From positions 1 through 64,000 of the forward strand of contig JAUXNQ010000037.1 of NCBI GenBank assembly GCA_030682715.1: a DNA stretch of 64,000 bases, read 5' to 3'. Both the position numbers and the translations under genes were made by a program. Source of the DNA: Methylotenera sp. GTDB taxonomy: Bacteria; Pseudomonadota; Gammaproteobacteria; Burkholderiales; Methylophilaceae. Positions 1 to 64,000 of this stretch are shown here, piece by piece. The notes under the pieces were generated by a model. That model was not told where the DNA came from. It searched no databases and worked only from the letters and a program-made list of their open reading frames with translations. Each line of letters starts with the position of its first letter. Position 1 is the first letter of the stretch.

Positions 1-190
1 TTAACGCCTAAGGCGCACTGAATGCAGAAGCCAAGATAGTATGCGATTATACAGTGAGGTTGTGACAACCTTTGGTTGCGGTGTAGGCTAACTCGCAAGG
101 CGATGTTAAGCCACTGAAAGTGGCGGCCGAAACCAAAAAACTGAGCAACGCAGCAATTTGCTCGCGCAGGCACTTATTCCGCATTTCCTT
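1..190 (-). repeat. MITE-like dispersed repeat, copy 1 (truncated by window start)
   Basis: The reverse complement of this stretch matches 46951-47168 almost base for base over about 150 bp (roughly 4 substitutions), then diverges toward the window start. It ends at 171-190 with the same terminal motif (cttattccgcatttcctta) that bounds the other copy. It contains the hairpin gccactgaaagtggc. No credible gene lies inside. It sits upstream of purB and may be a non-autonomous mobile element. The other end lies outside the window or has decayed. Confidence 0.8.
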
Positions 191-246
191 AGTAATCAAT
201 TGATATGGAAATAAAAACTTTTTGCCCCACTCTGCTACTAAGGTAA

Positions 247-1656
<1,410 letters not shown>

Positions 1657-1681
1657 GTTTAAATGCATTTAAAAACCTGTA

Positions 1682-3457
1682 ATGATAAGGGGCCTACTCT
1701 TGAATAAGCGCCTTATCATCTACGTGTTTTTTTTGTACGTGTTTTTTTTGTGTGGGAGCGGGCTCGCATATGCGGACACCAATAGCTACCGAGTAGAAAT
1801 TGAAGCGCCCTCTCCTCTAGAAGCACTCTTAGAGAATCATCTAGATATCATCAAATGGCGGAAAAACCCGCGGATGTCGCCTGGCGAGTGGAAGCGCCTA
1901 TCCACAGAAGCACCGCAACAAATCAAAGACTTACTAGCGACAGAAGGTTACTTTTCTCCAAACATCAACCTGCAAGCGACACAAAACAATAGCGAATACA
2001 TCGCTAAATTTATGGTTAAGCCAGGCAAACCAACTGTCATCAACAATGTAGAGATCAACTTCACTGGCGACATCACCCAACAATCTGATAAAGCGAAACC
2101 AAGTCAGCAGCAAATGCGTGATGAATGGTTGCTAAAATCTGGAATGATATTCACCCAAGCCGCTTGGTCAGATGCAAAACGTAGCTTACTGAGCAAGTTA
2201 CTGGTTAATCGTTACCCAAACGCTACCGTCACTGAGACCAAGGCCGTGATTGATGCCAATCAACAAACTGCATCTTTGCAAATCAATGTAAATAGCGGAA
2301 GCTCAGTGCACTTTGGCGAGATACAGATTGAAGGTTTGCAACGCTATCCTGAAAGCATCATCCACAACCTTAACCCGATTAAACCAAATGAAGTTTATAG
2401 TCAGGCACAGCTCCTCACTTTTCAAACACGTTTACAAGAAAGTGGTTATTTCCGTGCGGTAGAAGTCACTTCAGATGCCAAAGTAGCCTCTGAAGAAAAT
2501 AAGTTAGCGCCAATTAAAGTGAAAGTTGATGAAAATCAATCGATTAAACTCAGCACTGGTGTGGGTTACAGCACAAATACTGGCGTACGTTCACAACTAA
2601 CAGTAGATCATTTGAACTTATTTAATCGTAACTGGAGAATGACTTCCAGCCTTAGACTGGAGCAAAGATTACAATCTGTCTCGGGCATTATTCGACTACC
2701 GACCACTGAGGATGGCTATCGCGATAGCGCCAATGCCTCCTCAACCCGCACTGAAATTGAAGGGCAAACGACCACTGTCACACAAACAGGTGTAAAACGC
2801 GCATGGGGAACACTTAAACGCGAGCAATATGTAGGTGCTAACGTGCTGTCCGAGCAAGTTAAGTTAGATGGTGCAGAATCATCCGATAATTATGCAGCAA
2901 CACTAAGCTACGGCATCACATTAAGACGTACCGACAACAACTTAAACCCTTCGCGCGGCTATTTATTCAACGCGCAGTTTAATGGCGCACCGTTAGCATC
3001 ACTTTCCAATGGTACTTTCTTACAAAGCTATTTTAAAACACAGGCCTATTACCCAATCACTAAAAGCACCCAGTTAATCGCGCGTGCTGAACTAGGGATG
3101 GTGCATGGGAAAAATAGCGCACCAGCCACTTTTCTATTCCGTGCAGGCGGTGATCAATCGGTACGTGGTTATGGCTTCCAGAGCTTAGGCGTCAACGAAG
3201 GTGATGCAATTGTGGGTGGGCGCTACCTTGCCACCGGCAGTATTGAAATCATTCAATGGCTAACGCCCGAGTGGGGAGCCGCCATTTTTACTGACTTTGG
3301 TAATGCCGCCAACACCTTTAAAGACTTAAAACCTGTTTATGGATATGGCTTAGGCGCCAGATGGAAAAGCCCTGTAGGCCCGATTGGCGCTGACATTGCC
3401 TACGGACAAGAATCAGATGAGTACCGTATGCATTTCAATATTGGGGTGATATTCTAA
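1682..3457 (+). CDS. tamA: TamA, Omp85-family outer membrane assembly protein
   Basis: Outer-membrane partner of TamB in the translocation and assembly module, which links inner and outer membranes and is implicated in outer-membrane protein assembly and lipid transport. The protein has 591 residues. A hydrophobic signal peptide (about residues 8-31, ending AYA) is followed by POTRA-type repeats (about 33-285) and a C-terminal Omp85 beta-barrel. The barrel carries FRAGGDQSVRGYGFQSLG, the conserved RGY region. It ends in a phenylalanine (NIGVIF), as outer-membrane barrels usually do. Its stop overlaps the tamB start by one base (TAATG), showing translational coupling. Confidence 0.93.
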   Translation: MIRGLLLNKRLIIYVFFLYVFFLCGSGLAYADTNSYRVEIEAPSPLEALLENHLDIIKWRKNPRMSPGEWKRLSTEAPQQIKDLLATEGYFSPNINLQATQNNSEYIAKFMVKPGKPTVINNVEINFTGDITQQSDKAKPSQQQMRDEWLLKSGMIFTQAAWSDAKRSLLSKLLVNRYPNATVTETKAVIDANQQTASLQINVNSGSSVHFGEIQIEGLQRYPESIIHNLNPIKPNEVYSQAQLLTFQTRLQESGYFRAVEVTSDAKVASEENKLAPIKVKVDENQSIKLSTGVGYSTNTGVRSQLTVDHLNLFNRNWRMTSSLRLEQRLQSVSGIIRLPTTEDGYRDSANASSTRTEIEGQTTTVTQTGVKRAWGTLKREQYVGANVLSEQVKLDGAESSDNYAATLSYGITLRRTDNNLNPSRGYLFNAQFNGAPLASLSNGTFLQSYFKTQAYYPITKSTQLIARAELGMVHGKNSAPATFLFRAGGDQSVRGYGFQSLGVNEGDAIVGGRYLATGSIEIIQWLTPEWGAAIFTDFGNAANTFKDLKPVYGYGLGARWKSPVGPIGADIAYGQESDEYRMHFNIGVIF

Positions 3458-6400
3458 TGACACGCTACTTGCAAACTCTACTGGTGAGCATCGCCTTATT
3501 GCTATTACCTTCCGCACACAGCGAATCAACCATTAGTGTCAGCACCAGCTTAGATACTTTTAGCTATGACCTAGACAGTATTCATCTAAAACTAGAGAAA
3601 CTTAGTGCACGCTGGCAACTTTCACCTTTTGGTGAAGGCGATTTACGCGTAGAGCAATTAAAAGCCAAACGTCTGATTATCACGCTTAAAGAAAGTGAAA
3701 CTGAAGCGAAGGAATCACCATTACCTAACAGTATCAAACTCCCTTTCCCAATTGCTATCGAACAGTCAGAAATCAGCGAAGTCATCATCGTGAACGGAGA
3801 TGACCGTCAGACACTTTACAACGTTAAACTAAATTTTGAAGGCAATGCAAAAACACTCAACCTGAATCTTTCGCATGCAAGTACGCCGTGGGGAGAGGCT
3901 TCAGCACACATCAATATGAGCGCGAGTAAGCCATTCACGCTCAAAGGTGATCTCTCCCTTAAAAAAACTGATGCTGATTACCCTTATGATTTAAAAACAG
4001 AATTAAGTGGTGACCTCAATACCATCAATATCCATTCAACCTCTTGGTTAACACTACAAGATGGGAAAATAAATTTATTAAAATCAAATACTAATCAAGC
4101 TGGCGCGCAAATCATCATTGATGCACAGCTTAAGTTGAATAAAAACTATGCAATGCATGTACGTAGCCAACTTCTGGAGCTATCCCCTGCCCGTTTAGGC
4201 AATTATCCAGAAGCATTGCTCAATGTAGATGTAAATCTAGAGGGCGTACTAAAACCATCACTAAATGCAGCACTCGCCATCACAACACATGATAGCGTTT
4301 GGCAACAACAGGCCGTATCAGGCTCAATAAATGCACAATTAATTGACCAATCACTAGAACAACTAACGTTTGCAGTGAATATTGCCAATAATCAAATGAA
4401 AGGCACTGGCAACATTAATAAAGAAAACATGCACTTAGCATGGCAGGCAGATTTTCCTGACATGAGCAAACTTGATCAAGCCTACGCTGGGCAAGTAAAT
4501 GCTAACGGTACGATTGATGGTGCGATTGATAACCCATCAGCAACACTCAAACTACTCGCTCAAAAGTTGCAACTATCTAAAGACTTAAAGATTGAGCACT
4601 TAACAGGTGAAGCGAACATTACAGCGGGTGAAAACGGCACGATAGCCGCAAACATTGAAGCACAAACAATCAAATACGGAAGCTACGCGCCCATTAGTAG
4701 CACCATCACACTAAAGGGAACGCAAGCTGACCATACCATCACCATTAATGCAGAAAATGAAGAGCATCAATTGCAAAGTACGCTTAAAGGTGGAGTGCAA
4801 TTAAACCAATCATCAGCAAAAAAACAATGGTTAGGTTTGCTACAACAACTTGATTTTGCAGGAGGCACTCCCGTCACACTTAAAGCACCTGCCCCACTTA
4901 GTGCGGATTTAGACCAGATATCGCTCAAGCAAGCATTACTCACACTGAAAAATGGCGCGATTAATATCGAACACCTACATGTCGGTAACAACATATTAGA
5001 TAGCAAGGGTTCTCTTGAAAAGATAACTTTAGATGACCTACCGCCTAACATATTGCAACTACCAAACACGCTGAGCAGTAATGCAGTTTTTTCAGGAAAA
5101 TGGTCACTTGAAACTAAAGATGCAATCAATGCACATTTTAGCCTGTGGCGTGATAGCGGCGATATCACTTTCAAAAAATCAGATGGCTCACTGTTGCCGT
5201 TGGGCTTATCAGAAACGCAATTAGTACTTAACGTTATCAACAATGAATTAGCCGCCAAGGTCAGTTTGAATGGTAAAAATATTGGCACACTAGATGCAGA
5301 AACAGCGACTCGACTTACAAAAACAGAAGCTGGGTTTAGCTTACACAACAACGCACCATTTAAATTAACAAGCAACGCTCAGCTCAACACTTTGCTGTGG
5401 CTTCCTATGCCATCATCCATGATGGATGCAGACCTTGATGGCAAAATAACACTCTCTGCAAATGCCGACGGCACCATTGAACACCCCAACCTGAGCGGTA
5501 ACGTTAATGGCGAAAAAATCAGCTTTAGCCTGCCCTCAGAAGGCATTCAATTAAGCAATGGTACATTTCAAGCGCGTTTTGAAAATGACCAGCTACACAT
5601 TGAACAAATGATCTGGCAAGGTGGCTCAGGCAACCTAAGTGCAAACGGCTGGGTAAAGCTAAATCAAGGAAAACCAACCATAAACCTCGCTTGGACAGCG
5701 GATCAATTTACAATACTATCCAGGGCTGATCGGCTGCTCACATTAAGTGGCGCAGGTAAAACCATACTCGCTAACAATTTACTCAACATGATGGGCGATT
5801 TCACCGTCAACAAAGGTCTGGTGGAACTGGCGCAAGAAGACACGCCTACACTGGGTGATGACGTCGTGATTTTAGGACAAACCGCTGTAAAGAAAGAAAC
5901 CTCATTACAAATTCTACTCAATGGTTTGCAGATCAAATTAGGTAATGACTTTACCTTACGTGGACGTGGGCTAGACGCGAAGCTAGCAGGCGCACTAACA
6001 CTGACAGGCCTCACCGAATACAGACCCTACACCGAAGGCAGTATCAATGTCGAAAAAGGCACGTTCATGGCATATGGCCAGATATTAACGATTGATCGAG
6101 GCATTTTAAAGTTTAATGGCCCGATGGATAATCCAGGTTTAAATATCCGTGCCATGCGTAATAGCAAACCCGTCAATGCTGGCGTTGAAATAACAGGTAG
6201 CGCAACAATGCCAGTAGTGAAGCTAGTCTCAGATCCCAACGTACCAGAAACAGATAAACTCGCATGGCTAGTGCTGGGTCATGGCACAGATCAAGCAGGG
6301 AAAAACGATTTTGCCATGCTCTCACTCGCCGCTGGTGCACTATTCTCACAAGGACAATCTGTACCACTACAAAGCCAAATAGCGCGCGCTGCTGGGCTAG

Positions 6401-6615
6401 ATGAGTTCAGCTTTGCCGGCGGCGATGCAGAAAATGCATCACTCACTCTAGGTAAGCGACTCAGCTCACAACTGTATCTCAGTTACGCAAAAAGCATCAG
6501 CAGTTTACAAGATGTCGCCAGACTCACCTTCAACATCACGCCACGCTGGGTATTACGCGCAGAAGCTGGCAATGAAAGTGCTGTCGATGTGTTATATACT
6601 TTCAGCTTCAAATAA
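3457..6615 (+). CDS. tamB: TamB, AsmA-like inner-membrane-anchored envelope protein
   Basis: A 1052-residue protein with an N-terminal signal or anchor (residues 1-22), a long repetitive beta-rich region, and a C-terminal DUF490/TamB domain (about 700-1052). The domain includes GSINVEKGTFMAYGQILTID and the closing region DEFSFAGGDAENASLTLGKRLSS, both typical of TamB. The family forms a hydrophobic groove across the periplasm and is implicated in phospholipid transport and barrel assembly. The stop-start overlap with tamA fixes the start. It is somewhat shorter than E. coli TamB (about 1260). The 202-codon antisense frame inside it is a shadow. Confidence 0.93.
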   Translation: MTRYLQTLLVSIALLLLPSAHSESTISVSTSLDTFSYDLDSIHLKLEKLSARWQLSPFGEGDLRVEQLKAKRLIITLKESETEAKESPLPNSIKLPFPIAIEQSEISEVIIVNGDDRQTLYNVKLNFEGNAKTLNLNLSHASTPWGEASAHINMSASKPFTLKGDLSLKKTDADYPYDLKTELSGDLNTINIHSTSWLTLQDGKINLLKSNTNQAGAQIIIDAQLKLNKNYAMHVRSQLLELSPARLGNYPEALLNVDVNLEGVLKPSLNAALAITTHDSVWQQQAVSGSINAQLIDQSLEQLTFAVNIANNQMKGTGNINKENMHLAWQADFPDMSKLDQAYAGQVNANGTIDGAIDNPSATLKLLAQKLQLSKDLKIEHLTGEANITAGENGTIAANIEAQTIKYGSYAPISSTITLKGTQADHTITINAENEEHQLQSTLKGGVQLNQSSAKKQWLGLLQQLDFAGGTPVTLKAPAPLSADLDQISLKQALLTLKNGAINIEHLHVGNNILDSKGSLEKITLDDLPPNILQLPNTLSSNAVFSGKWSLETKDAINAHFSLWRDSGDITFKKSDGSLLPLGLSETQLVLNVINNELAAKVSLNGKNIGTLDAETATRLTKTEAGFSLHNNAPFKLTSNAQLNTLLWLPMPSSMMDADLDGKITLSANADGTIEHPNLSGNVNGEKISFSLPSEGIQLSNGTFQARFENDQLHIEQMIWQGGSGNLSANGWVKLNQGKPTINLAWTADQFTILSRADRLLTLSGAGKTILANNLLNMMGDFTVNKGLVELAQEDTPTLGDDVVILGQTAVKKETSLQILLNGLQIKLGNDFTLRGRGLDAKLAGALTLTGLTEYRPYTEGSINVEKGTFMAYGQILTIDRGILKFNGPMDNPGLNIRAMRNSKPVNAGVEITGSATMPVVKLVSDPNVPETDKLAWLVLGHGTDQAGKNDFAMLSLAAGALFSQGQSVPLQSQIARAAGLDEFSFAGGDAENASLTLGKRLSSQLYLSYAKSISSLQDVARLTFNITPRWVLRAEAGNESAVDVLYTFSFK

Positions 6616-6630
6616 GATTGGACATCAATA

Positions 6631-8057
<1,427 letters not shown>

Positions 8058-8060
8058 AAA

Positions 8061-8786
8061 ATGGCTAATTTACACCTAGATGCCAGACAATTTTTAAGAA
8101 GCACGCGAACCGCTATACTTTCAACCCATTCGGCAAAGTTTGAAGGCTATCCATTTGGCTCGGTCGCACCGTTTGTATTAGATCATCAATGCCAACCCAT
8201 TATATTGATTAGCAACATTGCAGAGCACACCAAAAATATCGCCACTAACCCAAAAGTATCATTACTAGTATTTGCAGGGGCTGAAGACTTACAAGCAAAC
8301 GCAAGGCTCACGTTGCTAGGTAGCGCCAATGTAATCAACAAAAACGAAGATACTAACTTACGCGAGCGTTATTTACGTTACCTCCCGCAAGCGAGTGGCT
8401 ATTTTGATATGCACGATTTTGCTTTTTATCGTATAAAAATTGAAACAGCGCGCTATATCGCTGGTTTTGGGAAAATGGGCTGGATATCGGGTGATGATTT
8501 AATCAATGACATTCCAACCGATGCATTATTAGCCGATCAGGAAGCACAAATTCTTGCACACATGAATGCTGACCATGCCGACAGTCTAATCCGTTATTGT
8601 CAGCATATTCACGGCGTCAACGCCACAAATGCTACGATGCTGGGGATTGATTGCGACGGCTTTGATGTGAGTGCCACAGTGGGTGACAAAACAACTATTT
8701 TACGCATTACCTTTGAAACAAAAATCCATGATGCGCAATCGGCCAGAGCGGCATTAGTGAACCTCTCAAAATCAATTAACCTTTAA
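8061..8786 (+). CDS. HugZ/HutZ-family pyridoxamine-phosphate-oxidase-like protein
   Basis: A 241-residue protein. The N-terminal split-barrel FMN-binding-like domain (about 5-150, with STHSAKFEGYPFGSVAPFVLD) is typical of the PNPOx-like/HugZ family. A C-terminal DUF2470 domain (about 165-238, with ILAHMNADHADSLIRYCQ) carries the histidines that some family members use to bind or degrade heme. A heme-handling or general flavin role is possible. No heme-uptake gene is nearby, so heme use is unproven. It follows wrbA by 3 bp and precedes the DUF2069 gene by 5 bp, probably in the same transcript. Confidence 0.85.
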   Translation: MANLHLDARQFLRSTRTAILSTHSAKFEGYPFGSVAPFVLDHQCQPIILISNIAEHTKNIATNPKVSLLVFAGAEDLQANARLTLLGSANVINKNEDTNLRERYLRYLPQASGYFDMHDFAFYRIKIETARYIAGFGKMGWISGDDLINDIPTDALLADQEAQILAHMNADHADSLIRYCQHIHGVNATNATMLGIDCDGFDVSATVGDKTTILRITFETKIHDAQSARAALVNLSKSINL

Positions 8787-8791
8787 AAAAC

Positions 8792-9169
8792 ATGAATAAA
8801 ATCAACATCATTAACAAACTTCAACTGGGAGCTTCGATTAGCCTCATCGCACTTATTTTACTCACGCTCGCATGGGAAACTGTTTTAGCACCATTAAAAC
8901 CTGGCGGCTCACTACTCATGCTCAAGACTTTACCGCTCTTACTGCCTTTGTTTGGTATTTTAAAAGGCAAACGCTACACCTATCAATGGTCGTGCATGTT
9001 CATCTTATTTTACTTCACTGAAGGTGCTGTTCGCGCTTGGGCAGATGTAGGTCTTTCTGCCAAACTTGCGTTAATAGAGGTCATCCTTACAATCTTATTC
9101 TTTACATGTACGATTTTTTACGCACGCCTCACACGTCAACCAAAGCAAGTCAGCGTAGAAAACGTATAA
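8792..9169 (+). CDS. DUF2069 family membrane protein
   Basis: A 125-residue protein with about four hydrophobic segments (near residues 10-30, 40-56, 65-85 and 88-112). The stretch MFILFYFTEGAVRAWAD is characteristic of the DUF2069 family, whose function is unknown. It is common in beta- and gammaproteobacteria. It lies 5 bp after the HugZ-like gene and is the last gene of that run; surE begins about 90 bp later. Confidence 0.8.
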   Translation: MNKINIINKLQLGASISLIALILLTLAWETVLAPLKPGGSLLMLKTLPLLLPLFGILKGKRYTYQWSCMFILFYFTEGAVRAWADVGLSAKLALIEVILTILFFTCTIFYARLTRQPKQVSVENV

Positions 9170-9257
9170 ACAACCATAAGTTTTTACATCTATACCGCGC
9201 CAAACATGCCGTCTTCTACTATAATTTAGTCATTAAAACACTATTAGCAAGTTACGC

Positions 9258-10001
9258 ATGAAAATACTGCTCTCAAACGATGATGGCTACTTCGCACCAG
9301 GTTTAAATATACTGGCAGAACATATTGCAAAAATTGCAGATATTACAGTCGTAGCCCCTGAAAGAAATCGCAGTGGTGCAAGTAACTCTCTCACGCTTGA
9401 TCGTCCTTTAAGCGTAAAAAAAGCACCTAACGGCTTTTTTTACGTTAACGGCACACCAACAGACTGTGTGCATATTGCACTCACAGGACTAATGGATACA
9501 ATGCCAGACATGGTGATTAGTGGCATTAATGATGGTGCAAACATGGGTGATGACACCATTTACTCAGGCACCGTTGCTGCGGCAATGGAAGGCTATTTAC
9601 TCGGCATCCCATCCATTGCAGTATCAATGTCCCAGCACAACTCGACGCACTTTGAAACCGCAGCAAGAGTTGCCGTTGAACTTATTCAGCACTATCAAAA
9701 ATACGGATTCAGTTCACCAACCTTACTTAATGTGAATGTACCTGACATCCCTTATGAAGCACTGCAAGGTCGTACCGTGACGCGCTTAGGCAAACGCCAC
9801 AAAGCAGAGCCAGTTGTACAGCTTAAAACACCTCGTAATGAAATCGTATACTGGGTAGGTGCCGCAGGCCAACCTAATGATGGCGGTTTAGGTACAGATT
9901 TTTACGCCATTGCAAACCAACAAGTTTCTATTTCTCCCATTCAAGTTGATCTAACCTGCCACGCACAACTGAATGATGTAAAACAATGGTTATCTAGCTA
10001 A
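9258..10001 (+). CDS. surE: 5'/3'-nucleotidase SurE
   Basis: A metal-dependent nucleoside-monophosphate phosphatase linked to stationary-phase survival. The 247-residue length is typical. It begins with [15 protein letters not shown], which holds the metal-binding Asp pair, followed by [15 protein letters not shown] and the signature [31 protein letters not shown] completes the active site. It opens the surE-pcm-nlpD set seen in many proteobacteria. Confidence 0.96.
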
Positions 10002-10020
10002 CACTACTGGAAATAAAATC

Positions 10021-10695
10021 TTGGCTCTCATTAGATCATCACAAGCAGGCATTGGCATGACATCACAACGTACGCGTGATCGCATGCTAAATCGATTACG
10101 TGAACAAGGCATTAAAGATGAAGTCGTACTCTCAGCGATTGGCAGTATTCCTCGCCATATTTTTGTAGACGAAGCCCTATCCATCCGCGCTTATGAAGAC
10201 GTTTCTTTACCAATTGGGTTTGGTCAAACGATTTCACAACCCTATATTGTCGCCCGCATGTCAGAACTGCTACGCAATGGCCAATCGATAGAAAAAGCGC
10301 TCGAAGTAGGTACAGGCTGCGGCTACCAAACCGCAGTATTATCAAAACTGGCTAAAGAAGTTTACTCGGTAGAACGTATCCGACCTTTGGTCTTAAAAGC
10401 ACGCGACAATCTGCGCAAACTGAAATGTATCAACGTTAAGCTAGATCATGCCGATGGTAATATGGGGTTAGCTCAATTAGCGCCGTTTGATGCCATTATC
10501 GTTACGGCAGCGGCAAGCCATATCCCACAAGATCTATTGACGCAGCTAACAATTGGCGGCCGCTTGGTCATCCCTGTCGGTACCGATGAGCAAGTGCTAC
10601 ATCTAGTAGAGCGCGTTTCTGCAAATGATTACCATCAAACTCAATTAGAACCTGTAAAGTTTGTTCCATTACTAGGCGGTACCAGTTCACAATGA
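10021..10695 (+). CDS. pcm: protein-L-isoaspartate O-methyltransferase
   Basis: An AdoMet-dependent enzyme that starts repair of isoaspartyl residues in aged proteins. It has 224 residues from a TTG start. The SAM-binding motif I is [16 protein letters not shown]-like ([15 protein letters not shown], about residue 95), and [13 protein letters not shown] precedes it. A GGAAA ribosome site lies about 8 bases before the TTG. An alternative ATG at 10057 gives [10 protein letters not shown], but family members usually have about a dozen residues before this point, so TTG is preferred. It overlaps the NlpD-like gene by 4 bases (ATGA). Confidence 0.93.
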
Positions 10696-11711
10696 AAGTA
10701 ATACGCGGCTTTATCATCCTATTTATCTCATTACTTAACTTCGCATGTAGCACTACCCCAGCACCTGTGATTGACCGATTACCACAAGGTAAATCCAACA
10801 AATCACAAACCACACCCACTATTCAAAAAGTTGGTACTGACTGGCGACCAGCAAGTTATACCGTAAAAAAAGGCGACACACTTTATAGCATTGGCCTTGA
10901 GCATGGTTATGACTACAAAGAAATCGCGCAAGCTAATAACATTAGCGCCCCTTACATCATTAAAATTGGCCAAACACTGAAGTTCTCCACGCTCAATGAA
11001 GCATCAGCCAATGCAGATGCCAGCCCAGCAAAAGATAATGGCAATGGCGTGGTCACCTATCCAATAGGTAACGAAAGCCCCCAAGAAACCAGATCATCCT
11101 CAGCTCCAATAACAACACCTCCTATATCAGCTGCCATTAATGAACCTAAAGCCCTACGTGAGCCTTATAGTGATGAGGCTTATAAAAAACCGCCGCCAAC
11201 GGTAAGAGCCATCCCTACCGCACAATCTGCGACTAGTGACACGGCTAAGAAACCAATAGCAGAAAAACCCACCATAGAACCAAAACAAGAAGTTAAGACC
11301 GCAGAACCAAAAGTAGAGTCGACACCTAAGCTTGAACCTATTAGCCAAATAAGCTGGGCATGGCCAACTAAAGGTAAGGTGATTGCAAACTTTAACGATG
11401 CAGGGAACAAAGGGATTGATATCTCAGGGAAAATGGGACAAGCAATTCATGCTGCAGCCCCAGGAAAAGTTATTTATAGCGGCTCTGATTTGCGTGGTTA
11501 TGGTAAGTTAGTCATCATAAAACACAGCGCGACTTATCTATCCGTGTATGCTAACAACAGCCTAATTTTAGTTAAAGAAGGCCAGCAAGTGAGTAGTGGA
11601 CAAAAAATTGCAGAGATGGGCGATACTGACAGCAACACAGTAAAACTACACTTTGAAATCAGGCAACAAGGTAAATCAGTAGATCCAATGAAATTTCTCA
11701 GTGCAGATTAA
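10692..11711 (+). CDS. nlpD: NlpD-like lipoprotein: LysM plus degenerate LytM (M23) domain
   Basis: Envelope protein expected to activate a periplasmic amidase during cell separation. It has 339 residues. A signal peptide ends at a probable lipid-attachment cysteine at residue 19 (LLNFAC, an imperfect lipobox with Asn at -3). A LysM domain lies at about 55-98 ([18 protein letters not shown]), then a Pro/Lys/Glu-rich linker and a C-terminal M23 domain (about 225-335). The zinc ligands are lost: the HxxxD site reads NKGID, the usual LYAH reads VYANN, and the closing HxH reads HFE. This loss is the hallmark of NlpD/EnvC-type activators. It overlaps pcm by 4 bases. Confidence 0.88.
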
Positions 11712-11734
11712 GTTTAGCACCTAAGGAGCTATGC

Positions 11735-12091
11735 ATGGCTAAAATTGAACCTAATAAATATCTAAAAAATAAAGACATCAAACCAGAAAGTAAAGTGAGT
11801 GTACTTTTTGCAACCATACGAATGGGACTGATGATTATCGGTATTGTAGGCATCGCCTTAGAACTTTTTCGTGAAGATGGCTGGCTGTCAAAACTAATGC
11901 GCAACCTGTTTGAATCAACCACCAGTATGCTAATGATTCCAGTCATTATTTTTGCATTATGGTTAATTAACAGATGGATTAGCACCCCCAACAAATCAGA
12001 AACCAAGAAGAGTGGCGACCTGCCCATGTATGTGATGATGGCGATTGGTGCTTTCTTCTTAGTCAGGTTTTACATGACTGGCTCTTTCTAA
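11735..12091 (+). CDS. small three-TM membrane protein, unknown function
   Basis: Not recognised. It has 118 residues with hydrophobic segments near 27-48, 62-83 and 97-115, a charged N-terminus and a lysine-rich loop between TM2 and TM3. A good AAGGAG ribosome site lies just before the ATG. It stands 23 bp after the NlpD-like gene, where rpoS is often found in proteobacteria, and is followed by a bidirectional terminator. It is a real gene by spacing, ribosome site and amino-acid pattern. Confidence 0.7.
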   Translation: MAKIEPNKYLKNKDIKPESKVSVLFATIRMGLMIIGIVGIALELFREDGWLSKLMRNLFESTTSMLMIPVIIFALWLINRWISTPNKSETKKSGDLPMYVMMAIGAFFLVRFYMTGSF

Positions 12092-12172
12092 GCCAATAGA
12101 AGTAAAGTGTTAATATTGATTAAATCATTTACCTTAAGAATTTACTTAACTAAAAGTTGTTAGTTTGCAAAC

Positions 12173-12205
12173 AATAAAAAAGTGGCTTTAAGCCACTTTT
12201 TTATT
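12173..12205. terminator. bidirectional intrinsic terminator
   Basis: A perfect 15-bp stem with loop TTA. Its core is GTGGCT/AGCCAC, flanked by A6 on one side and T6 on the other, so it works in both directions. It lies between the convergent 3-TM gene (+) and thioredoxin-like gene (-). Confidence 0.9.
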
Positions 12206-12236
12206 GCTACTACCGATAGAAAATAACTAATCAGTT

Positions 12237-12608
12237 TTAATTAGCTGCTTTCGCTTGCTCTTTATAGTATTCACGCACTGGTGTCATATCAAAATCACGC
12301 GCCCATTTGATAATTTCATCAAATGCTGGTGCGCCAATTTCACCCACTTGTGCATGGATACCAGCTTGTTCACGAATCACCAAAATACCTGGAATCTGCG
12401 TTACTTCAAAATACTCGCCAATTTCTGGGTCTGTTTCTGTGTTTACCATACCAAATACGATATCTGGGTTTTTCTCTGATGCAGCTTCAAATGTAGGTGT
12501 AAAAGCAACACATGGATCACACCATTTTGCCCAAAAATCAACAATCACAAAAGGATTGTTTTCTATCGTTTCTTTAAAATTATCTTTGGTAAGTGCAATA
12601 ACTGCCAT
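12237..12608 (-). CDS. thioredoxin-like protein with CDPC active site
   Basis: A thioredoxin-fold protein of 123 residues when started at 12608, where AAAGGC precedes the ATG; the longer frame to 12638 lacks a better site. The redox motif is WCDPC (not the classical WCGPC), within VIVDFWAKWCDPC. The cis-proline loop is TQIPGILV. The C-terminus is extended by about 15 residues beyond a standard thioredoxin. A cytosolic disulfide reductase role is likely. The Asp in the CxxC should alter redox potential or partner choice. Confidence 0.85.
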   Translation of the reverse strand: MAVIALTKDNFKETIENNPFVIVDFWAKWCDPCVAFTPTFEAASEKNPDIVFGMVNTETDPEIGEYFEVTQIPGILVIREQAGIHAQVGEIGAPAFDEIIKWARDFDMTPVREYYKEQAKAAN

Positions 12609-12698
12609 AATTTTGCCTTTAATTGAGTAAGGTATCACCTAAAGGTAGCAGTTTATCAGAAGCCATATATTTCGTTAAGTTTTACGTTAACGATGCAA

Positions 12699-13310
12699 CT
12701 ACTCGTTCAAACCTTTTACTGATTTACCCCATGTGGTTTCAAAGAAAAGTTCAGTCAAAGGTTTTCTAACACGCTCAGCAGTCTCTTTCGCTAAAGTCTC
12801 GCCTTCTAAAGTTGCAATATCTGCTGGATAGCCAACAGAAACCATTGCCATTAAGGTGTATTGCTCAGGAATCTTAAATTCACTTCGTGCTTTATTCGCA
12901 TCAAAACCACCCATCTGATGTGCCATTAGACCCATACTCGATGCCTGTAAACTCAAGTTCTCAGCGGCGGCACCTGTGTCATATTGTGCCCAGCGGTTAG
13001 CCTGCTGATTATGTCCAAATAGTGTATCTGCACATATCAACAATAACAAGGGCGCATCTTTCACCCAAGCTTGATTACCAGGGACAAGGCAATCAAATGC
13101 CTGTTGCCAGCTGGCTGCATCTGAGCCTTTATTCCAGACAATAAAACGCCAAGGTTGATCGCCAAAACAAGATGGTGCCCATCTCGCAGCCTCAAGCAAT
13201 GCAATCACTTGCGCGTGGGTAACGCCTTTAGCGGCATCATAAGCGCGACCACTCCATCTATTAGCTAGCGTAGTATCAATCGGCACTTGGGTAATAGCAG
13301 GTTTATGCAT
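12699..13310 (-). CDS. nitroreductase family protein
   Basis: An FMN-dependent NAD(P)H oxidoreductase fold of 203 residues. The FMN phosphate-binding region is RWSGRAYD at the N-terminus, and ARWAPSCFGDQPWRF matches the family's conserved APSxxNxQPW segment. YDTGAAAENLSLQASSMGL forms the central helix. Substrates in this family (nitroaromatics, quinones, flavins) cannot be told from sequence. It starts 6 bp after nemA ends, so the two redox enzymes are probably co-transcribed. Confidence 0.88.
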   Translation of the reverse strand: MHKPAITQVPIDTTLANRWSGRAYDAAKGVTHAQVIALLEAARWAPSCFGDQPWRFIVWNKGSDAASWQQAFDCLVPGNQAWVKDAPLLLLICADTLFGHNQQANRWAQYDTGAAAENLSLQASSMGLMAHQMGGFDANKARSEFKIPEQYTLMAMVSVGYPADIATLEGETLAKETAERVRKPLTELFFETTWGKSVKGLNE

Positions 13311-13316
13311 GGTTAT

Positions 13317-14396
13317 TTAAGCCTCAATAAATGGGTAATCAGTGTAGCCTTTTTCAGTGCCGCCATAGAATGATGATGAATCCGCATCATTTAATGGCGC
13401 ATCCGTTCTAAAACGTTCAACTAAATCAGGATTAGCGATGAATGGTACACCATAAGCTACTACATCTGCATGACCACTTGCAATCACTGTATTACCACGC
13501 GCTTTATCATAAGCTAAATTAGCCATGTAAGGCCCTTTGAACAACTTGCGCAACGCATCAAAGTCAAATGGGTCTGCAATACCACCACCGTGGATGCCAC
13601 CTTCTACCACGTGTAAGTAAGCCAGATTAAACTGATTTAACGACTCAGTGACATAGTTAAATAATGCTTGTGGGTTACTATCTTTCATATCATTGAAAGG
13701 ATTCACAGGAGAAAGGCGTACACCGACTTTATCTGAGCCAGCAACAGCCACTACTGCTTTTGTTACCTCTAACAAGAGTCGCGCACGGTTCTCAAAGCTA
13801 CCACCATACTGATCTGTACGTTTGTTAGTGCCATCGCGTAAGAACTGATCAAGTAAATATCCGTTAGCCGCATGAATCTCCACACCATCAAAACCAGCCG
13901 CAAGTGCAGATTTAGTCGCATGCACGTAGTCAGTCACAATGCCTGATAACTCATGTGTATCTAAAGCACGCGGCTCTACGTAGTCGACTAGACCTTGATA
14001 AGTGAATGCTTTGCCAGCTGGCTTAATTGCGGATGGCGCAACAGGCAACGCACCATCAGGCAATAGTGTAGGATGAGAAATACGGCCTACATGCCATAAT
14101 TGAATCACAATCTTGCCACCTTTTGCATGCACCGCATCGGTAATTTTTTTCCAGCCAGCGACTTGAGCATCGGTATAAATACCTGGCAATGCTGGGTAGC
14201 CATGTGCCATCGCTGATATTGGGGTTGCTTCAGTCACAATAAGCCCAGCAGTTGCGCGCTGCTCATAATACGTCACATTCAGAGGTTGAGGTACGCCGTG
14301 CTCACCAGCTCTATTTCTTGTTAACGGAGCCATTACAATTCGGTTACTCAACTGCATACTTCCCAGCGTTGCTGGGCTAAATAAGTCTAATGTCAT
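13317..14396 (-). CDS. nemA: Old Yellow Enzyme-type alkene reductase (NemA-like)
   Basis: An FMN ene-reductase that reduces activated alkenes, N-ethylmaleimide or nitrate esters with NADPH. The protein has 359 residues, the family norm. The N-terminal MAPLTRNRA binds FMN. GFDGVEIHAANGYLLDQFLRDGTN carries the active-site His/Asn pair, and GGSFENRARLLLE follows. PFIANPDLVERF near the C-terminus is typical. The AGGAG site 7 bases before the ATG supports the start. It is upstream in an operon with the nitroreductase. Confidence 0.93.
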   Translation of the reverse strand: MTLDLFSPATLGSMQLSNRIVMAPLTRNRAGEHGVPQPLNVTYYEQRATAGLIVTEATPISAMAHGYPALPGIYTDAQVAGWKKITDAVHAKGGKIVIQLWHVGRISHPTLLPDGALPVAPSAIKPAGKAFTYQGLVDYVEPRALDTHELSGIVTDYVHATKSALAAGFDGVEIHAANGYLLDQFLRDGTNKRTDQYGGSFENRARLLLEVTKAVVAVAGSDKVGVRLSPVNPFNDMKDSNPQALFNYVTESLNQFNLAYLHVVEGGIHGGGIADPFDFDALRKLFKGPYMANLAYDKARGNTVIASGHADVVAYGVPFIANPDLVERFRTDAPLNDADSSSFYGGTEKGYTDYPFIEA

Positions 14397-14454
14397 TCAT
14401 TGCTCCTAATATTCTCGTATTTACAACCAGATCTAGTTAATAGTTTATTTTTTA

Positions 14455-15066
14455 TTATTTCTTTGGTTTTTCCGCAGAAGGTTTCACTGCCTCAATCAAT
14501 AGCGTGATTTCAATGTCATCACCAACTGGCGCATTAGGTTTTACACCCCAACCAAAACCGTAATCAGATGCTTTAAGAGAAGTTTTAGCCTCAAAACCAC
14601 TGCGCTCACCGCCCCATGGGTCATTACCAAACCCTAACACTTTAAATGGCAAAGCAATTTCTTTCGTCACGCCATTCATCGTAAACTTGCCAGTCATCAT
14701 GCCTTCTGTCGCGTTTTTCGCTTCAATTTTTGTGCTAACAAAACGCATCTCTGCAAACTGACCTGCATTCAAATAATCTTTTTCTTTGATGTGTGCGTCA
14801 CGCTTAGCCAACCCACTGTTTACGCTAAGCACATTAATTTTTGCATCAACTGATGAGTTTGCTAAATTATCGGCATCTATCAAAATATTGCCTGTAATTT
14901 CATTAAAAGTACCAGAAGCTTTTGCGACAACATGGCGCACACTCCAGTTAGCAAAACTATGTGCTGCATCAATCTTGTAAGCAACTGGTGCGGAAACCGC
15001 TACATTCATGCCTAAAAACAGTCCGCCTAACAATAATGCTGTCGTTTTTAAATGTGTGTATTTCAT
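14455..15066 (-). CDS. YceI family periplasmic protein
   Basis: A 203-residue secreted lipocalin-like protein. The signal peptide spans residues 1-25 (cleavage after VSA). The YceI domain opens with YKIDAAHSFANWSVRH and includes GKFTMNGVTKEIALP, both typical. Family members bind isoprenoid lipids such as polyprenols; the ligand here is unknown. AAGGATAACGT precedes the ATG. The transcript probably ends before nemA, 58 bp downstream. Confidence 0.9.
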   Translation of the reverse strand: MKYTHLKTTALLLGGLFLGMNVAVSAPVAYKIDAAHSFANWSVRHVVAKASGTFNEITGNILIDADNLANSSVDAKINVLSVNSGLAKRDAHIKEKDYLNAGQFAEMRFVSTKIEAKNATEGMMTGKFTMNGVTKEIALPFKVLGFGNDPWGGERSGFEAKTSLKASDYGFGWGVKPNAPVGDDIEITLLIEAVKPSAEKPKK

Positions 15067-15191
15067 ACGTTATCCTTTTTAAAACTTGGTTTATGTACAA
15101 CAATTTTTATTAAATTCAATAGCCTAATTCATATAAAAATCACTTAACCCATCATCAATTCTTGATCTAAGTCTTTTTAATGCCTATCAGG

Positions 15192-15941
15192 TTAGTGATG
15201 GGCCTCACGCAACTCGGTGTGTAGTGGCAAATCAAACAATAACAACTCGGTACGACTAAGCGACTCCACTACGATGCTATTTTCGCCACTTAGCATTAAA
15301 GCATCGCCAGTCATTATTAAGAGCCCATTAACCTTAACTTCTCCGCTTGCCACGTGCAAATAAGCACTGCGTTGAGTATCTAACGCATAATGAAGCATAG
15401 CGTTAGGATTAAGTAACGTGGCATAAAGTTGCATATCCTGATGCACTCTTAATGCAGCCCCATCTAATGCATTACCCTCAGGATTTCTAGTTGCAATCAA
15501 ACACCATTGATTAAGCTTCTGCTCATCTGAGAAATGTCTCTCCTCATAACTTGGTGGCAAGTTATCACTTTCAGGTAATAGCCATACCTGTAGCAAGTGT
15601 GCTTCATGTGCTTGTGATGCATTAAATTCGCTATGTAGCACACCTGTACCTGCCGTCATACGTTGCACATCACCTGCCTTGATTACCGAACCGTTGCCAA
15701 TGCTATCATGGTGCTTTATTTCACCACTTAACACATAAGTCACAATCTCCATATCGCGATGCGGATGCATACCAAACCCCATGCCTGCGGCTACAATGTC
15801 ATCGTTAATCACACGCAATACAGAAAAATGCATGTGATGGCGATCAAAGTACTCTCCAAATGAAAAAGAATGATAACTTTTTAACCAACCAAGGTTAACG
15901 TATCCTCTATCATTTGATTTTCTTACCTGAACCTCTTTCAT
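15192..15941 (-). CDS. pirin family protein
   Basis: A bicupin metalloprotein. The N-terminal cupin has the metal-site histidines in MGFGMHPHRDMEIVTYVLSG and IKHHDS, and TAGTGVLHSEFN follows. Bacterial pirins include quercetinase-active and regulatory proteins; the role here is unknown. I place the start at 15941 (250 residues), because AAGGTGG lies just before that ATG. An in-frame ATG at 15956 would add five residues. It is divergent from the adjacent LysR gene, which suggests that LysR controls it. Confidence 0.87.
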   Translation of the reverse strand: MKEVQVRKSNDRGYVNLGWLKSYHSFSFGEYFDRHHMHFSVLRVINDDIVAAGMGFGMHPHRDMEIVTYVLSGEIKHHDSIGNGSVIKAGDVQRMTAGTGVLHSEFNASQAHEAHLLQVWLLPESDNLPPSYEERHFSDEQKLNQWCLIATRNPEGNALDGAALRVHQDMQLYATLLNPNAMLHYALDTQRSAYLHVASGEVKVNGLLIMTGDALMLSGENSIVVESLSRTELLLFDLPLHTELREAHH

Positions 15942-15965
15942 AGCCACCTTTTTCATTCAAGTTTA

Positions 15966-15978
15966 TTGAATAATTCAA
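15966..15978. promoter_or_regulatory. candidate LysR operator
   Basis: The perfect palindrome TTGAATAATTCAA lies in the roughly 125-bp divergent region between pirin and lysR, close to the pirin start. LysR proteins commonly bind such short interrupted palindromes in divergent promoters. The link is inferred from position only. Confidence 0.4.
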
Positions 15979-16065
15979 AACATGTTATTACTAATACGAA
16001 TATACTAATAGCAAATAATTTTGCATGGTTTGTTCAAAAAAATTGATTAAGAATTGCGCCCAATT

Positions 16066-16980
16066 ATGTCGATAAAACTTTCTTTAGAATCACTTGAGGT
16101 TTTAGATGCCATCGCCCGCAAAGGGAGCTTTGCAGCAGCGGCAGAGTCATTATTCCGTGTACCTTCTGCAATCACTTACACGGTAAGAAAGCTTGAAAAA
16201 GACTTAAACGTAAAACTGTTTAACCGCAGCGGTCACCGTGCAGAGCTTACTTTAGCTGGTGCAGAGCTGCTTAAAGAAGGTCGCAACCTACTTAATGCAG
16301 CCAGCGAGCTGGAGTCGCGGGTTAAGCGCGTTGCAAAAGGTGTCGAAACTGAACTAACCATCGCTGTTAGCGATTTGCTTGATATCACGAGCATCTACCC
16401 CGTATTAGAAAAATTCTATGCCCAACATTTCGGCACCAGAATAAGATTATCGCAGGAAGTATATGGAGGCAGTTGGGATGCACTAATCAGCGGGCGTGCA
16501 GATATTTCACTAGGCGCTCCAGGCGATGCGCCGCCTAACGCTGGGTTTATGTCAAAAGCAATTGGCTCGCTAATGTTTAGCTATGCCGTTGCACCACATC
16601 ACCCTCTTGCAAAGTTAGCTGAGCCATTGCAGAATCAAGACATCATTCAGTACCGTTCAGTTTCGGCTGCTGACACCTCACGTAATTTACCGCCACGTAC
16701 ATCTGGCATTTTAACTGGGCAAGATATGCTATCAGTACCTAATATGCATTTAAAATTACAAGCACAAATCGCTGGCCTAGGTGCGGGCTATATTCCACAA
16801 CAACTCGCAGAGCAGTACGCCAGCAAAGGCTTGCTAATCATTAAACAGGTCGCGGAACCAAAACATGAAGTCACTATTTTTCTGGCTTGGCGGAGTGATG
16901 GTGGCAAAGCACAACAATGGCTCATTAAACAATTCCAATTATTAAACATAAATGATATTTTATTATCACCCGCACAATGA
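16066..16980 (+). CDS. LysR-type transcriptional regulator
   Basis: A 304-residue regulator from ATG 16066 (a TTG 12 bp upstream is less likely). The N-terminal winged helix-turn-helix has LDAIARKGSFAAAAESLFRVPSAITYTVRKLE, a clear LysR pattern, followed by a linker helix and an effector domain (about 90-295). The effector is unknown. It is divergent from pirin and 12 bp ahead of the PsiE-like gene, so pirin and perhaps that membrane protein are its likeliest targets. Confidence 0.9.
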   Translation: MSIKLSLESLEVLDAIARKGSFAAAAESLFRVPSAITYTVRKLEKDLNVKLFNRSGHRAELTLAGAELLKEGRNLLNAASELESRVKRVAKGVETELTIAVSDLLDITSIYPVLEKFYAQHFGTRIRLSQEVYGGSWDALISGRADISLGAPGDAPPNAGFMSKAIGSLMFSYAVAPHHPLAKLAEPLQNQDIIQYRSVSAADTSRNLPPRTSGILTGQDMLSVPNMHLKLQAQIAGLGAGYIPQQLAEQYASKGLLIIKQVAEPKHEVTIFLAWRSDGGKAQQWLIKQFQLLNINDILLSPAQ

Positions 16981-16992
16981 AAGTAGCAAGGC

Positions 16993-17445
16993 ATGACACA
17001 AGAACAACTACCAAGAAATTTCGCAAAAATTAACAGTTTAGCCATTAAAGCAATGCAATGGCTAAATGGCTTTGCCCATATCATCATTGGGCTTGCACTT
17101 GCAACCTCTGTCATTATGTTTACTTGGTTGTTTTTTAAAGACGTCTACGCAGCCGCTACTGCGCATAATCTTGTGCATGGCTTTTTACATGCACTTGGTA
17201 CACTGATGTTGCTCTGGTCAATTTCTGCGCTTATCTCTGCTGAAATACGTTATTTGCAAGGTAGCAAACTATTAGTAGAAACGTTTGTTGAAGTCGTCCT
17301 AGTACTATTTTTACGTAAATTAATTGTGATGCCTGTGCAGGATCTTTCACCAACCATAGAAGAGATTGCAACGTGGGTAGGTGGCGCTTTTGTGTTAGGT
17401 TTAATTTATGTATTAATTCGCTGGGGTCAAAAGCAGGAAGACTAA
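16993..17445 (+). CDS. PsiE-like integral membrane protein
   Basis: A 150-residue protein with four predicted membrane helices (about 23-47, 58-82, 94-110 and 122-142). It resembles the phosphate-starvation-inducible PsiE family, which has no known biochemical function. No phosphate-box-like sequence is evident upstream. It follows lysR by 12 bp. Confidence 0.65.
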   Translation: MTQEQLPRNFAKINSLAIKAMQWLNGFAHIIIGLALATSVIMFTWLFFKDVYAAATAHNLVHGFLHALGTLMLLWSISALISAEIRYLQGSKLLVETFVEVVLVLFLRKLIVMPVQDLSPTIEEIATWVGGAFVLGLIYVLIRWGQKQED

Positions 17446-17474
17446 GTTATTGACTTACTGCATAAAAACATTAG

Positions 17475-17990
<516 letters not shown>

Positions 17991-18011
17991 GTTTCAAGTA
18001 ATAATTCCAAT

Positions 18012-18279
18012 AGCTTAATTCTTATATAGCTGTTCCACCAAATAATCCGATGCTGTGCCCCATCGCACTAAATCTAGAGTCTTTAAGTCACTGGATTCCG
18101 TGTCAGACCGTGAGCCAGTGCTTGGCTTCCCCAATTTTCTATGCCAGTAAACTGGCAAGCAAAGTGTGAAAGGTCTTCACCGTGGAATATACCAGCTTCA
18201 GCTGGTTATTCACACGCGAAAGCACGGAACGACTAGGTAGTAGGATTATTTAGTGAAATAACTATAGCTTAATTAAGCA
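18012..18279. repeat. hairpin-rich MITE-like element A
   Basis: A 268-bp block bounded by imperfect 37-bp terminal inverted repeats (18012-18048 and 18243-18279; 28 of 37 positions match). It contains several stem-loops, including GCCAGTAAACTGGC and CCAGCTTCAGCTGG. Motifs ttcaccgtggaatata, ttattcacacgc and aagtgtgaaaggtc recur in the element at 42041-42350. It fills the convergent gap between tadA and the Bax-inhibitor gene and has no coding potential. Confidence 0.7.
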
Positions 18280-18286
18280 TAGCTCG

Positions 18287-18320
18287 TATAAAAAAACCCG
18301 CCGAAGCGGGTTTTTTTATA
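18287..18320. terminator. bidirectional intrinsic terminator
   Basis: A stem with core ACCCGC/GCGGGT and tetraloop CGAA, flanked by A7 and T7. It serves the convergent tadA side (+) and the Bax-inhibitor gene (-). Confidence 0.92.
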
Positions 18321-18345
18321 ACTGTAGATATTGACCTAATAGTTA

Positions 18346-19035
18346 TTAGTCATTGCTACCCATTAAACCCATCAACAAATGTAACAAGCTTGTAAATAAG
18401 TTATAGATGCTTAAATAAAGTCCTAATGTCGCCATGACGTAGTTAGTTTCACCACCGTTAACGATACGGCTAACATCGTACAAAATAAAGCCAGAGAACA
18501 AGATGACTCCAACTGCTGATAACGCAAGCGCCATCGCTGGAATTTGTAAAAAGATATTAGCTAATGAAGCAACGATTAGTAAAATAATACCAACCAATAA
18601 GAACTTGCCCATGAAGCTAAAGTCTTTTTTGGTAGTCGTTGCGATACCAGCCAATGTCATCAGAATAATGCCAGTACCGCCAGCCGCTAAGCCTACGATT
18701 TGTGCGCCGTTACTAAGATTAAGTGCATGTTGTAGAATTGGGCCAAGTAACATCCCCATTAAGAATGTTAGGCCTAATAAAAGTACCACACCGAAACTGC
18801 TGTTACGGTTAGCAGAAATTGCTGCAAACAGACCGTACATGACAGCCAAGGCACCAATTGCAAAAATAAATGGATGTTGCTGGGCAATCGCAAAATTCAT
18901 GCTCATGCCGATAAAAGCACCAATGACTGTTGGTATCATTGTCAAACCCAACAGCGCGTAAGTATTACGCAAGACTCGGTTCGTCGCTAACTGAGCTGAC
19001 TCTGAACGACCTAATACTGGGGTATTGTCTAACAT
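18346..19035 (-). CDS. Bax inhibitor-1/YccA family membrane protein
   Basis: A 229-residue inner-membrane protein with seven hydrophobic segments. Family marks include VLRNTYALLGLTM near the N-terminus and the C-terminal SGFILYDVSRIVNGGETNYVMA, which holds the conserved Asp. E. coli YccA in this family modulates the FtsH protease; whether that holds here is unknown. AGAGGAAA precedes the ATG. A short tandem repeat lies just upstream in the presumed promoter. Confidence 0.9.
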   Translation of the reverse strand: MLDNTPVLGRSESAQLATNRVLRNTYALLGLTMIPTVIGAFIGMSMNFAIAQQHPFIFAIGALAVMYGLFAAISANRNSSFGVVLLLGLTFLMGMLLGPILQHALNLSNGAQIVGLAAGGTGIILMTLAGIATTTKKDFSFMGKFLLVGIILLIVASLANIFLQIPAMALALSAVGVILFSGFILYDVSRIVNGGETNYVMATLGLYLSIYNLFTSLLHLLMGLMGSND

Positions 19036-19067
19036 TATTTATTTCCTCTTAATTAAAAACACATCTA

Positions 19068-19103
19068 AAACTTAAACTACTAGTAAAACTCAAACTACTA
19101 GTA
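19068..19103. repeat. 18-bp tandem duplication upstream of the Bax-inhibitor gene
   Basis: Two adjacent 18-bp units (AAACTTAAACTACTAGTA and AAACTCAAACTACTAGTA) differ at one base. Each contains the palindrome ACTAGT. They lie 33-68 bp before the gene start on the minus strand, so they could be promoter or operator sequence. Confidence 0.7.
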
Positions 19104-19143
19104 CTAAGATACCGATTTAATCATTAAGTTTCAAGTACTTTTG

Positions 19144-20190
19144 TTACGCGAACAATTCGCCTTCTACTACACCTACCTCAGCAACCTGATGTACTGCACG
19201 CACAAACTCAGCACTTTCGTGCAATGCATCCATCGTTAATGGGTGCTTATGTCCATGCATACGTGCTAATCGGCTCAGGCTTTGTGCAGATATTGTCCAG
19301 CTAAGATTAGCTAACAACTCATCTGCCATAGCAGGCTGATTGCATAACAACACCATATCACACCCTGCATTAAGTGCATCTAAAGCACGACTGGTCACAT
19401 CACCTCCTGCCGTTGCGGCTTCCATGCTTAAATCGTCGCTAAAAATCACGCCATTAAAGCCTAAGCGCTCACGCAATACTTTTTGCAACCAGCGCGGTGA
19501 AAAGCCAGCAGGTTTATTATCAACTTTGGCGTAAATCACATGGGCAGGCATAATCGCCTGAATGCCATCATCAATCAGCATTCTAAACGGTTGCATATCG
19601 TGCTGTGCAATCTGGTCAAATTCACGCTCATCCACTGGCATACTTACATGCGAATCTGCCACCACAAAACCGTGCCCAGGGAAGTGCTTACCAACAGCCG
19701 CCATGCCACCTTTTTTTAAACCTTGCATCAGCGCATAAGCTAAATCGCTAATTGCTTGTGGATTTAGATGAAAAGCACGGTCGCCAATCACTAAACTATC
19801 GCCATAATCCATATCCAGCACTGGTGTAAAACTAAAATCGACACCATGTGCACGTAGCTCTGCCGCTAAAATCCAACCGGCTTCTGTGGCAAGCTCTTTT
19901 GCTTTTTTAGGATTTTTGTCCCAAATCTTACCGAATTCGCGCATGGGTGGGATTTTAGTAAATCCATCTCTAAAACGCTGTACACGTCCGCCTTCATGAT
20001 CAACTGCAATCAATAGTGGTGGCTGACGTACCGCATGAATACTTGCAGTAAGCGCTTTAAGCTGCGCATTATTTTCATAATTACGCTTAAACAGAATCAC
20101 ACCACCTACAAGTGGGTGCTTTAAACGTCTTATGTCATCATCGGTTAATTCTGTGCCGACAACATCTAACATGACTGGACCTAAACTCAT
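19144..20190 (-). CDS. nagZ: beta-N-acetylhexosaminidase NagZ
   Basis: A cytosolic glycosidase that removes GlcNAc from anhydro-muropeptides during cell-wall recycling. The 348-residue length is typical. The GH3 signature is GKHFPGHGFVVADSHVSMP, with the catalytic loop Asp/His. LLIAVDHEGGRVQRFRDGFT and VIFSDDLSMEAA (the nucleophile region) are present. It starts 13 bp after the permease gene ends. That places it in a run with a peptide ABC transporter and a YkuD enzyme, which fits muropeptide recycling. Confidence 0.94.
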   Translation of the reverse strand: MSLGPVMLDVVGTELTDDDIRRLKHPLVGGVILFKRNYENNAQLKALTASIHAVRQPPLLIAVDHEGGRVQRFRDGFTKIPPMREFGKIWDKNPKKAKELATEAGWILAAELRAHGVDFSFTPVLDMDYGDSLVIGDRAFHLNPQAISDLAYALMQGLKKGGMAAVGKHFPGHGFVVADSHVSMPVDEREFDQIAQHDMQPFRMLIDDGIQAIMPAHVIYAKVDNKPAGFSPRWLQKVLRERLGFNGVIFSDDLSMEAATAGGDVTSRALDALNAGCDMVLLCNQPAMADELLANLSWTISAQSLSRLARMHGHKHPLTMDALHESAEFVRAVHQVAEVGVVEGELFA

Positions 20191-20203
20191 GCAATCTCTT
20201 TTC

Positions 20204-20995
20204 TTAATCTGGTTTTCTAACGTCTAAAGCGTCGCGCAAATAGTCACCGCCTAGATTAATGGCTAAAATCAAACTCATCAAGCATCCGCCTACAATTAAT
20301 ACATAATGCGGCGCAATTAACATATAGCGCACGGCATCGCGCAACATTGCACCCCACGAGGCATCGGGCGCTTGTATCCCTAAACCAAGAAATGACAGAC
20401 TAGCCTCTGCGATCATGACGCTCGCTAAACTATAGGTGGCTTCTACCACTAAAATAGAAGCTAATAAAGGCAATATATGGCGAAACAGTAATCGCGGCAC
20501 CCCTGCGCCTAATGACTCTGCGGCTTGTACGTGCTGGCGATGACGCAAACTTAATGTCTGCCCACGCGTTAATCGCGCGTAACTGACCCAACCTGTTAGA
20601 CATAAAGCCACGATTAAATTGCCAAGCCCAGGCCCCAGCACGGCAGCAAAAGCGATGGCTAATAAAATGCCAGGGAACGCTAAAAAAATATCGGTAATTT
20701 GCATCAGCACAGCATCTACCCTGCCCCCATAAAACCCAGCTAGTAGCCCGACAAACACGCCGATTGTCATTGTCACGCCAGTGACAATAAGCGCAACCAA
20801 GAAGGACACTTCAACCCCACTTAACACGCGCGCCAAAATATCACGGCCTAAGTCATCAGCACCAAACCAATGCTGGGCAGTAGGCGCTTGTAAAATCACC
20901 TCTAAATCAATTGCATTTGGATTAAGCTGAAGCACATTACCAAGCAGCACAGCGATTAGCCAAAACGCTAAAATTAAATAGGAAGTATATTTCAT
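20204..20995 (-). CDS. oligopeptide ABC transporter permease (DppC/OppC type)
   Basis: An inner-membrane permease of 263 residues with about six helices. It shows the family's N-terminal FGADDLGRDILARVLSG and the ATPase-coupling loop QAAESLGAGVPRLLFRHILP, then EASLSFLGLGIQAPDASWG. It pairs with the DppB-type permease upstream. No ATP-binding subunit is encoded in the window, so ATPases must come from elsewhere. It lies directly before nagZ. Confidence 0.92.
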   Translation of the reverse strand: MKYTSYLILAFWLIAVLLGNVLQLNPNAIDLEVILQAPTAQHWFGADDLGRDILARVLSGVEVSFLVALIVTGVTMTIGVFVGLLAGFYGGRVDAVLMQITDIFLAFPGILLAIAFAAVLGPGLGNLIVALCLTGWVSYARLTRGQTLSLRHRQHVQAAESLGAGVPRLLFRHILPLLASILVVEATYSLASVMIAEASLSFLGLGIQAPDASWGAMLRDAVRYMLIAPHYVLIVGGCLMSLILAINLGGDYLRDALDVRKPD

Positions 20996-21091
20996 TGAAT
21001 AGTCTTACGGTTAACGTCTGCTAAGTTTGGCATAACCTTAAACATTACGCATTCACTAGGCATGGTGAACTCATTAAATATGGCACACTCA

Positions 21092-22012
21092 CTAAGCATA
21101 GCGCATTCTAGGATCAGCTATTCTATATAAAAAATCCGTAGCCAGATTCACTAGCACATAGCTTAAAGCAATAATGAGCACACATGCTTGCGTGACAGGA
21201 TAATCCCGTTTTTCTATACTCTCTACCAATAATCGCCCTACACCATCCCAACTAAAAATGGTTTCGGTAATCACGGTACCAGCCAGTAAGCTACCCATCT
21301 GCAAACCAACAATGGTAATAATCGGCAATAACGCTGCACGCAAGGCATGGCGCAATATCACCGTTTGCTCACTTAAGCCTTTGGCGCGTGCGGTACGAAT
21401 ATAATCATCGTTTAACACTTCCAGTAAACTGGTGCGTGTCATCCGCGTCAAAATTGCGCTTAAGCCAAAGCCTAAAGTAACGGCGGGTAAAATAATGGAT
21501 GTACCTGAATCCATCCCACTCACAGGCAGCCAGCCCAACCAGACTGCAAATATCAGCATCAGCACTGGCCCGAGCCAGAATGCAGGCATGGCTGATAAAC
21601 GTACAGAAACGATGGTCACCACAAAGTCTTGCCAGTGCCCAGCTTTAAGCGCTGCAAAAATACCAAGAGGCACGCCAATCGCAATCCCAATCAATAAGGA
21701 TAACAAAGCCAGTTTCACGGTGGCAGGGTAACGCACTTTAATCAAATCAATAATCGGAGTTTGCGTATGAATAGACTGACCAAGATCACCATACATCAAC
21801 TTTGCCAAGTAGCTTCCAAACTGATTAACCAGCGGCTGGTCCAACCCTAAATCCGCACGTAGTGCTTCTCTATCTGCCATGTTTGCCGACTCACCCAGCA
21901 TAACATCAACAGGGTCGCCTGGTACCAAATGTATCAGTAAAAAGGTGAGTAGCAATACACCGAAAATGACTGTAAACAAGCTCGTTAAACGTTTGATGAT
22001 ATTCATCGACAT
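21092..22012 (-). CDS. oligopeptide ABC transporter permease (DppB/OppB type)
   Basis: An inner-membrane permease of 306 residues. The N-terminal region LLTFLLIHLVPGDPVDVMLG is typical, as is GLDQPLVNQFGSYLAKLMYGDLG. The coupling loop is YIRTARAKGLSEQTVILRHALR. The C-terminal DFLYRIADPRMRYA is the common DppB ending. An in-frame ATG two codons later (22006) is an equally possible start. The 96-bp gap to the DppC gene holds only degenerate short repeats. Confidence 0.92.
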   Translation of the reverse strand: MSMNIIKRLTSLFTVIFGVLLLTFLLIHLVPGDPVDVMLGESANMADREALRADLGLDQPLVNQFGSYLAKLMYGDLGQSIHTQTPIIDLIKVRYPATVKLALLSLLIGIAIGVPLGIFAALKAGHWQDFVVTIVSVRLSAMPAFWLGPVLMLIFAVWLGWLPVSGMDSGTSIILPAVTLGFGLSAILTRMTRTSLLEVLNDDYIRTARAKGLSEQTVILRHALRAALLPIITIVGLQMGSLLAGTVITETIFSWDGVGRLLVESIEKRDYPVTQACVLIIALSYVLVNLATDFLYRIADPRMRYA

Positions 22013-22112
22013 TTCTCACCATATCGATAGTGATTGTCGATTAATGACTTACGAACTAAACAATGATATTTCAGTACTTGATATGCCGTTGTAATCCTTA
22101 AAAAAATAAGCA

Positions 22113-22592
22113 TTAATCAGCAATCATCACAGAAGTGCCTACGGGCACCATATTAAACAACTCAACGATATCAGCATTGCGCATACGAATGCATCCGTGT
22201 GACTCAGGCTGACCAAGGGCAACACTATCAGGGGTGCCATGAATATAAATATAGCGTTGCATTGTATCCACATTACCTAAGCGATTTTTACCCAGAACGT
22301 TGCCAGATAGCCACAAAATACGTGTCAGTATCCAATCACGGTTAGGAAATTCAGCCATCAGTGCTGGTGTACAAATTTCACCTGTTGGCCTACGCCCGAC
22401 AAATACTGTATTGAGAGGCTGCTTATCGCCGATTTTAGCGCGAATGGTATGTGCACCCAATGGCGTACAGCCGCTATTTTTCTCGCAACCTGTGCCATTA
22501 GCCGCGCTAGATATCGCATATTGCGCTTTAACATTGCCCATATTGTCGAGCAAGGTAAGTGTTTGCTGCTGTATAGAAATATTAATGTGCAT
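22113..22592 (-). CDS. YkuD-family L,D-transpeptidase fold enzyme without signal peptide
   Basis: A 159-residue protein that is almost only the YkuD domain. The catalytic signature is IHGTPDSVALGQPESHGCIRM, which supplies His, Ser-His-Gly and the nucleophilic Cys. There is no hydrophobic leader: it opens MHINISIQQQTLTLLDNMG. The enzyme therefore probably works in the cytosol, unlike wall-crosslinking LD-transpeptidases. Cytosolic YkuD proteins such as A. baumannii ElsL act as L,D-carboxypeptidases on recycled muropeptides, and the nagZ context supports that reading. It overlaps the binding-protein gene by 11 bp. Confidence 0.82.
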   Translation of the reverse strand: MHINISIQQQTLTLLDNMGNVKAQYAISSAANGTGCEKNSGCTPLGAHTIRAKIGDKQPLNTVFVGRRPTGEICTPALMAEFPNRDWILTRILWLSGNVLGKNRLGNVDTMQRYIYIHGTPDSVALGQPESHGCIRMRNADIVELFNMVPVGTSVMIAD

Positions 22593-24051
22593 ATTTACGT
22601 ATTGTAGCTAAATCGTCCCAGTTGCCATCTGGTTTTGGTGAGTAGTTGGTGATTTTTTTATTTGATACAGCAAACTGCCCCTCGTACCACAGCGGAATAT
22701 AAGGTAATTGTTCATGAATCCTGTCGGTAGCTGCCTGCCAGTCTTCTTTCTCAAGTAGGCTATCTAATGTTGCATCTGAAAACCGACCACGATTAAACCC
22801 GTTAGGTGGGAAGTGATTGCTAGCAAAAACATTAGTATAAATTTCGGGGGTTTTGATACCCACCCAAGTGAGGCCAAACAACTGGAAATTCCCCTGTTTA
22901 ACATCTTCAAAAAAAGTACCCCAGTCTAAACTACGAATTTCCAACTCAATGCCCGCGGGGCGCATTTGCGCTTGCAGTATCGTTGCAATACGCACGCGCT
23001 GTGCATCTGTCGAAGTTTTATAAATAAGCTTAACTGGCAAACTAAGCCCCGCTTCAGTCAGTAAGCGTTTAGCAAGCTGGGGGTTGTAATCATAAGCTTT
23101 TAAACTGTGATTGCCTGCGTAATGCTCTGGTGGCAAAATCGCACCTGCAATACGCGTGTGATTAACCATTACTTTATCAATCAAAGCTTGTCGATCAATC
23201 GCATGTGCAATGGCTTGCCTTACTTTAAGACTGCTCAGCATAGGGTCTTGCATATTCAAGCCCAAATATGAGTAGTTAGCCCCTGGGCTAGTCTTTACAG
23301 TTACCTCAGGCTTGGTTTGCAGGTACTTTACCAGCTCAGCAGGTAGCTCGCCTTGCAATAAATCAGTTTCACCACGTAGTAATTTCAACACGCGCACAGT
23401 CGGGTCTTTAACCTCACTGAGTGTAATAATTTGCCCGTCGGCAACTCTACGTAACACTAACTTGTTATTTTTTTTAACAAACGCCAGTGGGCCATTTCCT
23501 ATTGGATAGCGCGCAAAGTCATGTTGCTGTTCAAGTAACTGCTTCGGCATAATCCCGATAATCAATTTCGCTGCAAAATAGGGGTCTGGCTGTTTAAGAT
23601 AAAAAGTGAGATGTTCAGCATCATGCACGGTGATTTTTTGAATATTGGCATACTCAGCGCTGAGTGGTGAATTAGCCAATTGGAGAATCGCATCATAAGT
23701 CGCCTTTACGTCCTCGGCATTAAGCGGCTGTTGATTATGAAATAATGGGCGCGGTGACTTTAAAGAAACAAGATACTCAGTTGCACTGACCATCTGCCAA
23801 TCGGCTAACTTTGGAGTTGGCTTAAAGTTTTGATCAAAATCGACTAAGGGCTGATAAATTAAACGAATCACTCGTTCAGATGCCGCATCTGTCGCCACTC
23901 TAGGGTCTAAACTCAAAGGCGCTTGAGATAGCGCAAAGTGAATAGGTGTGGATTGATGCACACTGGCATCTCTGTTTGTATCTTTACTTGCAAAATCACA
24001 GGCACTGAGCTGTAAAAAATAGATTATTAATAAAAATCTCAAATATTTCAT
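22582..24051 (-). CDS. oligopeptide-binding lipoprotein of an ABC transporter (SBP family 5)
   Basis: A periplasmic solute receptor of 489 residues from ATG 24051. That start gives MKYLRFLLIIYFLQLSAC, a proper lipoprotein signal with lipobox LSAC; the longer frame to 24090 does not. SBP_bac_5 features include ALSQAPLSLDPRVATDAASE and VRQAIAHAIDRQALIDKVM. It is the first gene of a set with a YkuD enzyme, two permeases and NagZ. Ligands in this family are di- or oligopeptides, and some bind murein peptides. Muropeptide binding is inferred from context only. Confidence 0.88.
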   Translation of the reverse strand: MKYLRFLLIIYFLQLSACDFASKDTNRDASVHQSTPIHFALSQAPLSLDPRVATDAASERVIRLIYQPLVDFDQNFKPTPKLADWQMVSATEYLVSLKSPRPLFHNQQPLNAEDVKATYDAILQLANSPLSAEYANIQKITVHDAEHLTFYLKQPDPYFAAKLIIGIMPKQLLEQQHDFARYPIGNGPLAFVKKNNKLVLRRVADGQIITLSEVKDPTVRVLKLLRGETDLLQGELPAELVKYLQTKPEVTVKTSPGANYSYLGLNMQDPMLSSLKVRQAIAHAIDRQALIDKVMVNHTRIAGAILPPEHYAGNHSLKAYDYNPQLAKRLLTEAGLSLPVKLIYKTSTDAQRVRIATILQAQMRPAGIELEIRSLDWGTFFEDVKQGNFQLFGLTWVGIKTPEIYTNVFASNHFPPNGFNRGRFSDATLDSLLEKEDWQAATDRIHEQLPYIPLWYEGQFAVSNKKITNYSPKPDGNWDDLATIRKYAH

Positions 24052-24169
24052 GTGCGTCAGTTTACTTGATTTACATAAATTAGGACTCAAACAAGCAACT
24101 GAAAATAATCTTTTCTATAAGTTTTCTGCACGCATCATCAACTTTTAATTTTTTTGAATCGCAAACGAT

Positions 24170-24183
24170 TTGATATGCATCAA
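24170..24183 (+). promoter_or_regulatory. FNR box for the cco operon
   Basis: TTGATATGCATCAA is a perfect match to the FNR consensus TTGAT-N4-ATCAA. The candidate -10 CAAAAT at 24206-24211 would put the start point near 24218, 41.5 bases from the box centre: the class II activation geometry. An fnr gene with the matching recognition helix is in the window at 49284-50015. Confidence 0.88.
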
Positions 24184-24274
24184 ATGTCATTACCTAAAGC
24201 TGCGACAAAATGCCACGTGTAAAACTCGCAATAAATTATTAATGGCACTTTAAAAGCACTTGGGGGAGAACTAA

Positions 24275-25711
24275 ATGCAAGTCTCGAATTCGCAATCAAC
24301 TACGTATAACGATTCCGTTGTACGGCAATTTTCTATCATGGCCGTGGTTTGGGGCGTGGTCGGCATGTTAGTAGGCGTAATTATCGCCGCTCAACTTGTT
24401 TGGCCTGAACTTAACCTAGGTTTACCTTGGACCAGCTTTGGACGTCTTCGCCCATTGCACACTAACGCGGTAATTTTTGCATTTGGTGGCTGTACGTTAT
24501 TTGCCACCTCATATTATGTAGTACAAAGAACCTGTCATACGACATTATTTCTGCCATCGTTAGCCAAATTTACATTCTGGGGATGGCAATTAGTCATTGT
24601 TGCTGCTGCGGTTTCATTGCCATTAGGTTTCACTCAAGGTAAAGAATATGCAGAACTTGAGTGGCCGATTGATTTGCTGATTGCGGTTGTTTGGGTGTCT
24701 TATGCCATTGTGTTCTTTGGCACGATTGGTACACGTAAAGTAAAACATATTTATGTAGCAAACTGGTTCTTTGGTGCATTTATTCTTACCGTCGCTTTAT
24801 TGCATATTGTGAACAGCGCGGCAATGCCAGCTAGCATGATGAAATCATACTCAGCTTATGCTGGTGTACAAGATGCAATGGTGCAATGGTGGTACGGTCA
24901 TAACGCAGTTGGGTTTTTCTTAACGGCTGGCTTCTTAGGCATTATGTATTACTTTGTGCCTAAACAAGCAGATCGTCCGATATACTCATACAGCTTATCT
25001 ATTGTACACTTTTGGGCATTGATTTTTACTTACATGTGGGCGGGTCCTCACCACTTACATTACACAGCATTGCCTGACTGGACACAATCATTAGGCATGG
25101 CATTCTCATTGATTTTATTAGCACCAAGCTGGGGCGGTATGATTAACGGCATGATGACCTTATCAGGCGCATGGCACAAACTACGTACCGACCCAATTTT
25201 ACGCTTCATGATTGTTTCATTATCTTTCTACGGTATGAGTACGTTTGAAGGCCCAATGATGGCAATTAAAACCGTGAATTCATTATCACATTACACAGAC
25301 TGGACTGTTGGTCATGTGCACTCTGGTGCGTTAGGCTGGGTTGGTTTGGTTTCAATGGGTGCGATCTACTACATGATTCCACGCCTGTTTGGTCAAAAAC
25401 AAATGCACAGCATGAAAGCGATTGAATTGCATTTCTGGTTAGCCACCGTAGGCATTGTGCTTTATATCGCCGCACTGTGGATTGCTGGTGTGATGGAAGG
25501 CTTAATGTGGCGCGCGATCAATACTGACGGCACCCTCACCTACACTTTTGTAGAAAGCGTTAAAGCAAAACATCCCTACTACATTATTCGTATGCTGGGT
25601 GGCCTGCTCTACCTCAGCGGCATGATTATCATGCTGTGGAATGTGCTTAAAACTGCAACCAGTGGTAAAGCTGCCGTTGCGACTATTCCACCTGTTGTTG
25701 CTCACGCTTAA
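24275..25711 (+). CDS. ccoN: cytochrome c oxidase cbb3-type subunit I
   Basis: The catalytic heme-copper subunit of the high-affinity cbb3 oxidase in the inner membrane, here 478 residues with about twelve helices. [14 protein letters not shown] holds a heme ligand. [15 protein letters not shown] has the CuB histidine and the cbb3-type region. [13 protein letters not shown] has further CuB histidines, and [16 protein letters not shown] carries the last heme ligands. A GGGGGAG ribosome site precedes the ATG. It heads ccoNOQP behind an FNR box. Confidence 0.97.
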
Positions 25712-25722
25712 GGAAAATCATC

Positions 25723-26349
25723 ATGTCAAATCAAGATAAAAAACCTGGCTTCAGCCACGAAAAAATTGAGACCAATAACTTTCTGATGATTGTGCTGATA
25801 CTGGTCGTTGTTGCGTTTGGTGGGCTGGTAGAAATCGTACCGTTGTTCTTCCAAAAATCAACCACTGAACCCATCAAAGGCTTAGAGCCTTACACGCCGG
25901 TGCAACTGGCTGGGCGCGACATTTACATCCGTGAAGGTTGCTACAACTGCCACTCACAAATGATTCGCCCATTCCGTGCTGAAACACTGCGTTACGGGCA
26001 TTATTCTGTGGCAGGTGAGTTTGTGTATGACCATCCCTTCCAATGGGGCAGTAAACGTACTGGTCCAGACCTACACCGTGTAGGTGGTAAATATAGTGAT
26101 GAGTGGCAACGTATTCACTTAATTAACCCACGTGACCTTGTACCTGAGTCAATTATGCCAGCTTACCCCTGGTTGGAAACAACCAAAGTAGATGCAGCTT
26201 CTCTTGCACCAAATATGCGTGCATTACGTGCTGTAGGTGTGCCATACACTGATGAGCAAATTGCAGGTGCGGCTGAGGAAGCCAAGGGTGTATCAGAGTT
26301 AGATGCGGTAATTGCTTACTTGCAAGTATTAGGTACGCATCTTAAATAA
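25723..26349 (+). CDS. ccoO: cytochrome c oxidase cbb3-type subunit II
   Basis: A membrane-anchored mono-heme cytochrome c subunit of 208 residues. One N-terminal helix (about 20-42) is followed by [15 protein letters not shown], with the CxxCH heme site, and a later Met ligand region ([11 protein letters not shown]). It passes electrons from CcoP to CcoN. It is 11 bp after ccoN. Confidence 0.96.
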
Positions 26350-26377
26350 CTTATCTTAGAAACTAGGGAGCAATACC

Positions 26378-26515
26378 ATGGATATTAATACGCTAAGGAT
26401 TCTTGCCACGATTGCTAGCTTTGCCGTGTTTCTAGGCATCATAGGTTGGGTTTGGAAACGCCGCAATACATCAGATTTTAAAGAAGCAGCTAACCTGCCC
26501 TTTACTAATGATTAA
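26378..26515 (+). CDS. ccoQ: cbb3-type oxidase small subunit CcoQ
   Basis: A 45-residue single-helix protein (MDINTLRILATIASFAV at the start, then WVWKRRN). It is placed between ccoO and ccoP as in other cco operons. AGGGAG precedes the ATG. CcoQ stabilises the assembled oxidase. Identification rests on size, position and the helix followed by a basic turn. Confidence 0.85.
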   Translation: MDINTLRILATIASFAVFLGIIGWVWKRRNTSDFKEAANLPFTND

Positions 26516-26576
26516 AGTTTAAAAGACTAAATAAACACTTTTTAAAACTTCATTTAGAAGTTTAGAGGAAAACAAA

Positions 26577-27491
26577 ATGAGCGACTTTACCAGTAGTTTT
26601 TGGCCAATATTCATTACGGTGATATCTTTGGCTGGTGTAATTGGTTGTGCATTGTTACTATGGGTGACTAGTAAAATTAAAGCTAATAGTCCAAATGGTG
26701 ACAATACAAACGGCCATGTGTGGGATGAAAACCTACGTGAAATGAATAACCCATTACCTCGTTGGTGGGTATGGATGTTTATTATCACGATTGTGTTTTC
26801 ATTATTTTACTTCTTAGCTTACCCTGCTCTTGGTAGTTACGCTGGCAAGTTGGGCTGGTCACAAGTAGGTCAATATGAGCTGGAAATGGCCACTGCAAAT
26901 GCAAAAGTTGCACCGATTTATGCAAAATTTGCAGCAATGCCAATTGAAGAGCTCGCTACCAATAAAGAAGCGCAAGCGATTGGCGAGCGTTTATTTATGA
27001 ACAACTGTGCGTTGTGCCATGGTTCTGATGCGCGCGGTAGCAAAGGCTTTCCTAACTTAACGGATCATGATTGGATTTATGGCGGTAGCCCTGAGAAAAT
27101 CACAGAAACCATCACCAATGGCCGTATGGGAATGATGCCTCCGATGGCTGCTGCTGTTGGCAATGATGAGGATGTTAAGAATGTAGCTCACTATGTACTT
27201 AGCCTCTCTGCTAGCAAACACGACACCGCACGTGCAGCATTAGGTAAAGAGAAGTTTGCAACTTGTGCAGCTTGCCATGGTGCAGATGGATCAGGTAATC
27301 AAGCATTGGGTGCGCTTAACTTAACAGACCACATTTGGTTACATGGTGCTGGTGAAGAAGCGATTATTAAACGTATCAACCTTGGCGTGACTAACCAAAT
27401 GCCAGCGCAGTCAGCTAAATTCTCACCTGAGCAGATCCATGTATTAACTGCTTATGTTTGGAGTTTGTCTAATAACGCTAACCCTCAATAA
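26577..27491 (+). CDS. ccoP: cytochrome c oxidase cbb3-type subunit III (di-heme)
   Basis: The di-heme cytochrome c electron-entry subunit, 304 residues. Two N-terminal helices (about 9-30 and 62-84) flank the family mark HVWDENLREMNNPLPRWW. Two CxxCH sites follow: NNCALCHGSDARG and ATCAACHGADGSG. Each has a downstream Met ligand region (MGMMPPM and TNQMPAQ). AGAGGAAAA precedes the ATG. Confidence 0.96.
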   Translation: MSDFTSSFWPIFITVISLAGVIGCALLLWVTSKIKANSPNGDNTNGHVWDENLREMNNPLPRWWVWMFIITIVFSLFYFLAYPALGSYAGKLGWSQVGQYELEMATANAKVAPIYAKFAAMPIEELATNKEAQAIGERLFMNNCALCHGSDARGSKGFPNLTDHDWIYGGSPEKITETITNGRMGMMPPMAAAVGNDEDVKNVAHYVLSLSASKHDTARAALGKEKFATCAACHGADGSGNQALGALNLTDHIWLHGAGEEAIIKRINLGVTNQMPAQSAKFSPEQIHVLTAYVWSLSNNANPQ

Positions 27492-27508
27492 AGGTATTCA
27501 CATTTAAT

Positions 27509-28954
27509 ATGAGCAGTACAGACCCGAAGGCCTCAACAAGCGCATTAAATGCGCCTAGCGAGACAACTGTGATTAATTTGTACGCTGCTGCGGAAAAAAT
27601 ATATCCGCGTAGCACCTTCGGGTTCTTTACTAAATGGCGCTGGGTCTTGATCTGGCTCACACAAATTGTTTTTTACGGCATCCCTTGGATTGAATGGGGT
27701 AGCCGCCAAGCGCTATTATTTGATTTAGAAGCCAAACGCTTTTATATCTTCAACCTGGTCCTATATCCGCAAGACCTGATTTACCTCACTGCAATTCTCA
27801 TTATCTCCGCCTTATCATTATTTTTATTCACAGCCATTGCTGGGCGATTATGGTGTGGCTACGCCTGTCCACAAACCGTCTATACCGAAATATTTCTTTG
27901 GATTGAAGCAAAAATAGAGGGTGACCGCGCCGCGCGTATGAAATTAGATGGTGCTGGAATGTCCAGCAAGAAGCTAGTCAAAAAAGGGGCTAAGCATTTT
28001 GTATGGATTGCATTTGCGTTATGGACTGGCTTTACATTTGTAGGCTATTTCACCCCAATTCGTGAATTAAGCACTGCAGTAGTCAATATGGGACTTGGGC
28101 CTTGGGAGACATTCTGGATTGGATTTTACGGGTTTGCAACATACGGCAACGCGGGATTTATGCGTGAACAAGTTTGTAAGTATATGTGCCCTTACGCAAG
28201 GTTCCAAAGTGCGATGTTCGACGATGATACGTTAATCGTCACATATGATGAGGCACGAGGTGAACCTCGTGGCAGTCGCTCACGTAAAGCGGATTTAACC
28301 AATCAAAAATTAGGCTCATGTATCGATTGCAGTATGTGTGTACAAGTGTGCCCCACTGGCATTGATATCCGTAAGGGATTGCAATATGAATGTATTGGTT
28401 GCGGCGCATGTGCAGATGTTTGCGACACCGTCATGGATAAAATGGGTTACGAACGTGGATTAGTCAAATACTCTACGCAAACCGCAATGACTAATAGTTG
28501 GTCACATGCACAAATGTTAAAACGCATCTTACGCCCGCGCGTAATGATTTATGCAACCGCGCTAATTTTGCTTGTGGTCACTTTATTAACGAGTTTATGG
28601 TTACGCTCTCCATTTAAAGTAGACGTCATTCGTGACCGTGGCGTCATGGCGCGTTTAGCTGAAGGTGGAATGTTGGAAAATGTATATCGTTTGCAGATTA
28701 TGAATGCTACAGAATCTACTCAGCATTACCAATTGAAAGCCACAGGGCTTGATCAACTGGTGATTCAATCAGATGTATTAGATGCTAATCATACGGTAAC
28801 GGTTAACCCTGCTGAGTCCCGTGGGGTTCCAGTGAGGTTGCAGATTCCAGATGGATCGATGAAATCTGGCTCTCATACAGTGACATTTGAGATTAAAGCA
28901 ACCGAGAGTAATGCAGTTGTCACTGAAAAGTCGATCTTTCTGGTGCCTAGATAA
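27509..28954 (+). CDS. ccoG: cytochrome oxidase accessory protein CcoG
   Basis: A membrane iron-sulfur protein, proposed as a Cu(II) reductase supplying copper to cbb3 oxidase. It has 481 residues. The polytopic N-terminal half contains the conserved WCGYACPQTVYTEIF. Two ferredoxin-like Cys clusters follow: CIDCSMCVQVCPTGIDIRKG and CIGCGACADVCDTVMDKMG. The C-terminal periplasmic immunoglobulin-like part includes VNPAESRGVPVR. It follows ccoP by 17 bp. The copper-transport and assembly genes ccoI and ccoS are absent from the window. Confidence 0.95.
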   Translation: MSSTDPKASTSALNAPSETTVINLYAAAEKIYPRSTFGFFTKWRWVLIWLTQIVFYGIPWIEWGSRQALLFDLEAKRFYIFNLVLYPQDLIYLTAILIISALSLFLFTAIAGRLWCGYACPQTVYTEIFLWIEAKIEGDRAARMKLDGAGMSSKKLVKKGAKHFVWIAFALWTGFTFVGYFTPIRELSTAVVNMGLGPWETFWIGFYGFATYGNAGFMREQVCKYMCPYARFQSAMFDDDTLIVTYDEARGEPRGSRSRKADLTNQKLGSCIDCSMCVQVCPTGIDIRKGLQYECIGCGACADVCDTVMDKMGYERGLVKYSTQTAMTNSWSHAQMLKRILRPRVMIYATALILLVVTLLTSLWLRSPFKVDVIRDRGVMARLAEGGMLENVYRLQIMNATESTQHYQLKATGLDQLVIQSDVLDANHTVTVNPAESRGVPVRLQIPDGSMKSGSHTVTFEIKATESNAVVTEKSIFLVPR

Positions 28955-29123
28955 CTGGCCCCTTAATAAACGACACATAACTCTAAAAGGTATAACGGTA
29001 TTGAGGTAAGCAACGCCAATAAAACGAATACCCAGACAAACCAACTAGACAAAGTAAAGTTAATATTCTTTATTAACGTAAATCACACCCGAATAACCTG
29101 AATTGTTTTAATCAGAGGTAAAT

Positions 29124-29408
29124 ATGAGCAATCTAAACAGCAATGACTTAAGTACTGAAACCACATCAAAGGCATGGTGGCATTACGGCCATATGTGGCT
29201 TGTGGTTGGCGGGCCATTAACTGTCGTTGTCGCATCATTTATTACACTTTACTTTGCCATCAAAGTACCTGACCCTGTCGTGGATGCAGACTACTACCGC
29301 AAAGGGGTTGAAATTAACAAAACACTAGAAGGTAGACACGATGGTTTGGTTCCGGCGATTCAAGGACGCAATCACGCGGCAACTGGTGTCAAGCCCGTAC
29401 AAGAATAA
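29124..29408 (+). CDS. FixH-like membrane protein (cbb3 assembly)
   Basis: A 94-residue protein with one membrane helix (about 26-48, MWLVVGGPLTVVVASFITL). The FixH/CcoH family mark VPDPVVDADYYRKGVEIN follows. CcoH is needed to mature cbb3 oxidase. It is shorter than rhizobial FixH and lacks most of the periplasmic domain. It lies about 170 bp after ccoG; that gap shows only the inverted repeat TTAATATTCTTTATTAA. Confidence 0.8.
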   Translation: MSNLNSNDLSTETTSKAWWHYGHMWLVVGGPLTVVVASFITLYFAIKVPDPVVDADYYRKGVEINKTLEGRHDGLVPAIQGRNHAATGVKPVQE

Positions 29409-29646
29409 GTCTGCATATTAAGAACTTTGCTCGAGTATTTTAATTTTTAATGGTGTGAACCCTCTGTGATTTATAGGTTTATAGAAGTGCCCTAAACACC
29501 CTCTCTAGTTAAAGCTCTGGAAAACAGATTGATCGAGCCCATCAGCTACAACACATACTTTTGCTCAGAATTAGCAGTGATGATTTCTCAGTAGCCATCA
29601 CGGTTGTCTCTGGCAGGGGCAAAACATACTCGCAGGATTGTCTGAA

Positions 29647-30801
29647 ATGCAAACAAAGTTAAAAGCTTACGAACTTGAGCGCCGCCAGTTAGAGGGCTCC
29701 CTACTCGCTAGCACAACCCGTTTGAAAGAAACGCAGAGAATTGCGCGTATCGGTAGCTGGGCACTGGATTTGTTGAATAGCGAATTGATTTGGAGCGATG
29801 AAATTTTCCATTTATTCGAAATTGATCCAACCCAGTTTTCCGCCAATTACGAAGGTTTTCTCAATACTATTCACCCTCTCGATCGCGATGCGGTAAATCA
29901 AGCCTACACAGAATCGCTCGCTAATCGCACGCCTTACGATATTACCCACCGCCTACTCATGAGTGATGGGCGCATAAAATGGGTGCATGAGCGTGGCATG
30001 TCGGATTATGACGCTTCGGGCAAGCCACTGCGATCCCAAGGCACGGTTCAGGATATTACTGAATTCAAGGTGACTGAAAACCTGCTTCGTGAGAGTGAAA
30101 GCAAGTATCGATTGATTGCCAGGCAAGAGCTTAATCATCGGTTGGAGCAGAGCCAGTTTATGGCAATGCTGACACATGAGCTAATAACGCCACTTGCTAC
30201 CATCAAGCTTGCAGTAAGCACCCTCGGCGGCAATAAAAGCAATGACGTAGACCAAGTAAGCCTTGGGCATATTGGTTTGGCAGTACGCGACATGGACGCC
30301 ATCATTGATCGCTGTATTCAGGCTGACAAAGTTGATCAGGGGGTGTTGCATATCAATACTTCGAGATTTCTGCTGGCACCGTGTGTCAACGACATCGCCC
30401 GAAACCTTGGTGCCTTGACGCGTCTAGATACAGATATCCCAGCGTCGATGTCAATTACCAGCGACGACATGATGTTTCGCCTCATTGTAAGCAACCTTCT
30501 GGAAAACGCGTTCAAATACTCACCACCTGAGAGCAAGGTGAACATGTATGCCACCCTGCAACTGTCAGAAACAAACCAGTCTGGCGTGTTGATCCGCATT
30601 TGTAACGAGGTTGGCAAGGCGGGGCGGCCTGATGAAGCGCGAGTATTTGAAAGATACTATCGCAGTAGCGCCGCCCAGCGTCAGCGCGGCACTGGTCTGG
30701 GGTTATGGTTGGTCAAGTGCATTTCTGCCAGGTTGGGCGGACAAGCAGGCTACGTGTCACTTCATGACAAGGCGGAATTCCAGGTATGGTTGCCGCAGTA
30801 A
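29647..30801 (+). CDS. PAS-domain sensor histidine kinase
   Basis: A cytosolic two-component kinase, about 384 residues from ATG 29647 (TTG 29638 is the alternative). An N-terminal coiled coil (about 1-30) leads into a PAS/PAC domain (about 35-150, with GRIKWVHERGM). The HisKA phospho-site is MLTHELITPLATIK. The HATPase parts are the N box NLLENAFKYSPP and the G2 box GTGLGLWLVK. No membrane helix is visible. It overlaps the response regulator by TAATG. The 240-bp stretch before it holds no gene that I can see. Confidence 0.9.
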   Translation: MQTKLKAYELERRQLEGSLLASTTRLKETQRIARIGSWALDLLNSELIWSDEIFHLFEIDPTQFSANYEGFLNTIHPLDRDAVNQAYTESLANRTPYDITHRLLMSDGRIKWVHERGMSDYDASGKPLRSQGTVQDITEFKVTENLLRESESKYRLIARQELNHRLEQSQFMAMLTHELITPLATIKLAVSTLGGNKSNDVDQVSLGHIGLAVRDMDAIIDRCIQADKVDQGVLHINTSRFLLAPCVNDIARNLGALTRLDTDIPASMSITSDDMMFRLIVSNLLENAFKYSPPESKVNMYATLQLSETNQSGVLIRICNEVGKAGRPDEARVFERYYRSSAAQRQRGTGLGLWLVKCISARLGGQAGYVSLHDKAEFQVWLPQ

Positions 30802-31496
30802 TGACTCAGACCCCACTCCACATTGTTGTTGTAGAAGATTACCAGATACTGCGTGAGCAACTGGTACTTCACCTGCAGGCCGAGGGGCATGTAGTGCATG
30901 GCGTAGATTGCGGTGAGGATCTGGACCAACTCCTGATGTCTATACCATTAGATATTCTTGTATTGGACCTCAACCTGCCGCTAGAAGACGGCAATAGCAT
31001 CGCGCTGCGGGTGCGCAAAGCATTTCCGCATATTGGCATCATCATACATACGGTGCGCGTACGCACCTCTGATAAACTCGAAGGTTACAATAGTGGTGCC
31101 GACATTTACATTACCAAACCCGCAAGCATGAAGGAAATTAATGCTGCCATTGTTAGTTTGGCGCGTCGGCTTGCTCGCACTGTTTCGTCGTCTTTTCAAC
31201 TTGACATCAAAGGATATAGACTCATCGCACCTAATGGCGAGAGTATTAGCCTGACTGCATCGGAGCTGTTGACATTAAAACAACTTGCGATTGCGCCCAA
31301 CGGAATCCTGGAATATGACATGCTGTTGTCAAGCATACAGCTCTCGCATCCAGAATGGGACAGAGAAAATCTAGAGGTACATTTTAGCCGCCTGCGGAAA
31401 AAACTCGCGCCAATATTGGGCGAAAATCCTGGTATCAAAGCATTGCGTGGACAAGGCTATCAATTGTGTCTGCCATTACAGATTCTGAACGTTTAA
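30801..31496 (+). CDS. OmpR-type response regulator
   Basis: A 231-residue regulator. The receiver domain (about 1-120) has DILVLDLNLP with the phospho-acceptor Asp and TKPAS as the conserved Lys-Pro. The C-terminal winged-helix DNA-binding domain (about 130-228) ends in IKALRGQGYQL. The ATG at 30801 overlaps the kinase stop (TAATG), so it is preferred to the in-frame ATG at 30786. It is the cognate partner of the kinase just upstream; its targets are unknown. Confidence 0.92.
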   Translation: MTQTPLHIVVVEDYQILREQLVLHLQAEGHVVHGVDCGEDLDQLLMSIPLDILVLDLNLPLEDGNSIALRVRKAFPHIGIIIHTVRVRTSDKLEGYNSGADIYITKPASMKEINAAIVSLARRLARTVSSSFQLDIKGYRLIAPNGESISLTASELLTLKQLAIAPNGILEYDMLLSSIQLSHPEWDRENLEVHFSRLRKKLAPILGENPGIKALRGQGYQLCLPLQILNV

Positions 31497-31500
31497 CCGT

Positions 31501-31629
31501 CTTATTGATTCGGCACGAATTAAACTTGATAGCCGTTCGTGCTGAGTTTGTCGAAGCACAAGAATCCGCTCACATTTCGACAAGCTCAATGCGAATGGAT
31601 TCACGGACAATCACTGCCGAATCAATAAG
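31501..31629. repeat. REP/BIME-like element with perfect 15-bp ends
   Basis: CTTATTGATTCGGCA (31501-31515) and its exact reverse complement (31615-31629) enclose a pair of REP-type half-sites: gccgttcgtgctgagtttg with gtcgaagcac, and tttcgacaagctcaatgcga. The TTCGACAAGCTCA core is a widespread proteobacterial extragenic palindrome. It starts 5 bp after the response regulator stop and may end that transcript or shelter the mRNA 3' end. Confidence 0.8.
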
Positions 31630-31960
31630 CAAGCTTTACTATCACATCCTGCCAACCAGTTTCAAGCTGTTGCAAGACAGTGCAAGATTCGCCCTCCTCC
31701 CCAATGTAAAGTAGCTATTAGAAAATTGTAAGAGCGGTTTGTGACCGCGAAAGCAACGTGAAATCAGTGTCTATTTTTTCGCGGTCATCAACCGCAAAAA
31801 TGGTTCCTGTAAACATATCTGCTTTCGCGTGAGAATAATCCGCACCAAAACCTGAATATCTACAAGTGGCATTCGTAAAAAGTTAGATTGTAGATACAAC
31901 AAAAAACAACAGTAGAAACATAAATATTGGAATTTTTGAAAAGTTGGAAAGAAGCCAATC
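31630..31960. other. intergenic region before the chemoreceptor
   Basis: 331 bp without a convincing gene. It contains short inverted pieces (for example gcggttt/aaaccgc-like sequence near 31735-31795). The chemoreceptor promoter presumably lies here, but no strong -35/-10 pair could be singled out. Confidence 0.5.
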
Positions 31961-34900
31961 ATGAAAATCAATCTGCCAGTCACCAGCAATGAAATCATTC
32001 TTGATGATGCGGAGATAGTGATGACCAGAACTGATGTCAAGGGCATCATCACGTACGCTAACAAGGATTTTATCAAGGTCAGTGGTTTTAGCGAAGCTGA
32101 GCTTGTGGGGCATAACCACAATGTTGTGCGCCACCCAGATATGCCAGTAGAAGCCTTTAAGGACCTGTGGACAAACCTGAAAGCTGGCAGGTCGTGGACT
32201 GGACTGGTGAAGAACCGCACCAAAGCGGGTGATTTTTATTGGGTAGAAGCGAATGTGGCGCCAGTTGTTGAAGGCGGGACGATGACAGGTTATGAATCTG
32301 TGCGCAGGAAACCTGCACGGAGCCAGGTTGAAGCAGCCGGCAATGCCTACCGCCTCTTTAAAGAGGGTAAGGCCAAAGGTTTGATGATAAGCGATGGCAA
32401 AGTTGTCAAAAATACAATGGTTAATAAATTAAAAATGAAGGTAAATGCTATGAAAGTAAGCCAACGTTTGGCAGGCATGATCGTGTTTTCGGTTCTGGTG
32501 GTGTTGATGCAGTCGGGGTTGGGCCTTTACGAGCTATCTAAGGCAAATAACAGCCTTAAAACCGTGTATGAAGACCGCATGGTACCAGTGGCGGATTTAG
32601 GCAAAATATCCAACCTCATGCTGGAAAACCGCACATATTTAAGAATCGCGCTCAGCGAGGTGGCCATTAGTAACAAAGACCATGAAGCTACGCTGGTCAT
32701 GAACCCAGAAATGGCTACAAAGTCGGCTGATGTCATTGAACATAACATAGAGGTTATCACCGGGTTATGGAAAGGCTTCATGGCAACTTACCTGACGCCA
32801 GAAGAAAAAATACTGGCTGATAAATTTGCGGCAAGCCGCGGCAAGTTCGTTAAAGAGGCATTGAAGCCGGCTGTGGACACATTGCGGGCAAATGATTATG
32901 AAGCAACAAAATTACTGTCTGGCAAGGCGCGTGAACTTTATACCGCTGCCGGCCCGGATTTAGCGGCGCTGCTTAAATTGCAAGGCGATGTGGCAAAACA
33001 GGAATATCAAGCCGCTGTTACAAACTATGAAAATATTCGCGCACTTACATTCGCCGGGCTGACTGGCGCCATTGTTATTTTGATCTGGCTAGGCTTCGCT
33101 CTGGTCCGCTCCATTGGCCGAGCTTTGGGTGGTGAGCCTAGGGAAATCAACACTGCGGCTACTCGCATGGCTGCAGGTGACCTCAGCTTTACTATTTCAC
33201 TTGCAACAACTGACAACACCAGTGCCATGGCGGCCATGAGCGCTATGCAGGATAAAGTCAAATTACTTATTTCTGACGCGGTAGCGCTCTCGAAAGCAGC
33301 CGTTGAAGGAAAGCTGTCGACGCGCGCAGATGCGACTAAACATCAGGGTGACTTCCGTAAAGTGGTAGAAGGCGTGAATGCCACGCTGGACTCTGTGATT
33401 GGCCCGCTGAATGTGGCAGCCAATTATGTAGACCGCATCTCCAAAGGTGATATCCCTGCCAAAATTACCGATAGCTATAACGGTGACTTCAACACGATTA
33501 AAAACAACCTTAATGCCTGTATCGAGGCTGTTAACAAGATGGCCGCCGATGCCGTGATGTTGTCTCAGGCCGCTGTCGAAGGGCGACTCGAAACCCGCGC
33601 CGATGCGACGCAACATCAGGGTGATTTCCGCAAAATTGTTGAAGGTGTGAATAATACGCTGGACGCCGTGATTGGCCCGTTGAATGTGGCTGCCGGTTAT
33701 GTCGATCACTTTGCCAAGGGCAACATTCCAGCCAAGATTACGGACAGTTACAACGGCGATTTCAACATCATTAAAAACAACCTCAATGCCTGTGTAGATG
33801 CGCTGAATTTATTAGTGGCAGATGCCAATATGTTAGCCCAAGCCGCGCAACAAAACAGACTTGATACGCGCGCCGATGTATCTAAACATTGGGGTGACTA
33901 CCGTAAAGTGGTTGAAGGTGTAAATGGCACGTTAGATACCGTGATGGAGAAAAATGCTGCTGATGCTGCCGAGAAAGCACAAGAGGCACAAGTATTGTCT
34001 GATGCGGTAGCAGAAACCCAAGGCATTATTGAAGGCGCAAAAGCTGGTGATTTAACCAGCCGCGTCTCATTAGATGGTAAAACGGGCGCAATTGCCAGTT
34101 TATGTGATGGCGTCAATGCACTCATGGATAAAATGACCGAAATCATTATTCAAGTGCGAGAAGCCGGTGAAACCATCAACACTGCCGCAGGTGAAATATC
34201 CTCAGGTAACACTGATTTATCCAGCCGCACCGAGCAGCAAGCTTCTTCACTGGAAGAAACCGCCTCCAGCATGGAAGAACTCGCCAGCACCGTCAAACAG
34301 AATGCTGAAAACGCCAAACAAGCCAATCAGCTCGCAGTTGCTGCATCTGGCGTTGCAGTTAAAGGTGGCGAGGTTGTCAGTGAAGTCATCACCACCATGG
34401 TAGACATCAATACCAGTTCACGCAAAATTGAAGACATCATCTCAGTCATTGATGGCATTGCTTTCCAAACCAATATCCTTGCGCTCAATGCAGCAGTAGA
34501 AGCCGCCCGCGCGGGCGAGCAAGGCCGAGGTTTTGCCGTGGTTGCAGGTGAAGTACGCAGTCTTGCACAGCGCTCAGCCAGTGCCGCCAAAGAAATCAAG
34601 GAGCTTATCTCTGACTCTACTTCCAAAGTACAAAACGGTACCAAGTTAGTAGAAGACGCGGGTAAAACCATGGGTGAAATTGTGTCTTCCGTACAACGCG
34701 TAACGGACATCATGGCTGAAATATCTGCAGCATCCAGCGAACAAAGTACTGGCATTGATCAAGTCAACAATGCCATTACCAGCATGGATGAAGTGACCCA
34801 GCAAAATGCGGCCTTAGTTGAGCAAGCGGCCGCGGCGGCAGAGTCATTGGTGGACCAAGCCGTGAATCTGGTGGAAACTGTGAGTGCATTCAAATTGCAG

Positions 34901-35083
34901 GGTTCGGCCAACTCACCAACAGGTAGCTCTTTATACTTAGCGGGTAAATCAACATTACGCTCGGTAGCAAATCGCCCAACTGCACGTCCAGTCGCAAGAT
35001 CAGCCAAGTCAACTACGAGACCTGCACTCGTAAAGGTACAGGCAAAGTCAGGTTCGAACGATGGTGATTGGGAAGAGTTTTAA
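31961..35083 (+). CDS. Aer-like PAS methyl-accepting chemoreceptor with repeated HAMP-like units
   Basis: A 1040-residue transducer. The N-terminal PAS domain (1-120) keeps the Aer FAD-site residues at the same numbers as E. coli Aer: N34, R57, H58, D60, F66, W70 and N85 ([13 protein letters not shown]). Then come TM1 (about 171-191), a periplasmic four-helix domain (to about 360), TM2 (about 363-386) and a HAMP. Two 91-residue repeats (439-529, 530-620) and a partial third form a poly-HAMP rod. The MCP signalling domain has [20 protein letters not shown]. The C-terminus DWEEF is a CheR/CheB-tether pentapeptide. Confidence 0.92.
33275..33820 (+). repeat. two 273-bp coding tandem repeats in the chemoreceptor
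   Basis: 33275-33547 and 33548-33820 encode near-identical HAMP-like units, each with [22 protein letters not shown] and [20 protein letters not shown] partial third unit starts at 33821 ([16 protein letters not shown]). The repeat number could vary between strains by recombination. Confidence 0.85.
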
Positions 35084-35134
35084 TCTTTCGCAGTTGAATA
35101 ACGTGTTGATTACAAAATTATATAGGCTTATTAA

Positions 35135-38100
35135 ATGCAGATAATGCCAGAGCTACAGCGCTACGTGATTAATGAGAAACTTGGGGAAAGCCTGCAGGCT
35201 CATGTTTACAAGGGATATCATAAACTTGTACCTGAGCAGCAGTTAGTGCTCAAGCCGCTTAAATTACCATCAGGTTGGGATGACCAGTCACGCCATTTAC
35301 GGCAAAAGATAGAGCGCCTAAAGGTGCTGCATGACCCCCGCGTCTGCACACCACTGGCGCTGGAGTCTGATGGAGCTCTACAGATCATAGTGCAACCCTG
35401 GTTTGCCGGGCAACCGCTGGATGCATGGGTCGCGCAGCAGCAGAAACTTAGGCTGGAAGACTTTTTTTTCATTGCCTGTACCATTACCGACATTTTGCAG
35501 GTGGTGCATGATGCTGGCATCACCCACGGCGGCGTCAAGCCGCACAATATATTGATACAGCCAGGTACGCTGACGCTGCGCCTCACTGACTTCATTACGC
35601 CGCTGGATATCCGCGATGTCAGCCACTTCATCTACGACCCCGAGTTTGTGCGTGGCACGCTAGCTTACACCTCGCCGGAACAGACCGGTCGCATTAACTA
35701 CCGCGTGGATTTTTCTACTGACCTGTATTCTCTCGGCATCGTGTTTTACGAACTGCTCACTGGCAAGCTGCCGTTTTTCTCCACCGATCCGCTGGAACTG
35801 ATTCACTCGCACCTCGCCGAAGAGGCGCCCAAGGTGCATGAGGTTAATCCGGAAATCCCGCACCAGCTGAGTGAGATTGTTGCAAAACTCATACTCAAGC
35901 AGCCAGAGAAGCGCTATCAAAGTGCTGCTGGCCTGCTGGCTGACTTAATTCGCTGCCGTGTCGAATATGCCGAGAGTGGTACGGTTTCGCCATTTCCCGT
36001 TGGGATGCGAGATCGGACCAAGCGTGTCATTTTTATCTCTAAAATGGTCGGGCGTATTGCCGAAAGCGAACTGATCCAAAGTGAGTATGACGAGGTGACT
36101 CGCGGCAAATTTCGCTCCGTGTTTATTTCCGGTTTGTCTGGTATCGGCAAGACACGGCTTATTCAGGAGTTGCAGAAGCCGCTAGTGCGGCATCGCGGCT
36201 ACTTCACCTCTGGCAAGTTTGACCAGTACCAGAAGAACATTCCCTACAGTTCGCTGATACAGGCACTACGCAACCTGATGCGCATTTTTTTGACCGAGAG
36301 CGATGCTCAGGTGGCTCAGTGGAAAAGCAAAATTCTCGATGCAGTGGAAGCCAATGGTCGCGTGATCACCGACGTGGTGCCGGAACTGGAGTTCATCATC
36401 GGCAAGCAACCGGAAGTGGCGCACCTGCCACCGGTGGAAGCGCGCAACCGTTTCAATGATTTATTTGGCCGCTTTCTTACCTGCCTCGCCAGCGAAGAGA
36501 ACCCGCTGGTGCTGTTTATCGATGACCTGCAGTGGTGCGACAGCGCCACCTTTGATTTCCTGCAGAACGGGTTCGCCAACCATAAAGATCACCCCTACCT
36601 GTTTTTCATGGGCGCCTACCGCCATAACGAGGTGGACGCGGCACACCCACTAACAAAACTGATTCGCAACGTCCTGGAAAGTCATGGCCCGTTGCAGGAA
36701 ATCCGACTGGAGGCACTCAACGAGGACGATTGCCACGAGATGGTAGCCTATATTCTGGATTCCTCGCTGGATGCAACCACTCATCTTGCACATTTCATTG
36801 CCCAACTGACCGAGGGCAACCCGCTGTTTGTCAGCGAGAGTCTGGCTTGGCTTTACGGCGAGGATCTTTTGCACACCGACGAGCGGCATCACTGGCAATG
36901 GGATATGAGCAGAATCCGCGATACGCAGATGCCAGCCACGGTAGTTGAACTATTCAGCTCCAAGATGAGCAAGTTGCCACCAGCAACCCTGCACATCCTT
37001 AACCACTGCGCCTGTATGGGCAACCGCTTCACGTCAGAGGACGTGGCGCGGGTACTCGATATTGGCCTCGAACAGCTATTCGAAGATTTGAAGCCGGTAT
37101 TGAATCTGGGGCTACTGCTGGAAAATAAGGCTGACCTGCAGTTCGTGCATGACCGCGTGCAGGAAGCAGTGCTACGCCAAGTAGATGAACAGGCGCGCCC
37201 AGCCATCCACTGGCGCATCGGCAACCGACTGCTGGACGCTGTGCCGGCAAACACCGACCTGGAATGTCTGGACAATCTGTTTACTATCGCCGCACATCTG
37301 AACAAAGGTCGTCCGGAGAAACTGGATGAAGCCACTACCTACCGCTTAGTGGACATTAACTTCCGCGCTGGTAACAAGGCACTGGATGCACTGGCGGGCG
37401 ATGCTGCCAATGAATTCTTTCTCATGGCACACAACGGTCTACCCGCCGACAGTTGGGTGACCGCCTACGAGATGACCTTTCGTATCTACCAGCGGCTAGC
37501 CAAAACTAATCTGATGCGCGGACGGTACGAAGAATCAGAGACGCTGCTCAATCAACTCATCGAGCATGCTATCAGCGACCTGGATAAGGCCGAGGCGCTG
37601 GCCGAGCAAACCACCTCACTGTCCTCTTTCGGCAATTTTATCAAGGCAATAGAGACTGCCAACCGCGGCTTGGCTTATTTCGAAAAGGCCATTCCTGAAG
37701 ACGCCCTCGAGGCAAAGCAACGTATGCAAACGCTAATGATGCAAATCGGGGAACATGCCGATGTGTGGGACAAAATCCTTCATATGCGTTTCACCGAGGA
37801 TCGTAAGAGCAAGATCGAACTGGCGTTCTACAGTGAACTCATCCCCGATCTCTATATGTCCGGGCTAGTACCGCAACTTTACCTTTCCGCCGCGCAGTCT
37901 ACCCTGCATTGCCTGGAGGGAGGCATGGACGAATCGGTAATTTACTCATTCTCCATCATGGGGCTGAACCTAGGAGAGCAGGAACAGTTTGAGCAGGCTT
38001 TCCGCTACCAGGATCTAGCGCACGACCTTTGCACCAAGTATCCCAATACCTTCGGCGCAACCAGAGGCATAAACGGCATCGTCTGGTGCAACATGCACTC

Positions 38101-41100
38101 GCGCAGCCATCCTTCCGAAATTGTCGACTACAGCCTGAAGGGTATCCAGTGCGGCAAAAACTGTGGTGACCTGTACAACGCAGGGCTTTCATACGGTCCG
38201 TTGATGTGGAATCTAATGGTACAGGGCAAGAGCTTGCGATGGGTCGAGGAATATGCCGAGGAGTGTCTCAGTTTTTCTAAAAAGAACCAGCTTTTGTTTT
38301 CAGTGGGCTTGGCAGAAGCTGTGCTGGCGGGTTGGGTAGCACCGATGAAACAGAATTACCGGCCCGTGGAAATGGAGGCAACACTGGCACGTTGGGCCGA
38401 GGACAATTACGTGGCTGCCTCCGGCAGTTATTTCGCCATGCTTGGTTTCTCCCAGTACTATATGGGAGATTACGTGGCTGCTGCAGTTTCGCTAGAAGCC
38501 GTCGAGCGTTACCTGCACGGCCTTACCGACAATGTGCTGAAACGCATGTGGTATGTGTTCCGCATCTTGAATCGGCTGCGTTTCTCCGAAGGTATTGCGT
38601 GGGCGGAGATCGAGTCAGAAATCTCCCCATTACTGCAAAAGATTGAAATTTGGGCGCAACTCGGCCCGCTACTACGGCCTTATCTCGCTTTTATTTATGC
38701 CGAAATTGCCCGCGCCAAGGGCGAGGCGCGCGAAGCACGTGTCCGGTATCTGGATGCCATTACTGAAGCACAGGCGCAGGACTACGGGTTGCTTGCCGGA
38801 CATCTGCATGAATGCCTGGGAGAACTGATCAAAGATGCGGGGCTGGGCAATGCCGAAATCTACTATGCCGAGGCTAGGCGGCTTTACCGTGTTTGCCGTG
38901 CCGATGGGAAAAACTCCCTGTTACAGGCACGCCGTGGCTATGTCCCAGTGGATAAGGCGCTACGCAGTGGCGAGGACGCCACCGAAACTACCGCCGAAGC
39001 TGCCGAGTTGGCCACACTACCTAATCTCGATATCAATTACCTGATGAAATCTGCACTGGCACTGTCGGCGGAAATAGATTTGCCGCAACTGCTGCAAAAG
39101 ATTATAACTGTGGTGCTGGAATCTTCCGGGGCGCAGCATGGTTATCTGCTAATCAAACAACAAGATAAACTGGTTATCAAAGCGGAAAAACATGTTGGCA
39201 AAAAATATTTAAATAACAAACCTCATTACTTTTTGGAAGATGCGCATGATATTTGCAAAGAAATCGTCAGGTATGTATTAAATACAAAAGAAAAAGTGGT
39301 GCTGTGTGATGCACGCACGGAAGGGGATTTTCAGAATGCGTTCGAAGTAAAGGATCTAAACTTGCGTTCGATCATGTGTCTGCCAGTCATTAAGCAGGCA
39401 GAAATGATCGGCGTGTTGTACCTGGAAAACCGATTGTCCGATGGCATTTTTACGCCCGATAAAATTGTGATGACCGAGTTATTGACTTCGCATGCGGCTA
39501 TCTCGTTAGAAAATACGCACCTAATGGCGGAAACTCGCATTGCTGCTACCGCTTTTGAATCTCAGGAAGGCATGCTGGTTACCGACGCGAAGAATGTCAT
39601 TCTTCGCGTGAATCGTGTATTTACCGACATCACAGGGTACACCGCTGAAGAAGTCATCGGTAAGACCCCTAAACTGCTTAGTTCAGGGCAACATGATGTA
39701 GATTTTTATGCCGCTATGTGGAAATGTATCAACGGCACCGGGGCATGGGAAGGTGAAGTTTGGAATCGGCGCAAGAATGGCGAGGTGTACCCAGAGCGTC
39801 TCACCATTACCGCGGTGAAAGGCACAGACGATATTGTCACAAATTACGTTGCTACATTTACTGATACCACCTTGAGCAAAGCTGCGGAAAAGGAAATCTA
39901 TCAACTGGCATTCTACGACACGCTCACACACTTGCCTAATCGGAGACTTCTTTTGGATCGTCTCAGTCAGGCATTGGTCGCCAGTGCGCGTAGTGGTCGG
40001 CAAGGTGCGTTGCTATTTTTAGATCTCGACCATTTCAAAAACCTAAACGACACGCTCGGTCATGATACTGGTGACTTACTACTACAAAAGGTTGCCGAAC
40101 GTCTGACTGCCTGTGTGCGCGAAGGTGACACCGTTGCCCGTTTGGGTGGCGATGAGTATGTGGTCTTGCTGGAAGATCTGAGTGAGCAGGCACTTGAGGC
40201 TGCCGCACAGACAGTAGCCATTGGTGAGAAAATTCTGACCTCTCTCAATAATCCTTATCAGCTTGTCACGCACGAATACCTCATCACCCCTAGCATAGGT
40301 GCCTCTTTGTTCAATGATCATAAATTGGGGATAGATGAGCTACTGAAACAAGCCGATATTGCTATGTATCAAGCCAAGAAGGCTGGCCGTAATACGCTAC
40401 GCTTCTTTGACCCGCAGATGCAGGACACCATAAACGCACGCGCCTCACTGGAAGGGGAATTACGCAAAGCCCTTAATAAACAACAACTGCAGCTATATTA
40501 TCAAGTACAGGTTGACGACTGGGGTCGTCCATTTGGCGCTGAAGCATTGATCCGCTGGCTACACCCTGAACGTGGTCTGGTGTCTCCTTTTCATTTTATT
40601 CCTCTGGCAGAAGAAATGGGATTGATTCTGCCAATCGGGCAATGGGTGCTGGAGAGCGCTTGTGCGCAGATTAAATCGTGGGAGAATGATGAGTTAACAA
40701 GTCACCTTACGCTATCTATCAATGTTAGCGCCAAGCAATTTCACCAACCTGATTTTGTGGCTCAAGTACAAGCGGCTGTAAAACGACATGGTATTAATCC
40801 AATGCTACTTAAATTGGAATTGACAGAAAGTATCCTGTTAGAACAGATCGAAGACACCATTGCCAGCATGAACGCATTGAAAGATATTGGTATTCGCTTC
40901 TCATTGGATGACTTTGGTACTGGCTATTCATCCCTGCAATACCTTAAACGCTTACCACTGTATCAGCTCAAGATTGACCAGTCTTTCGTGCGCGACATCG
41001 CCATCGATAGCAGTGATCAAGCCATTGTGCGCACCATCATCGCCATGGCACAAACGCTGAACCTGAACGTTATTGCCGAGGGAGTGGAGACGGAAGGACA

Positions 41101-41203
41101 GCGGCAACTGCTTGTTGACAATGGTTGCAAAGCTTATCAAGGCTATCTGTTTGGCAGACCGATACCCATTGATCAGTTTGAAGCTTTACTGAGGCAACTT
41201 TAA
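35135..41203 (+). CDS. giant kinase-like/AAA/TPR/GAF/PAS/GGDEF/EAL signalling protein
   Basis: A 2022-residue cytosolic protein. Domain order: Ser/Thr-kinase-like (about 10-275), AAA-type ATPase (about 300-700; Walker A GLSGIGKT 333-340, Walker B LVLFIDD to 464), helical TPR-like region (about 700-1290), GAF (about 1300-1450), PAS (about 1460-1580), GGDEF (about 1590-1760) and EAL (about 1780-2020). The kinase lacks the catalytic Asp: HRD reads HGG (131-133) and DFG reads DFI (152-154), while K40 remains. GGDEY (1671-1675) and the I-site RxxD (1662-1665) are intact. EAL (1803-1805), ELTES, DDFGTGYSS and EGVE are intact. It probably turns over c-di-GMP under ATPase/TPR control. Confidence 0.9.
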   Translation: MQIMPELQRYVINEKLGESLQAHVYKGYHKLVPEQQLVLKPLKLPSGWDDQSRHLRQKIERLKVLHDPRVCTPLALESDGALQIIVQPWFAGQPLDAWVAQQQKLRLEDFFFIACTITDILQVVHDAGITHGGVKPHNILIQPGTLTLRLTDFITPLDIRDVSHFIYDPEFVRGTLAYTSPEQTGRINYRVDFSTDLYSLGIVFYELLTGKLPFFSTDPLELIHSHLAEEAPKVHEVNPEIPHQLSEIVAKLILKQPEKRYQSAAGLLADLIRCRVEYAESGTVSPFPVGMRDRTKRVIFISKMVGRIAESELIQSEYDEVTRGKFRSVFISGLSGIGKTRLIQELQKPLVRHRGYFTSGKFDQYQKNIPYSSLIQALRNLMRIFLTESDAQVAQWKSKILDAVEANGRVITDVVPELEFIIGKQPEVAHLPPVEARNRFNDLFGRFLTCLASEENPLVLFIDDLQWCDSATFDFLQNGFANHKDHPYLFFMGAYRHNEVDAAHPLTKLIRNVLESHGPLQEIRLEALNEDDCHEMVAYILDSSLDATTHLAHFIAQLTEGNPLFVSESLAWLYGEDLLHTDERHHWQWDMSRIRDTQMPATVVELFSSKMSKLPPATLHILNHCACMGNRFTSEDVARVLDIGLEQLFEDLKPVLNLGLLLENKADLQFVHDRVQEAVLRQVDEQARPAIHWRIGNRLLDAVPANTDLECLDNLFTIAAHLNKGRPEKLDEATTYRLVDINFRAGNKALDALAGDAANEFFLMAHNGLPADSWVTAYEMTFRIYQRLAKTNLMRGRYEESETLLNQLIEHAISDLDKAEALAEQTTSLSSFGNFIKAIETANRGLAYFEKAIPEDALEAKQRMQTLMMQIGEHADVWDKILHMRFTEDRKSKIELAFYSELIPDLYMSGLVPQLYLSAAQSTLHCLEGGMDESVIYSFSIMGLNLGEQEQFEQAFRYQDLAHDLCTKYPNTFGATRGINGIVWCNMHSRSHPSEIVDYSLKGIQCGKNCGDLYNAGLSYGPLMWNLMVQGKSLRWVEEYAEECLSFSKKNQLLFSVGLAEAVLAGWVAPMKQNYRPVEMEATLARWAEDNYVAASGSYFAMLGFSQYYMGDYVAAAVSLEAVERYLHGLTDNVLKRMWYVFRILNRLRFSEGIAWAEIESEISPLLQKIEIWAQLGPLLRPYLAFIYAEIARAKGEAREARVRYLDAITEAQAQDYGLLAGHLHECLGELIKDAGLGNAEIYYAEARRLYRVCRADGKNSLLQARRGYVPVDKALRSGEDATETTAEAAELATLPNLDINYLMKSALALSAEIDLPQLLQKIITVVLESSGAQHGYLLIKQQDKLVIKAEKHVGKKYLNNKPHYFLEDAHDICKEIVRYVLNTKEKVVLCDARTEGDFQNAFEVKDLNLRSIMCLPVIKQAEMIGVLYLENRLSDGIFTPDKIVMTELLTSHAAISLENTHLMAETRIAATAFESQEGMLVTDAKNVILRVNRVFTDITGYTAEEVIGKTPKLLSSGQHDVDFYAAMWKCINGTGAWEGEVWNRRKNGEVYPERLTITAVKGTDDIVTNYVATFTDTTLSKAAEKEIYQLAFYDTLTHLPNRRLLLDRLSQALVASARSGRQGALLFLDLDHFKNLNDTLGHDTGDLLLQKVAERLTACVREGDTVARLGGDEYVVLLEDLSEQALEAAAQTVAIGEKILTSLNNPYQLVTHEYLITPSIGASLFNDHKLGIDELLKQADIAMYQAKKAGRNTLRFFDPQMQDTINARASLEGELRKALNKQQLQLYYQVQVDDWGRPFGAEALIRWLHPERGLVSPFHFIPLAEEMGLILPIGQWVLESACAQIKSWENDELTSHLTLSINVSAKQFHQPDFVAQVQAAVKRHGINPMLLKLELTESILLEQIEDTIASMNALKDIGIRFSLDDFGTGYSSLQYLKRLPLYQLKIDQSFVRDIAIDSSDQAIVRTIIAMAQTLNLNVIAEGVETEGQRQLLVDNGCKAYQGYLFGRPIPIDQFEALLRQL

Positions 41204-41532
41204 TCGTTTTTGATGATGCTCAAGTAATGAGTGATGTAAGTTCTCTTACGTCCATGAGTTTCATGACTTTTGATGAGCAGTAATATTTACAGGCATGGCC
41301 TGATAATAGAAATCTGGGTTTAACCAATATTCCTTTTCGCTATTCAATTCTTTGAATACATTGTAAGCTATACCCTAATTCTGCTTGCCCCCACCCTGGC
41401 ACTTAATTTTGGTTGCCCATGACCCTGGCACCAAGCCTCTGAGGCCCTGAACATGCCTCGTTTGTTTTTCCGTAAACGGCTTTGCCAATAACGGAAAGAA
41501 ACGATGATTTTCCTGAAAAGGAATGTGTAAAA
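41204..41532. other. intergenic region before cheW
   Basis: 329 bp without a recognisable gene. It holds the direct repeat ACCCTGGCAC, twice within about 45 bp near 41391-41436, and a small hairpin CCGTAAACGG. It may carry the cheW promoter or be the scar of an older insertion. Confidence 0.4.
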
Positions 41533-42012
41533 ATGTTCAGGTCACTTAATAACTTTTCCGCTACTGAAGCAATCACAAACAAAGAAGAAAGTGCGTGGAG
41601 TGAATACCTCACTTTTGCATTAGGAACTGAAATATTCGGCTTGGAGTTATTGAAAGTACAGGAAATTCGCGGTTATGACGCTGTGACGCAAATCGCCAAT
41701 ACACCAGACTTCATCAACGGCTCTGTCAACTTACGCGGCATGATTGTGCCAATTGTGGATCTACGCATCAAATTTAAACTTGGAAAAGTTGAATATGACG
41801 AATCCACCGTGGTGATTATTCTTAATATGAATGGACAAGTTGCAAGCATCGTAGTAGATGACGTTTCGGATATCATTGCAATAGAGGATAACGAAGTGCG
41901 CGGCGTATCCTCCCTAGCCACCGCTATCGATACTAAATATATTGTCGGCTTAGCCACGCCAGCGTCACAGTTGCTTGTTCTAATCGATACCGATCAACTC
42001 CTGTGCAACTAA
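41533..42012 (+). CDS. cheW: CheW-type chemotaxis coupling protein
   Basis: A 159-residue single CheW domain linking receptors to a CheA kinase. Typical segments are FALGTEIFGLELLKVQEIRG, SVNLRGMIVPIVDLR and ASIVVDDVSDII. The ATG at 41533 has AAAAGGA 10 bases upstream, so it is preferred to the upstream TTG frame at 41482. No cheA, cheY, cheR or cheB is in the window. It probably couples the Aer-like receptor upstream to a kinase encoded elsewhere. Confidence 0.92.
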   Translation: MFRSLNNFSATEAITNKEESAWSEYLTFALGTEIFGLELLKVQEIRGYDAVTQIANTPDFINGSVNLRGMIVPIVDLRIKFKLGKVEYDESTVVIILNMNGQVASIVVDDVSDIIAIEDNEVRGVSSLATAIDTKYIVGLATPASQLLVLIDTDQLLCN

Positions 42013-42040
42013 TAAATAGTATTGATTGATAGAGGCTTTT

Positions 42041-42350
42041 GCAAAAATATCAACTACCCATTAAGAACAACCGTTCGCCTATCAAATGCGTTGAGTCATT
42101 CACATTTCAACAGGCTCAGACCGTAAGCCAGCATTTGGCTTGTCCGTGGAATATATGCAATAAACCGCATTATTCACACGCCAAAGGTCCCCAATTTACT
42201 ACCCGTAAAGGGCATCACCACCAATCTTAAGTAGCTAAAGCTACAAGATTGGTGCGATAAGCCACTAAAGTGGCAAGTAAAGTGTGAAGGTCGAACAGAA
42301 GTTGATACTTCACCGTGGCGTATCTATAGTATAGAAACTTGAATTTTTAG
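42041..42350. repeat. hairpin-rich element B, related to 18012-18279
   Basis: Shares cagaccgt-agccag, ccccaattt, ttattcacacgc, ggcaag-aaagtgtgaa and ttcaccgtgg with element A. Stem-loops include GCCACTAAAGTGGC and a nested pair, ACCAATCTT/AAGATTGGT around GTAGCTAAAGCTAC. Relative to element A the first stem has paired changes (GCCAG/CTGGC versus GCCAC/GTGGC). The 42060-42120 part resembles a decayed REP (aaccgttcgcc, tttcaacaggctcag). A 63-codon reading frame across it looks accidental. Confidence 0.65.
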
Positions 42351-42442
42351 AGGTGGGCGCGCTCAATTTTGAAGCGCAACATTTTCCTCCAGAAAATGTT
42401 GCATGGCTAAGTGCCTACCTTATTTTGCTCATTACTTTAGCG

Positions 42443-42462
42443 TTGTACACTTAACTGTACAA
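42443..42462. promoter_or_regulatory. palindromic operator candidate upstream of xfp
   Basis: TTGTACACTTAACTGTACAA is a near-perfect 20-bp palindrome, 60 bp before the phosphoketolase ATG. AT-rich sequence with a possible -10 (cataat, 42469-42474) follows. A repressor or activator site is likely by shape and place; the binding protein is not known. Confidence 0.55.
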
Positions 42463-42521
42463 ATCAGTCATAATATATAACCGTTGGATTTAACAGCACA
42501 CATTGAGCAGAGGCCCATTTA

Positions 42522-44900
42522 ATGAACAACCTGCAAACTACTCCCCCACTTTCTGACCAAGAGTTAGAACTCACCCACAAGTATTGGCAAGCCTGTAATT
42601 ATTTATCTGCTGGCATGATTTATCTGCGCGATAACGTATTGTTAAAAAACCCACTCAAACCAGAGCATATCAAACAACGCTTACTTGGGCATTGGGGCTC
42701 TAGTCCAGGGTTGAGTTTTGCTTATGTTCACATCAATCGACTCATCAAAAAATTTGATCTGAATGCCATCTTTCTAGCTGGCCCAGGACATGGCGCACCC
42801 GGTGTGCTAGGTCCAATTTACCTTGAAGGTACTTACAGCGAGGTTTACCCAAACAAAAGTGAAAATGAAGAAGGCCTAAAACTCTTTTTTAAAGAGTTCT
42901 CATTTCCTGGTGGGATTGGTAGCCATTGCACCCCTGAAATGCCAGGCTCTATCCATGAAGGAGGCGAGCTAGGTTACAGTATTTCACATGCGTTTGGCGC
43001 GGCTTACGACAACCCAGACCTGCTGGTTACCGTCATGGTTGGCGATGGTGAATCTGAAACAGGCCCACTTGCCACCTCTTGGCATTCAAATAAATTTTTA
43101 AATCCCATTCGTGATGGCGCTGTGTTGCCAATACTGCACTTGAATGGCTATAAAATTAATAACCCCAGTATTCTTTCGCGTATTTCGCATGATGAAATTA
43201 AACATCTATTCATGGGGTACGGATGGACGCCGCACTTTGTAGAAGGTAGCGACCCTGACATCATGCACCAGAAGATGGCTGCCACATTAGAACAATGCAT
43301 TCAAGAGATTAAAGCGATACAAAAAACAGCACGCGATAGCAACAACCCCAAACGTCCACTGTGGCCAATGATCGTGTTACGAAGCCCTAAAGGATGGACA
43401 GGCCCTCAAGAAGTTGATGGCCACAAAGTAGAAGGCTTCTGGCGCGCGCATCAGGTGCCGATGAGTAACGTTAAGGACAACCCTCAGCATCTGACGCAAC
43501 TAGAAAGCTGGTTACGGAGTTATCAACCAGAACAATTGTTTGACGAAAATGGCCAATTAAATGCCGAGCTAAAAACCCTTGCCCCGCAAAAAGAACGCCG
43601 TATGAGCGCAAACCCTCACGGCAATGGTGGCTTATTGCGCAAAGCATTGCGTATGCCTAACTTTAACGATCATGCGCTTGCATTAGAAGCCCCTGGAAAG
43701 GTTTCCGCACCTAATACAAAGCCACTGGGTAAATTTCTACGCGATATCATGCAAAAAAATATGCATAATTTTCGCGTATTTGGCCCAGATGAAAACAGCT
43801 CAAATAAACTTGATGACATCTATGAGGTAAGTAAAAAAACATGGCTAGCCGACTACTTGCCAGAAGATGCCGATGGCGGTGAGCTATCTCCAGATGGTCG
43901 TGTCATGGAGATGCTATCTGAACATACTGTTGAAGGCTGGTTAGAAGGCTATTTACTCACTGGTCGCCACGGTTTCTTCTCAACTTACGAGTCTTTTGTA
44001 CACGTCATTGACTCGATGTTTAACCAACACGCAAAATGGCTAGCAATGTCTAAAGATGTGCCGTGGCGTGCGCCTATTTCATCTTTAAATTTGTTGATTA
44101 CCTCTACCGTATGGCGGCAAGATCACAACGGATTCACGCATCAAGACCCTGGTTTTTTGGACATTGTGGTCAACAAAAGCCCAGAAGTCACACGTATTTA
44201 CCTACCGCCCGATGTGAACTGCTTACTATCAGTGGCAAACCACTGCCTTAACAGCACAGATTACATTAATGTAATTGTTTGCGACAAACAAAAACATCTG
44301 CAATATTTAAATATGGACGCAGCCATTGAGCATTGCACCAAAGGTCTAGGTATATGGGATTGGGCAAGTAACGACCAAGGTGAAGAACCCGATCTCGTCA
44401 TGGCGTGTGCAGGCGATATACCCACCAAAGAGGCACTAGCGGCAACTTCCTTATTACGTGAGCATTTTCCGCAAATTAAAGTACGCTTCATTAACGTCGT
44501 GGACCTGTATAAGCTGTCACCTCAAACCGAGCACCCTCACGGCTTATCTGATCGTGAGTTTGATAGCCTGTTTACTACGGACAAGCCTATCATCTTTAAC
44601 TTCCATGGTTATCCATATCTGATACATCGCCTTGCCTACCGCAGAACCAACCACGATAATTTGCATGTACGCGGCTACAAAGAAAAAGGCAGTATCAATA
44701 CGCCATTAGAGCTCGCCATACAAAATCAGATTGACCGATTCAGCTTAGCGATTGATGCCATTAACCGCATCCCATCCCTACAAAAAATTGGCGGGCATGT
44801 TCAAGAAAAGCTACGCAACAGACAAATTGAATGTTGTAGATACGCCTATGAACATGGTGTTGATCTACCTGAAGAAGATCAGTGGGCATGGAAACACTAA
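42522..44900 (+). CDS. xfp: phosphoketolase (xylulose-5-P/fructose-6-P)
   Basis: A TPP enzyme that splits xylulose-5-phosphate (or fructose-6-phosphate) with phosphate into acetyl-phosphate and an aldose phosphate. The protein has 792 residues, full length. Family marks are [20 protein letters not shown], the TPP-binding [39 protein letters not shown] and [15 protein letters not shown]. It overlaps acetate kinase, which turns acetyl-phosphate into acetate with ATP gain. Confidence 0.96.
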
Positions 44901-46012
44901 CCACGCTGACCATCAATTGTGGCTCATCTAGCGTCAAGGCCAGTTTATTTCTGGCTGATGGTCAACGTATTAATTATTGCTACAGGCAACCCCCAGACCA
45001 AAAACATGGCAACTACCATGCTAAAGCCTTTGAGCAATTGCTGGATGACTTAAAAGTAGCACTTACAAACGATAACAGCACCTTACAAAAACGTACGCTG
45101 GTAATTGGTCACCGCTTTGTGCACGGTGGTGATATCGCCGAGGCTGCCAGACTCATTGACGCGAACGAACTCAACAGACTTGAAAGCATCACACATTTAG
45201 CACCGCTACACATGCCAAGTAACCTGCAAGGTGTGGATATTTGTACCCAAGCCTTTGCTCATCGATTTAAGCTAATTCAAGTCGCCTGTTTTGATACAGC
45301 CTTTCATCACACGCTATCAGAACTAGCCTATCGCCTACCAATACCTAAAGCACTCGATTATCGACGTTATGGATTTCATGGGCTTAATTATGCAAATATT
45401 ACACAACAATTAACCCAACACCTTGGTAAAACTTCCAATGGTCATATTGTAATTGCGCATCTTGGTAGTGGTGCCAGTTTATGCCTGATTAAAAATTTAC
45501 GCTCGATTGATACCAGTATGGGCTACTCCCCTGCTGGCGGCATTCCAATGGGAACACGTAGTGGGGATATTGACCCAGGTGTGATGCTAGAACTGGCAAA
45601 AGACCATGACTATCATGCACTGTCTGAACTTGTTTATCAAAAAATGGGCTTATTGGCACTTTCAAATGGCGAAAGTAGCGATATGTCGGCACTGATTGCA
45701 AGTAATAGCACTCACGCCAAGTTTGCGATTGCTTTTTTTACAAGACAAGTTAGGGCTACAATAGGCGCATACGCAGCTAAAGTGGGCGGCCTTGATGCCA
45801 TTGTCTTTACAGGTGGTATTGGAGAACACTCGGCATTAGTACGTAAGATGATTTGTGAGCATCTTGAATTTATGGGATTCAAATTAGATGTTGAAAAAAA
45901 CCAACAACATGCCACACTATTAAGTAACGCAGATTCAAAACCTATTTTGATGATTCCAGCCGATGAGGAAGCAGAAATTGCTAGATTAGCCTATAGTTTC
46001 AGCCATCTATAG
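44888..46012 (+). CDS. ackA: acetate kinase
   Basis: Converts acetyl-phosphate plus ADP to acetate plus ATP, or the reverse. It has 374 residues from ATG 44888; an upstream GTG at 44882 is possible. Signatures are [15 protein letters not shown] at the N-terminus, [25 protein letters not shown] and [37 protein letters not shown] is near the C-terminus. It is slightly shorter than E. coli AckA (400). It overlaps xfp by 13 bp, so the two products are made together. Confidence 0.95.
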
Positions 46013-46066
46013 CTTTAGTCATCCAAAATTTCAGCATTTAGGCACCGCTTTATTAAGGAGAGTAAT

Positions 46067-46954
46067 ATGCAACCCATTACCCATGTAGTCGCAGGTACTG
46101 ATTTTTCAGCGGAAGCAGATTTGGCCGTCAATCGTGCCGCCTTAATTAGCAAAGCACTCGGTGCGAAACTGCATCTTATCCATGTTGTACATCCGCTGGA
46201 TTTATACGCAGGCTCCGAGCTTTCCTTCAGCTTTCAAACGCACTATCAACAAGCGCAACAAGAGATTGTCAAAACGCAAATAGACACGTTGGCATTTAAA
46301 CTGCGAGAGCAATTTAATATTGCCGTAGAAGCGGCAACCCGAATAGGCCGTGCGCATACTGAAATCTCCAATTATGCTGATCAAGTCCATGCTGGGGTGA
46401 TTGTTGCTGGTGCTCAAGGCGAGCATTCCTTACTTGAAAAGCTATTAGGCTCAACCAGCTCAAGACTTATGGCAGTTTCAAAATGCTCAATCCTGATTGT
46501 TAAAAATAAAGATGTGGCGACACCACCATACCGTCACGTCATCGCAGCAGTGAACTTCTCAGCTGGTGCAGAGAAAGTACCTGTCATGACGCGTACGATT
46601 GCTCCCGAAGCTCAAATTGAAGGCTTACTGATATTTGATACCAATCAGGAAGCGCATATGTACAAAGCAGGTATGAATGAAGCACTATTACAACAATACC
46701 GTACTCAAGCATTGGCAGATGCAGATAGCAAACTCAGTGCAATCTTTAACGAACAGGCACTTGGTACAAAGGTATCTAGAACAATACTTTCTGGCTACCC
46801 ATCACAGAGTATTTGCAATCATGCAAAAACACAGCGCGCTGATTTAATCACAATAGGTAAAAATGAGAAAAGCGGGATTGAAAACTGGTTACTTGGCAGT
46901 GTAAGTAAGGGTGTTGCTTATTCAGCAACGTGCGATGTGCTTTTAACTAATTAA
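46067..46954 (+). CDS. tandem universal stress protein
   Basis: A 295-residue protein of two UspA domains. The first (about 1-145) has the ATP-type motif GAQGEHSLLEKLLGSTS. The second (about 150-295) ends GKNEKSGIENWLLGSVS, where the second glycine of G-x2-G is replaced by Glu, so nucleotide binding there is uncertain. AAGGAGAG precedes the ATG. It follows ackA by about 50 bp. UspA genes often accompany low-oxygen energy metabolism genes, which fits this neighbourhood. Confidence 0.9.
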   Translation: MQPITHVVAGTDFSAEADLAVNRAALISKALGAKLHLIHVVHPLDLYAGSELSFSFQTHYQQAQQEIVKTQIDTLAFKLREQFNIAVEAATRIGRAHTEISNYADQVHAGVIVAGAQGEHSLLEKLLGSTSSRLMAVSKCSILIVKNKDVATPPYRHVIAAVNFSAGAEKVPVMTRTIAPEAQIEGLLIFDTNQEAHMYKAGMNEALLQQYRTQALADADSKLSAIFNEQALGTKVSRTILSGYPSQSICNHAKTQRADLITIGKNEKSGIENWLLGSVSKGVAYSATCDVLLTN

Positions 46955-47168
46955 GGAAATGCGGAATAAGTGCCTGCGCGAGCAAATTGCTGCGTTGCGC
47001 GGTTTTTTGGTTTCGGCCGCCACTTTCAGTGGCTTAACATCGCCTTGCGAGTTAGCCTACACCGCAACCAAAGGTTGTCGCAACCTCGCTGTATACCGCA
47101 TACTATATCGGTTTCTGCGGTTCCGTGCGCCTTTATCTCGCTCGGCGACTTATTCCGCGTTTTCTTAA
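46951..47168 (+). repeat. MITE-like dispersed repeat, copy 2 (complete)
   Basis: A 218-bp element with 21-bp imperfect terminal inverted repeats: TTAAGGAAATGCGGAATAAGT at 46951, and the complement of TTAAGAAAACGCGGAATAAGT at 47148-47168 (19 of 21 match). It contains the hairpin GCCACTTTCAGTGGC. The second copy is at 1-190 in the opposite orientation. It has no transposase; two overlapping reading frames of about 70 codons inside it look accidental. It separates the convergent uspA and D-LDH genes. Confidence 0.85.
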
Positions 47169-47208
47169 AAAATACTGAGTAACAAACTAAAGCGATGACG
47201 ACAATCAA

Positions 47209-48210
47209 TTAAACAAGTCGCTCCACAGAAACGGGATGCACAGCGCTTCCCGCATGCTCATACGCAGAAATATTTGCAATGGTGGTTTTGGCGATTTCGG
47301 TCAACGCCTCATCAGTAAAAAATCCCTGATGTCCAGTAATCACTACATTTGGAAACGTCAATAAACGTGCAAATACATCATCATGAATAACCGTGCTGGA
47401 TAAATCCCTGAAAAATAAATTCTCTTCCTCTTCGTATACATCCAGCCCCAAGCTACCAATCACACCAGACTTCAGACCACGAATAATCGCTCGAGTGTCA
47501 ATCACAGCACCTCGACTAATGTTAATCAACATCACACCACGCCTCATTAGCTTAATCGCTTTTTCATCAATTAAATGATGCGTTTCAGGCGTTAGCGGGC
47601 AATGCAAACTAACAATATCACTACTACTTAATAACTCTTCAAGTGTTACATAACTCGCACCAGCCTCTATACACTGCTGATTGGGATATGGATCATACGC
47701 CAACACTTTGCAACCAAAACCCACCATGATTTTTGCCACACATTGGCCAATTTTTCCTGTGCCAACTACACCTACAGTTTTGCCATACATATCAAAACCG
47801 AGTAGCCCATCTAAAGAAAAATTAGCTTCTCGCACGCGAGCGCTAGCACGATGAATTTTGCGGTTTAACGTCAACATTAAGGCAACGGCATGTTCAGCCA
47901 CTGAATGTGGTGAATATTCTGGCACGCGTGCCACAGTAATGCCGTGCAATTTTGCAGCCTCTAAATCTACATGATTAAAGCCAGCACAACGCAGAGTAAT
48001 TAACTGCACATGTTGCTTTGCAAGGGTTGCAATTACTTCAGCATCAAGCACATCATTCACAAATACACACACAGCTTGTGCACCTTCTACAGCAAAAACA
48101 GTGGTTGCATCAAGTCTAGGCTCTAAATAAACCAATTGATGACGACCTGCATTGGCTGCTTCAAGATAAGCTTTATCGTAAGATTTAGTACTAAATACAG
48201 CAACGCGCAT
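47209..48210 (-). CDS. ldhA: D-lactate dehydrogenase-like 2-hydroxyacid dehydrogenase
   Basis: An NAD-dependent D-2-hydroxyacid dehydrogenase, 333 residues, close to E. coli LdhA in length. The substrate Arg lies in LRCAGFNHVDLEAA. The Rossmann motif is VGVVGTGKIGQCVAKIM. INISRGAVIDT is the family signature, and the catalytic His is in VITGHQGFFTDEAL. D-lactate is the likeliest substrate by overall pattern, but related acids are possible. It lies opposite the xfp-ackA-usp genes. Confidence 0.88.
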   Translation of the reverse strand: MRVAVFSTKSYDKAYLEAANAGRHQLVYLEPRLDATTVFAVEGAQAVCVFVNDVLDAEVIATLAKQHVQLITLRCAGFNHVDLEAAKLHGITVARVPEYSPHSVAEHAVALMLTLNRKIHRASARVREANFSLDGLLGFDMYGKTVGVVGTGKIGQCVAKIMVGFGCKVLAYDPYPNQQCIEAGASYVTLEELLSSSDIVSLHCPLTPETHHLIDEKAIKLMRRGVMLINISRGAVIDTRAIIRGLKSGVIGSLGLDVYEEEENLFFRDLSSTVIHDDVFARLLTFPNVVITGHQGFFTDEALTEIAKTTIANISAYEHAGSAVHPVSVERLV

Positions 48211-48311
48211 TTTTTACTCGCTAACCATGAAATAAAATGAGTGGAAACTTCAGCATCATCACAACAGAACCTAAATAGAACGTAATTTTATCTATTAATA
48301 AAGTAATAAAA

Positions 48312-49160
48312 TCATGGACTAACATGCACCGTGATGCCATATGCTCGGATACGCTGCCCCATCGCCTCTAGCCATTCGGCAGGTAATCTTGACAGCCTAT
48401 CGGCTTCAATCTGCTCCGAGCGACGCGCAAGCCCATAAAGATGCACACCTTTAATCACATCTTTCGCCTGATTAACCAAATCCAGATAATCGTTGATATC
48501 TGTTTCACTTGGCGGTACGCCATCTAAGGAGAACATGCAGGTTTGTATAAAGGTTGGACAAGCCATTGCACACTGTCTCAAGCGTTGCAAATGGCTCTCT
48601 GGATTTAAGTTCACGTCATTCACTTGTGCAATCGCAGCTTTAGAGCCGCCATCCACCTTAAACCAAACCTCGCCATTCAGTTTTGCCAGATGCTTTATGC
48701 TCTCAAGCACCAAAGGCTTATCCATCAGACTTCCATTGGTGATAAGCCGCACTTTAATTTTGCCAAGCAGGTCAAAATCACGCAGCACTTGCTCTACCAA
48801 TGTCAGCACTTGTGGAAACTCTTTCGCACTGGTTGGCTCACCGTTACCAGAAAATGCAATGTCTTTAAGCTGGCGGTCTTCTTCATTGACCTGGCGTTGC
48901 ATAAAGTCACCATGCAACACGTCATTAAGAAACCCACGTAGTTCTTGCTCTAAGACATCCAGTTCGATTGCAGGAGGTGACCCTCGAGTAAGATTAGGCA
49001 CATTGCAATAGATACAGCGCCAGTTACAGGCGTTATTGACATTAAGATTGATACCAACAGATACACCACCAGCACGTCGTGAAATCACTGGGTAAATATA
49101 CTTAAGCCCGACTACATCACGATTATGGTCTGTGGTGGTTAGATGGATTTTTATGGTCAT
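48312..49160 (-). CDS. radical SAM protein (COG0731-like)
   Basis: A 282-residue AdoMet radical enzyme. The 4Fe-4S motif is NNACNWRCIYCNVPN (CX3CX2C). The SAM-binding GGE-like stretch is DIAFSGNGEPTSAKEF, and VRLITNGSLMDKP and VWFKVDGGSKAAI follow. The pattern resembles the COG0731 group; the product is unknown. No precursor peptide or partner gene is recognisable beside it. It lies downstream of fnr on the same strand, about 120 bp away. Confidence 0.8.
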   Translation of the reverse strand: MTIKIHLTTTDHNRDVVGLKYIYPVISRRAGGVSVGINLNVNNACNWRCIYCNVPNLTRGSPPAIELDVLEQELRGFLNDVLHGDFMQRQVNEEDRQLKDIAFSGNGEPTSAKEFPQVLTLVEQVLRDFDLLGKIKVRLITNGSLMDKPLVLESIKHLAKLNGEVWFKVDGGSKAAIAQVNDVNLNPESHLQRLRQCAMACPTFIQTCMFSLDGVPPSETDINDYLDLVNQAKDVIKGVHLYGLARRSEQIEADRLSRLPAEWLEAMGQRIRAYGITVHVSP

Positions 49161-49183
49161 GCAGGAATTATTACCGTTAAGTC

Positions 49184-49228
49184 TTAAGGTTTTAAGGCGT
49201 CTTAAGATTCTAAGTGTTAAGGTTTTAA
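49184..49228. repeat. short direct repeats in the fnr to radical-SAM gap
   Basis: TTAAGGTTTTAA occurs at 49184-49195 and again at 49217-49228, within a run of similar TTAAG pieces. The function is unclear; they may be binding sites or slippage products in the leader of the radical SAM gene. Confidence 0.55.
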
Positions 49229-49283
49229 ATCGTAGATTGACTTGAAACTCGTCATTAAAATGCTTAATACTCCAAAATACTGA

Positions 49284-50015
49284 CTAAAAATAAGTTTGCG
49301 GATTAAATATTTTTTTCAACGCTTCTGGTGCCAGTATTTTGACGTAACGTTGTTTTACTTCGATAATACCTTCTTCACTAAACTTAGAAAAAGCACGGCT
49401 CACTGTTTCTAATTTAAGACCTAAATAACTGCCAATTTCTTCGCGCGTCATCCTCAGCACTAATTCAGATTGAGACAACCCTCGGGCATGCAAGCGCTGT
49501 AAAAGATTGAGCAAGAATGCAGCTAAACGCTCTTCTGCCCGCATATTTCCCAATAACATCATTACACTGTTCTCACGCACAATTTCACGGCTCATAATTT
49601 TATGCACGTGCCTTTGTAACGCAGGCAGCTCACGTGAAAGGTCTTCGACCATTGCAAAAGGCATTACACAGACTTCCGCATCTTCCAACGCAATCGCATT
49701 ACAGTTATGACGATCAGTCACAATACCATCCATGCCGATAATTTCACCCGCCATTTGGAAGCCAGTCACTTGCTCACGACCATCTTCAATGGTCACACAG
49801 GTTTTAAAAAAACCAGTGCGTATTGCATATAAGGAAGTAAACGTATCACCACTGTTAAATAACAACTCTCCTTGCTTCACGCGGCGGCGCTTTTCCACCA
49901 TATCATCAAGTTTTTTCATTTCATCGACATTAAACCCAGCAGGCATACAAAGCTCGCGCAGATTACAGTTTGAGCAAGCGACTTTAATAGTTTCTAGATT
50001 TAGAGCAGGTTGCAT
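49284..50015 (-). CDS. fnr: FNR-type oxygen-sensing transcription factor
   Basis: A 243-residue CRP/FNR regulator that binds DNA under low oxygen through a 4Fe-4S cluster. The cluster cysteines are C14, C17 and C23 (CSNCNLRELC, spacing as in E. coli FNR) plus C116 in ALEDAEVCVMPF, 93 residues after C23 as in E. coli. The recognition helix LKLETVSRAFSKF has ExxSR, which reads TTGAT half-sites. Perfect FNR boxes lie before ccoN, ompW and between fnr and hemN in this window. Confidence 0.95.
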   Translation of the reverse strand: MQPALNLETIKVACSNCNLRELCMPAGFNVDEMKKLDDMVEKRRRVKQGELLFNSGDTFTSLYAIRTGFFKTCVTIEDGREQVTGFQMAGEIIGMDGIVTDRHNCNAIALEDAEVCVMPFAMVEDLSRELPALQRHVHKIMSREIVRENSVMMLLGNMRAEERLAAFLLNLLQRLHARGLSQSELVLRMTREEIGSYLGLKLETVSRAFSKFSEEGIIEVKQRYVKILAPEALKKIFNPQTYF

Positions 50016-50104
50016 AATGCGCCCATTAATACGATTTTTCTAAGGATACCGCTTTCAGCATTTTGTCGCCAGTAAATTAAAGAATCATTATTCATAATTA
50101 TCAT

Positions 50105-50118
50105 TTGATGTGTATCAA
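50105..50118. promoter_or_regulatory. FNR box between fnr and hemN
   Basis: TTGATGTGTATCAA matches the FNR consensus exactly. Read leftward, TTTAAT (50081-50076) lies where a class II -10 for fnr would be (start point about 50070). Read rightward, only weak hexamers such as TAGAGT (50146-50151) are in reach. It may autoregulate fnr, activate hemN, or both. Confidence 0.85.
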
Positions 50119-50318
50119 AGTTATTTAACCACAGAAGTGGCAAAGTAGAGTCCTGTAGTTTGCCCTGTAAATTTAAAATATTTGCAATAACAAGAATAAT
50201 GCTCTGTAACTAGGCGAACTGCAGCATTTACCCTGACTTAAAGTTAGGGAATAAAGGCCATAGTGCAGAGTGTATTTCATATTTACAGGACAAACCATCA
50301 GGTTTAGGAGTCGCAATC

Positions 50319-51767
50319 ATGATTGCCAACAATACAATCAATTTTCCTAGCAATTCACCGACTAACAGTCAGGTTAATGAGAATAGCACCGTACCAACGC
50401 TAACACCAGAAACCTTACAAAAGTTTGACGTTTCAGGTCCTAGATATACCTCTTACCCGACTGCAGACCGCTTTGTTGAGGCATTTACTGAAGAGTCTTA
50501 TAAGCAGACTTTAGCACAACGTCGTATTGGCGGGTTAACACTGCCATTATCTATTTATGTGCATATCCCATTTTGTGAGTCACTCTGCTTCTTTTGCGCT
50601 TGCAACAAAATCGTGACTAAACATCACGAGCGCAGCGCGGAATACTTAAGGTATCTAAGCCGCGAGATTGATTTACACATTGAACACTTAGGGGCTGGTC
50701 AAACCATCTCACAATTGCACTTAGGTGGCGGCTCTCCCACATTCTTTAGCGATGACGAACTCGCTGAACTGATGGCAATGATACACCGTAGTTTTGTGTT
50801 AGCGCCTCATGGTGAATACTCAATAGAGGTTGACCCACGCACGGTTAATGAGCAGCGCTTGAAACATTTAGCAGAACTTGGATTTAACCGCCTCAGCTTT
50901 GGTGTTCAAGACTTTGATCCAGAAGTACAAAAAGCGGTGCATCGTATTCAGCCAGCAGAGCAAGTATTCTCGCTAGTAGAAGCAGCAAGACGCTTCAAGT
51001 TTGATTCAGTCAATGTTGATTTGATTTATGGGCTACCAAAACAATCGCCAGAATCATTCTCAAAAACGTTATCACAAATTGTAGAACTAAGGCCTGAAAG
51101 AATCGCATTATATGCGTATGCACACCTTCCTGAGCGATTCAAACCTCAACGACGCATTGATACATACGAGCTACCAGCGGCATCAGCCAAAATCACCATG
51201 CTATCTAATGCAATTTCCGCATTCATGAATGCAGGCTATGTTTATGTAGGCATGGATCACTTTGCCCTACCTACAGACGCACTAGCCATTGCAAAACGCC
51301 AAGGTCGATTACATCGTAACTTCCAAGGCTATAGCACACAACCAGACTGTGACTTAATCAGCCTAGGCGTTTCTGCCATTGGTCGCGTGGGTGCAACTTA
51401 CAGCCAAAATGCTAAAACACTAGAAGATTACTACGATTTTCTTAATCAAGGCAGATTCCCTATCGTACGTGGTTTAGCATTATCACGTGATGACCTTGTA
51501 CGCCGTGCCGTGATTATGGCAATTATGTGCCAAGGAGAATTGCAATATGAGTCTGTTGAGCTTGCTTACATGATTAACTTTAAAGAGTACTTTGCTACAG
51601 AACTAGCGTCGCTTAAAGAGCTAGAAAAAACTGGCATGATTATCTTAGAAAACGCAGGTCTGCAAGTCACCGATTTTGGATGGTTCTTTGTACGTGCGGT
51701 AGCCATGATTTTTGACCGTTACTTACAAACCGACCGTAACCGTGCACGGTTCTCTAAAATCATCTAA
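50319..51767 (+). CDS. hemN: oxygen-independent coproporphyrinogen III oxidase
   Basis: A radical SAM enzyme of heme synthesis that works without oxygen. It has 482 residues with a longer, polar N-terminus than E. coli HemN. Marks are KFDVSGPRYTSYPTADRF, the cluster motif HIPFCESLCFFCACNKI, LHLGGGSPTFFSDDEL and YAYAHLPERFKPQRRI. The nearby FNR box and its role fit induction under low oxygen. Confidence 0.95.
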   Translation: MIANNTINFPSNSPTNSQVNENSTVPTLTPETLQKFDVSGPRYTSYPTADRFVEAFTEESYKQTLAQRRIGGLTLPLSIYVHIPFCESLCFFCACNKIVTKHHERSAEYLRYLSREIDLHIEHLGAGQTISQLHLGGGSPTFFSDDELAELMAMIHRSFVLAPHGEYSIEVDPRTVNEQRLKHLAELGFNRLSFGVQDFDPEVQKAVHRIQPAEQVFSLVEAARRFKFDSVNVDLIYGLPKQSPESFSKTLSQIVELRPERIALYAYAHLPERFKPQRRIDTYELPAASAKITMLSNAISAFMNAGYVYVGMDHFALPTDALAIAKRQGRLHRNFQGYSTQPDCDLISLGVSAIGRVGATYSQNAKTLEDYYDFLNQGRFPIVRGLALSRDDLVRRAVIMAIMCQGELQYESVELAYMINFKEYFATELASLKELEKTGMIILENAGLQVTDFGWFFVRAVAMIFDRYLQTDRNRARFSKII

Positions 51768-51790
51768 ATAACAACTTAAGCATTAAAGCT

Positions 51791-51818
51791 GGTGTGCAGG
51801 ATGTCAATCCTGCACACC
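51791..51818 (+). other. 12-bp perfect hairpin after hemN
   Basis: GGTGTGCAGGAT-GTCA-ATCCTGCACACC begins about 24 bp after the hemN stop. There is no T-run, so it may be a processing or stabilising hairpin more than a Rho-independent terminator. Confidence 0.6.
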
Positions 51819-51976
51819 CTATATCACCGTGACAATGCCATCACTCGCATCAAACCTTACTCTGGTAAATACTTATAACTTGCTTACCTAGGCTAAATAC
51901 AATGGATTATTGCCGCCCTATAAGCTTAAGTCCATGTCTAAAGTATAGCTGCTCCCAAAAATAAAGGCATGGCTTG

Positions 51977-52053
51977 GAGCGCAATTCATTGTTCGAATAA
52001 ATAAATGATTGATTGTTGTTTGTGACACAGCATTCGCGCAATGAATTGCGCTC
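51977..52053. repeat. inverted repeat GAGCGCAATTCATTG
   Basis: Two exact 15-bp arms (51977-51991 and 52039-52053) enclose 47 bp of AT-rich sequence. The arrangement resembles other small extragenic palindromic elements. Confidence 0.65.
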
Positions 52054-52103
52054 GTACGGCTTACGCACCACTATCCAAAGCTCTTGAATTATTCTCATGA
52101 GTA

Positions 52104-52160
52104 CTGAGGTCTTAATCTACAAGTACTGCCATTATCTAGAGGATTAGTATAGGTACTCAG
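52104..52160. repeat. short dispersed repeat, copy 1
   Basis: This stretch, including aatctacaagtactgccatt and atctag, reappears in the opposite orientation at 55196-55255 with a few substitutions. It lies beside other palindromes and has no coding content. Confidence 0.65.
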
Positions 52161-52281
52161 TACAATCCCTTAAAGTATAGTTCCAAAAATCGCTACGCTA
52201 ATAAACACTTAAACAGTGCTACAACAAATTCACACAAGTTAAAGCGGTTTGATTAAAAAACCACTCATGTGAAATATAGAT

Positions 52282-52314
52282 AAAAAAAGCCCCTGCTACT
52301 ATGATAACAGGGGC
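52282..52314 (-). terminator. intrinsic terminator of ompW
   Basis: On the minus strand, stem GCCCCTG/CAGGGGC is followed directly by seven T. It lies about 65 bp after the ompW stop. Confidence 0.9.
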
Positions 52315-52378
52315 AAATGTGGAGCCTTAAAATCTTTGATTAAATTGTTTTAGTTTTAACGCATTGCAAGATTAGCAA

Positions 52379-53077
52379 TTAGAACTTTTTACCAAAACCA
52401 ACGCTTACTACTAATGGATCGATATCTAAGTTATCGATTTTTCTGTAGCCAGGAGCGCCAAGAACTGCTCCATCTAGTTTAACATCAGTATCAAACCAAA
52501 TTTTCTTTACATCAAAGTTAACTAACCAACCATCTTTTAAATTCACATCAAAACCCGCTTGAATTGCTGGACCCCAGCTATTACGGTCGATACGGATTGG
52601 AGCAATACCTTCATAATTTAAGCCATTATCCATTGCACGCACATAAGAAACACCAGCACCCACATATGGGTCAAAAGTTTGATCCGGGTTGAAGTGCCAT
52701 TGTGCTGTCAATGTAGGCGGCAACAAATTAACTTTACCAAGATCATGTTTAGTACCGTTACCAGATGATTTCACATCATGCTTAGTTCCTAGTGCCAATA
52801 TCAACTCAACAGCAATGTTTTTGGTGAAATAATATGAGATATCTAACTCAGGAATAGTATTACTATCCACTTCCAAATTTGCGGTGTTGCTACCATAAAG
52901 AGTATTTGCTAAAGTTGTACTGCCATAAGCAGCATTTGTCTTTTCACCTAACTTACTACTCTCAGATGGGTTAATATTTGTAGCACGTAAACGTACCACC
53001 CAATCACCTGCTTCAGCTTGCGCTAACATTGGGGCAAATACAGCAGCCATTGCTAAAACTAATACTGATTTTTTCAT
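52379..53077 (-). CDS. ompW: OmpW family outer membrane protein
   Basis: An eight-stranded outer-membrane barrel for small hydrophobic compounds, 232 residues from ATG 53077. That start gives a normal signal peptide (cleavage after AQA) and has GGAGAGTGG upstream; the frame to 53170 is too long. Family marks are GDWVVRLRATNINPSESS, IPELDISYYFTKNIAVELI and the C-terminal VSVGFGKKF, ending in Phe. An FNR box and a perfect -10 upstream predict induction at low oxygen, as known for enteric ompW. Confidence 0.93.
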   Translation of the reverse strand: MKKSVLVLAMAAVFAPMLAQAEAGDWVVRLRATNINPSESSKLGEKTNAAYGSTTLANTLYGSNTANLEVDSNTIPELDISYYFTKNIAVELILALGTKHDVKSSGNGTKHDLGKVNLLPPTLTAQWHFNPDQTFDPYVGAGVSYVRAMDNGLNYEGIAPIRIDRNSWGPAIQAGFDVNLKDGWLVNFDVKKIWFDTDVKLDGAVLGAPGYRKIDNLDIDPLVVSVGFGKKF

Positions 53078-53128
53078 CTTCCACTCTCCACTTAAAAATA
53101 AATTAACTAATGCAAATTCGATGGGTGA

Positions 53129-53170
53129 ATTATATTGAGCTAATTTTAGATTCAATTTGATTTGCATCAA
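53129..53170 (-). promoter_or_regulatory. FNR-dependent promoter of ompW
   Basis: A perfect FNR box TTGATGCAAATCAA (53157-53170, minus strand) and a perfect -10 TATAAT (53134-53129) are set so that the start point near 53122 is 41.5 bases from the box centre. This is textbook class II FNR spacing. The leader is about 45 bases. Confidence 0.9.
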
Positions 53171-53215
53171 GTGAAGCTGTGCTAAATTAAAGTTGTTGTT
53201 TTTTTACAACAGCCA

Positions 53216-54622
53216 TTAGTGATTTAGTGTGAATAAAGCAATAGACTCCACATGCGCGGTGTGTGGGAACATATTAATCACGCCAGCTGCTTTTAAGTGA
53301 TACCCTTTTTCATTGACCAACACACCAGCATCGCGCGCTAATGTGGCGGGGTTACAAGATACATAAACAATAGATTCTGGCTGATTGCTGGCATCTATTG
53401 ATTTAACCAACTCAAACGCCCCATCACGTGGTGGGTCAACCAACCATTTGTTAAAACGCCCTAAACCAGTTAAGGCTTCTGGTGTCATTTTAAACAAATC
53501 AGCCACGCCAAATTTAACGTGATTAATCTTATTTAACTGCGCACTTTCGTTTGCACGCTCTACTAAATTTGCAAGCCCTTCTAAACCCAACACTTGTGCG
53601 CCACTACGTGCAATAGGTAGCGTGAAATTACCAATCCCACAGAAGAAGTCAGCAATCTTCTCGTCCGCTTTTGGCGAGAGCAATTGCATTGCACGGCGAA
53701 TCATGACCTGATTAATCTGCGGGTTAACTTGCGTAAACTCATTAGGTTTAAACGGATATTTCAAATCAAATTCTGGCAGACTATAACTGAGTGCTGAGCC
53801 ATTTAAAGGGTAAAAAGGCTTAATGGTATCTGGCCCTTTGGTTTGCGTCCAAACCTGAACAGCATGATCATCAGCAAATGCTTTGAGCAGGATTTCATCC
53901 TGCTCTGTTAACGGCGCCATAATACGCAGAATCAACACAATGACAGACTTACCAGCTTGCACACTTTCATCTGGCTCAGTAGCATCTGGTTCAGTAACAT
54001 CTGGTTCACCCACCGCTAATTCGATTTGAGGTAATTTATCTCGAATACTTAATTGCACAATCAAATCTTGTAACGGTGCAATCAAGGCTGAAACTTCAGG
54101 GACTAGCACTTCACAACTATTCATATCCGCCACAAATCGTGTTGATTTTTCATTAAAACCAACCAACACACGTTGCTTCTTCTCCACATACTTAACACTT
54201 AAGCGCGCTTTATGGCGATAGCCCCAAGTTGGGCCGTAGAGTGGGGGGAGCATATTTTCGGCTTTTACCTTGCCAATATGCCACAAATCATTCTCAAGTA
54301 AACGCTGCTTTGTAGCGACCTGCGCTGCAAAATCTAAATGCTGCAACTTACATCCTCCACACAACCCAAAATGCGGGCACTTTGGTGTAACACGTTGATT
54401 GGATTGTTTTAACACCTCCACAACGTTTGCCACTTCATAACTCGGTTTAATCCGATGCGATTGAAAACTGACCTTTTCGCCTGGCAATGCACCATCAACA
54501 AAAATCGTTTTACCTTCTACATGGGTAACACCACGGCCTTCTTGGTCCAATGATTCAATCACCGCGGTTAAAATCGGTGCTGGTGTATTTTCAGCTTGTG
54601 CTTTATTTCGTCTTTTTCTCAT
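53216..54622 (-). CDS. rlmD: 23S rRNA (uracil(1939)-C(5))-methyltransferase
   Basis: An AdoMet-dependent RNA methyltransferase of 468 residues. An N-terminal TRAM domain (about 15-75, [20 protein letters not shown]) is followed by the iron-sulfur cysteines [15 protein letters not shown] and the methyltransferase core. The core has [15 protein letters not shown] for [12 protein letters not shown], and the catalytic Cys in [12 protein letters not shown]. An acidic insertion (about residues 205-222, with repeated EPDATEPDE-type residues) interrupts the central region. Confidence 0.93.
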
Positions 54623-54723
54623 AGGCTAAATTTTACCGCAGAGCTTGTATTAGAGGAAATGATCTTATTTTGATAAACTTGATATTAATGCTTTAATTTC
54701 AATCAAACTTAAATAAATAAGAA

Positions 54724-55182
54724 ATGATTTCTCTCATGAATCTAAAAAGCTTCATTATCTTAATCGCATTGGCTGGAACTGCTACATTTCAACTCGCACA
54801 GGCATCTGAACAGCAAGTTCGCACCACAAAAAATGGTATTCAATACCTAACTGGCGGCATTGGTCATGAAGAAGTGATTGAAATGCGGCCACATGCGAAA
54901 AAATTTACACTGAACTTAATATTCTCAGAAGGTGAAGATGGACATTCTGCCACTGCGATTAACATTAATATCTACAATGATAAAAATGAGCTTGTCTTTA
55001 GATTGAAAGGCGCCAAGCCTATGCTTTACGTTAATTTACCAGCGGGGGTTTATACGATATTAGCAACGAATAATGGCGAAAAACTACGTCATCAATTAAC
55101 CATTGACGCTAGCCATAATCAAAAAATTATCCTGAACTGGAAAGAAGCGAGCCCAAGCAATATACCTGAAGAAAAACTTTAA
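54724..55182 (+). CDS. secreted protein of unknown function, beta-sandwich-like
   Basis: A 152-residue protein (148 if started at the second ATG, 54736). The signal peptide ends AQA before SEQQV. The mature part has short alternating hydrophobic strands and a LPAGVYTILATNNGEKLRHQ segment like carboxypeptidase-regulatory or transthyretin-like sandwiches. A periplasmic location is likely; the role is unknown. It is divergent from rlmD. Confidence 0.65.
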   Translation: MISLMNLKSFIILIALAGTATFQLAQASEQQVRTTKNGIQYLTGGIGHEEVIEMRPHAKKFTLNLIFSEGEDGHSATAININIYNDKNELVFRLKGAKPMLYVNLPAGVYTILATNNGEKLRHQLTIDASHNQKIILNWKEASPSNIPEEKL

Positions 55183-55195
55183 ACAACCAAGTCAG

Positions 55196-55436
55196 AATTA
55201 TTGCCTGCTATAGCTAGTCCGCTAGATAATGGCAGTATTTGTAGATTGAAGCCTCAACGCTCACCATCGTCATTCCCGCATACGACTTCACATGTGCTTT
55301 AGCACTTAGTGAATCGGAGTGCCTGTGGTGCGTAGGCGGGAATCCAGACTGCGTGAATACTAGTTTTTTTACAATAAACTACCATTCGTGACCATCACCT
55401 TGACTGGATACCAGCCTGCGCTGGTATGACGTTATT
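55196..55436. repeat. composite intergenic repeat block
   Basis: Three parts: 55196-55255 is the inverted partner of 52104-52160. ATTCCCGC (55272) and GCGGGAAT (55336) form the widespread CGTCATTCCCGC...GCGGGAATCCAG palindrome, with gtgctttagcac inside. At 55408-55427 ATACCAGC/GCTGGTAT makes a further hairpin. No gene is inside; the M48 reading frame extends into it only by chance. Confidence 0.75.
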
Positions 55437-55512
55437 TGTGAGATTAACTATAGGTAAAATAGAAATTAAACTGCACTATCAAAAAATCAATAAAAACCAT
55501 AAGGAAATCAAC

Positions 55513-56589
55513 GTGTTTTTGAATAAATTATTGCTAACCATCGCTGCTTTAATGCTTATTGGATGTGCCGCACCACAAACTCGAGCACCGATTGCTAATA
55601 ACGAGACCACCAACGCTGAGGCGAAGAAACAACAAGAACTTGTAGTTGAAGATTACATGAGTAATTATAAAAAACTACAAAATGTTGCTTCACGGATTAT
55701 TACCAACGGTAGCGACTTATGTGGGAATAAAACCTCAGGTTATTATGGATTTAATTATTGGAATCAAGATGGTTTTAAACCCGCATGGAAAGAGGTCACT
55801 AAATCTAAATTTGGTTTAGATGAGCGTTTTAAAATTCTGCATGTCGTTGAAAGATCTCCTGCTGAAAGAGCTACGCTAAAAGAAGGCGATGTTTTAGTTT
55901 CCATCAATCACTGGCTGGTGCCAATTGGCAAAGATGCAGATAAGCAATTAGCACAAAAACTAGCAGAACAAGCGAAAAGTCTATCCCCAGTAGAAATGTC
56001 AGTATTAAGGGATGGTACAGAACATAAAGTATCTATCACGCCAGTAAAATCCTGTGACTTTCAAGTACATCTAGCGCCAGACGACACTAAGAATGCTTAT
56101 GCAGATGGTAAAAACATCGTGGTTTATAAAGGGCTAATGGACTTCTTTAAAACCGATGAAGAGATGGCATTAGTCGTTAGCCATGAGCTTGCTCACAATG
56201 CCATGCAACACATTGATGCAAAAAAGAAGAACGCTACTGTAGGTGGGATATTTGGTTTACTGCTTGATATAGCCGCAGCCACTGCTGGCGTTAACACAAA
56301 TGGTGACTTTAGCAGATTGGGCGCTGGCATGGCTGGCAACGCATACTCTGTTGAGTTTGAACAAGAAGCCGACTACGTTGGCTTATATATCATGCAAAAA
56401 GCTGGCTTTAATATCGATAACGCTGCTGGCTTTTGGAGAAGAATGGCAATTAATAACTCACAAGCAATCACCACAAAATCTTCTCACCCTACAACACCTG
56501 AGCGGTTTGTCGCGATTGAAGAAACTGTGAAAGAAATTAAAGGAAAGCTTGAAAAAGGCGCTCCGCTAAATCCCGAGTTAAAGAAATAG
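55513..56589 (+). CDS. M48-family metalloprotease lipoprotein with PDZ domain
   Basis: About 358 residues from GTG 55513, which has AAGGAAA 6 bases upstream and gives a clean lipoprotein signal (LLTIAALMLIGC, lipobox LIGC). A PDZ domain lies at about 105-180 (ERSPAERATLKEGDVLVSIN). The zinc protease domain follows with the HExxH motif in VVSHELAHNAMQH and the third ligand Glu in EFEQEADYVGLYIM. It probably acts in periplasmic protein quality control at the outer membrane. Its 3' end is part of a 20-bp tandem repeat. Confidence 0.88.
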   Translation: MFLNKLLLTIAALMLIGCAAPQTRAPIANNETTNAEAKKQQELVVEDYMSNYKKLQNVASRIITNGSDLCGNKTSGYYGFNYWNQDGFKPAWKEVTKSKFGLDERFKILHVVERSPAERATLKEGDVLVSINHWLVPIGKDADKQLAQKLAEQAKSLSPVEMSVLRDGTEHKVSITPVKSCDFQVHLAPDDTKNAYADGKNIVVYKGLMDFFKTDEEMALVVSHELAHNAMQHIDAKKKNATVGGIFGLLLDIAAATAGVNTNGDFSRLGAGMAGNAYSVEFEQEADYVGLYIMQKAGFNIDNAAGFWRRMAINNSQAITTKSSHPTTPERFVAIEETVKEIKGKLEKGAPLNPELKK

Positions 56590-56640
56590 GTCCTGGGTTA
56601 AAGAAATAGGTCCTGAGTTAAAGAAGTAAACCCTAAGTTA
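56575..56640. repeat. 20-bp tandem repeat spanning the M48 stop codon
   Basis: About three copies of GAGTTAAAGAAATAGGTCCT with drift in later units. The first copy holds the last codons and TAG stop of the protease gene, so the others are duplicated gene ends downstream of the stop. Confidence 0.8.
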
Positions 56641-56680
56641 AGTAGTAATGAGGGCTTACTTAACGCTTTATCATGGTGCG

Positions 56681-57454
56681 CTATTTCCACGCCGCTAGGA
56701 ACTCTGTCCAATGCGGCGCGATATAGCCTGATAAAGTATCCCGTACTAAATTAACTTCTGCTTCATAAGCTTCTGCCGTCAAGTGGCCGCGCATGAGCTG
56801 AAAACGTAAAAAAACCAGATGCGTGTTGGCTACGTCTGTTTCACAATAATCTCTAATTTCCGCAATCTTCCCAGCCTTGTAGGCATCCCAGACTTTACTG
56901 CCGTCCATCCCTAACTTACCAGGGAATCCACACAGTTTTGCCAAATCATCTAATGGCGCATTAGCACGCGCATTAAACATGGCCATTACATCCATCAAAT
57001 CTAAATGACGGGTGTGATAACGGCTAATATAATTGTTCCACTTAAACTCTTTGTCGTCTTCGCCTAAATCCCAATAACGGCTCGCGTTAATCCCATGGAT
57101 TAGCCCGCGATAATGCAACACTGGCAAATCAAACCCACTCCCATTCCAAGAGATAATCTGTGGCGTGTACTTTTCTATCCCATCAAAAAAACGCTGGATA
57201 ATTTCCGCCTCAGATGAATCAGGGTCGCCAAGCGTCCATACTTTAAACTGCTTACCCTCACGCAATGCGCATGAAATAGCACAAATTCGATGCTGGTGCA
57301 GTGGCAAAAATTCAGTACCATTTTGTTGGCGCCGTTGATGCAGTGCAACATTGGCAACATCTTCATCAGAGGTGTTCGCGGGTAAGTCTAGTAAAGTGCG
57401 TAAACCATCTGTATCTGGAATGGTTTCGATATCAAAAACTAAAGTAGGAGTCAT
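56681..57454 (-). CDS. PolB-type predicted 3'-5' exonuclease
   Basis: A 257-residue DEDD-superfamily nuclease related to the proofreading domain of DNA polymerase II. Exo I is VFDIETIPD, Exo II is ISWNGSGFDLPVLHYRG, and Exo III is RDYCETDVANTHLV (YxxxD). All four metal acids are present. The substrate is unknown. It is a stand-alone domain with no polymerase nearby. It lies 50 bp after the ydbL-like gene and may share its transcript. Confidence 0.87.
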   Translation of the reverse strand: MTPTLVFDIETIPDTDGLRTLLDLPANTSDEDVANVALHQRRQQNGTEFLPLHQHRICAISCALREGKQFKVWTLGDPDSSEAEIIQRFFDGIEKYTPQIISWNGSGFDLPVLHYRGLIHGINASRYWDLGEDDKEFKWNNYISRYHTRHLDLMDVMAMFNARANAPLDDLAKLCGFPGKLGMDGSKVWDAYKAGKIAEIRDYCETDVANTHLVFLRFQLMRGHLTAEAYEAEVNLVRDTLSGYIAPHWTEFLAAWK

Positions 57455-57504
57455 GGCTAGGGCTTTATTAAAATCTCAGGAGACGCGGAATAAATGAATC
57501 TCAA

Positions 57505-57921
57505 CTATTTTTGCGTCCATCCACCTGCACCCTGCACCCACCATCCGCCTTGTGCTTTATCAATCCAACGGCTCGCAAAAGTGCTTTGAATTTCAGCTTG
57601 CCACTCTGGATGACCATTGGCTGTGGCGATTTCTTTGTAAAGTTTGGCACGGTCAGCATTTTCAGCTGTCACTACGCCATTGAGTGAAGCGCGATCTTTT
57701 AACGGCACTGCGTTAGCATCACGTACAGCAACCATGCCGTCTTTGGTTAAGCCAACAGCCCCACTTGCATAATGTGGCGCAAGCTGTGTATGGCGAGATT
57801 GCATACTGCCCTTAATGGCTGAAATCGCTGGCGTATTAACCTCAAGGTCTGCCGCAGCAACTACCATCTGGCTTGCAAACATTGCGCCTATTAACAACAA
57901 ACTGAATAACATTCTTTTCAT
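57505..57921 (-). CDS. ydbL: YdbL-like DUF1318 periplasmic protein
   Basis: About 138 residues from ATG 57921, which has AAAGGA upstream and starts a signal peptide (MKRMLFSLLLIGAMFAS..., cleavage near VVAAA). The DUF1318 pattern is seen in GLTKDGMVAVRDANAVPLKD and RAKLYKEIATANGHPEW. The tail is Gly/Trp-rich (GGWWVQGAGGWTQK). In E. coli, ydbL sits with ydbH and ynbE and helps YnbE function in lipid transport. The same three-gene order holds here. Confidence 0.85.
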   Translation of the reverse strand: MKRMLFSLLLIGAMFASQMVVAAADLEVNTPAISAIKGSMQSRHTQLAPHYASGAVGLTKDGMVAVRDANAVPLKDRASLNGVVTAENADRAKLYKEIATANGHPEWQAEIQSTFASRWIDKAQGGWWVQGAGGWTQK

Positions 57922-58028
57922 GATCATTCCTTTAACTGGATTATTTATTTTGCTCAAACTCATGTTTAAAGTGAGTTTTTTCAAGCTAAGCAACTTAGCT
58001 TAAGCGCTATATTTCTTAGGCGCTATAT

Positions 58029-58205
58029 CTACTTAGGCTCTACCGTATTGGTGCTTGGTTTCTCTGCACCATTTTTAAGTTGCCAAACATCATCAATAAT
58101 TTTATCTGCTGCTTTTTCTGCCGCAGCTGCAGGAAAATAAATATTAATAGTGACACAAGCAGGTAAGGCGCATGCCATCGCCAAAGCGATCGTCCAATTT
58201 TTCAT
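58029..58205 (-). CDS. ynbE: small lipoprotein, YnbE-like
   Basis: A 58-residue lipoprotein from ATG 58205 with AAAGGA upstream. The signal ends at CVTINIYFP, with Leu-Pro-Ala before the Cys (atypical -2 Pro). The rest is short: AAEKAADKIIDDVWQ, then a polar tail. YnbE of E. coli is an outer-membrane lipoprotein that stacks onto the end of YdbH. Identity is based on size, lipid signal and position between ydbH and ydbL, so it is less sure than its neighbours. Confidence 0.7.
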   Translation of the reverse strand: MKNWTIALAMACALPACVTINIYFPAAAAEKAADKIIDDVWQLKNGAEKPSTNTVEPK

Positions 58206-58497
58206 TACCAAATCCTTTATGATTTAATGTGTTGCTTTAAAACGAATTAAACCTAGTGAGAACTTTAAACAAAGTAGGTTTAACCTTAAAAACTTACAAT
58301 TTCATTTCGAGTAAAACTATCCTCGTGAATCATTAAACTCAATTAGGTTTAAATTAAACAACTTAAATTAAACAAAGCCCCAACTCACCTAGCGCTAGCG
58401 TTCACTTAAAGTGCCACACCTACACAACTATGGTCTATTAGTTATCGTCTACTTAGTTTATGATTTACCTATCTTAATAGATTACTTAATTTATAAA
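58206..58497. other. 292-bp gap between ydbH and ynbE
   Basis: AT-rich, no gene. It contains three AGGTTTAA-type boxes in both orientations and a small ctagcgctag palindrome near 58391-58400. It may hold a separate promoter for ynbE-ydbL. Confidence 0.45.
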
Positions 58498-60336
58498 TTA
58501 CTCAATGACAGCCTTACTATTGCCACCTGTCACACGCTTCACCCGCGCTAACAACTCACTCCAGCCGACTGTTTGATTGTACCCCATCACTGTAATTGCA
58601 GGGATACCACTTCCTTTAACGATGATATACCCCTGTGCGGTTGACTCAACGCCGCCCATTTCACAAATATCGTTGCGTAATCGACAGCTTAATCCCATTT
58701 TTCCATAATTAAACTGCTTAAAAAATCGTAAAAAACTGCGTTGCACAGCCGCGGCTGCACCACCGCCACCTAAAGCTGAAATATTTTCTACCGCACGTTG
58801 TGAGATTTTTTTAGGATATTTTCCTGGGCTACTTTGCACGATGGCATCAAAAGTCACTGGCTTCCAGTTTTGTAGTTCTAAGGCTTTAATATCACCATCT
58901 AACTTACCTTCAATTGCGCCAAACGAGAATGTTCTCGTTAGCTCACCTAAATCCAGGTTTCTAAGGGCTATCTCCGCATTCAACTTTGGGGCGATTCCCA
59001 ATGGCGTCTGCATCGTCAGCTGGGTTACTGTTGCTGTACCGTTAAACACATGTAGCACCATACTGCCATCCGTAGTCAATATGCCTCCGCTATACGTCAC
59101 TAAGGGAATTTCAGCAGAGGCTTTACCTAGCATACGCGGCAGCTTGAGCTGTGTTGTAAAGTCCGACATCGATATCGGCTCTAACTTTGCGCTGAGATGC
59201 CAATACCACTCATCACGAATACGTGCTGCGGACACGTTAGATAAACTCAAGGCGCCATCCAGCAACGGTAGCCGTATATTAGGCGCCGTCAGCGAGAAAC
59301 GATTCACCTCAGCATTAATCTGAGTTTTGCCTAAAGGTAAGTTGAGCAAGCTTCCGTGATCGTAACTTAACTGCACAGGGTTAGATGCCTCATAGCTCCA
59401 TGGAATATTGGCATTTAGCTGATAAAACGCAAACTTGTTATTAATATCTACAATATCAACATGATTGAGTTTTAGTGCAAATGATTGTAACTCTGCATTT
59501 TTCATTTTAAGCGCCAATGCTGCATCACCTTCAATCGTGGCGTTGTTAAAAGCAGTGTTGCCTAACAATGGCTTAAACAGTAAAGGATAAGCTGCACTCA
59601 GATTTAGTTTTGGTAGCGTGGCGTTTAAATCAAGCAATTTAGCGTCACTTAGACGTATAACCCCGTCTAGATCTAACTCGCCCACCCGATTTATTTTTAA
59701 ATGCGCATGGTTAACATGTAGCATGTCGTCTTTCAGGGTGCCGCTGGCAGCCACCGTATGGCCACCACTTTCTATATAAAACGGCTGCCAGAATACTTCG
59801 CCAGTTTGCCAATCCAGAGAAGTCTGCCATTGCCAACCTTGTGCTTCCTGCTTTAACGCAACAGTGAGTGTGCCATTTAGTTTTTCTGCTGCATGTAATC
59901 CAGCCTCATCACTAAAGCTCGCACCTTTTAAGTGAAGGACTGCATTCAAATCCAGTTGATTTCGATTAAATAAGCGATTGATTTCTAAATTAAAAGGCAA
60001 ATCCACGCGCGTACCTTTTAATCGCCCATTGATGCAACGCGCTTCAACTGCATTAAGGCTTTGGGGATTAAGGCTCTTGGGTAAATCGCAAGCTAAATCA
60101 AACTGCATCCAATCTTCAGGCTTAATCTGTACATTCGCCTTTGCAGGCTTGAATGCAGCATGTAACTTGACCGTAGGCTTGGGCTGATTCAGGCGAACTA
60201 TTAAGGCGATATCTTTGGCATCTCCCATCGCATGCTCAACTCGTGCTGCGCTGATGGAGATTTCAGAAACCGCATATGCAAAAACGCTATAACTAACTAA
60301 ACAAAAGAAACTAACAAGGCGGCTTAGAGCGTTCAT
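58498..60336 (-). CDS. ydbH: YdbH-like AsmA-family envelope protein
   Basis: A 612-residue secreted or anchored protein (signal peptide 1-22) made of repeated beta-strand sequence, as in AsmA-like lipid bridges. The C-terminal part, with VENISALGGGGAAAAVQRSFL, YGKMGLSCRLRNDICEMGG and GYIIVKGSGIPAITVMGYNQ, is typical of the YdbH family. In E. coli YdbH, TamB and YhdP share phospholipid transport to the outer membrane. It is shorter than E. coli YdbH (about 880). It starts 12 bp after cysM ends. Confidence 0.85.
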   Translation of the reverse strand: MNALSRLVSFFCLVSYSVFAYAVSEISISAARVEHAMGDAKDIALIVRLNQPKPTVKLHAAFKPAKANVQIKPEDWMQFDLACDLPKSLNPQSLNAVEARCINGRLKGTRVDLPFNLEINRLFNRNQLDLNAVLHLKGASFSDEAGLHAAEKLNGTLTVALKQEAQGWQWQTSLDWQTGEVFWQPFYIESGGHTVAASGTLKDDMLHVNHAHLKINRVGELDLDGVIRLSDAKLLDLNATLPKLNLSAAYPLLFKPLLGNTAFNNATIEGDAALALKMKNAELQSFALKLNHVDIVDINNKFAFYQLNANIPWSYEASNPVQLSYDHGSLLNLPLGKTQINAEVNRFSLTAPNIRLPLLDGALSLSNVSAARIRDEWYWHLSAKLEPISMSDFTTQLKLPRMLGKASAEIPLVTYSGGILTTDGSMVLHVFNGTATVTQLTMQTPLGIAPKLNAEIALRNLDLGELTRTFSFGAIEGKLDGDIKALELQNWKPVTFDAIVQSSPGKYPKKISQRAVENISALGGGGAAAAVQRSFLRFFKQFNYGKMGLSCRLRNDICEMGGVESTAQGYIIVKGSGIPAITVMGYNQTVGWSELLARVKRVTGGNSKAVIE

Positions 60337-60348
60337 CTCACGATTAAA

Positions 60349-61236
60349 TTACGATGGGTAAACACCCGTAGAAAGGTAGCGATCACCTCGATCACACACA
60401 ATGCTTACAATCACAGCATTTTCTACTCGCTTAGATAATTGTAAGGCCGCATACAAAGCACCTCCCGATGAGATACCTGCAAATATTCCTTCCATGGTGG
60501 CTAGTTTTCGTGTCGTATTTTCAGCATCTTTCTGGCTAACATAAATTAGTTCATCTACTGATTTAGCATTGTAAATTTTAGGCATGTATTCTTCTGGCCA
60601 TTTACGAATACCAGGAATTTGTGCGCCCTCTTCAGGTTGCACACCGACAATCTGGATATCAGGGTTTTGTTCTTTCAAAAAACGCGAGGTGCCCATGATG
60701 GTACCTGTCGTGCCCATGCTAGAAACAAAGTGCGTTATTTTACCTTGTGTATCACGCCAAATTTCAGGGCCTGTGCCTTCATAATGCGCTAATGGGTTAT
60801 CAGTATTACCAAACTGGTCCAGCACAATGCCCTCGCCCTCAGCCTGCATTTTCATGGCGACATCACGCGCTAACTCCATACTGCCATCTTTAGGTGTTAG
60901 TACCAACTCTGCACCATACGCTTTCATACTTTGGCGACGCTCTATGCTTTGGTTCTCAGGCATCACCAACACCATTTTATAACCACGCATCGCAGCGACC
61001 ATTGCAAGCGCAATACCAGTATTACCACTGGTTGCTTCAATTAGCGTATCACCTGGCTTAATATCGCCACGGGCTTCTGCGCGCGTAATCATCGAATAAG
61101 CAGGTCTATCTTTCACTGAACCAGCTGGATTATTACCCTCAAGTTTCAATAAAATGGTATTGCTGGTATTGCCAGCCATTCGTTGCAACTTAACTAATGG
61201 GGTGTTACCAACAAAGTCGTTTATCGTTTTGTACAT
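60349..61236 (-). CDS. cysM: cysteine synthase B
   Basis: A PLP enzyme making cysteine (or S-sulfocysteine) from O-acetylserine. It has 295 residues. The PLP lysine lies in LEGNNPAGSVKDRPAYSM, and the phosphate loop is EATSGNTGIALAM. The ISSGG motif appears in IFAGISSGGALYAAL. Shorter length and the EEGAQIPGIRKWPEEYMPKI stretch favour CysM over CysK. It leads toward ydbH with only 12 bp between. Confidence 0.93.
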   Translation of the reverse strand: MYKTINDFVGNTPLVKLQRMAGNTSNTILLKLEGNNPAGSVKDRPAYSMITRAEARGDIKPGDTLIEATSGNTGIALAMVAAMRGYKMVLVMPENQSIERRQSMKAYGAELVLTPKDGSMELARDVAMKMQAEGEGIVLDQFGNTDNPLAHYEGTGPEIWRDTQGKITHFVSSMGTTGTIMGTSRFLKEQNPDIQIVGVQPEEGAQIPGIRKWPEEYMPKIYNAKSVDELIYVSQKDAENTTRKLATMEGIFAGISSGGALYAALQLSKRVENAVIVSIVCDRGDRYLSTGVYPS

Positions 61237-61281
61237 TAAATAATTTCTCTAACTTTTGATAATATTGATGATTAATTGCAA

Positions 61282-61785
61282 TTATTTTTTTGTGTTTAAT
61301 TTCATTAAATAAATCGCATACACCCCAAAGCCAATAAATGCTATCAGCGACATTTGTGGGATAGTAAGCCCTAGAAACGTCCAATCAATCGCGGCGCAAT
61401 CGCCAGTGCCTTTAAATACCAAAGTTAATGCTTTTTCTAGGGGGAAATTCTCAAACATATAGTCAAAACCTACGCCGCAATCCGCAATCATTTCGTTTTT
61501 GTGAGCTTGTACCCACCAATGACGCACTGCAACGCCTGCACCACCTAATGCGGTTAACACTTGCAATAGTGACTGAAATTTTAGGTATTTAGGCAATAAT
61601 GCCGCTAATAAAAACAGCACCCCTAAGGACATAAAAACAATACGCTGAGATATACATAATGGACATGGCTCAAGACCGTATTGTGTTTGTATCCACAATG
61701 CCAAGCCAACCAATCCAAAGCACCCAACAAAACCGAGTAAATAACCTGTGCGACCTGTAAGAATTTTATTTAGCATGATGCCCAT
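61282..61785 (-). CDS. dsbB: disulfide bond formation protein DsbB
   Basis: An inner-membrane quinone reductase that reoxidises DsbA. It has 167 residues from ATG 61785; ATG 61776 (MLNKILTG) is a close alternative. Four membrane helices are clear. The first periplasmic loop has the redox pair EPCPLCISQR. The second has one Cys in MIADCGVGFDYMFE and another in TGDCAAIDW, which is the expected DsbB set. It is divergent from xseA. Confidence 0.92.
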   Translation of the reverse strand: MGIMLNKILTGRTGYLLGFVGCFGLVGLALWIQTQYGLEPCPLCISQRIVFMSLGVLFLLAALLPKYLKFQSLLQVLTALGGAGVAVRHWWVQAHKNEMIADCGVGFDYMFENFPLEKALTLVFKGTGDCAAIDWTFLGLTIPQMSLIAFIGFGVYAIYLMKLNTKK

Positions 61786-61829
61786 CACGATATAATCTTA
61801 AAAAATCATTTTAACGGATTAAGCCCATT

Positions 61830-63062
61830 TTGACTGACTTCGCTGCAAATTTATCTCAGGAAAACGCACTCAACACTAAAGTATTGACTGTTAGCGAACT
61901 GAATCGTTTGGCAAAAAATATCCTGGAACAAAGCTTCCCACTATTTTGGGTATCAGGCGAGGTGTCCAACTTTACACGCGCAGCGAGTGGGCACTGGTAC
62001 TTTTCATTAAAAGATGCAGGCGCACAGGTGCGCTGCGTGATGTTTAAAGGCCGCAACAGCTATGTTGACTTTACGCCGCGCGAAGGCGATAAAATTGAAG
62101 CTCGCTGTACCGTTACCTTGTATGAAGCACGTGGTGATTTTCAGCTCACAGTAGAGTTTGTACAGCGCGCTGGGTTAGGTGCTTTATTTGAAGCCTTTGA
62201 AAAACTCAAAAGAAAATTGAGTAGTGAAGGCCTGTTTGATACCAATATCAAACGTGCGATTCCTCAACATCCTAAAAAAATTGGCATTGTGACCTCAGCA
62301 GACGCAGCCGCATTAAGAGACGTGCTTACCACGCTCAAGCGCCGCATGCCTAATATTCCAATCATCATTTACCCTACACCAGTACAAGGCAAAGGCGTTG
62401 CTCAACTCATCGCCAATGCCATTAACATGGCTAATGAACGTGCAGAATGTGATGTACTCATCATTTGTCGCGGTGGTGGCAGTATTGAGGACTTATGGCA
62501 ATTTAATGAAGAAGTGGTCGCACGCGCCATTGCCAACTGTACGATTCCAACCATTAGTGGCGTTGGTCATGAAACAGATTTCACTATTTGTGATTTTGTG
62601 GCGGACGTTCGCGCAGCGACCCCAACCGCCGCCGCAGAACTTGCAACACCTTCACGCGATGAAATGCTCAACCGAACTAATCAATTAAAACTACAACTAT
62701 CAAAGAACATGCAGTTCGTGCTTAACCAGCAAAATCAAGCACTAGACTATTTAGCACGCAGATTAATCTCGCCATCGCAACAAATTGCGCAACAAAAAGC
62801 GCAAATCACGCAAATGGCTTACCGTTTAAATAACAGCATCAATCAGCAATTGCGAAGCAAACAACAAACCTTGCTACGCCTACAACAAAACCTGCAACAT
62901 TTAAACCCTAAAGCTGTGCTTACAAGAGGGTATGCGCTAGTACAAACTCAATCAGGGGCAATTGTCAGCAACAGCTCACAATTAAAAAGTGGGGAGGAAG
63001 TGATGCTAACATTAGGGGTGGGTTCTGCCGACGCGACGATTAAAACAATTAGGAATGATTAA
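61830..63062 (+). CDS. xseA: exodeoxyribonuclease VII large subunit
   Basis: A single-strand DNA exonuclease subunit, 410 residues from a TTG start with CGGA upstream. The next ATG would remove the N-terminal OB-fold, so TTG is accepted. The OB domain has VSGEVSNFTRAASGHWYFSLKD. The catalytic core has KKIGIVTSADAAALRDVL, CRGGGSIEDLWQFNEE and GVGHETDFTICDFVADVRAATPTAAAE. A coiled-coil region (about 285-355) follows. xseB is not in the window. Confidence 0.94.
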   Translation: MTDFAANLSQENALNTKVLTVSELNRLAKNILEQSFPLFWVSGEVSNFTRAASGHWYFSLKDAGAQVRCVMFKGRNSYVDFTPREGDKIEARCTVTLYEARGDFQLTVEFVQRAGLGALFEAFEKLKRKLSSEGLFDTNIKRAIPQHPKKIGIVTSADAAALRDVLTTLKRRMPNIPIIIYPTPVQGKGVAQLIANAINMANERAECDVLIICRGGGSIEDLWQFNEEVVARAIANCTIPTISGVGHETDFTICDFVADVRAATPTAAAELATPSRDEMLNRTNQLKLQLSKNMQFVLNQQNQALDYLARRLISPSQQIAQQKAQITQMAYRLNNSINQQLRSKQQTLLRLQQNLQHLNPKAVLTRGYALVQTQSGAIVSNSSQLKSGEEVMLTLGVGSADATIKTIRND

Positions 63063-63098
63063 TTTATTCTTTATATACAATGCATTAGGTATAAAGCG

Positions 63099-63130
63099 AA
63101 AACGCACAAAGTTTCACCTATGTGCGTTTT
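63099..63130. terminator. hairpin terminator between xseA and glycine-zipper gene
   Basis: AAAACGCACA (63099-63108) pairs with TGTGCGTTTT (63121-63130) over 10 bp. The T- and A-ends suit ending convergent transcripts from both sides. Confidence 0.75.
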
Positions 63131-63168
63131 AAATTGTCGCTAGATTTTAGCGATATTATGATAGTAGC

Positions 63169-63387
63169 TTACTTACCGATTTGATTACCAATCACACCAC
63201 CAACTGCTGCACCGCCGACCGTACCCAAAGCACTGCCTCCAGTAAGTACTGCACCTGCAACACCGCCAACGCCAGCGCCAATTGCAGTATTCTTATCACG
63301 TGCGGACATGCTACTACATCCAACCGCGCTTAACACAACAAAGGTCATCATTAAATGGGTTACATACTTATTTTTTGTCTTCATCAC
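63169..63387 (-). CDS. glycine-zipper lipoprotein
   Basis: A 72-residue protein. The signal ends at the lipidated Cys in LSAVGC. The remainder is a glycine zipper (GAGVGGVAGAVLTGGSALG, then GGVIGNQIGK), as in OsmB/SlyB-like proteins. The likely location is the outer membrane; the function is unknown. Confidence 0.8.
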   Translation of the reverse strand: MMKTKNKYVTHLMMTFVVLSAVGCSSMSARDKNTAIGAGVGGVAGAVLTGGSALGTVGGAAVGGVIGNQIGK

Positions 63388-63841
63388 TTAGCCTCTTTTC
63401 TTACATTTATAACAAGAATTATTGTTATATAAAACCGTTTAAATCTGTGATTAAATTAAATCTCACTCAACAAGTGGCCACATAATCTTAATTTATCAAC
63501 AGTCACTGAATACACTTTATATCTGATCAACGCAGAAAAGTGCTTAACTCAGTCAGTTCAGTATGTGGTGTCAACGATTTAAAGTCTATGAACAACCTCA
63601 CATTGCTAAAAATAACTAATAGTGTTGAGTATTAAGATATGTATACAACCAAAAAACAACAAATTTTAGGGATGATTATTAATATGGCCAAGTTAAACTA
63701 TTGTCTTTAGACAGAGCGTGTTTAAATCAAAAAGCTTTTAAAACTAGTAGCTTTTTAACGTTAACCTATAGACTGTTTGTATCTACCCATGACGTAAAGA
63801 AACGTCACAGATAGACGGAGCAACCTTTTGCCCAGAAATAG
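63388..63841. other. intergenic region before the last gene
   Basis: 454 bp without a convincing gene. A hairpin at 63729-63756 (AAAAAGCT/AGCTTTTT) is placed to end the minus-strand DUF883 transcript. The small palindrome gacgtaaagaaacgtc occurs near 63791-63806. Confidence 0.5.
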
Positions 63842-64000
63842 TTAACGGCGCCCAATCAGTAAACCAATCACAACGCCTAAACTAGCTGCAAACCCAATAG
63901 CGCGCCAAGGCTTCTCATGCACATAAACATCCGTTGCTTTAGTAGCGGCTTTTACACTTAATAATGCATCAGTTTGTAGGTCGTCCAATTTTGCCCGCAC
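63842..64000 (-). CDS. DUF883 (ElaB/YqjD-like) protein, 5' part beyond the window
   Basis: The last 53 codons of a small membrane-anchored protein cut by the window end. It reads KLDDLQTDALLSVKAATKA, then VYVHEKPWRAIGFAASLG and a closing helix VVIGLLIGRR. The HEKPWRAIG segment and C-terminal helix are the mark of DUF883. E. coli relatives bind ribosomes at the inner membrane in stationary phase. Confidence 0.85.
   Translation of the reverse strand: MRAKLDDLQTDALLSVKAATKATDVYVHEKPWRAIGFAASLGVVIGLLIGRR

Follow-up and report, generated by a model that had tools for sequence, protein, structure and literature searches.

A ykuD-dppB-dppC gene block in Methylophilaceae hints at a second uptake route for cell-wall fragments

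Gene content and junctions of the locus

The window analysed here is a stretch of 64,000 nucleotides from Methylotenera sp. (Methylophilaceae; contig JAUXNQ010000037.1), and the locus of interest comprises five genes, all on the minus strand, encoding a solute-binding protein (SBP), a YkuD-domain protein, two ABC permeases and NagZ. A first-pass annotation had described these as co-directional with tight SBP/YkuD and DppC/NagZ junctions, and re-derivation from the coordinates gives the same picture: SBP and ykuD overlap by 11 bp, and dppC and nagZ are separated by 13 bp. The other two junctions are looser, with 100 bp between ykuD and dppB and 96 bp between dppB and dppC. Downstream of nagZ, on the same strand and at a spacing of 108 bp, is a gene for a YccA/BI-1 membrane protein (18346..19035; PF01027, 173.2 bits), and beyond it lies a convergent plus-strand tadA (17487..17984; PRK10860, 206.7 bits, cut-off 150). 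A promoter scan performed at chance level (13 sites, with 14.2 in shuffles); terminator-like sites number 10 against 6.5 in shuffles, and none of these 10 is a minus-strand site between the five genes.

The SBP (22582..24051) is a family-5 solute-binding lipoprotein of 489 residues with the lipobox LSAC (SBP_bac_5, 192.5 bits). The ykuD gene (22113..22592) encodes a 159-residue protein (PF03734, 78.3 bits) that, from its sequence, is probably an ElsL-type cytosolic L,D-carboxypeptidase serving cell-wall recycling. Its catalytic motifs, HGTP and SHGCIRM, are both present, and H118, S131, H132, G133 and C134 are invariant in all 25 aligned homologues. A signal peptide is ruled out because just 5 codons at most are open upstream of the ATG, and by eye the N-terminus has no hydrophobic stretch, so that the earlier description of a complete active site without an export signal stands. 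The best NCBIfam model is ElsL (NF040925), at 181.8 bits and thus under its cut-off of 270, with the next model at 35.5 bits; the predicted structure has a mean pLDDT of 78.9. NagZ (19144..20190), a beta-N-acetylhexosaminidase (PRK05337, 508 bits, cut-off 207), is also without a signal peptide by eye, with 11 open codons upstream of its start.

The permease genes are dppB-like (21092..22012; PF00528/PF19300) and dppC-like (20204..20995; PF00528, 89.3 bits). DppB exceeds the cut-off of the NCBIfam nickel-permease model Opp2B (360.7 bits against 350), DppC has Opp2C as its best model but stays under the cut-off (257.1 bits against 300), and DppB scores only 120.7 bits with the YejB model. The region of the DppB loop that contacts the ATPase is similar to those of DppB2 and E. 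coli DppB. A nickel importer was considered on the strength of the Opp2B score, but the SBP falls far under the NikA cut-off.

Conservation and origin of the block

Conservation of gene order was assessed in the best 80 of 308 YkuD-relative loci found, which are mutually related and not independent, with adjacency defined as a gap of no more than 600 bp and the same relative orientation. By this measure ykuD and dppB are adjacent in 78 of 78 testable loci and dppB and dppC in 73 of 73; at a stricter gap of 150 bp the counts are 70/75 and 64/67. The control genes ccoN-ccoO-ccoP are adjacent in 18/18 and 18/18 cases, while SBP and the neighboring ccoN adjoin in 17 of 61. In five loci (L021, L078, L083, L084 and L087) the longest reading frames of ykuD and dppB share 4 bp. 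The fixed core of the locus is ykuD-dppB-dppC, with the SBP and NagZ genes as looser neighbors (SBP-YkuD adjacency 47/77, DppC-NagZ 42/67), and these counts rule out a fixed five-gene operon; of the one-operon order put forward in the first-pass annotation, the three-gene core is thus retained and its two ends are not. A similarly loose association is seen between nagZ and yccA (50/62 loci). Eleven loci have no SBP match, and among nine genomes of this kind that were checked, eight encode the same SBP subfamily elsewhere.

Outside the family the arrangement is a different one. Elsewhere in the same taxonomic order the tadA gene lies directly upstream of ykuD in 31 of 37 loci read, and SBP, DppB, DppC and NagZ occur in 0/37 within the stretch fetched; weak DppF matches in 6 of these 37 were treated as generic ABC ATPases. 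Because ykuD mostly follows tadA outside the family and the importer genes and NagZ are missing there, gene order points to the joining of ykuD to dppBC as one event, within a single family. In the three streamlined genomes read there is no SBP and the locus has lost dppBC, while ykuD and nagZ are retained; the enzymes therefore do not need the importer. We found no report of a ykuD-dppBC block in the open-licence PMC papers on Methylophilaceae or Methylotenera.

The binding protein and the recycling context

In DppA (D436) and MppA (D439) the free amine of the peptide is bound by an aspartate, one that OppA also carries in the alignment. This residue has no equivalent in the window SBP or in any of the 48 family sequences viewed, in an alignment at 20–26% identity; the corresponding column shows a gap or no Asp in the 12 family sequences aligned with the E. 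coli proteins. Because this aspartate is missing, the SBP does not, as judged from sequence, belong with tripeptide binders of the MppA type. At the position of DppA R383, MppA, OppA and NikA also have Leu, so that this column is uninformative. The 48-sequence alignment consists of the window SBP and those reading frames whose lipobox start fits a simple pattern (47 of 70 homologous frames; the 23 others were left out), and the invariant Cys in SBP alignments is partly a product of this lipobox-based selection. At E<=1e-70 the SBP subfamily is found in 10 of 14 same-family genomes and 0 of 385 others among those listed, in a survey that scored at most four candidates per genome and that a distant out-of-family SBP could escape.

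The ligand class is not narrowed further by overall similarity. Scores against specific models are far under the cut-offs (NikA, 113.3 with a cut-off of 393; GsiB, 107.4 with 594; Opp5A_nikA, 94.9 bits with 600), and the neighbors in fold and sequence include glutathione, nickel, dipeptide and sialic-acid binders alike. The top Foldseek matches include the glutathione binder 3m8u, E. coli YliB/GsiB (1uqw) and nickel binders, and the PDB fold search shows no preference among ligands. Mean pLDDT of the predicted SBP structure is 81.3, falling below 50 at residues 397–424, a segment that takes in TPEIY, a stretch of the presumed ligand site.

No DppD or DppF relative was found in the best 80 of the 308 loci. 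The genome of the window has two adjoining oligo_HPY ATPase genes, forming one DppD-DppF pair unlinked to the locus. This agrees with the proposal that the ATPase subunits would have to be borrowed, and a true absence from the genome is ruled out. Oligo_HPY matches range from 1 to 4 per genome among 30 genomes. The genome of the window carries two SBP_bac_5 genes and two permease sets against the single DppD-DppF pair, and we infer that this pair is common to both SBP-DppBC sets.

AmpG of the window's genome scores 488 bits (cut-off 350). In a set of 30 genomes AmpG exceeds the cut-off in 29, and the thirtieth has a fragment at a contig end. AmpD scores 276 bits (cut-off 143), with Amidase_2 present in 30/30 genomes, and Mpl is present in 30/30, including this one. 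No LdcA (Peptidase_S66) was detected in any of 25 genomes, a set that does not include the streamlined genus and for which completeness is given only for the genome of the window (95%). The combination of LdcA in 0/25 and Mpl in 30/30 fits YkuD for the LdcA role, and YkuD is the sole recycling L,D-carboxypeptidase candidate found by a search that left LdcV-type and other carboxypeptidases outside its range. Together with ElsL as top model, albeit under the cut-off, this favors the first-pass reading of YkuD as a putative cytosolic recycling enzyme.

Competing explanations and comparison with known systems

Gram-negative wall recycling is usually described as AmpG-mediated import, with short free peptides entering through Opp-MppA and YejBEF-YepA serving bacteria that have no AmpG. 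Against this background the ykuD-dppBC block hints at a second uptake route for cell-wall pieces, and we favor, with a probability of about 0.5, an accessory importer of cell-wall fragments joined to a trimming enzyme and acting beside AmpG. This reading rests on the unbroken ykuD-dppB-dppC adjacency, the failure to find LdcA, the presence of AmpG, AmpD and Mpl, and the precedents of dpp-ykf, YejBEF-YepA and ElsL. The lipoprotein SBP would capture a product of wall turnover in the periplasm, DppB-DppC would carry it inward, and the unlinked DppD-DppF pair, common to the second SBP-DppBC set, would supply the energy; the ElsL-type YkuD, whose presumed activity is cytosolic, would then remove the terminal D-Ala from tetrapeptide stems, leaving a tripeptide for reuse by Mpl, and NagZ would take GlcNAc off sugar-bearing fragments. 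The transported substrate would accordingly be a cell-wall fragment, and the importer would work alongside AmpG-AmpD-Mpl and not in their place. Counted against it are the SBP without the amine-holding Asp, the mixed ligands of its neighbors, the single origin of the block, the streamlined genomes, the NagZ adjacency of 42/67 and the YkuD score below the ElsL cut-off.

The same facts can be read as an incidental operon, in which dppBC and the SBP import a substrate other than wall material (a glutathione-like peptide, a metal chelate or a nutrient peptide) and ykuD is merely co-transcribed after a rearrangement near tadA. The single join implied by the tadA-ykuD order outside the family, the Opp2B score of DppB and the glutathione and nickel binders among the Foldseek matches all suit this explanation, which we regard as a possible, if somewhat doubtful, one; however, the adjacency holds in all 78 and all 73 testable loci despite reshuffling of the flanks on both sides, the SBP is far from both NikA and GsiB by score, and Bacillus dpp-ykf offers an earlier example of Dpp-type genes next to a recycling carboxypeptidase. 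A more ambitious proposal seems to us unlikely: that the locus is a dedicated ABC importer, parallel to AmpG, for muropeptides whose amine is blocked (anhydroMurNAc- or disaccharide-peptides), that it arose a single time in Methylophilaceae, and that its ATPase pair also drives another importer, linked to a lytic transglycosylase, with both SBP-permease sets supplying the same recycling pathway. A narrower form of the accessory-importer reading, uptake of free stem tri- or tetrapeptides whose L-Ala amine is unblocked, with YkuD doing the trimming and Mpl the ligation, would suit the YkuD/Mpl chemistry and the failure to find LdcA, and the available text of two reports has E. coli MppA binding murein tripeptide and using Opp (PMC6022919, PMC12136057); the missing amine-holding aspartate weighs against it, and we consider it rather improbable. 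Replacement of AmpG by the locus, as originally suggested from an importer with NagZ and a YkuD protein lacking a signal peptide as its neighbors, is contradicted by the AmpG genes described above and can be set aside almost entirely.

If the accessory-importer reading is true, an AmpG-bearing family has linked its probable carboxypeptidase of wall recycling with an ABC importer, giving parallel import routes with shared ATPases. The missing amine-holding residue in the SBP makes a specific ligand test feasible.

Among known systems, ElsL of Acinetobacter is described, in the portion of the report available, as a cytosolic YkuD L,D-carboxypeptidase, with orthologues already reported in Betaproteobacteria (101/788 hits; PMC8649774). 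The window YkuD shares with it a leaderless YkuD domain of about 160 residues and an occurrence in AmpG-bearing bacteria in which LdcA was not found, and differs in its sub-threshold ElsL score and its place in a block with Dpp-type permeases. In Bacillus, ykfA-D adjoins dppB-E (PMC2954226), and the excerpts available on B. subtilis dpp-ykf describe Dpp ABC genes together with a cytosolic L,D-carboxypeptidase whose presumed task is the trimming of murein peptides after import (PMC2954226, PMC3305447). The juxtaposition of Dpp permease genes and a putative L,D-carboxypeptidase is similar here; however, as far as those excerpts go, the B. subtilis locus has an LdcA-like (S66) YkfA, an epimerase, an endopeptidase and the ATPase-like YkfD, whereas the present one has a YkuD-type enzyme, no epimerase, endopeptidase or ATPase at the locus, and a Gram-negative host with AmpG. 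The Agrobacterium YejBEF-YepA system, according to the part of its description at hand, is an ABC muropeptide importer that stands in for a missing AmpG, with the binding protein YepA encoded away from the YejBEF permease genes (PMC9790009); both are ABC peptide importers with a dedicated binding protein, placed in wall recycling there and tentatively so here, but AmpG is present in our case and the permeases are best matched to the Opp2 type and not to YejB. Finally, as with E. coli MppA-OppBCDF in the portions of the accounts available (PMC6022919, PMC12136057), a family-5 binding protein would be paired with borrowed translocator components, although the window SBP departs from MppA in having no equivalent of Asp439, which holds the free L-Ala amine.

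Conservation of the gene order

The locus comprises five genes on the minus strand, encoding a family-5 solute-binding lipoprotein (SBP, 24051-22582), YkuD (22592-22113), DppB (22012-21092), DppC (20995-20204) and NagZ (20190-19144), with yccA (19035-18346) next after nagZ; the divergent ccoN (cytochrome cbb3) lies upstream and the convergent tadA downstream. The first-pass annotation gave the junctions correctly as an 11-bp overlap of SBP and ykuD and a 13-bp gap between dppC and nagZ; the remaining gaps are 100 bp (ykuD/dppB) and 96 bp (dppB/dppC). The draft genome has 2,450,319 bases in 67 contigs, with 95.1% completeness.

Conservation was scored at the best 80 of 308 YkuD relatives, with genes at testable loci counted as adjacent at gaps of at most 600 bp. 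ykuD-dppB and dppB-dppC are adjacent at 78/78 and 73/73 loci, SBP-ykuD at 47/77, dppC-nagZ at 42/67, nagZ-yccA at 50/62, yccA-tadA at 42/49, and SBP-ccoN at 17/61. Successive pairs of the control operon ccoN-ccoO-ccoP-ccoG are kept at 18/18, 18/18 and 15/15 loci, and further neighbour pairs at 3/6, 8/13, 11/14, 5/17 and 11/34. With gaps of at most 150 bp the counts are 70/75 for ykuD-dppB, 64/67 for dppB-dppC, 44/75 for SBP-ykuD, 38/67 for dppC-nagZ and 39/57 for nagZ-yccA. At five related loci (L021, L078, L083, L084 and L087) the longest reading frames of ykuD and dppB share four bases. An SBP match is missing at 11 loci; the genomes of nine were queried, and eight encode an SBP from the window protein's subfamily away from the locus (57-68% identical), the ninth having only a fragment of a second binding protein, SBP2.

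Inserts between SBP and ykuD are seen at L016, L019, L022, L026 and L057, those scanned at L016 being a ParE/RelE-family toxin gene and a gene for a large DUF559 protein, and suggest a mobile-gene hot spot in this interval. At L023 (scanned) it holds a VIT1-family gene in reverse orientation, with similar-looking arrangements in L024, L046, L047, L059, L066, L071, L072 and L080. Several relatives have an apparent queuosine-transporter-like gene (scanned only in L155, which lacks dppC) or an apparent methyltransferase gene (scanned only in L045) between dppC and nagZ.

The recycling pathway and the ATPases

YkuD is 89% identical to proteins of Methylotenera sp. and M. mobilis 13, its closest named relatives (family Methylophilaceae). 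It was said to lack a signal peptide, and this holds, because only five open codons precede its start and leave no room for a hidden one. Residues H118, G119, P121, S131, H132, G133, C134, R136 and M137 are invariant in 25/25 aligned homologues. The top NCBIfam model is ElsL, matched over nearly the full length at 181.8 bits (below its strict cut-off of 270), with the second-best model at 35.5 bits. ElsL is a cytosolic L,D-carboxypeptidase by experiment, with orthologues already known from Betaproteobacteria (PMC8649774). LdcA (Peptidase_S66), the alternative type of enzyme searched for, is found in 0/25 genomes, this one included, and was detected in the E. coli positive control; together with the ElsL match, this makes YkuD the likely recycling carboxypeptidase. 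We also note a tandem pair of YkuD genes at L153 (sharing 58% and 44% identity with the window YkuD), and two YkuD matches in each of four genomes of the same family as L153.

The suggestion that the locus replaces AmpG is refuted by the presence of AmpG both in this genome (488 bits against a cut-off of 350) and above cut-off in 29/30 genomes, the remaining one having a fragment at a contig end. Mpl is above cut-off in 30/30 genomes and an Amidase_2 gene is present in 30/30, the copy here being AmpD (276 bits; cut-off 143).

The ATPase subunits had been described as missing, which is correct for the locus, with no DppD/DppF relatives at 80 related loci (covering at most 7 kb to either side), but not for the genome, where two adjoining oligo_HPY ATPase genes lie on another contig (L011:5945-7638, contig C44). 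No other such pair was found in this genome, and oligo_HPY matches number 1 to 4 per genome across the 30 surveyed. The pair is flanked by what look, by eye, like a SIMPL-domain gene on one side and yfgM-bamB-der on the other, and the 14 kb of sequence examined contain no permease. The genome has two SBP_bac_5 genes, and a second importer set, SBP2-dppB2-dppC2 (L194:4634-10911, contig C25), lies directly behind an mltD-like gene and ahead of fabI, without an ATPase gene in the 13 kb examined. This order is kept in 4/4 genomes examined, a streamlined one among them. The MltD-like lytic transglycosylase carries LysM and SLT domains and scores 303 bits with the MltD model, under the cut-off of 508, and SBP2-dppB2-dppC2 is a further candidate wall-fragment importer. 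The ATPase-contact (EAA) stretches look alike in both DppB and both DppC proteins, and the simplest reading of the oligo_HPY profile search is that one ATPase pair would serve both permease sets. The Methylophilus rhizosphaerae genome (that of L046) contains another importer set (L198, contig C10), which includes DppD/DppF-like ATPases of its own (45-47% identical).

Origin of the gene block

YkuD is found at E<=1e-20 in 168/300 genomes of the Burkholderiales, and 40 of these places were examined, 3 inside the Methylophilaceae and 37 outside (30 families). Outside, ykuD is directly behind tadA at 31/37 loci and about 2 kb behind it at 3/37, with tadA absent at 3/37; SBP, DppB, DppC or NagZ is near ykuD at 0/37 (fetched stretches of up to 19.5 kb). 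Across the order, a tRNA deaminase gene (tadA) is usually paired with the gene for a likely wall-recycling enzyme. Among the matches listed, with at most four candidates scored per genome, the SBP subfamily (E<=1e-70) is present in 10/14 same-family genomes and 0/385 others; 0/4 streamlined-genus genomes in this survey, scored likewise, have the window SBP. In three streamlined-genus genomes the locus runs rlmD-ykuD-...-nagZ-yccA and lacks SBP, dppB and dppC; the one examined in full carries a queuosine precursor transporter gene between ykuD and nagZ. All three keep AmpG, Mpl, at least one oligo_HPY ATPase and a single SBP_bac_5 gene. From the tadA linkage outside the family, the family-limited SBP and these importer-less loci, we infer that the importer probably joined once, in the Methylophilaceae, and is probably not required for retention of YkuD and NagZ.

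Ligand and relationship to known systems

In E. coli DppA the dipeptide is anchored through its carboxyl end by R383 and through its amino end by D436 (PMC12136057), and in MppA the free amine of L-Ala is held by D439 (PMC6022919). Aligned with E. coli DppA, MppA, OppA, NikA and GsiB, 12 family SBPs have WVG-IKTPEIY or a near variant, which is shorter by one residue and lacks the aspartate; this motif recurs in 48/48 family sequences inspected and, slightly altered, in the eight copies encoded away from the locus. With this amine-holding aspartate missing, the window SBP resembles neither a usual peptide binder nor a binder of murein tripeptide. An amine-blocked ligand such as an anhydromuropeptide would fit, as would non-peptides; the aspartate is also missing in NikA, GsiB and SBP2. 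Sequence and fold searches ranked glutathione, nickel, dipeptide, sialic-acid and opine binders together, and the predicted SBP model is unreliable at the ligand site.

The block is most likely an accessory wall-fragment importer tied to tetrapeptide trimming, with its substrate read solely from the neighbouring gene. Our search of open-licence PMC papers found no description of the combination of importer and YkuD or its fixed core, of such a block coexisting with AmpG, or of its unlinked, probably shared ATPases. Each half already has precedents, in Bacillus subtilis, where ykfA-D adjoins dppB-E (PMC2954226, PMC3305447), in the ABC importer of muropeptides of Agrobacterium (PMC9790009) and in the cytosolic YkuD carboxypeptidases (PMC8649774).
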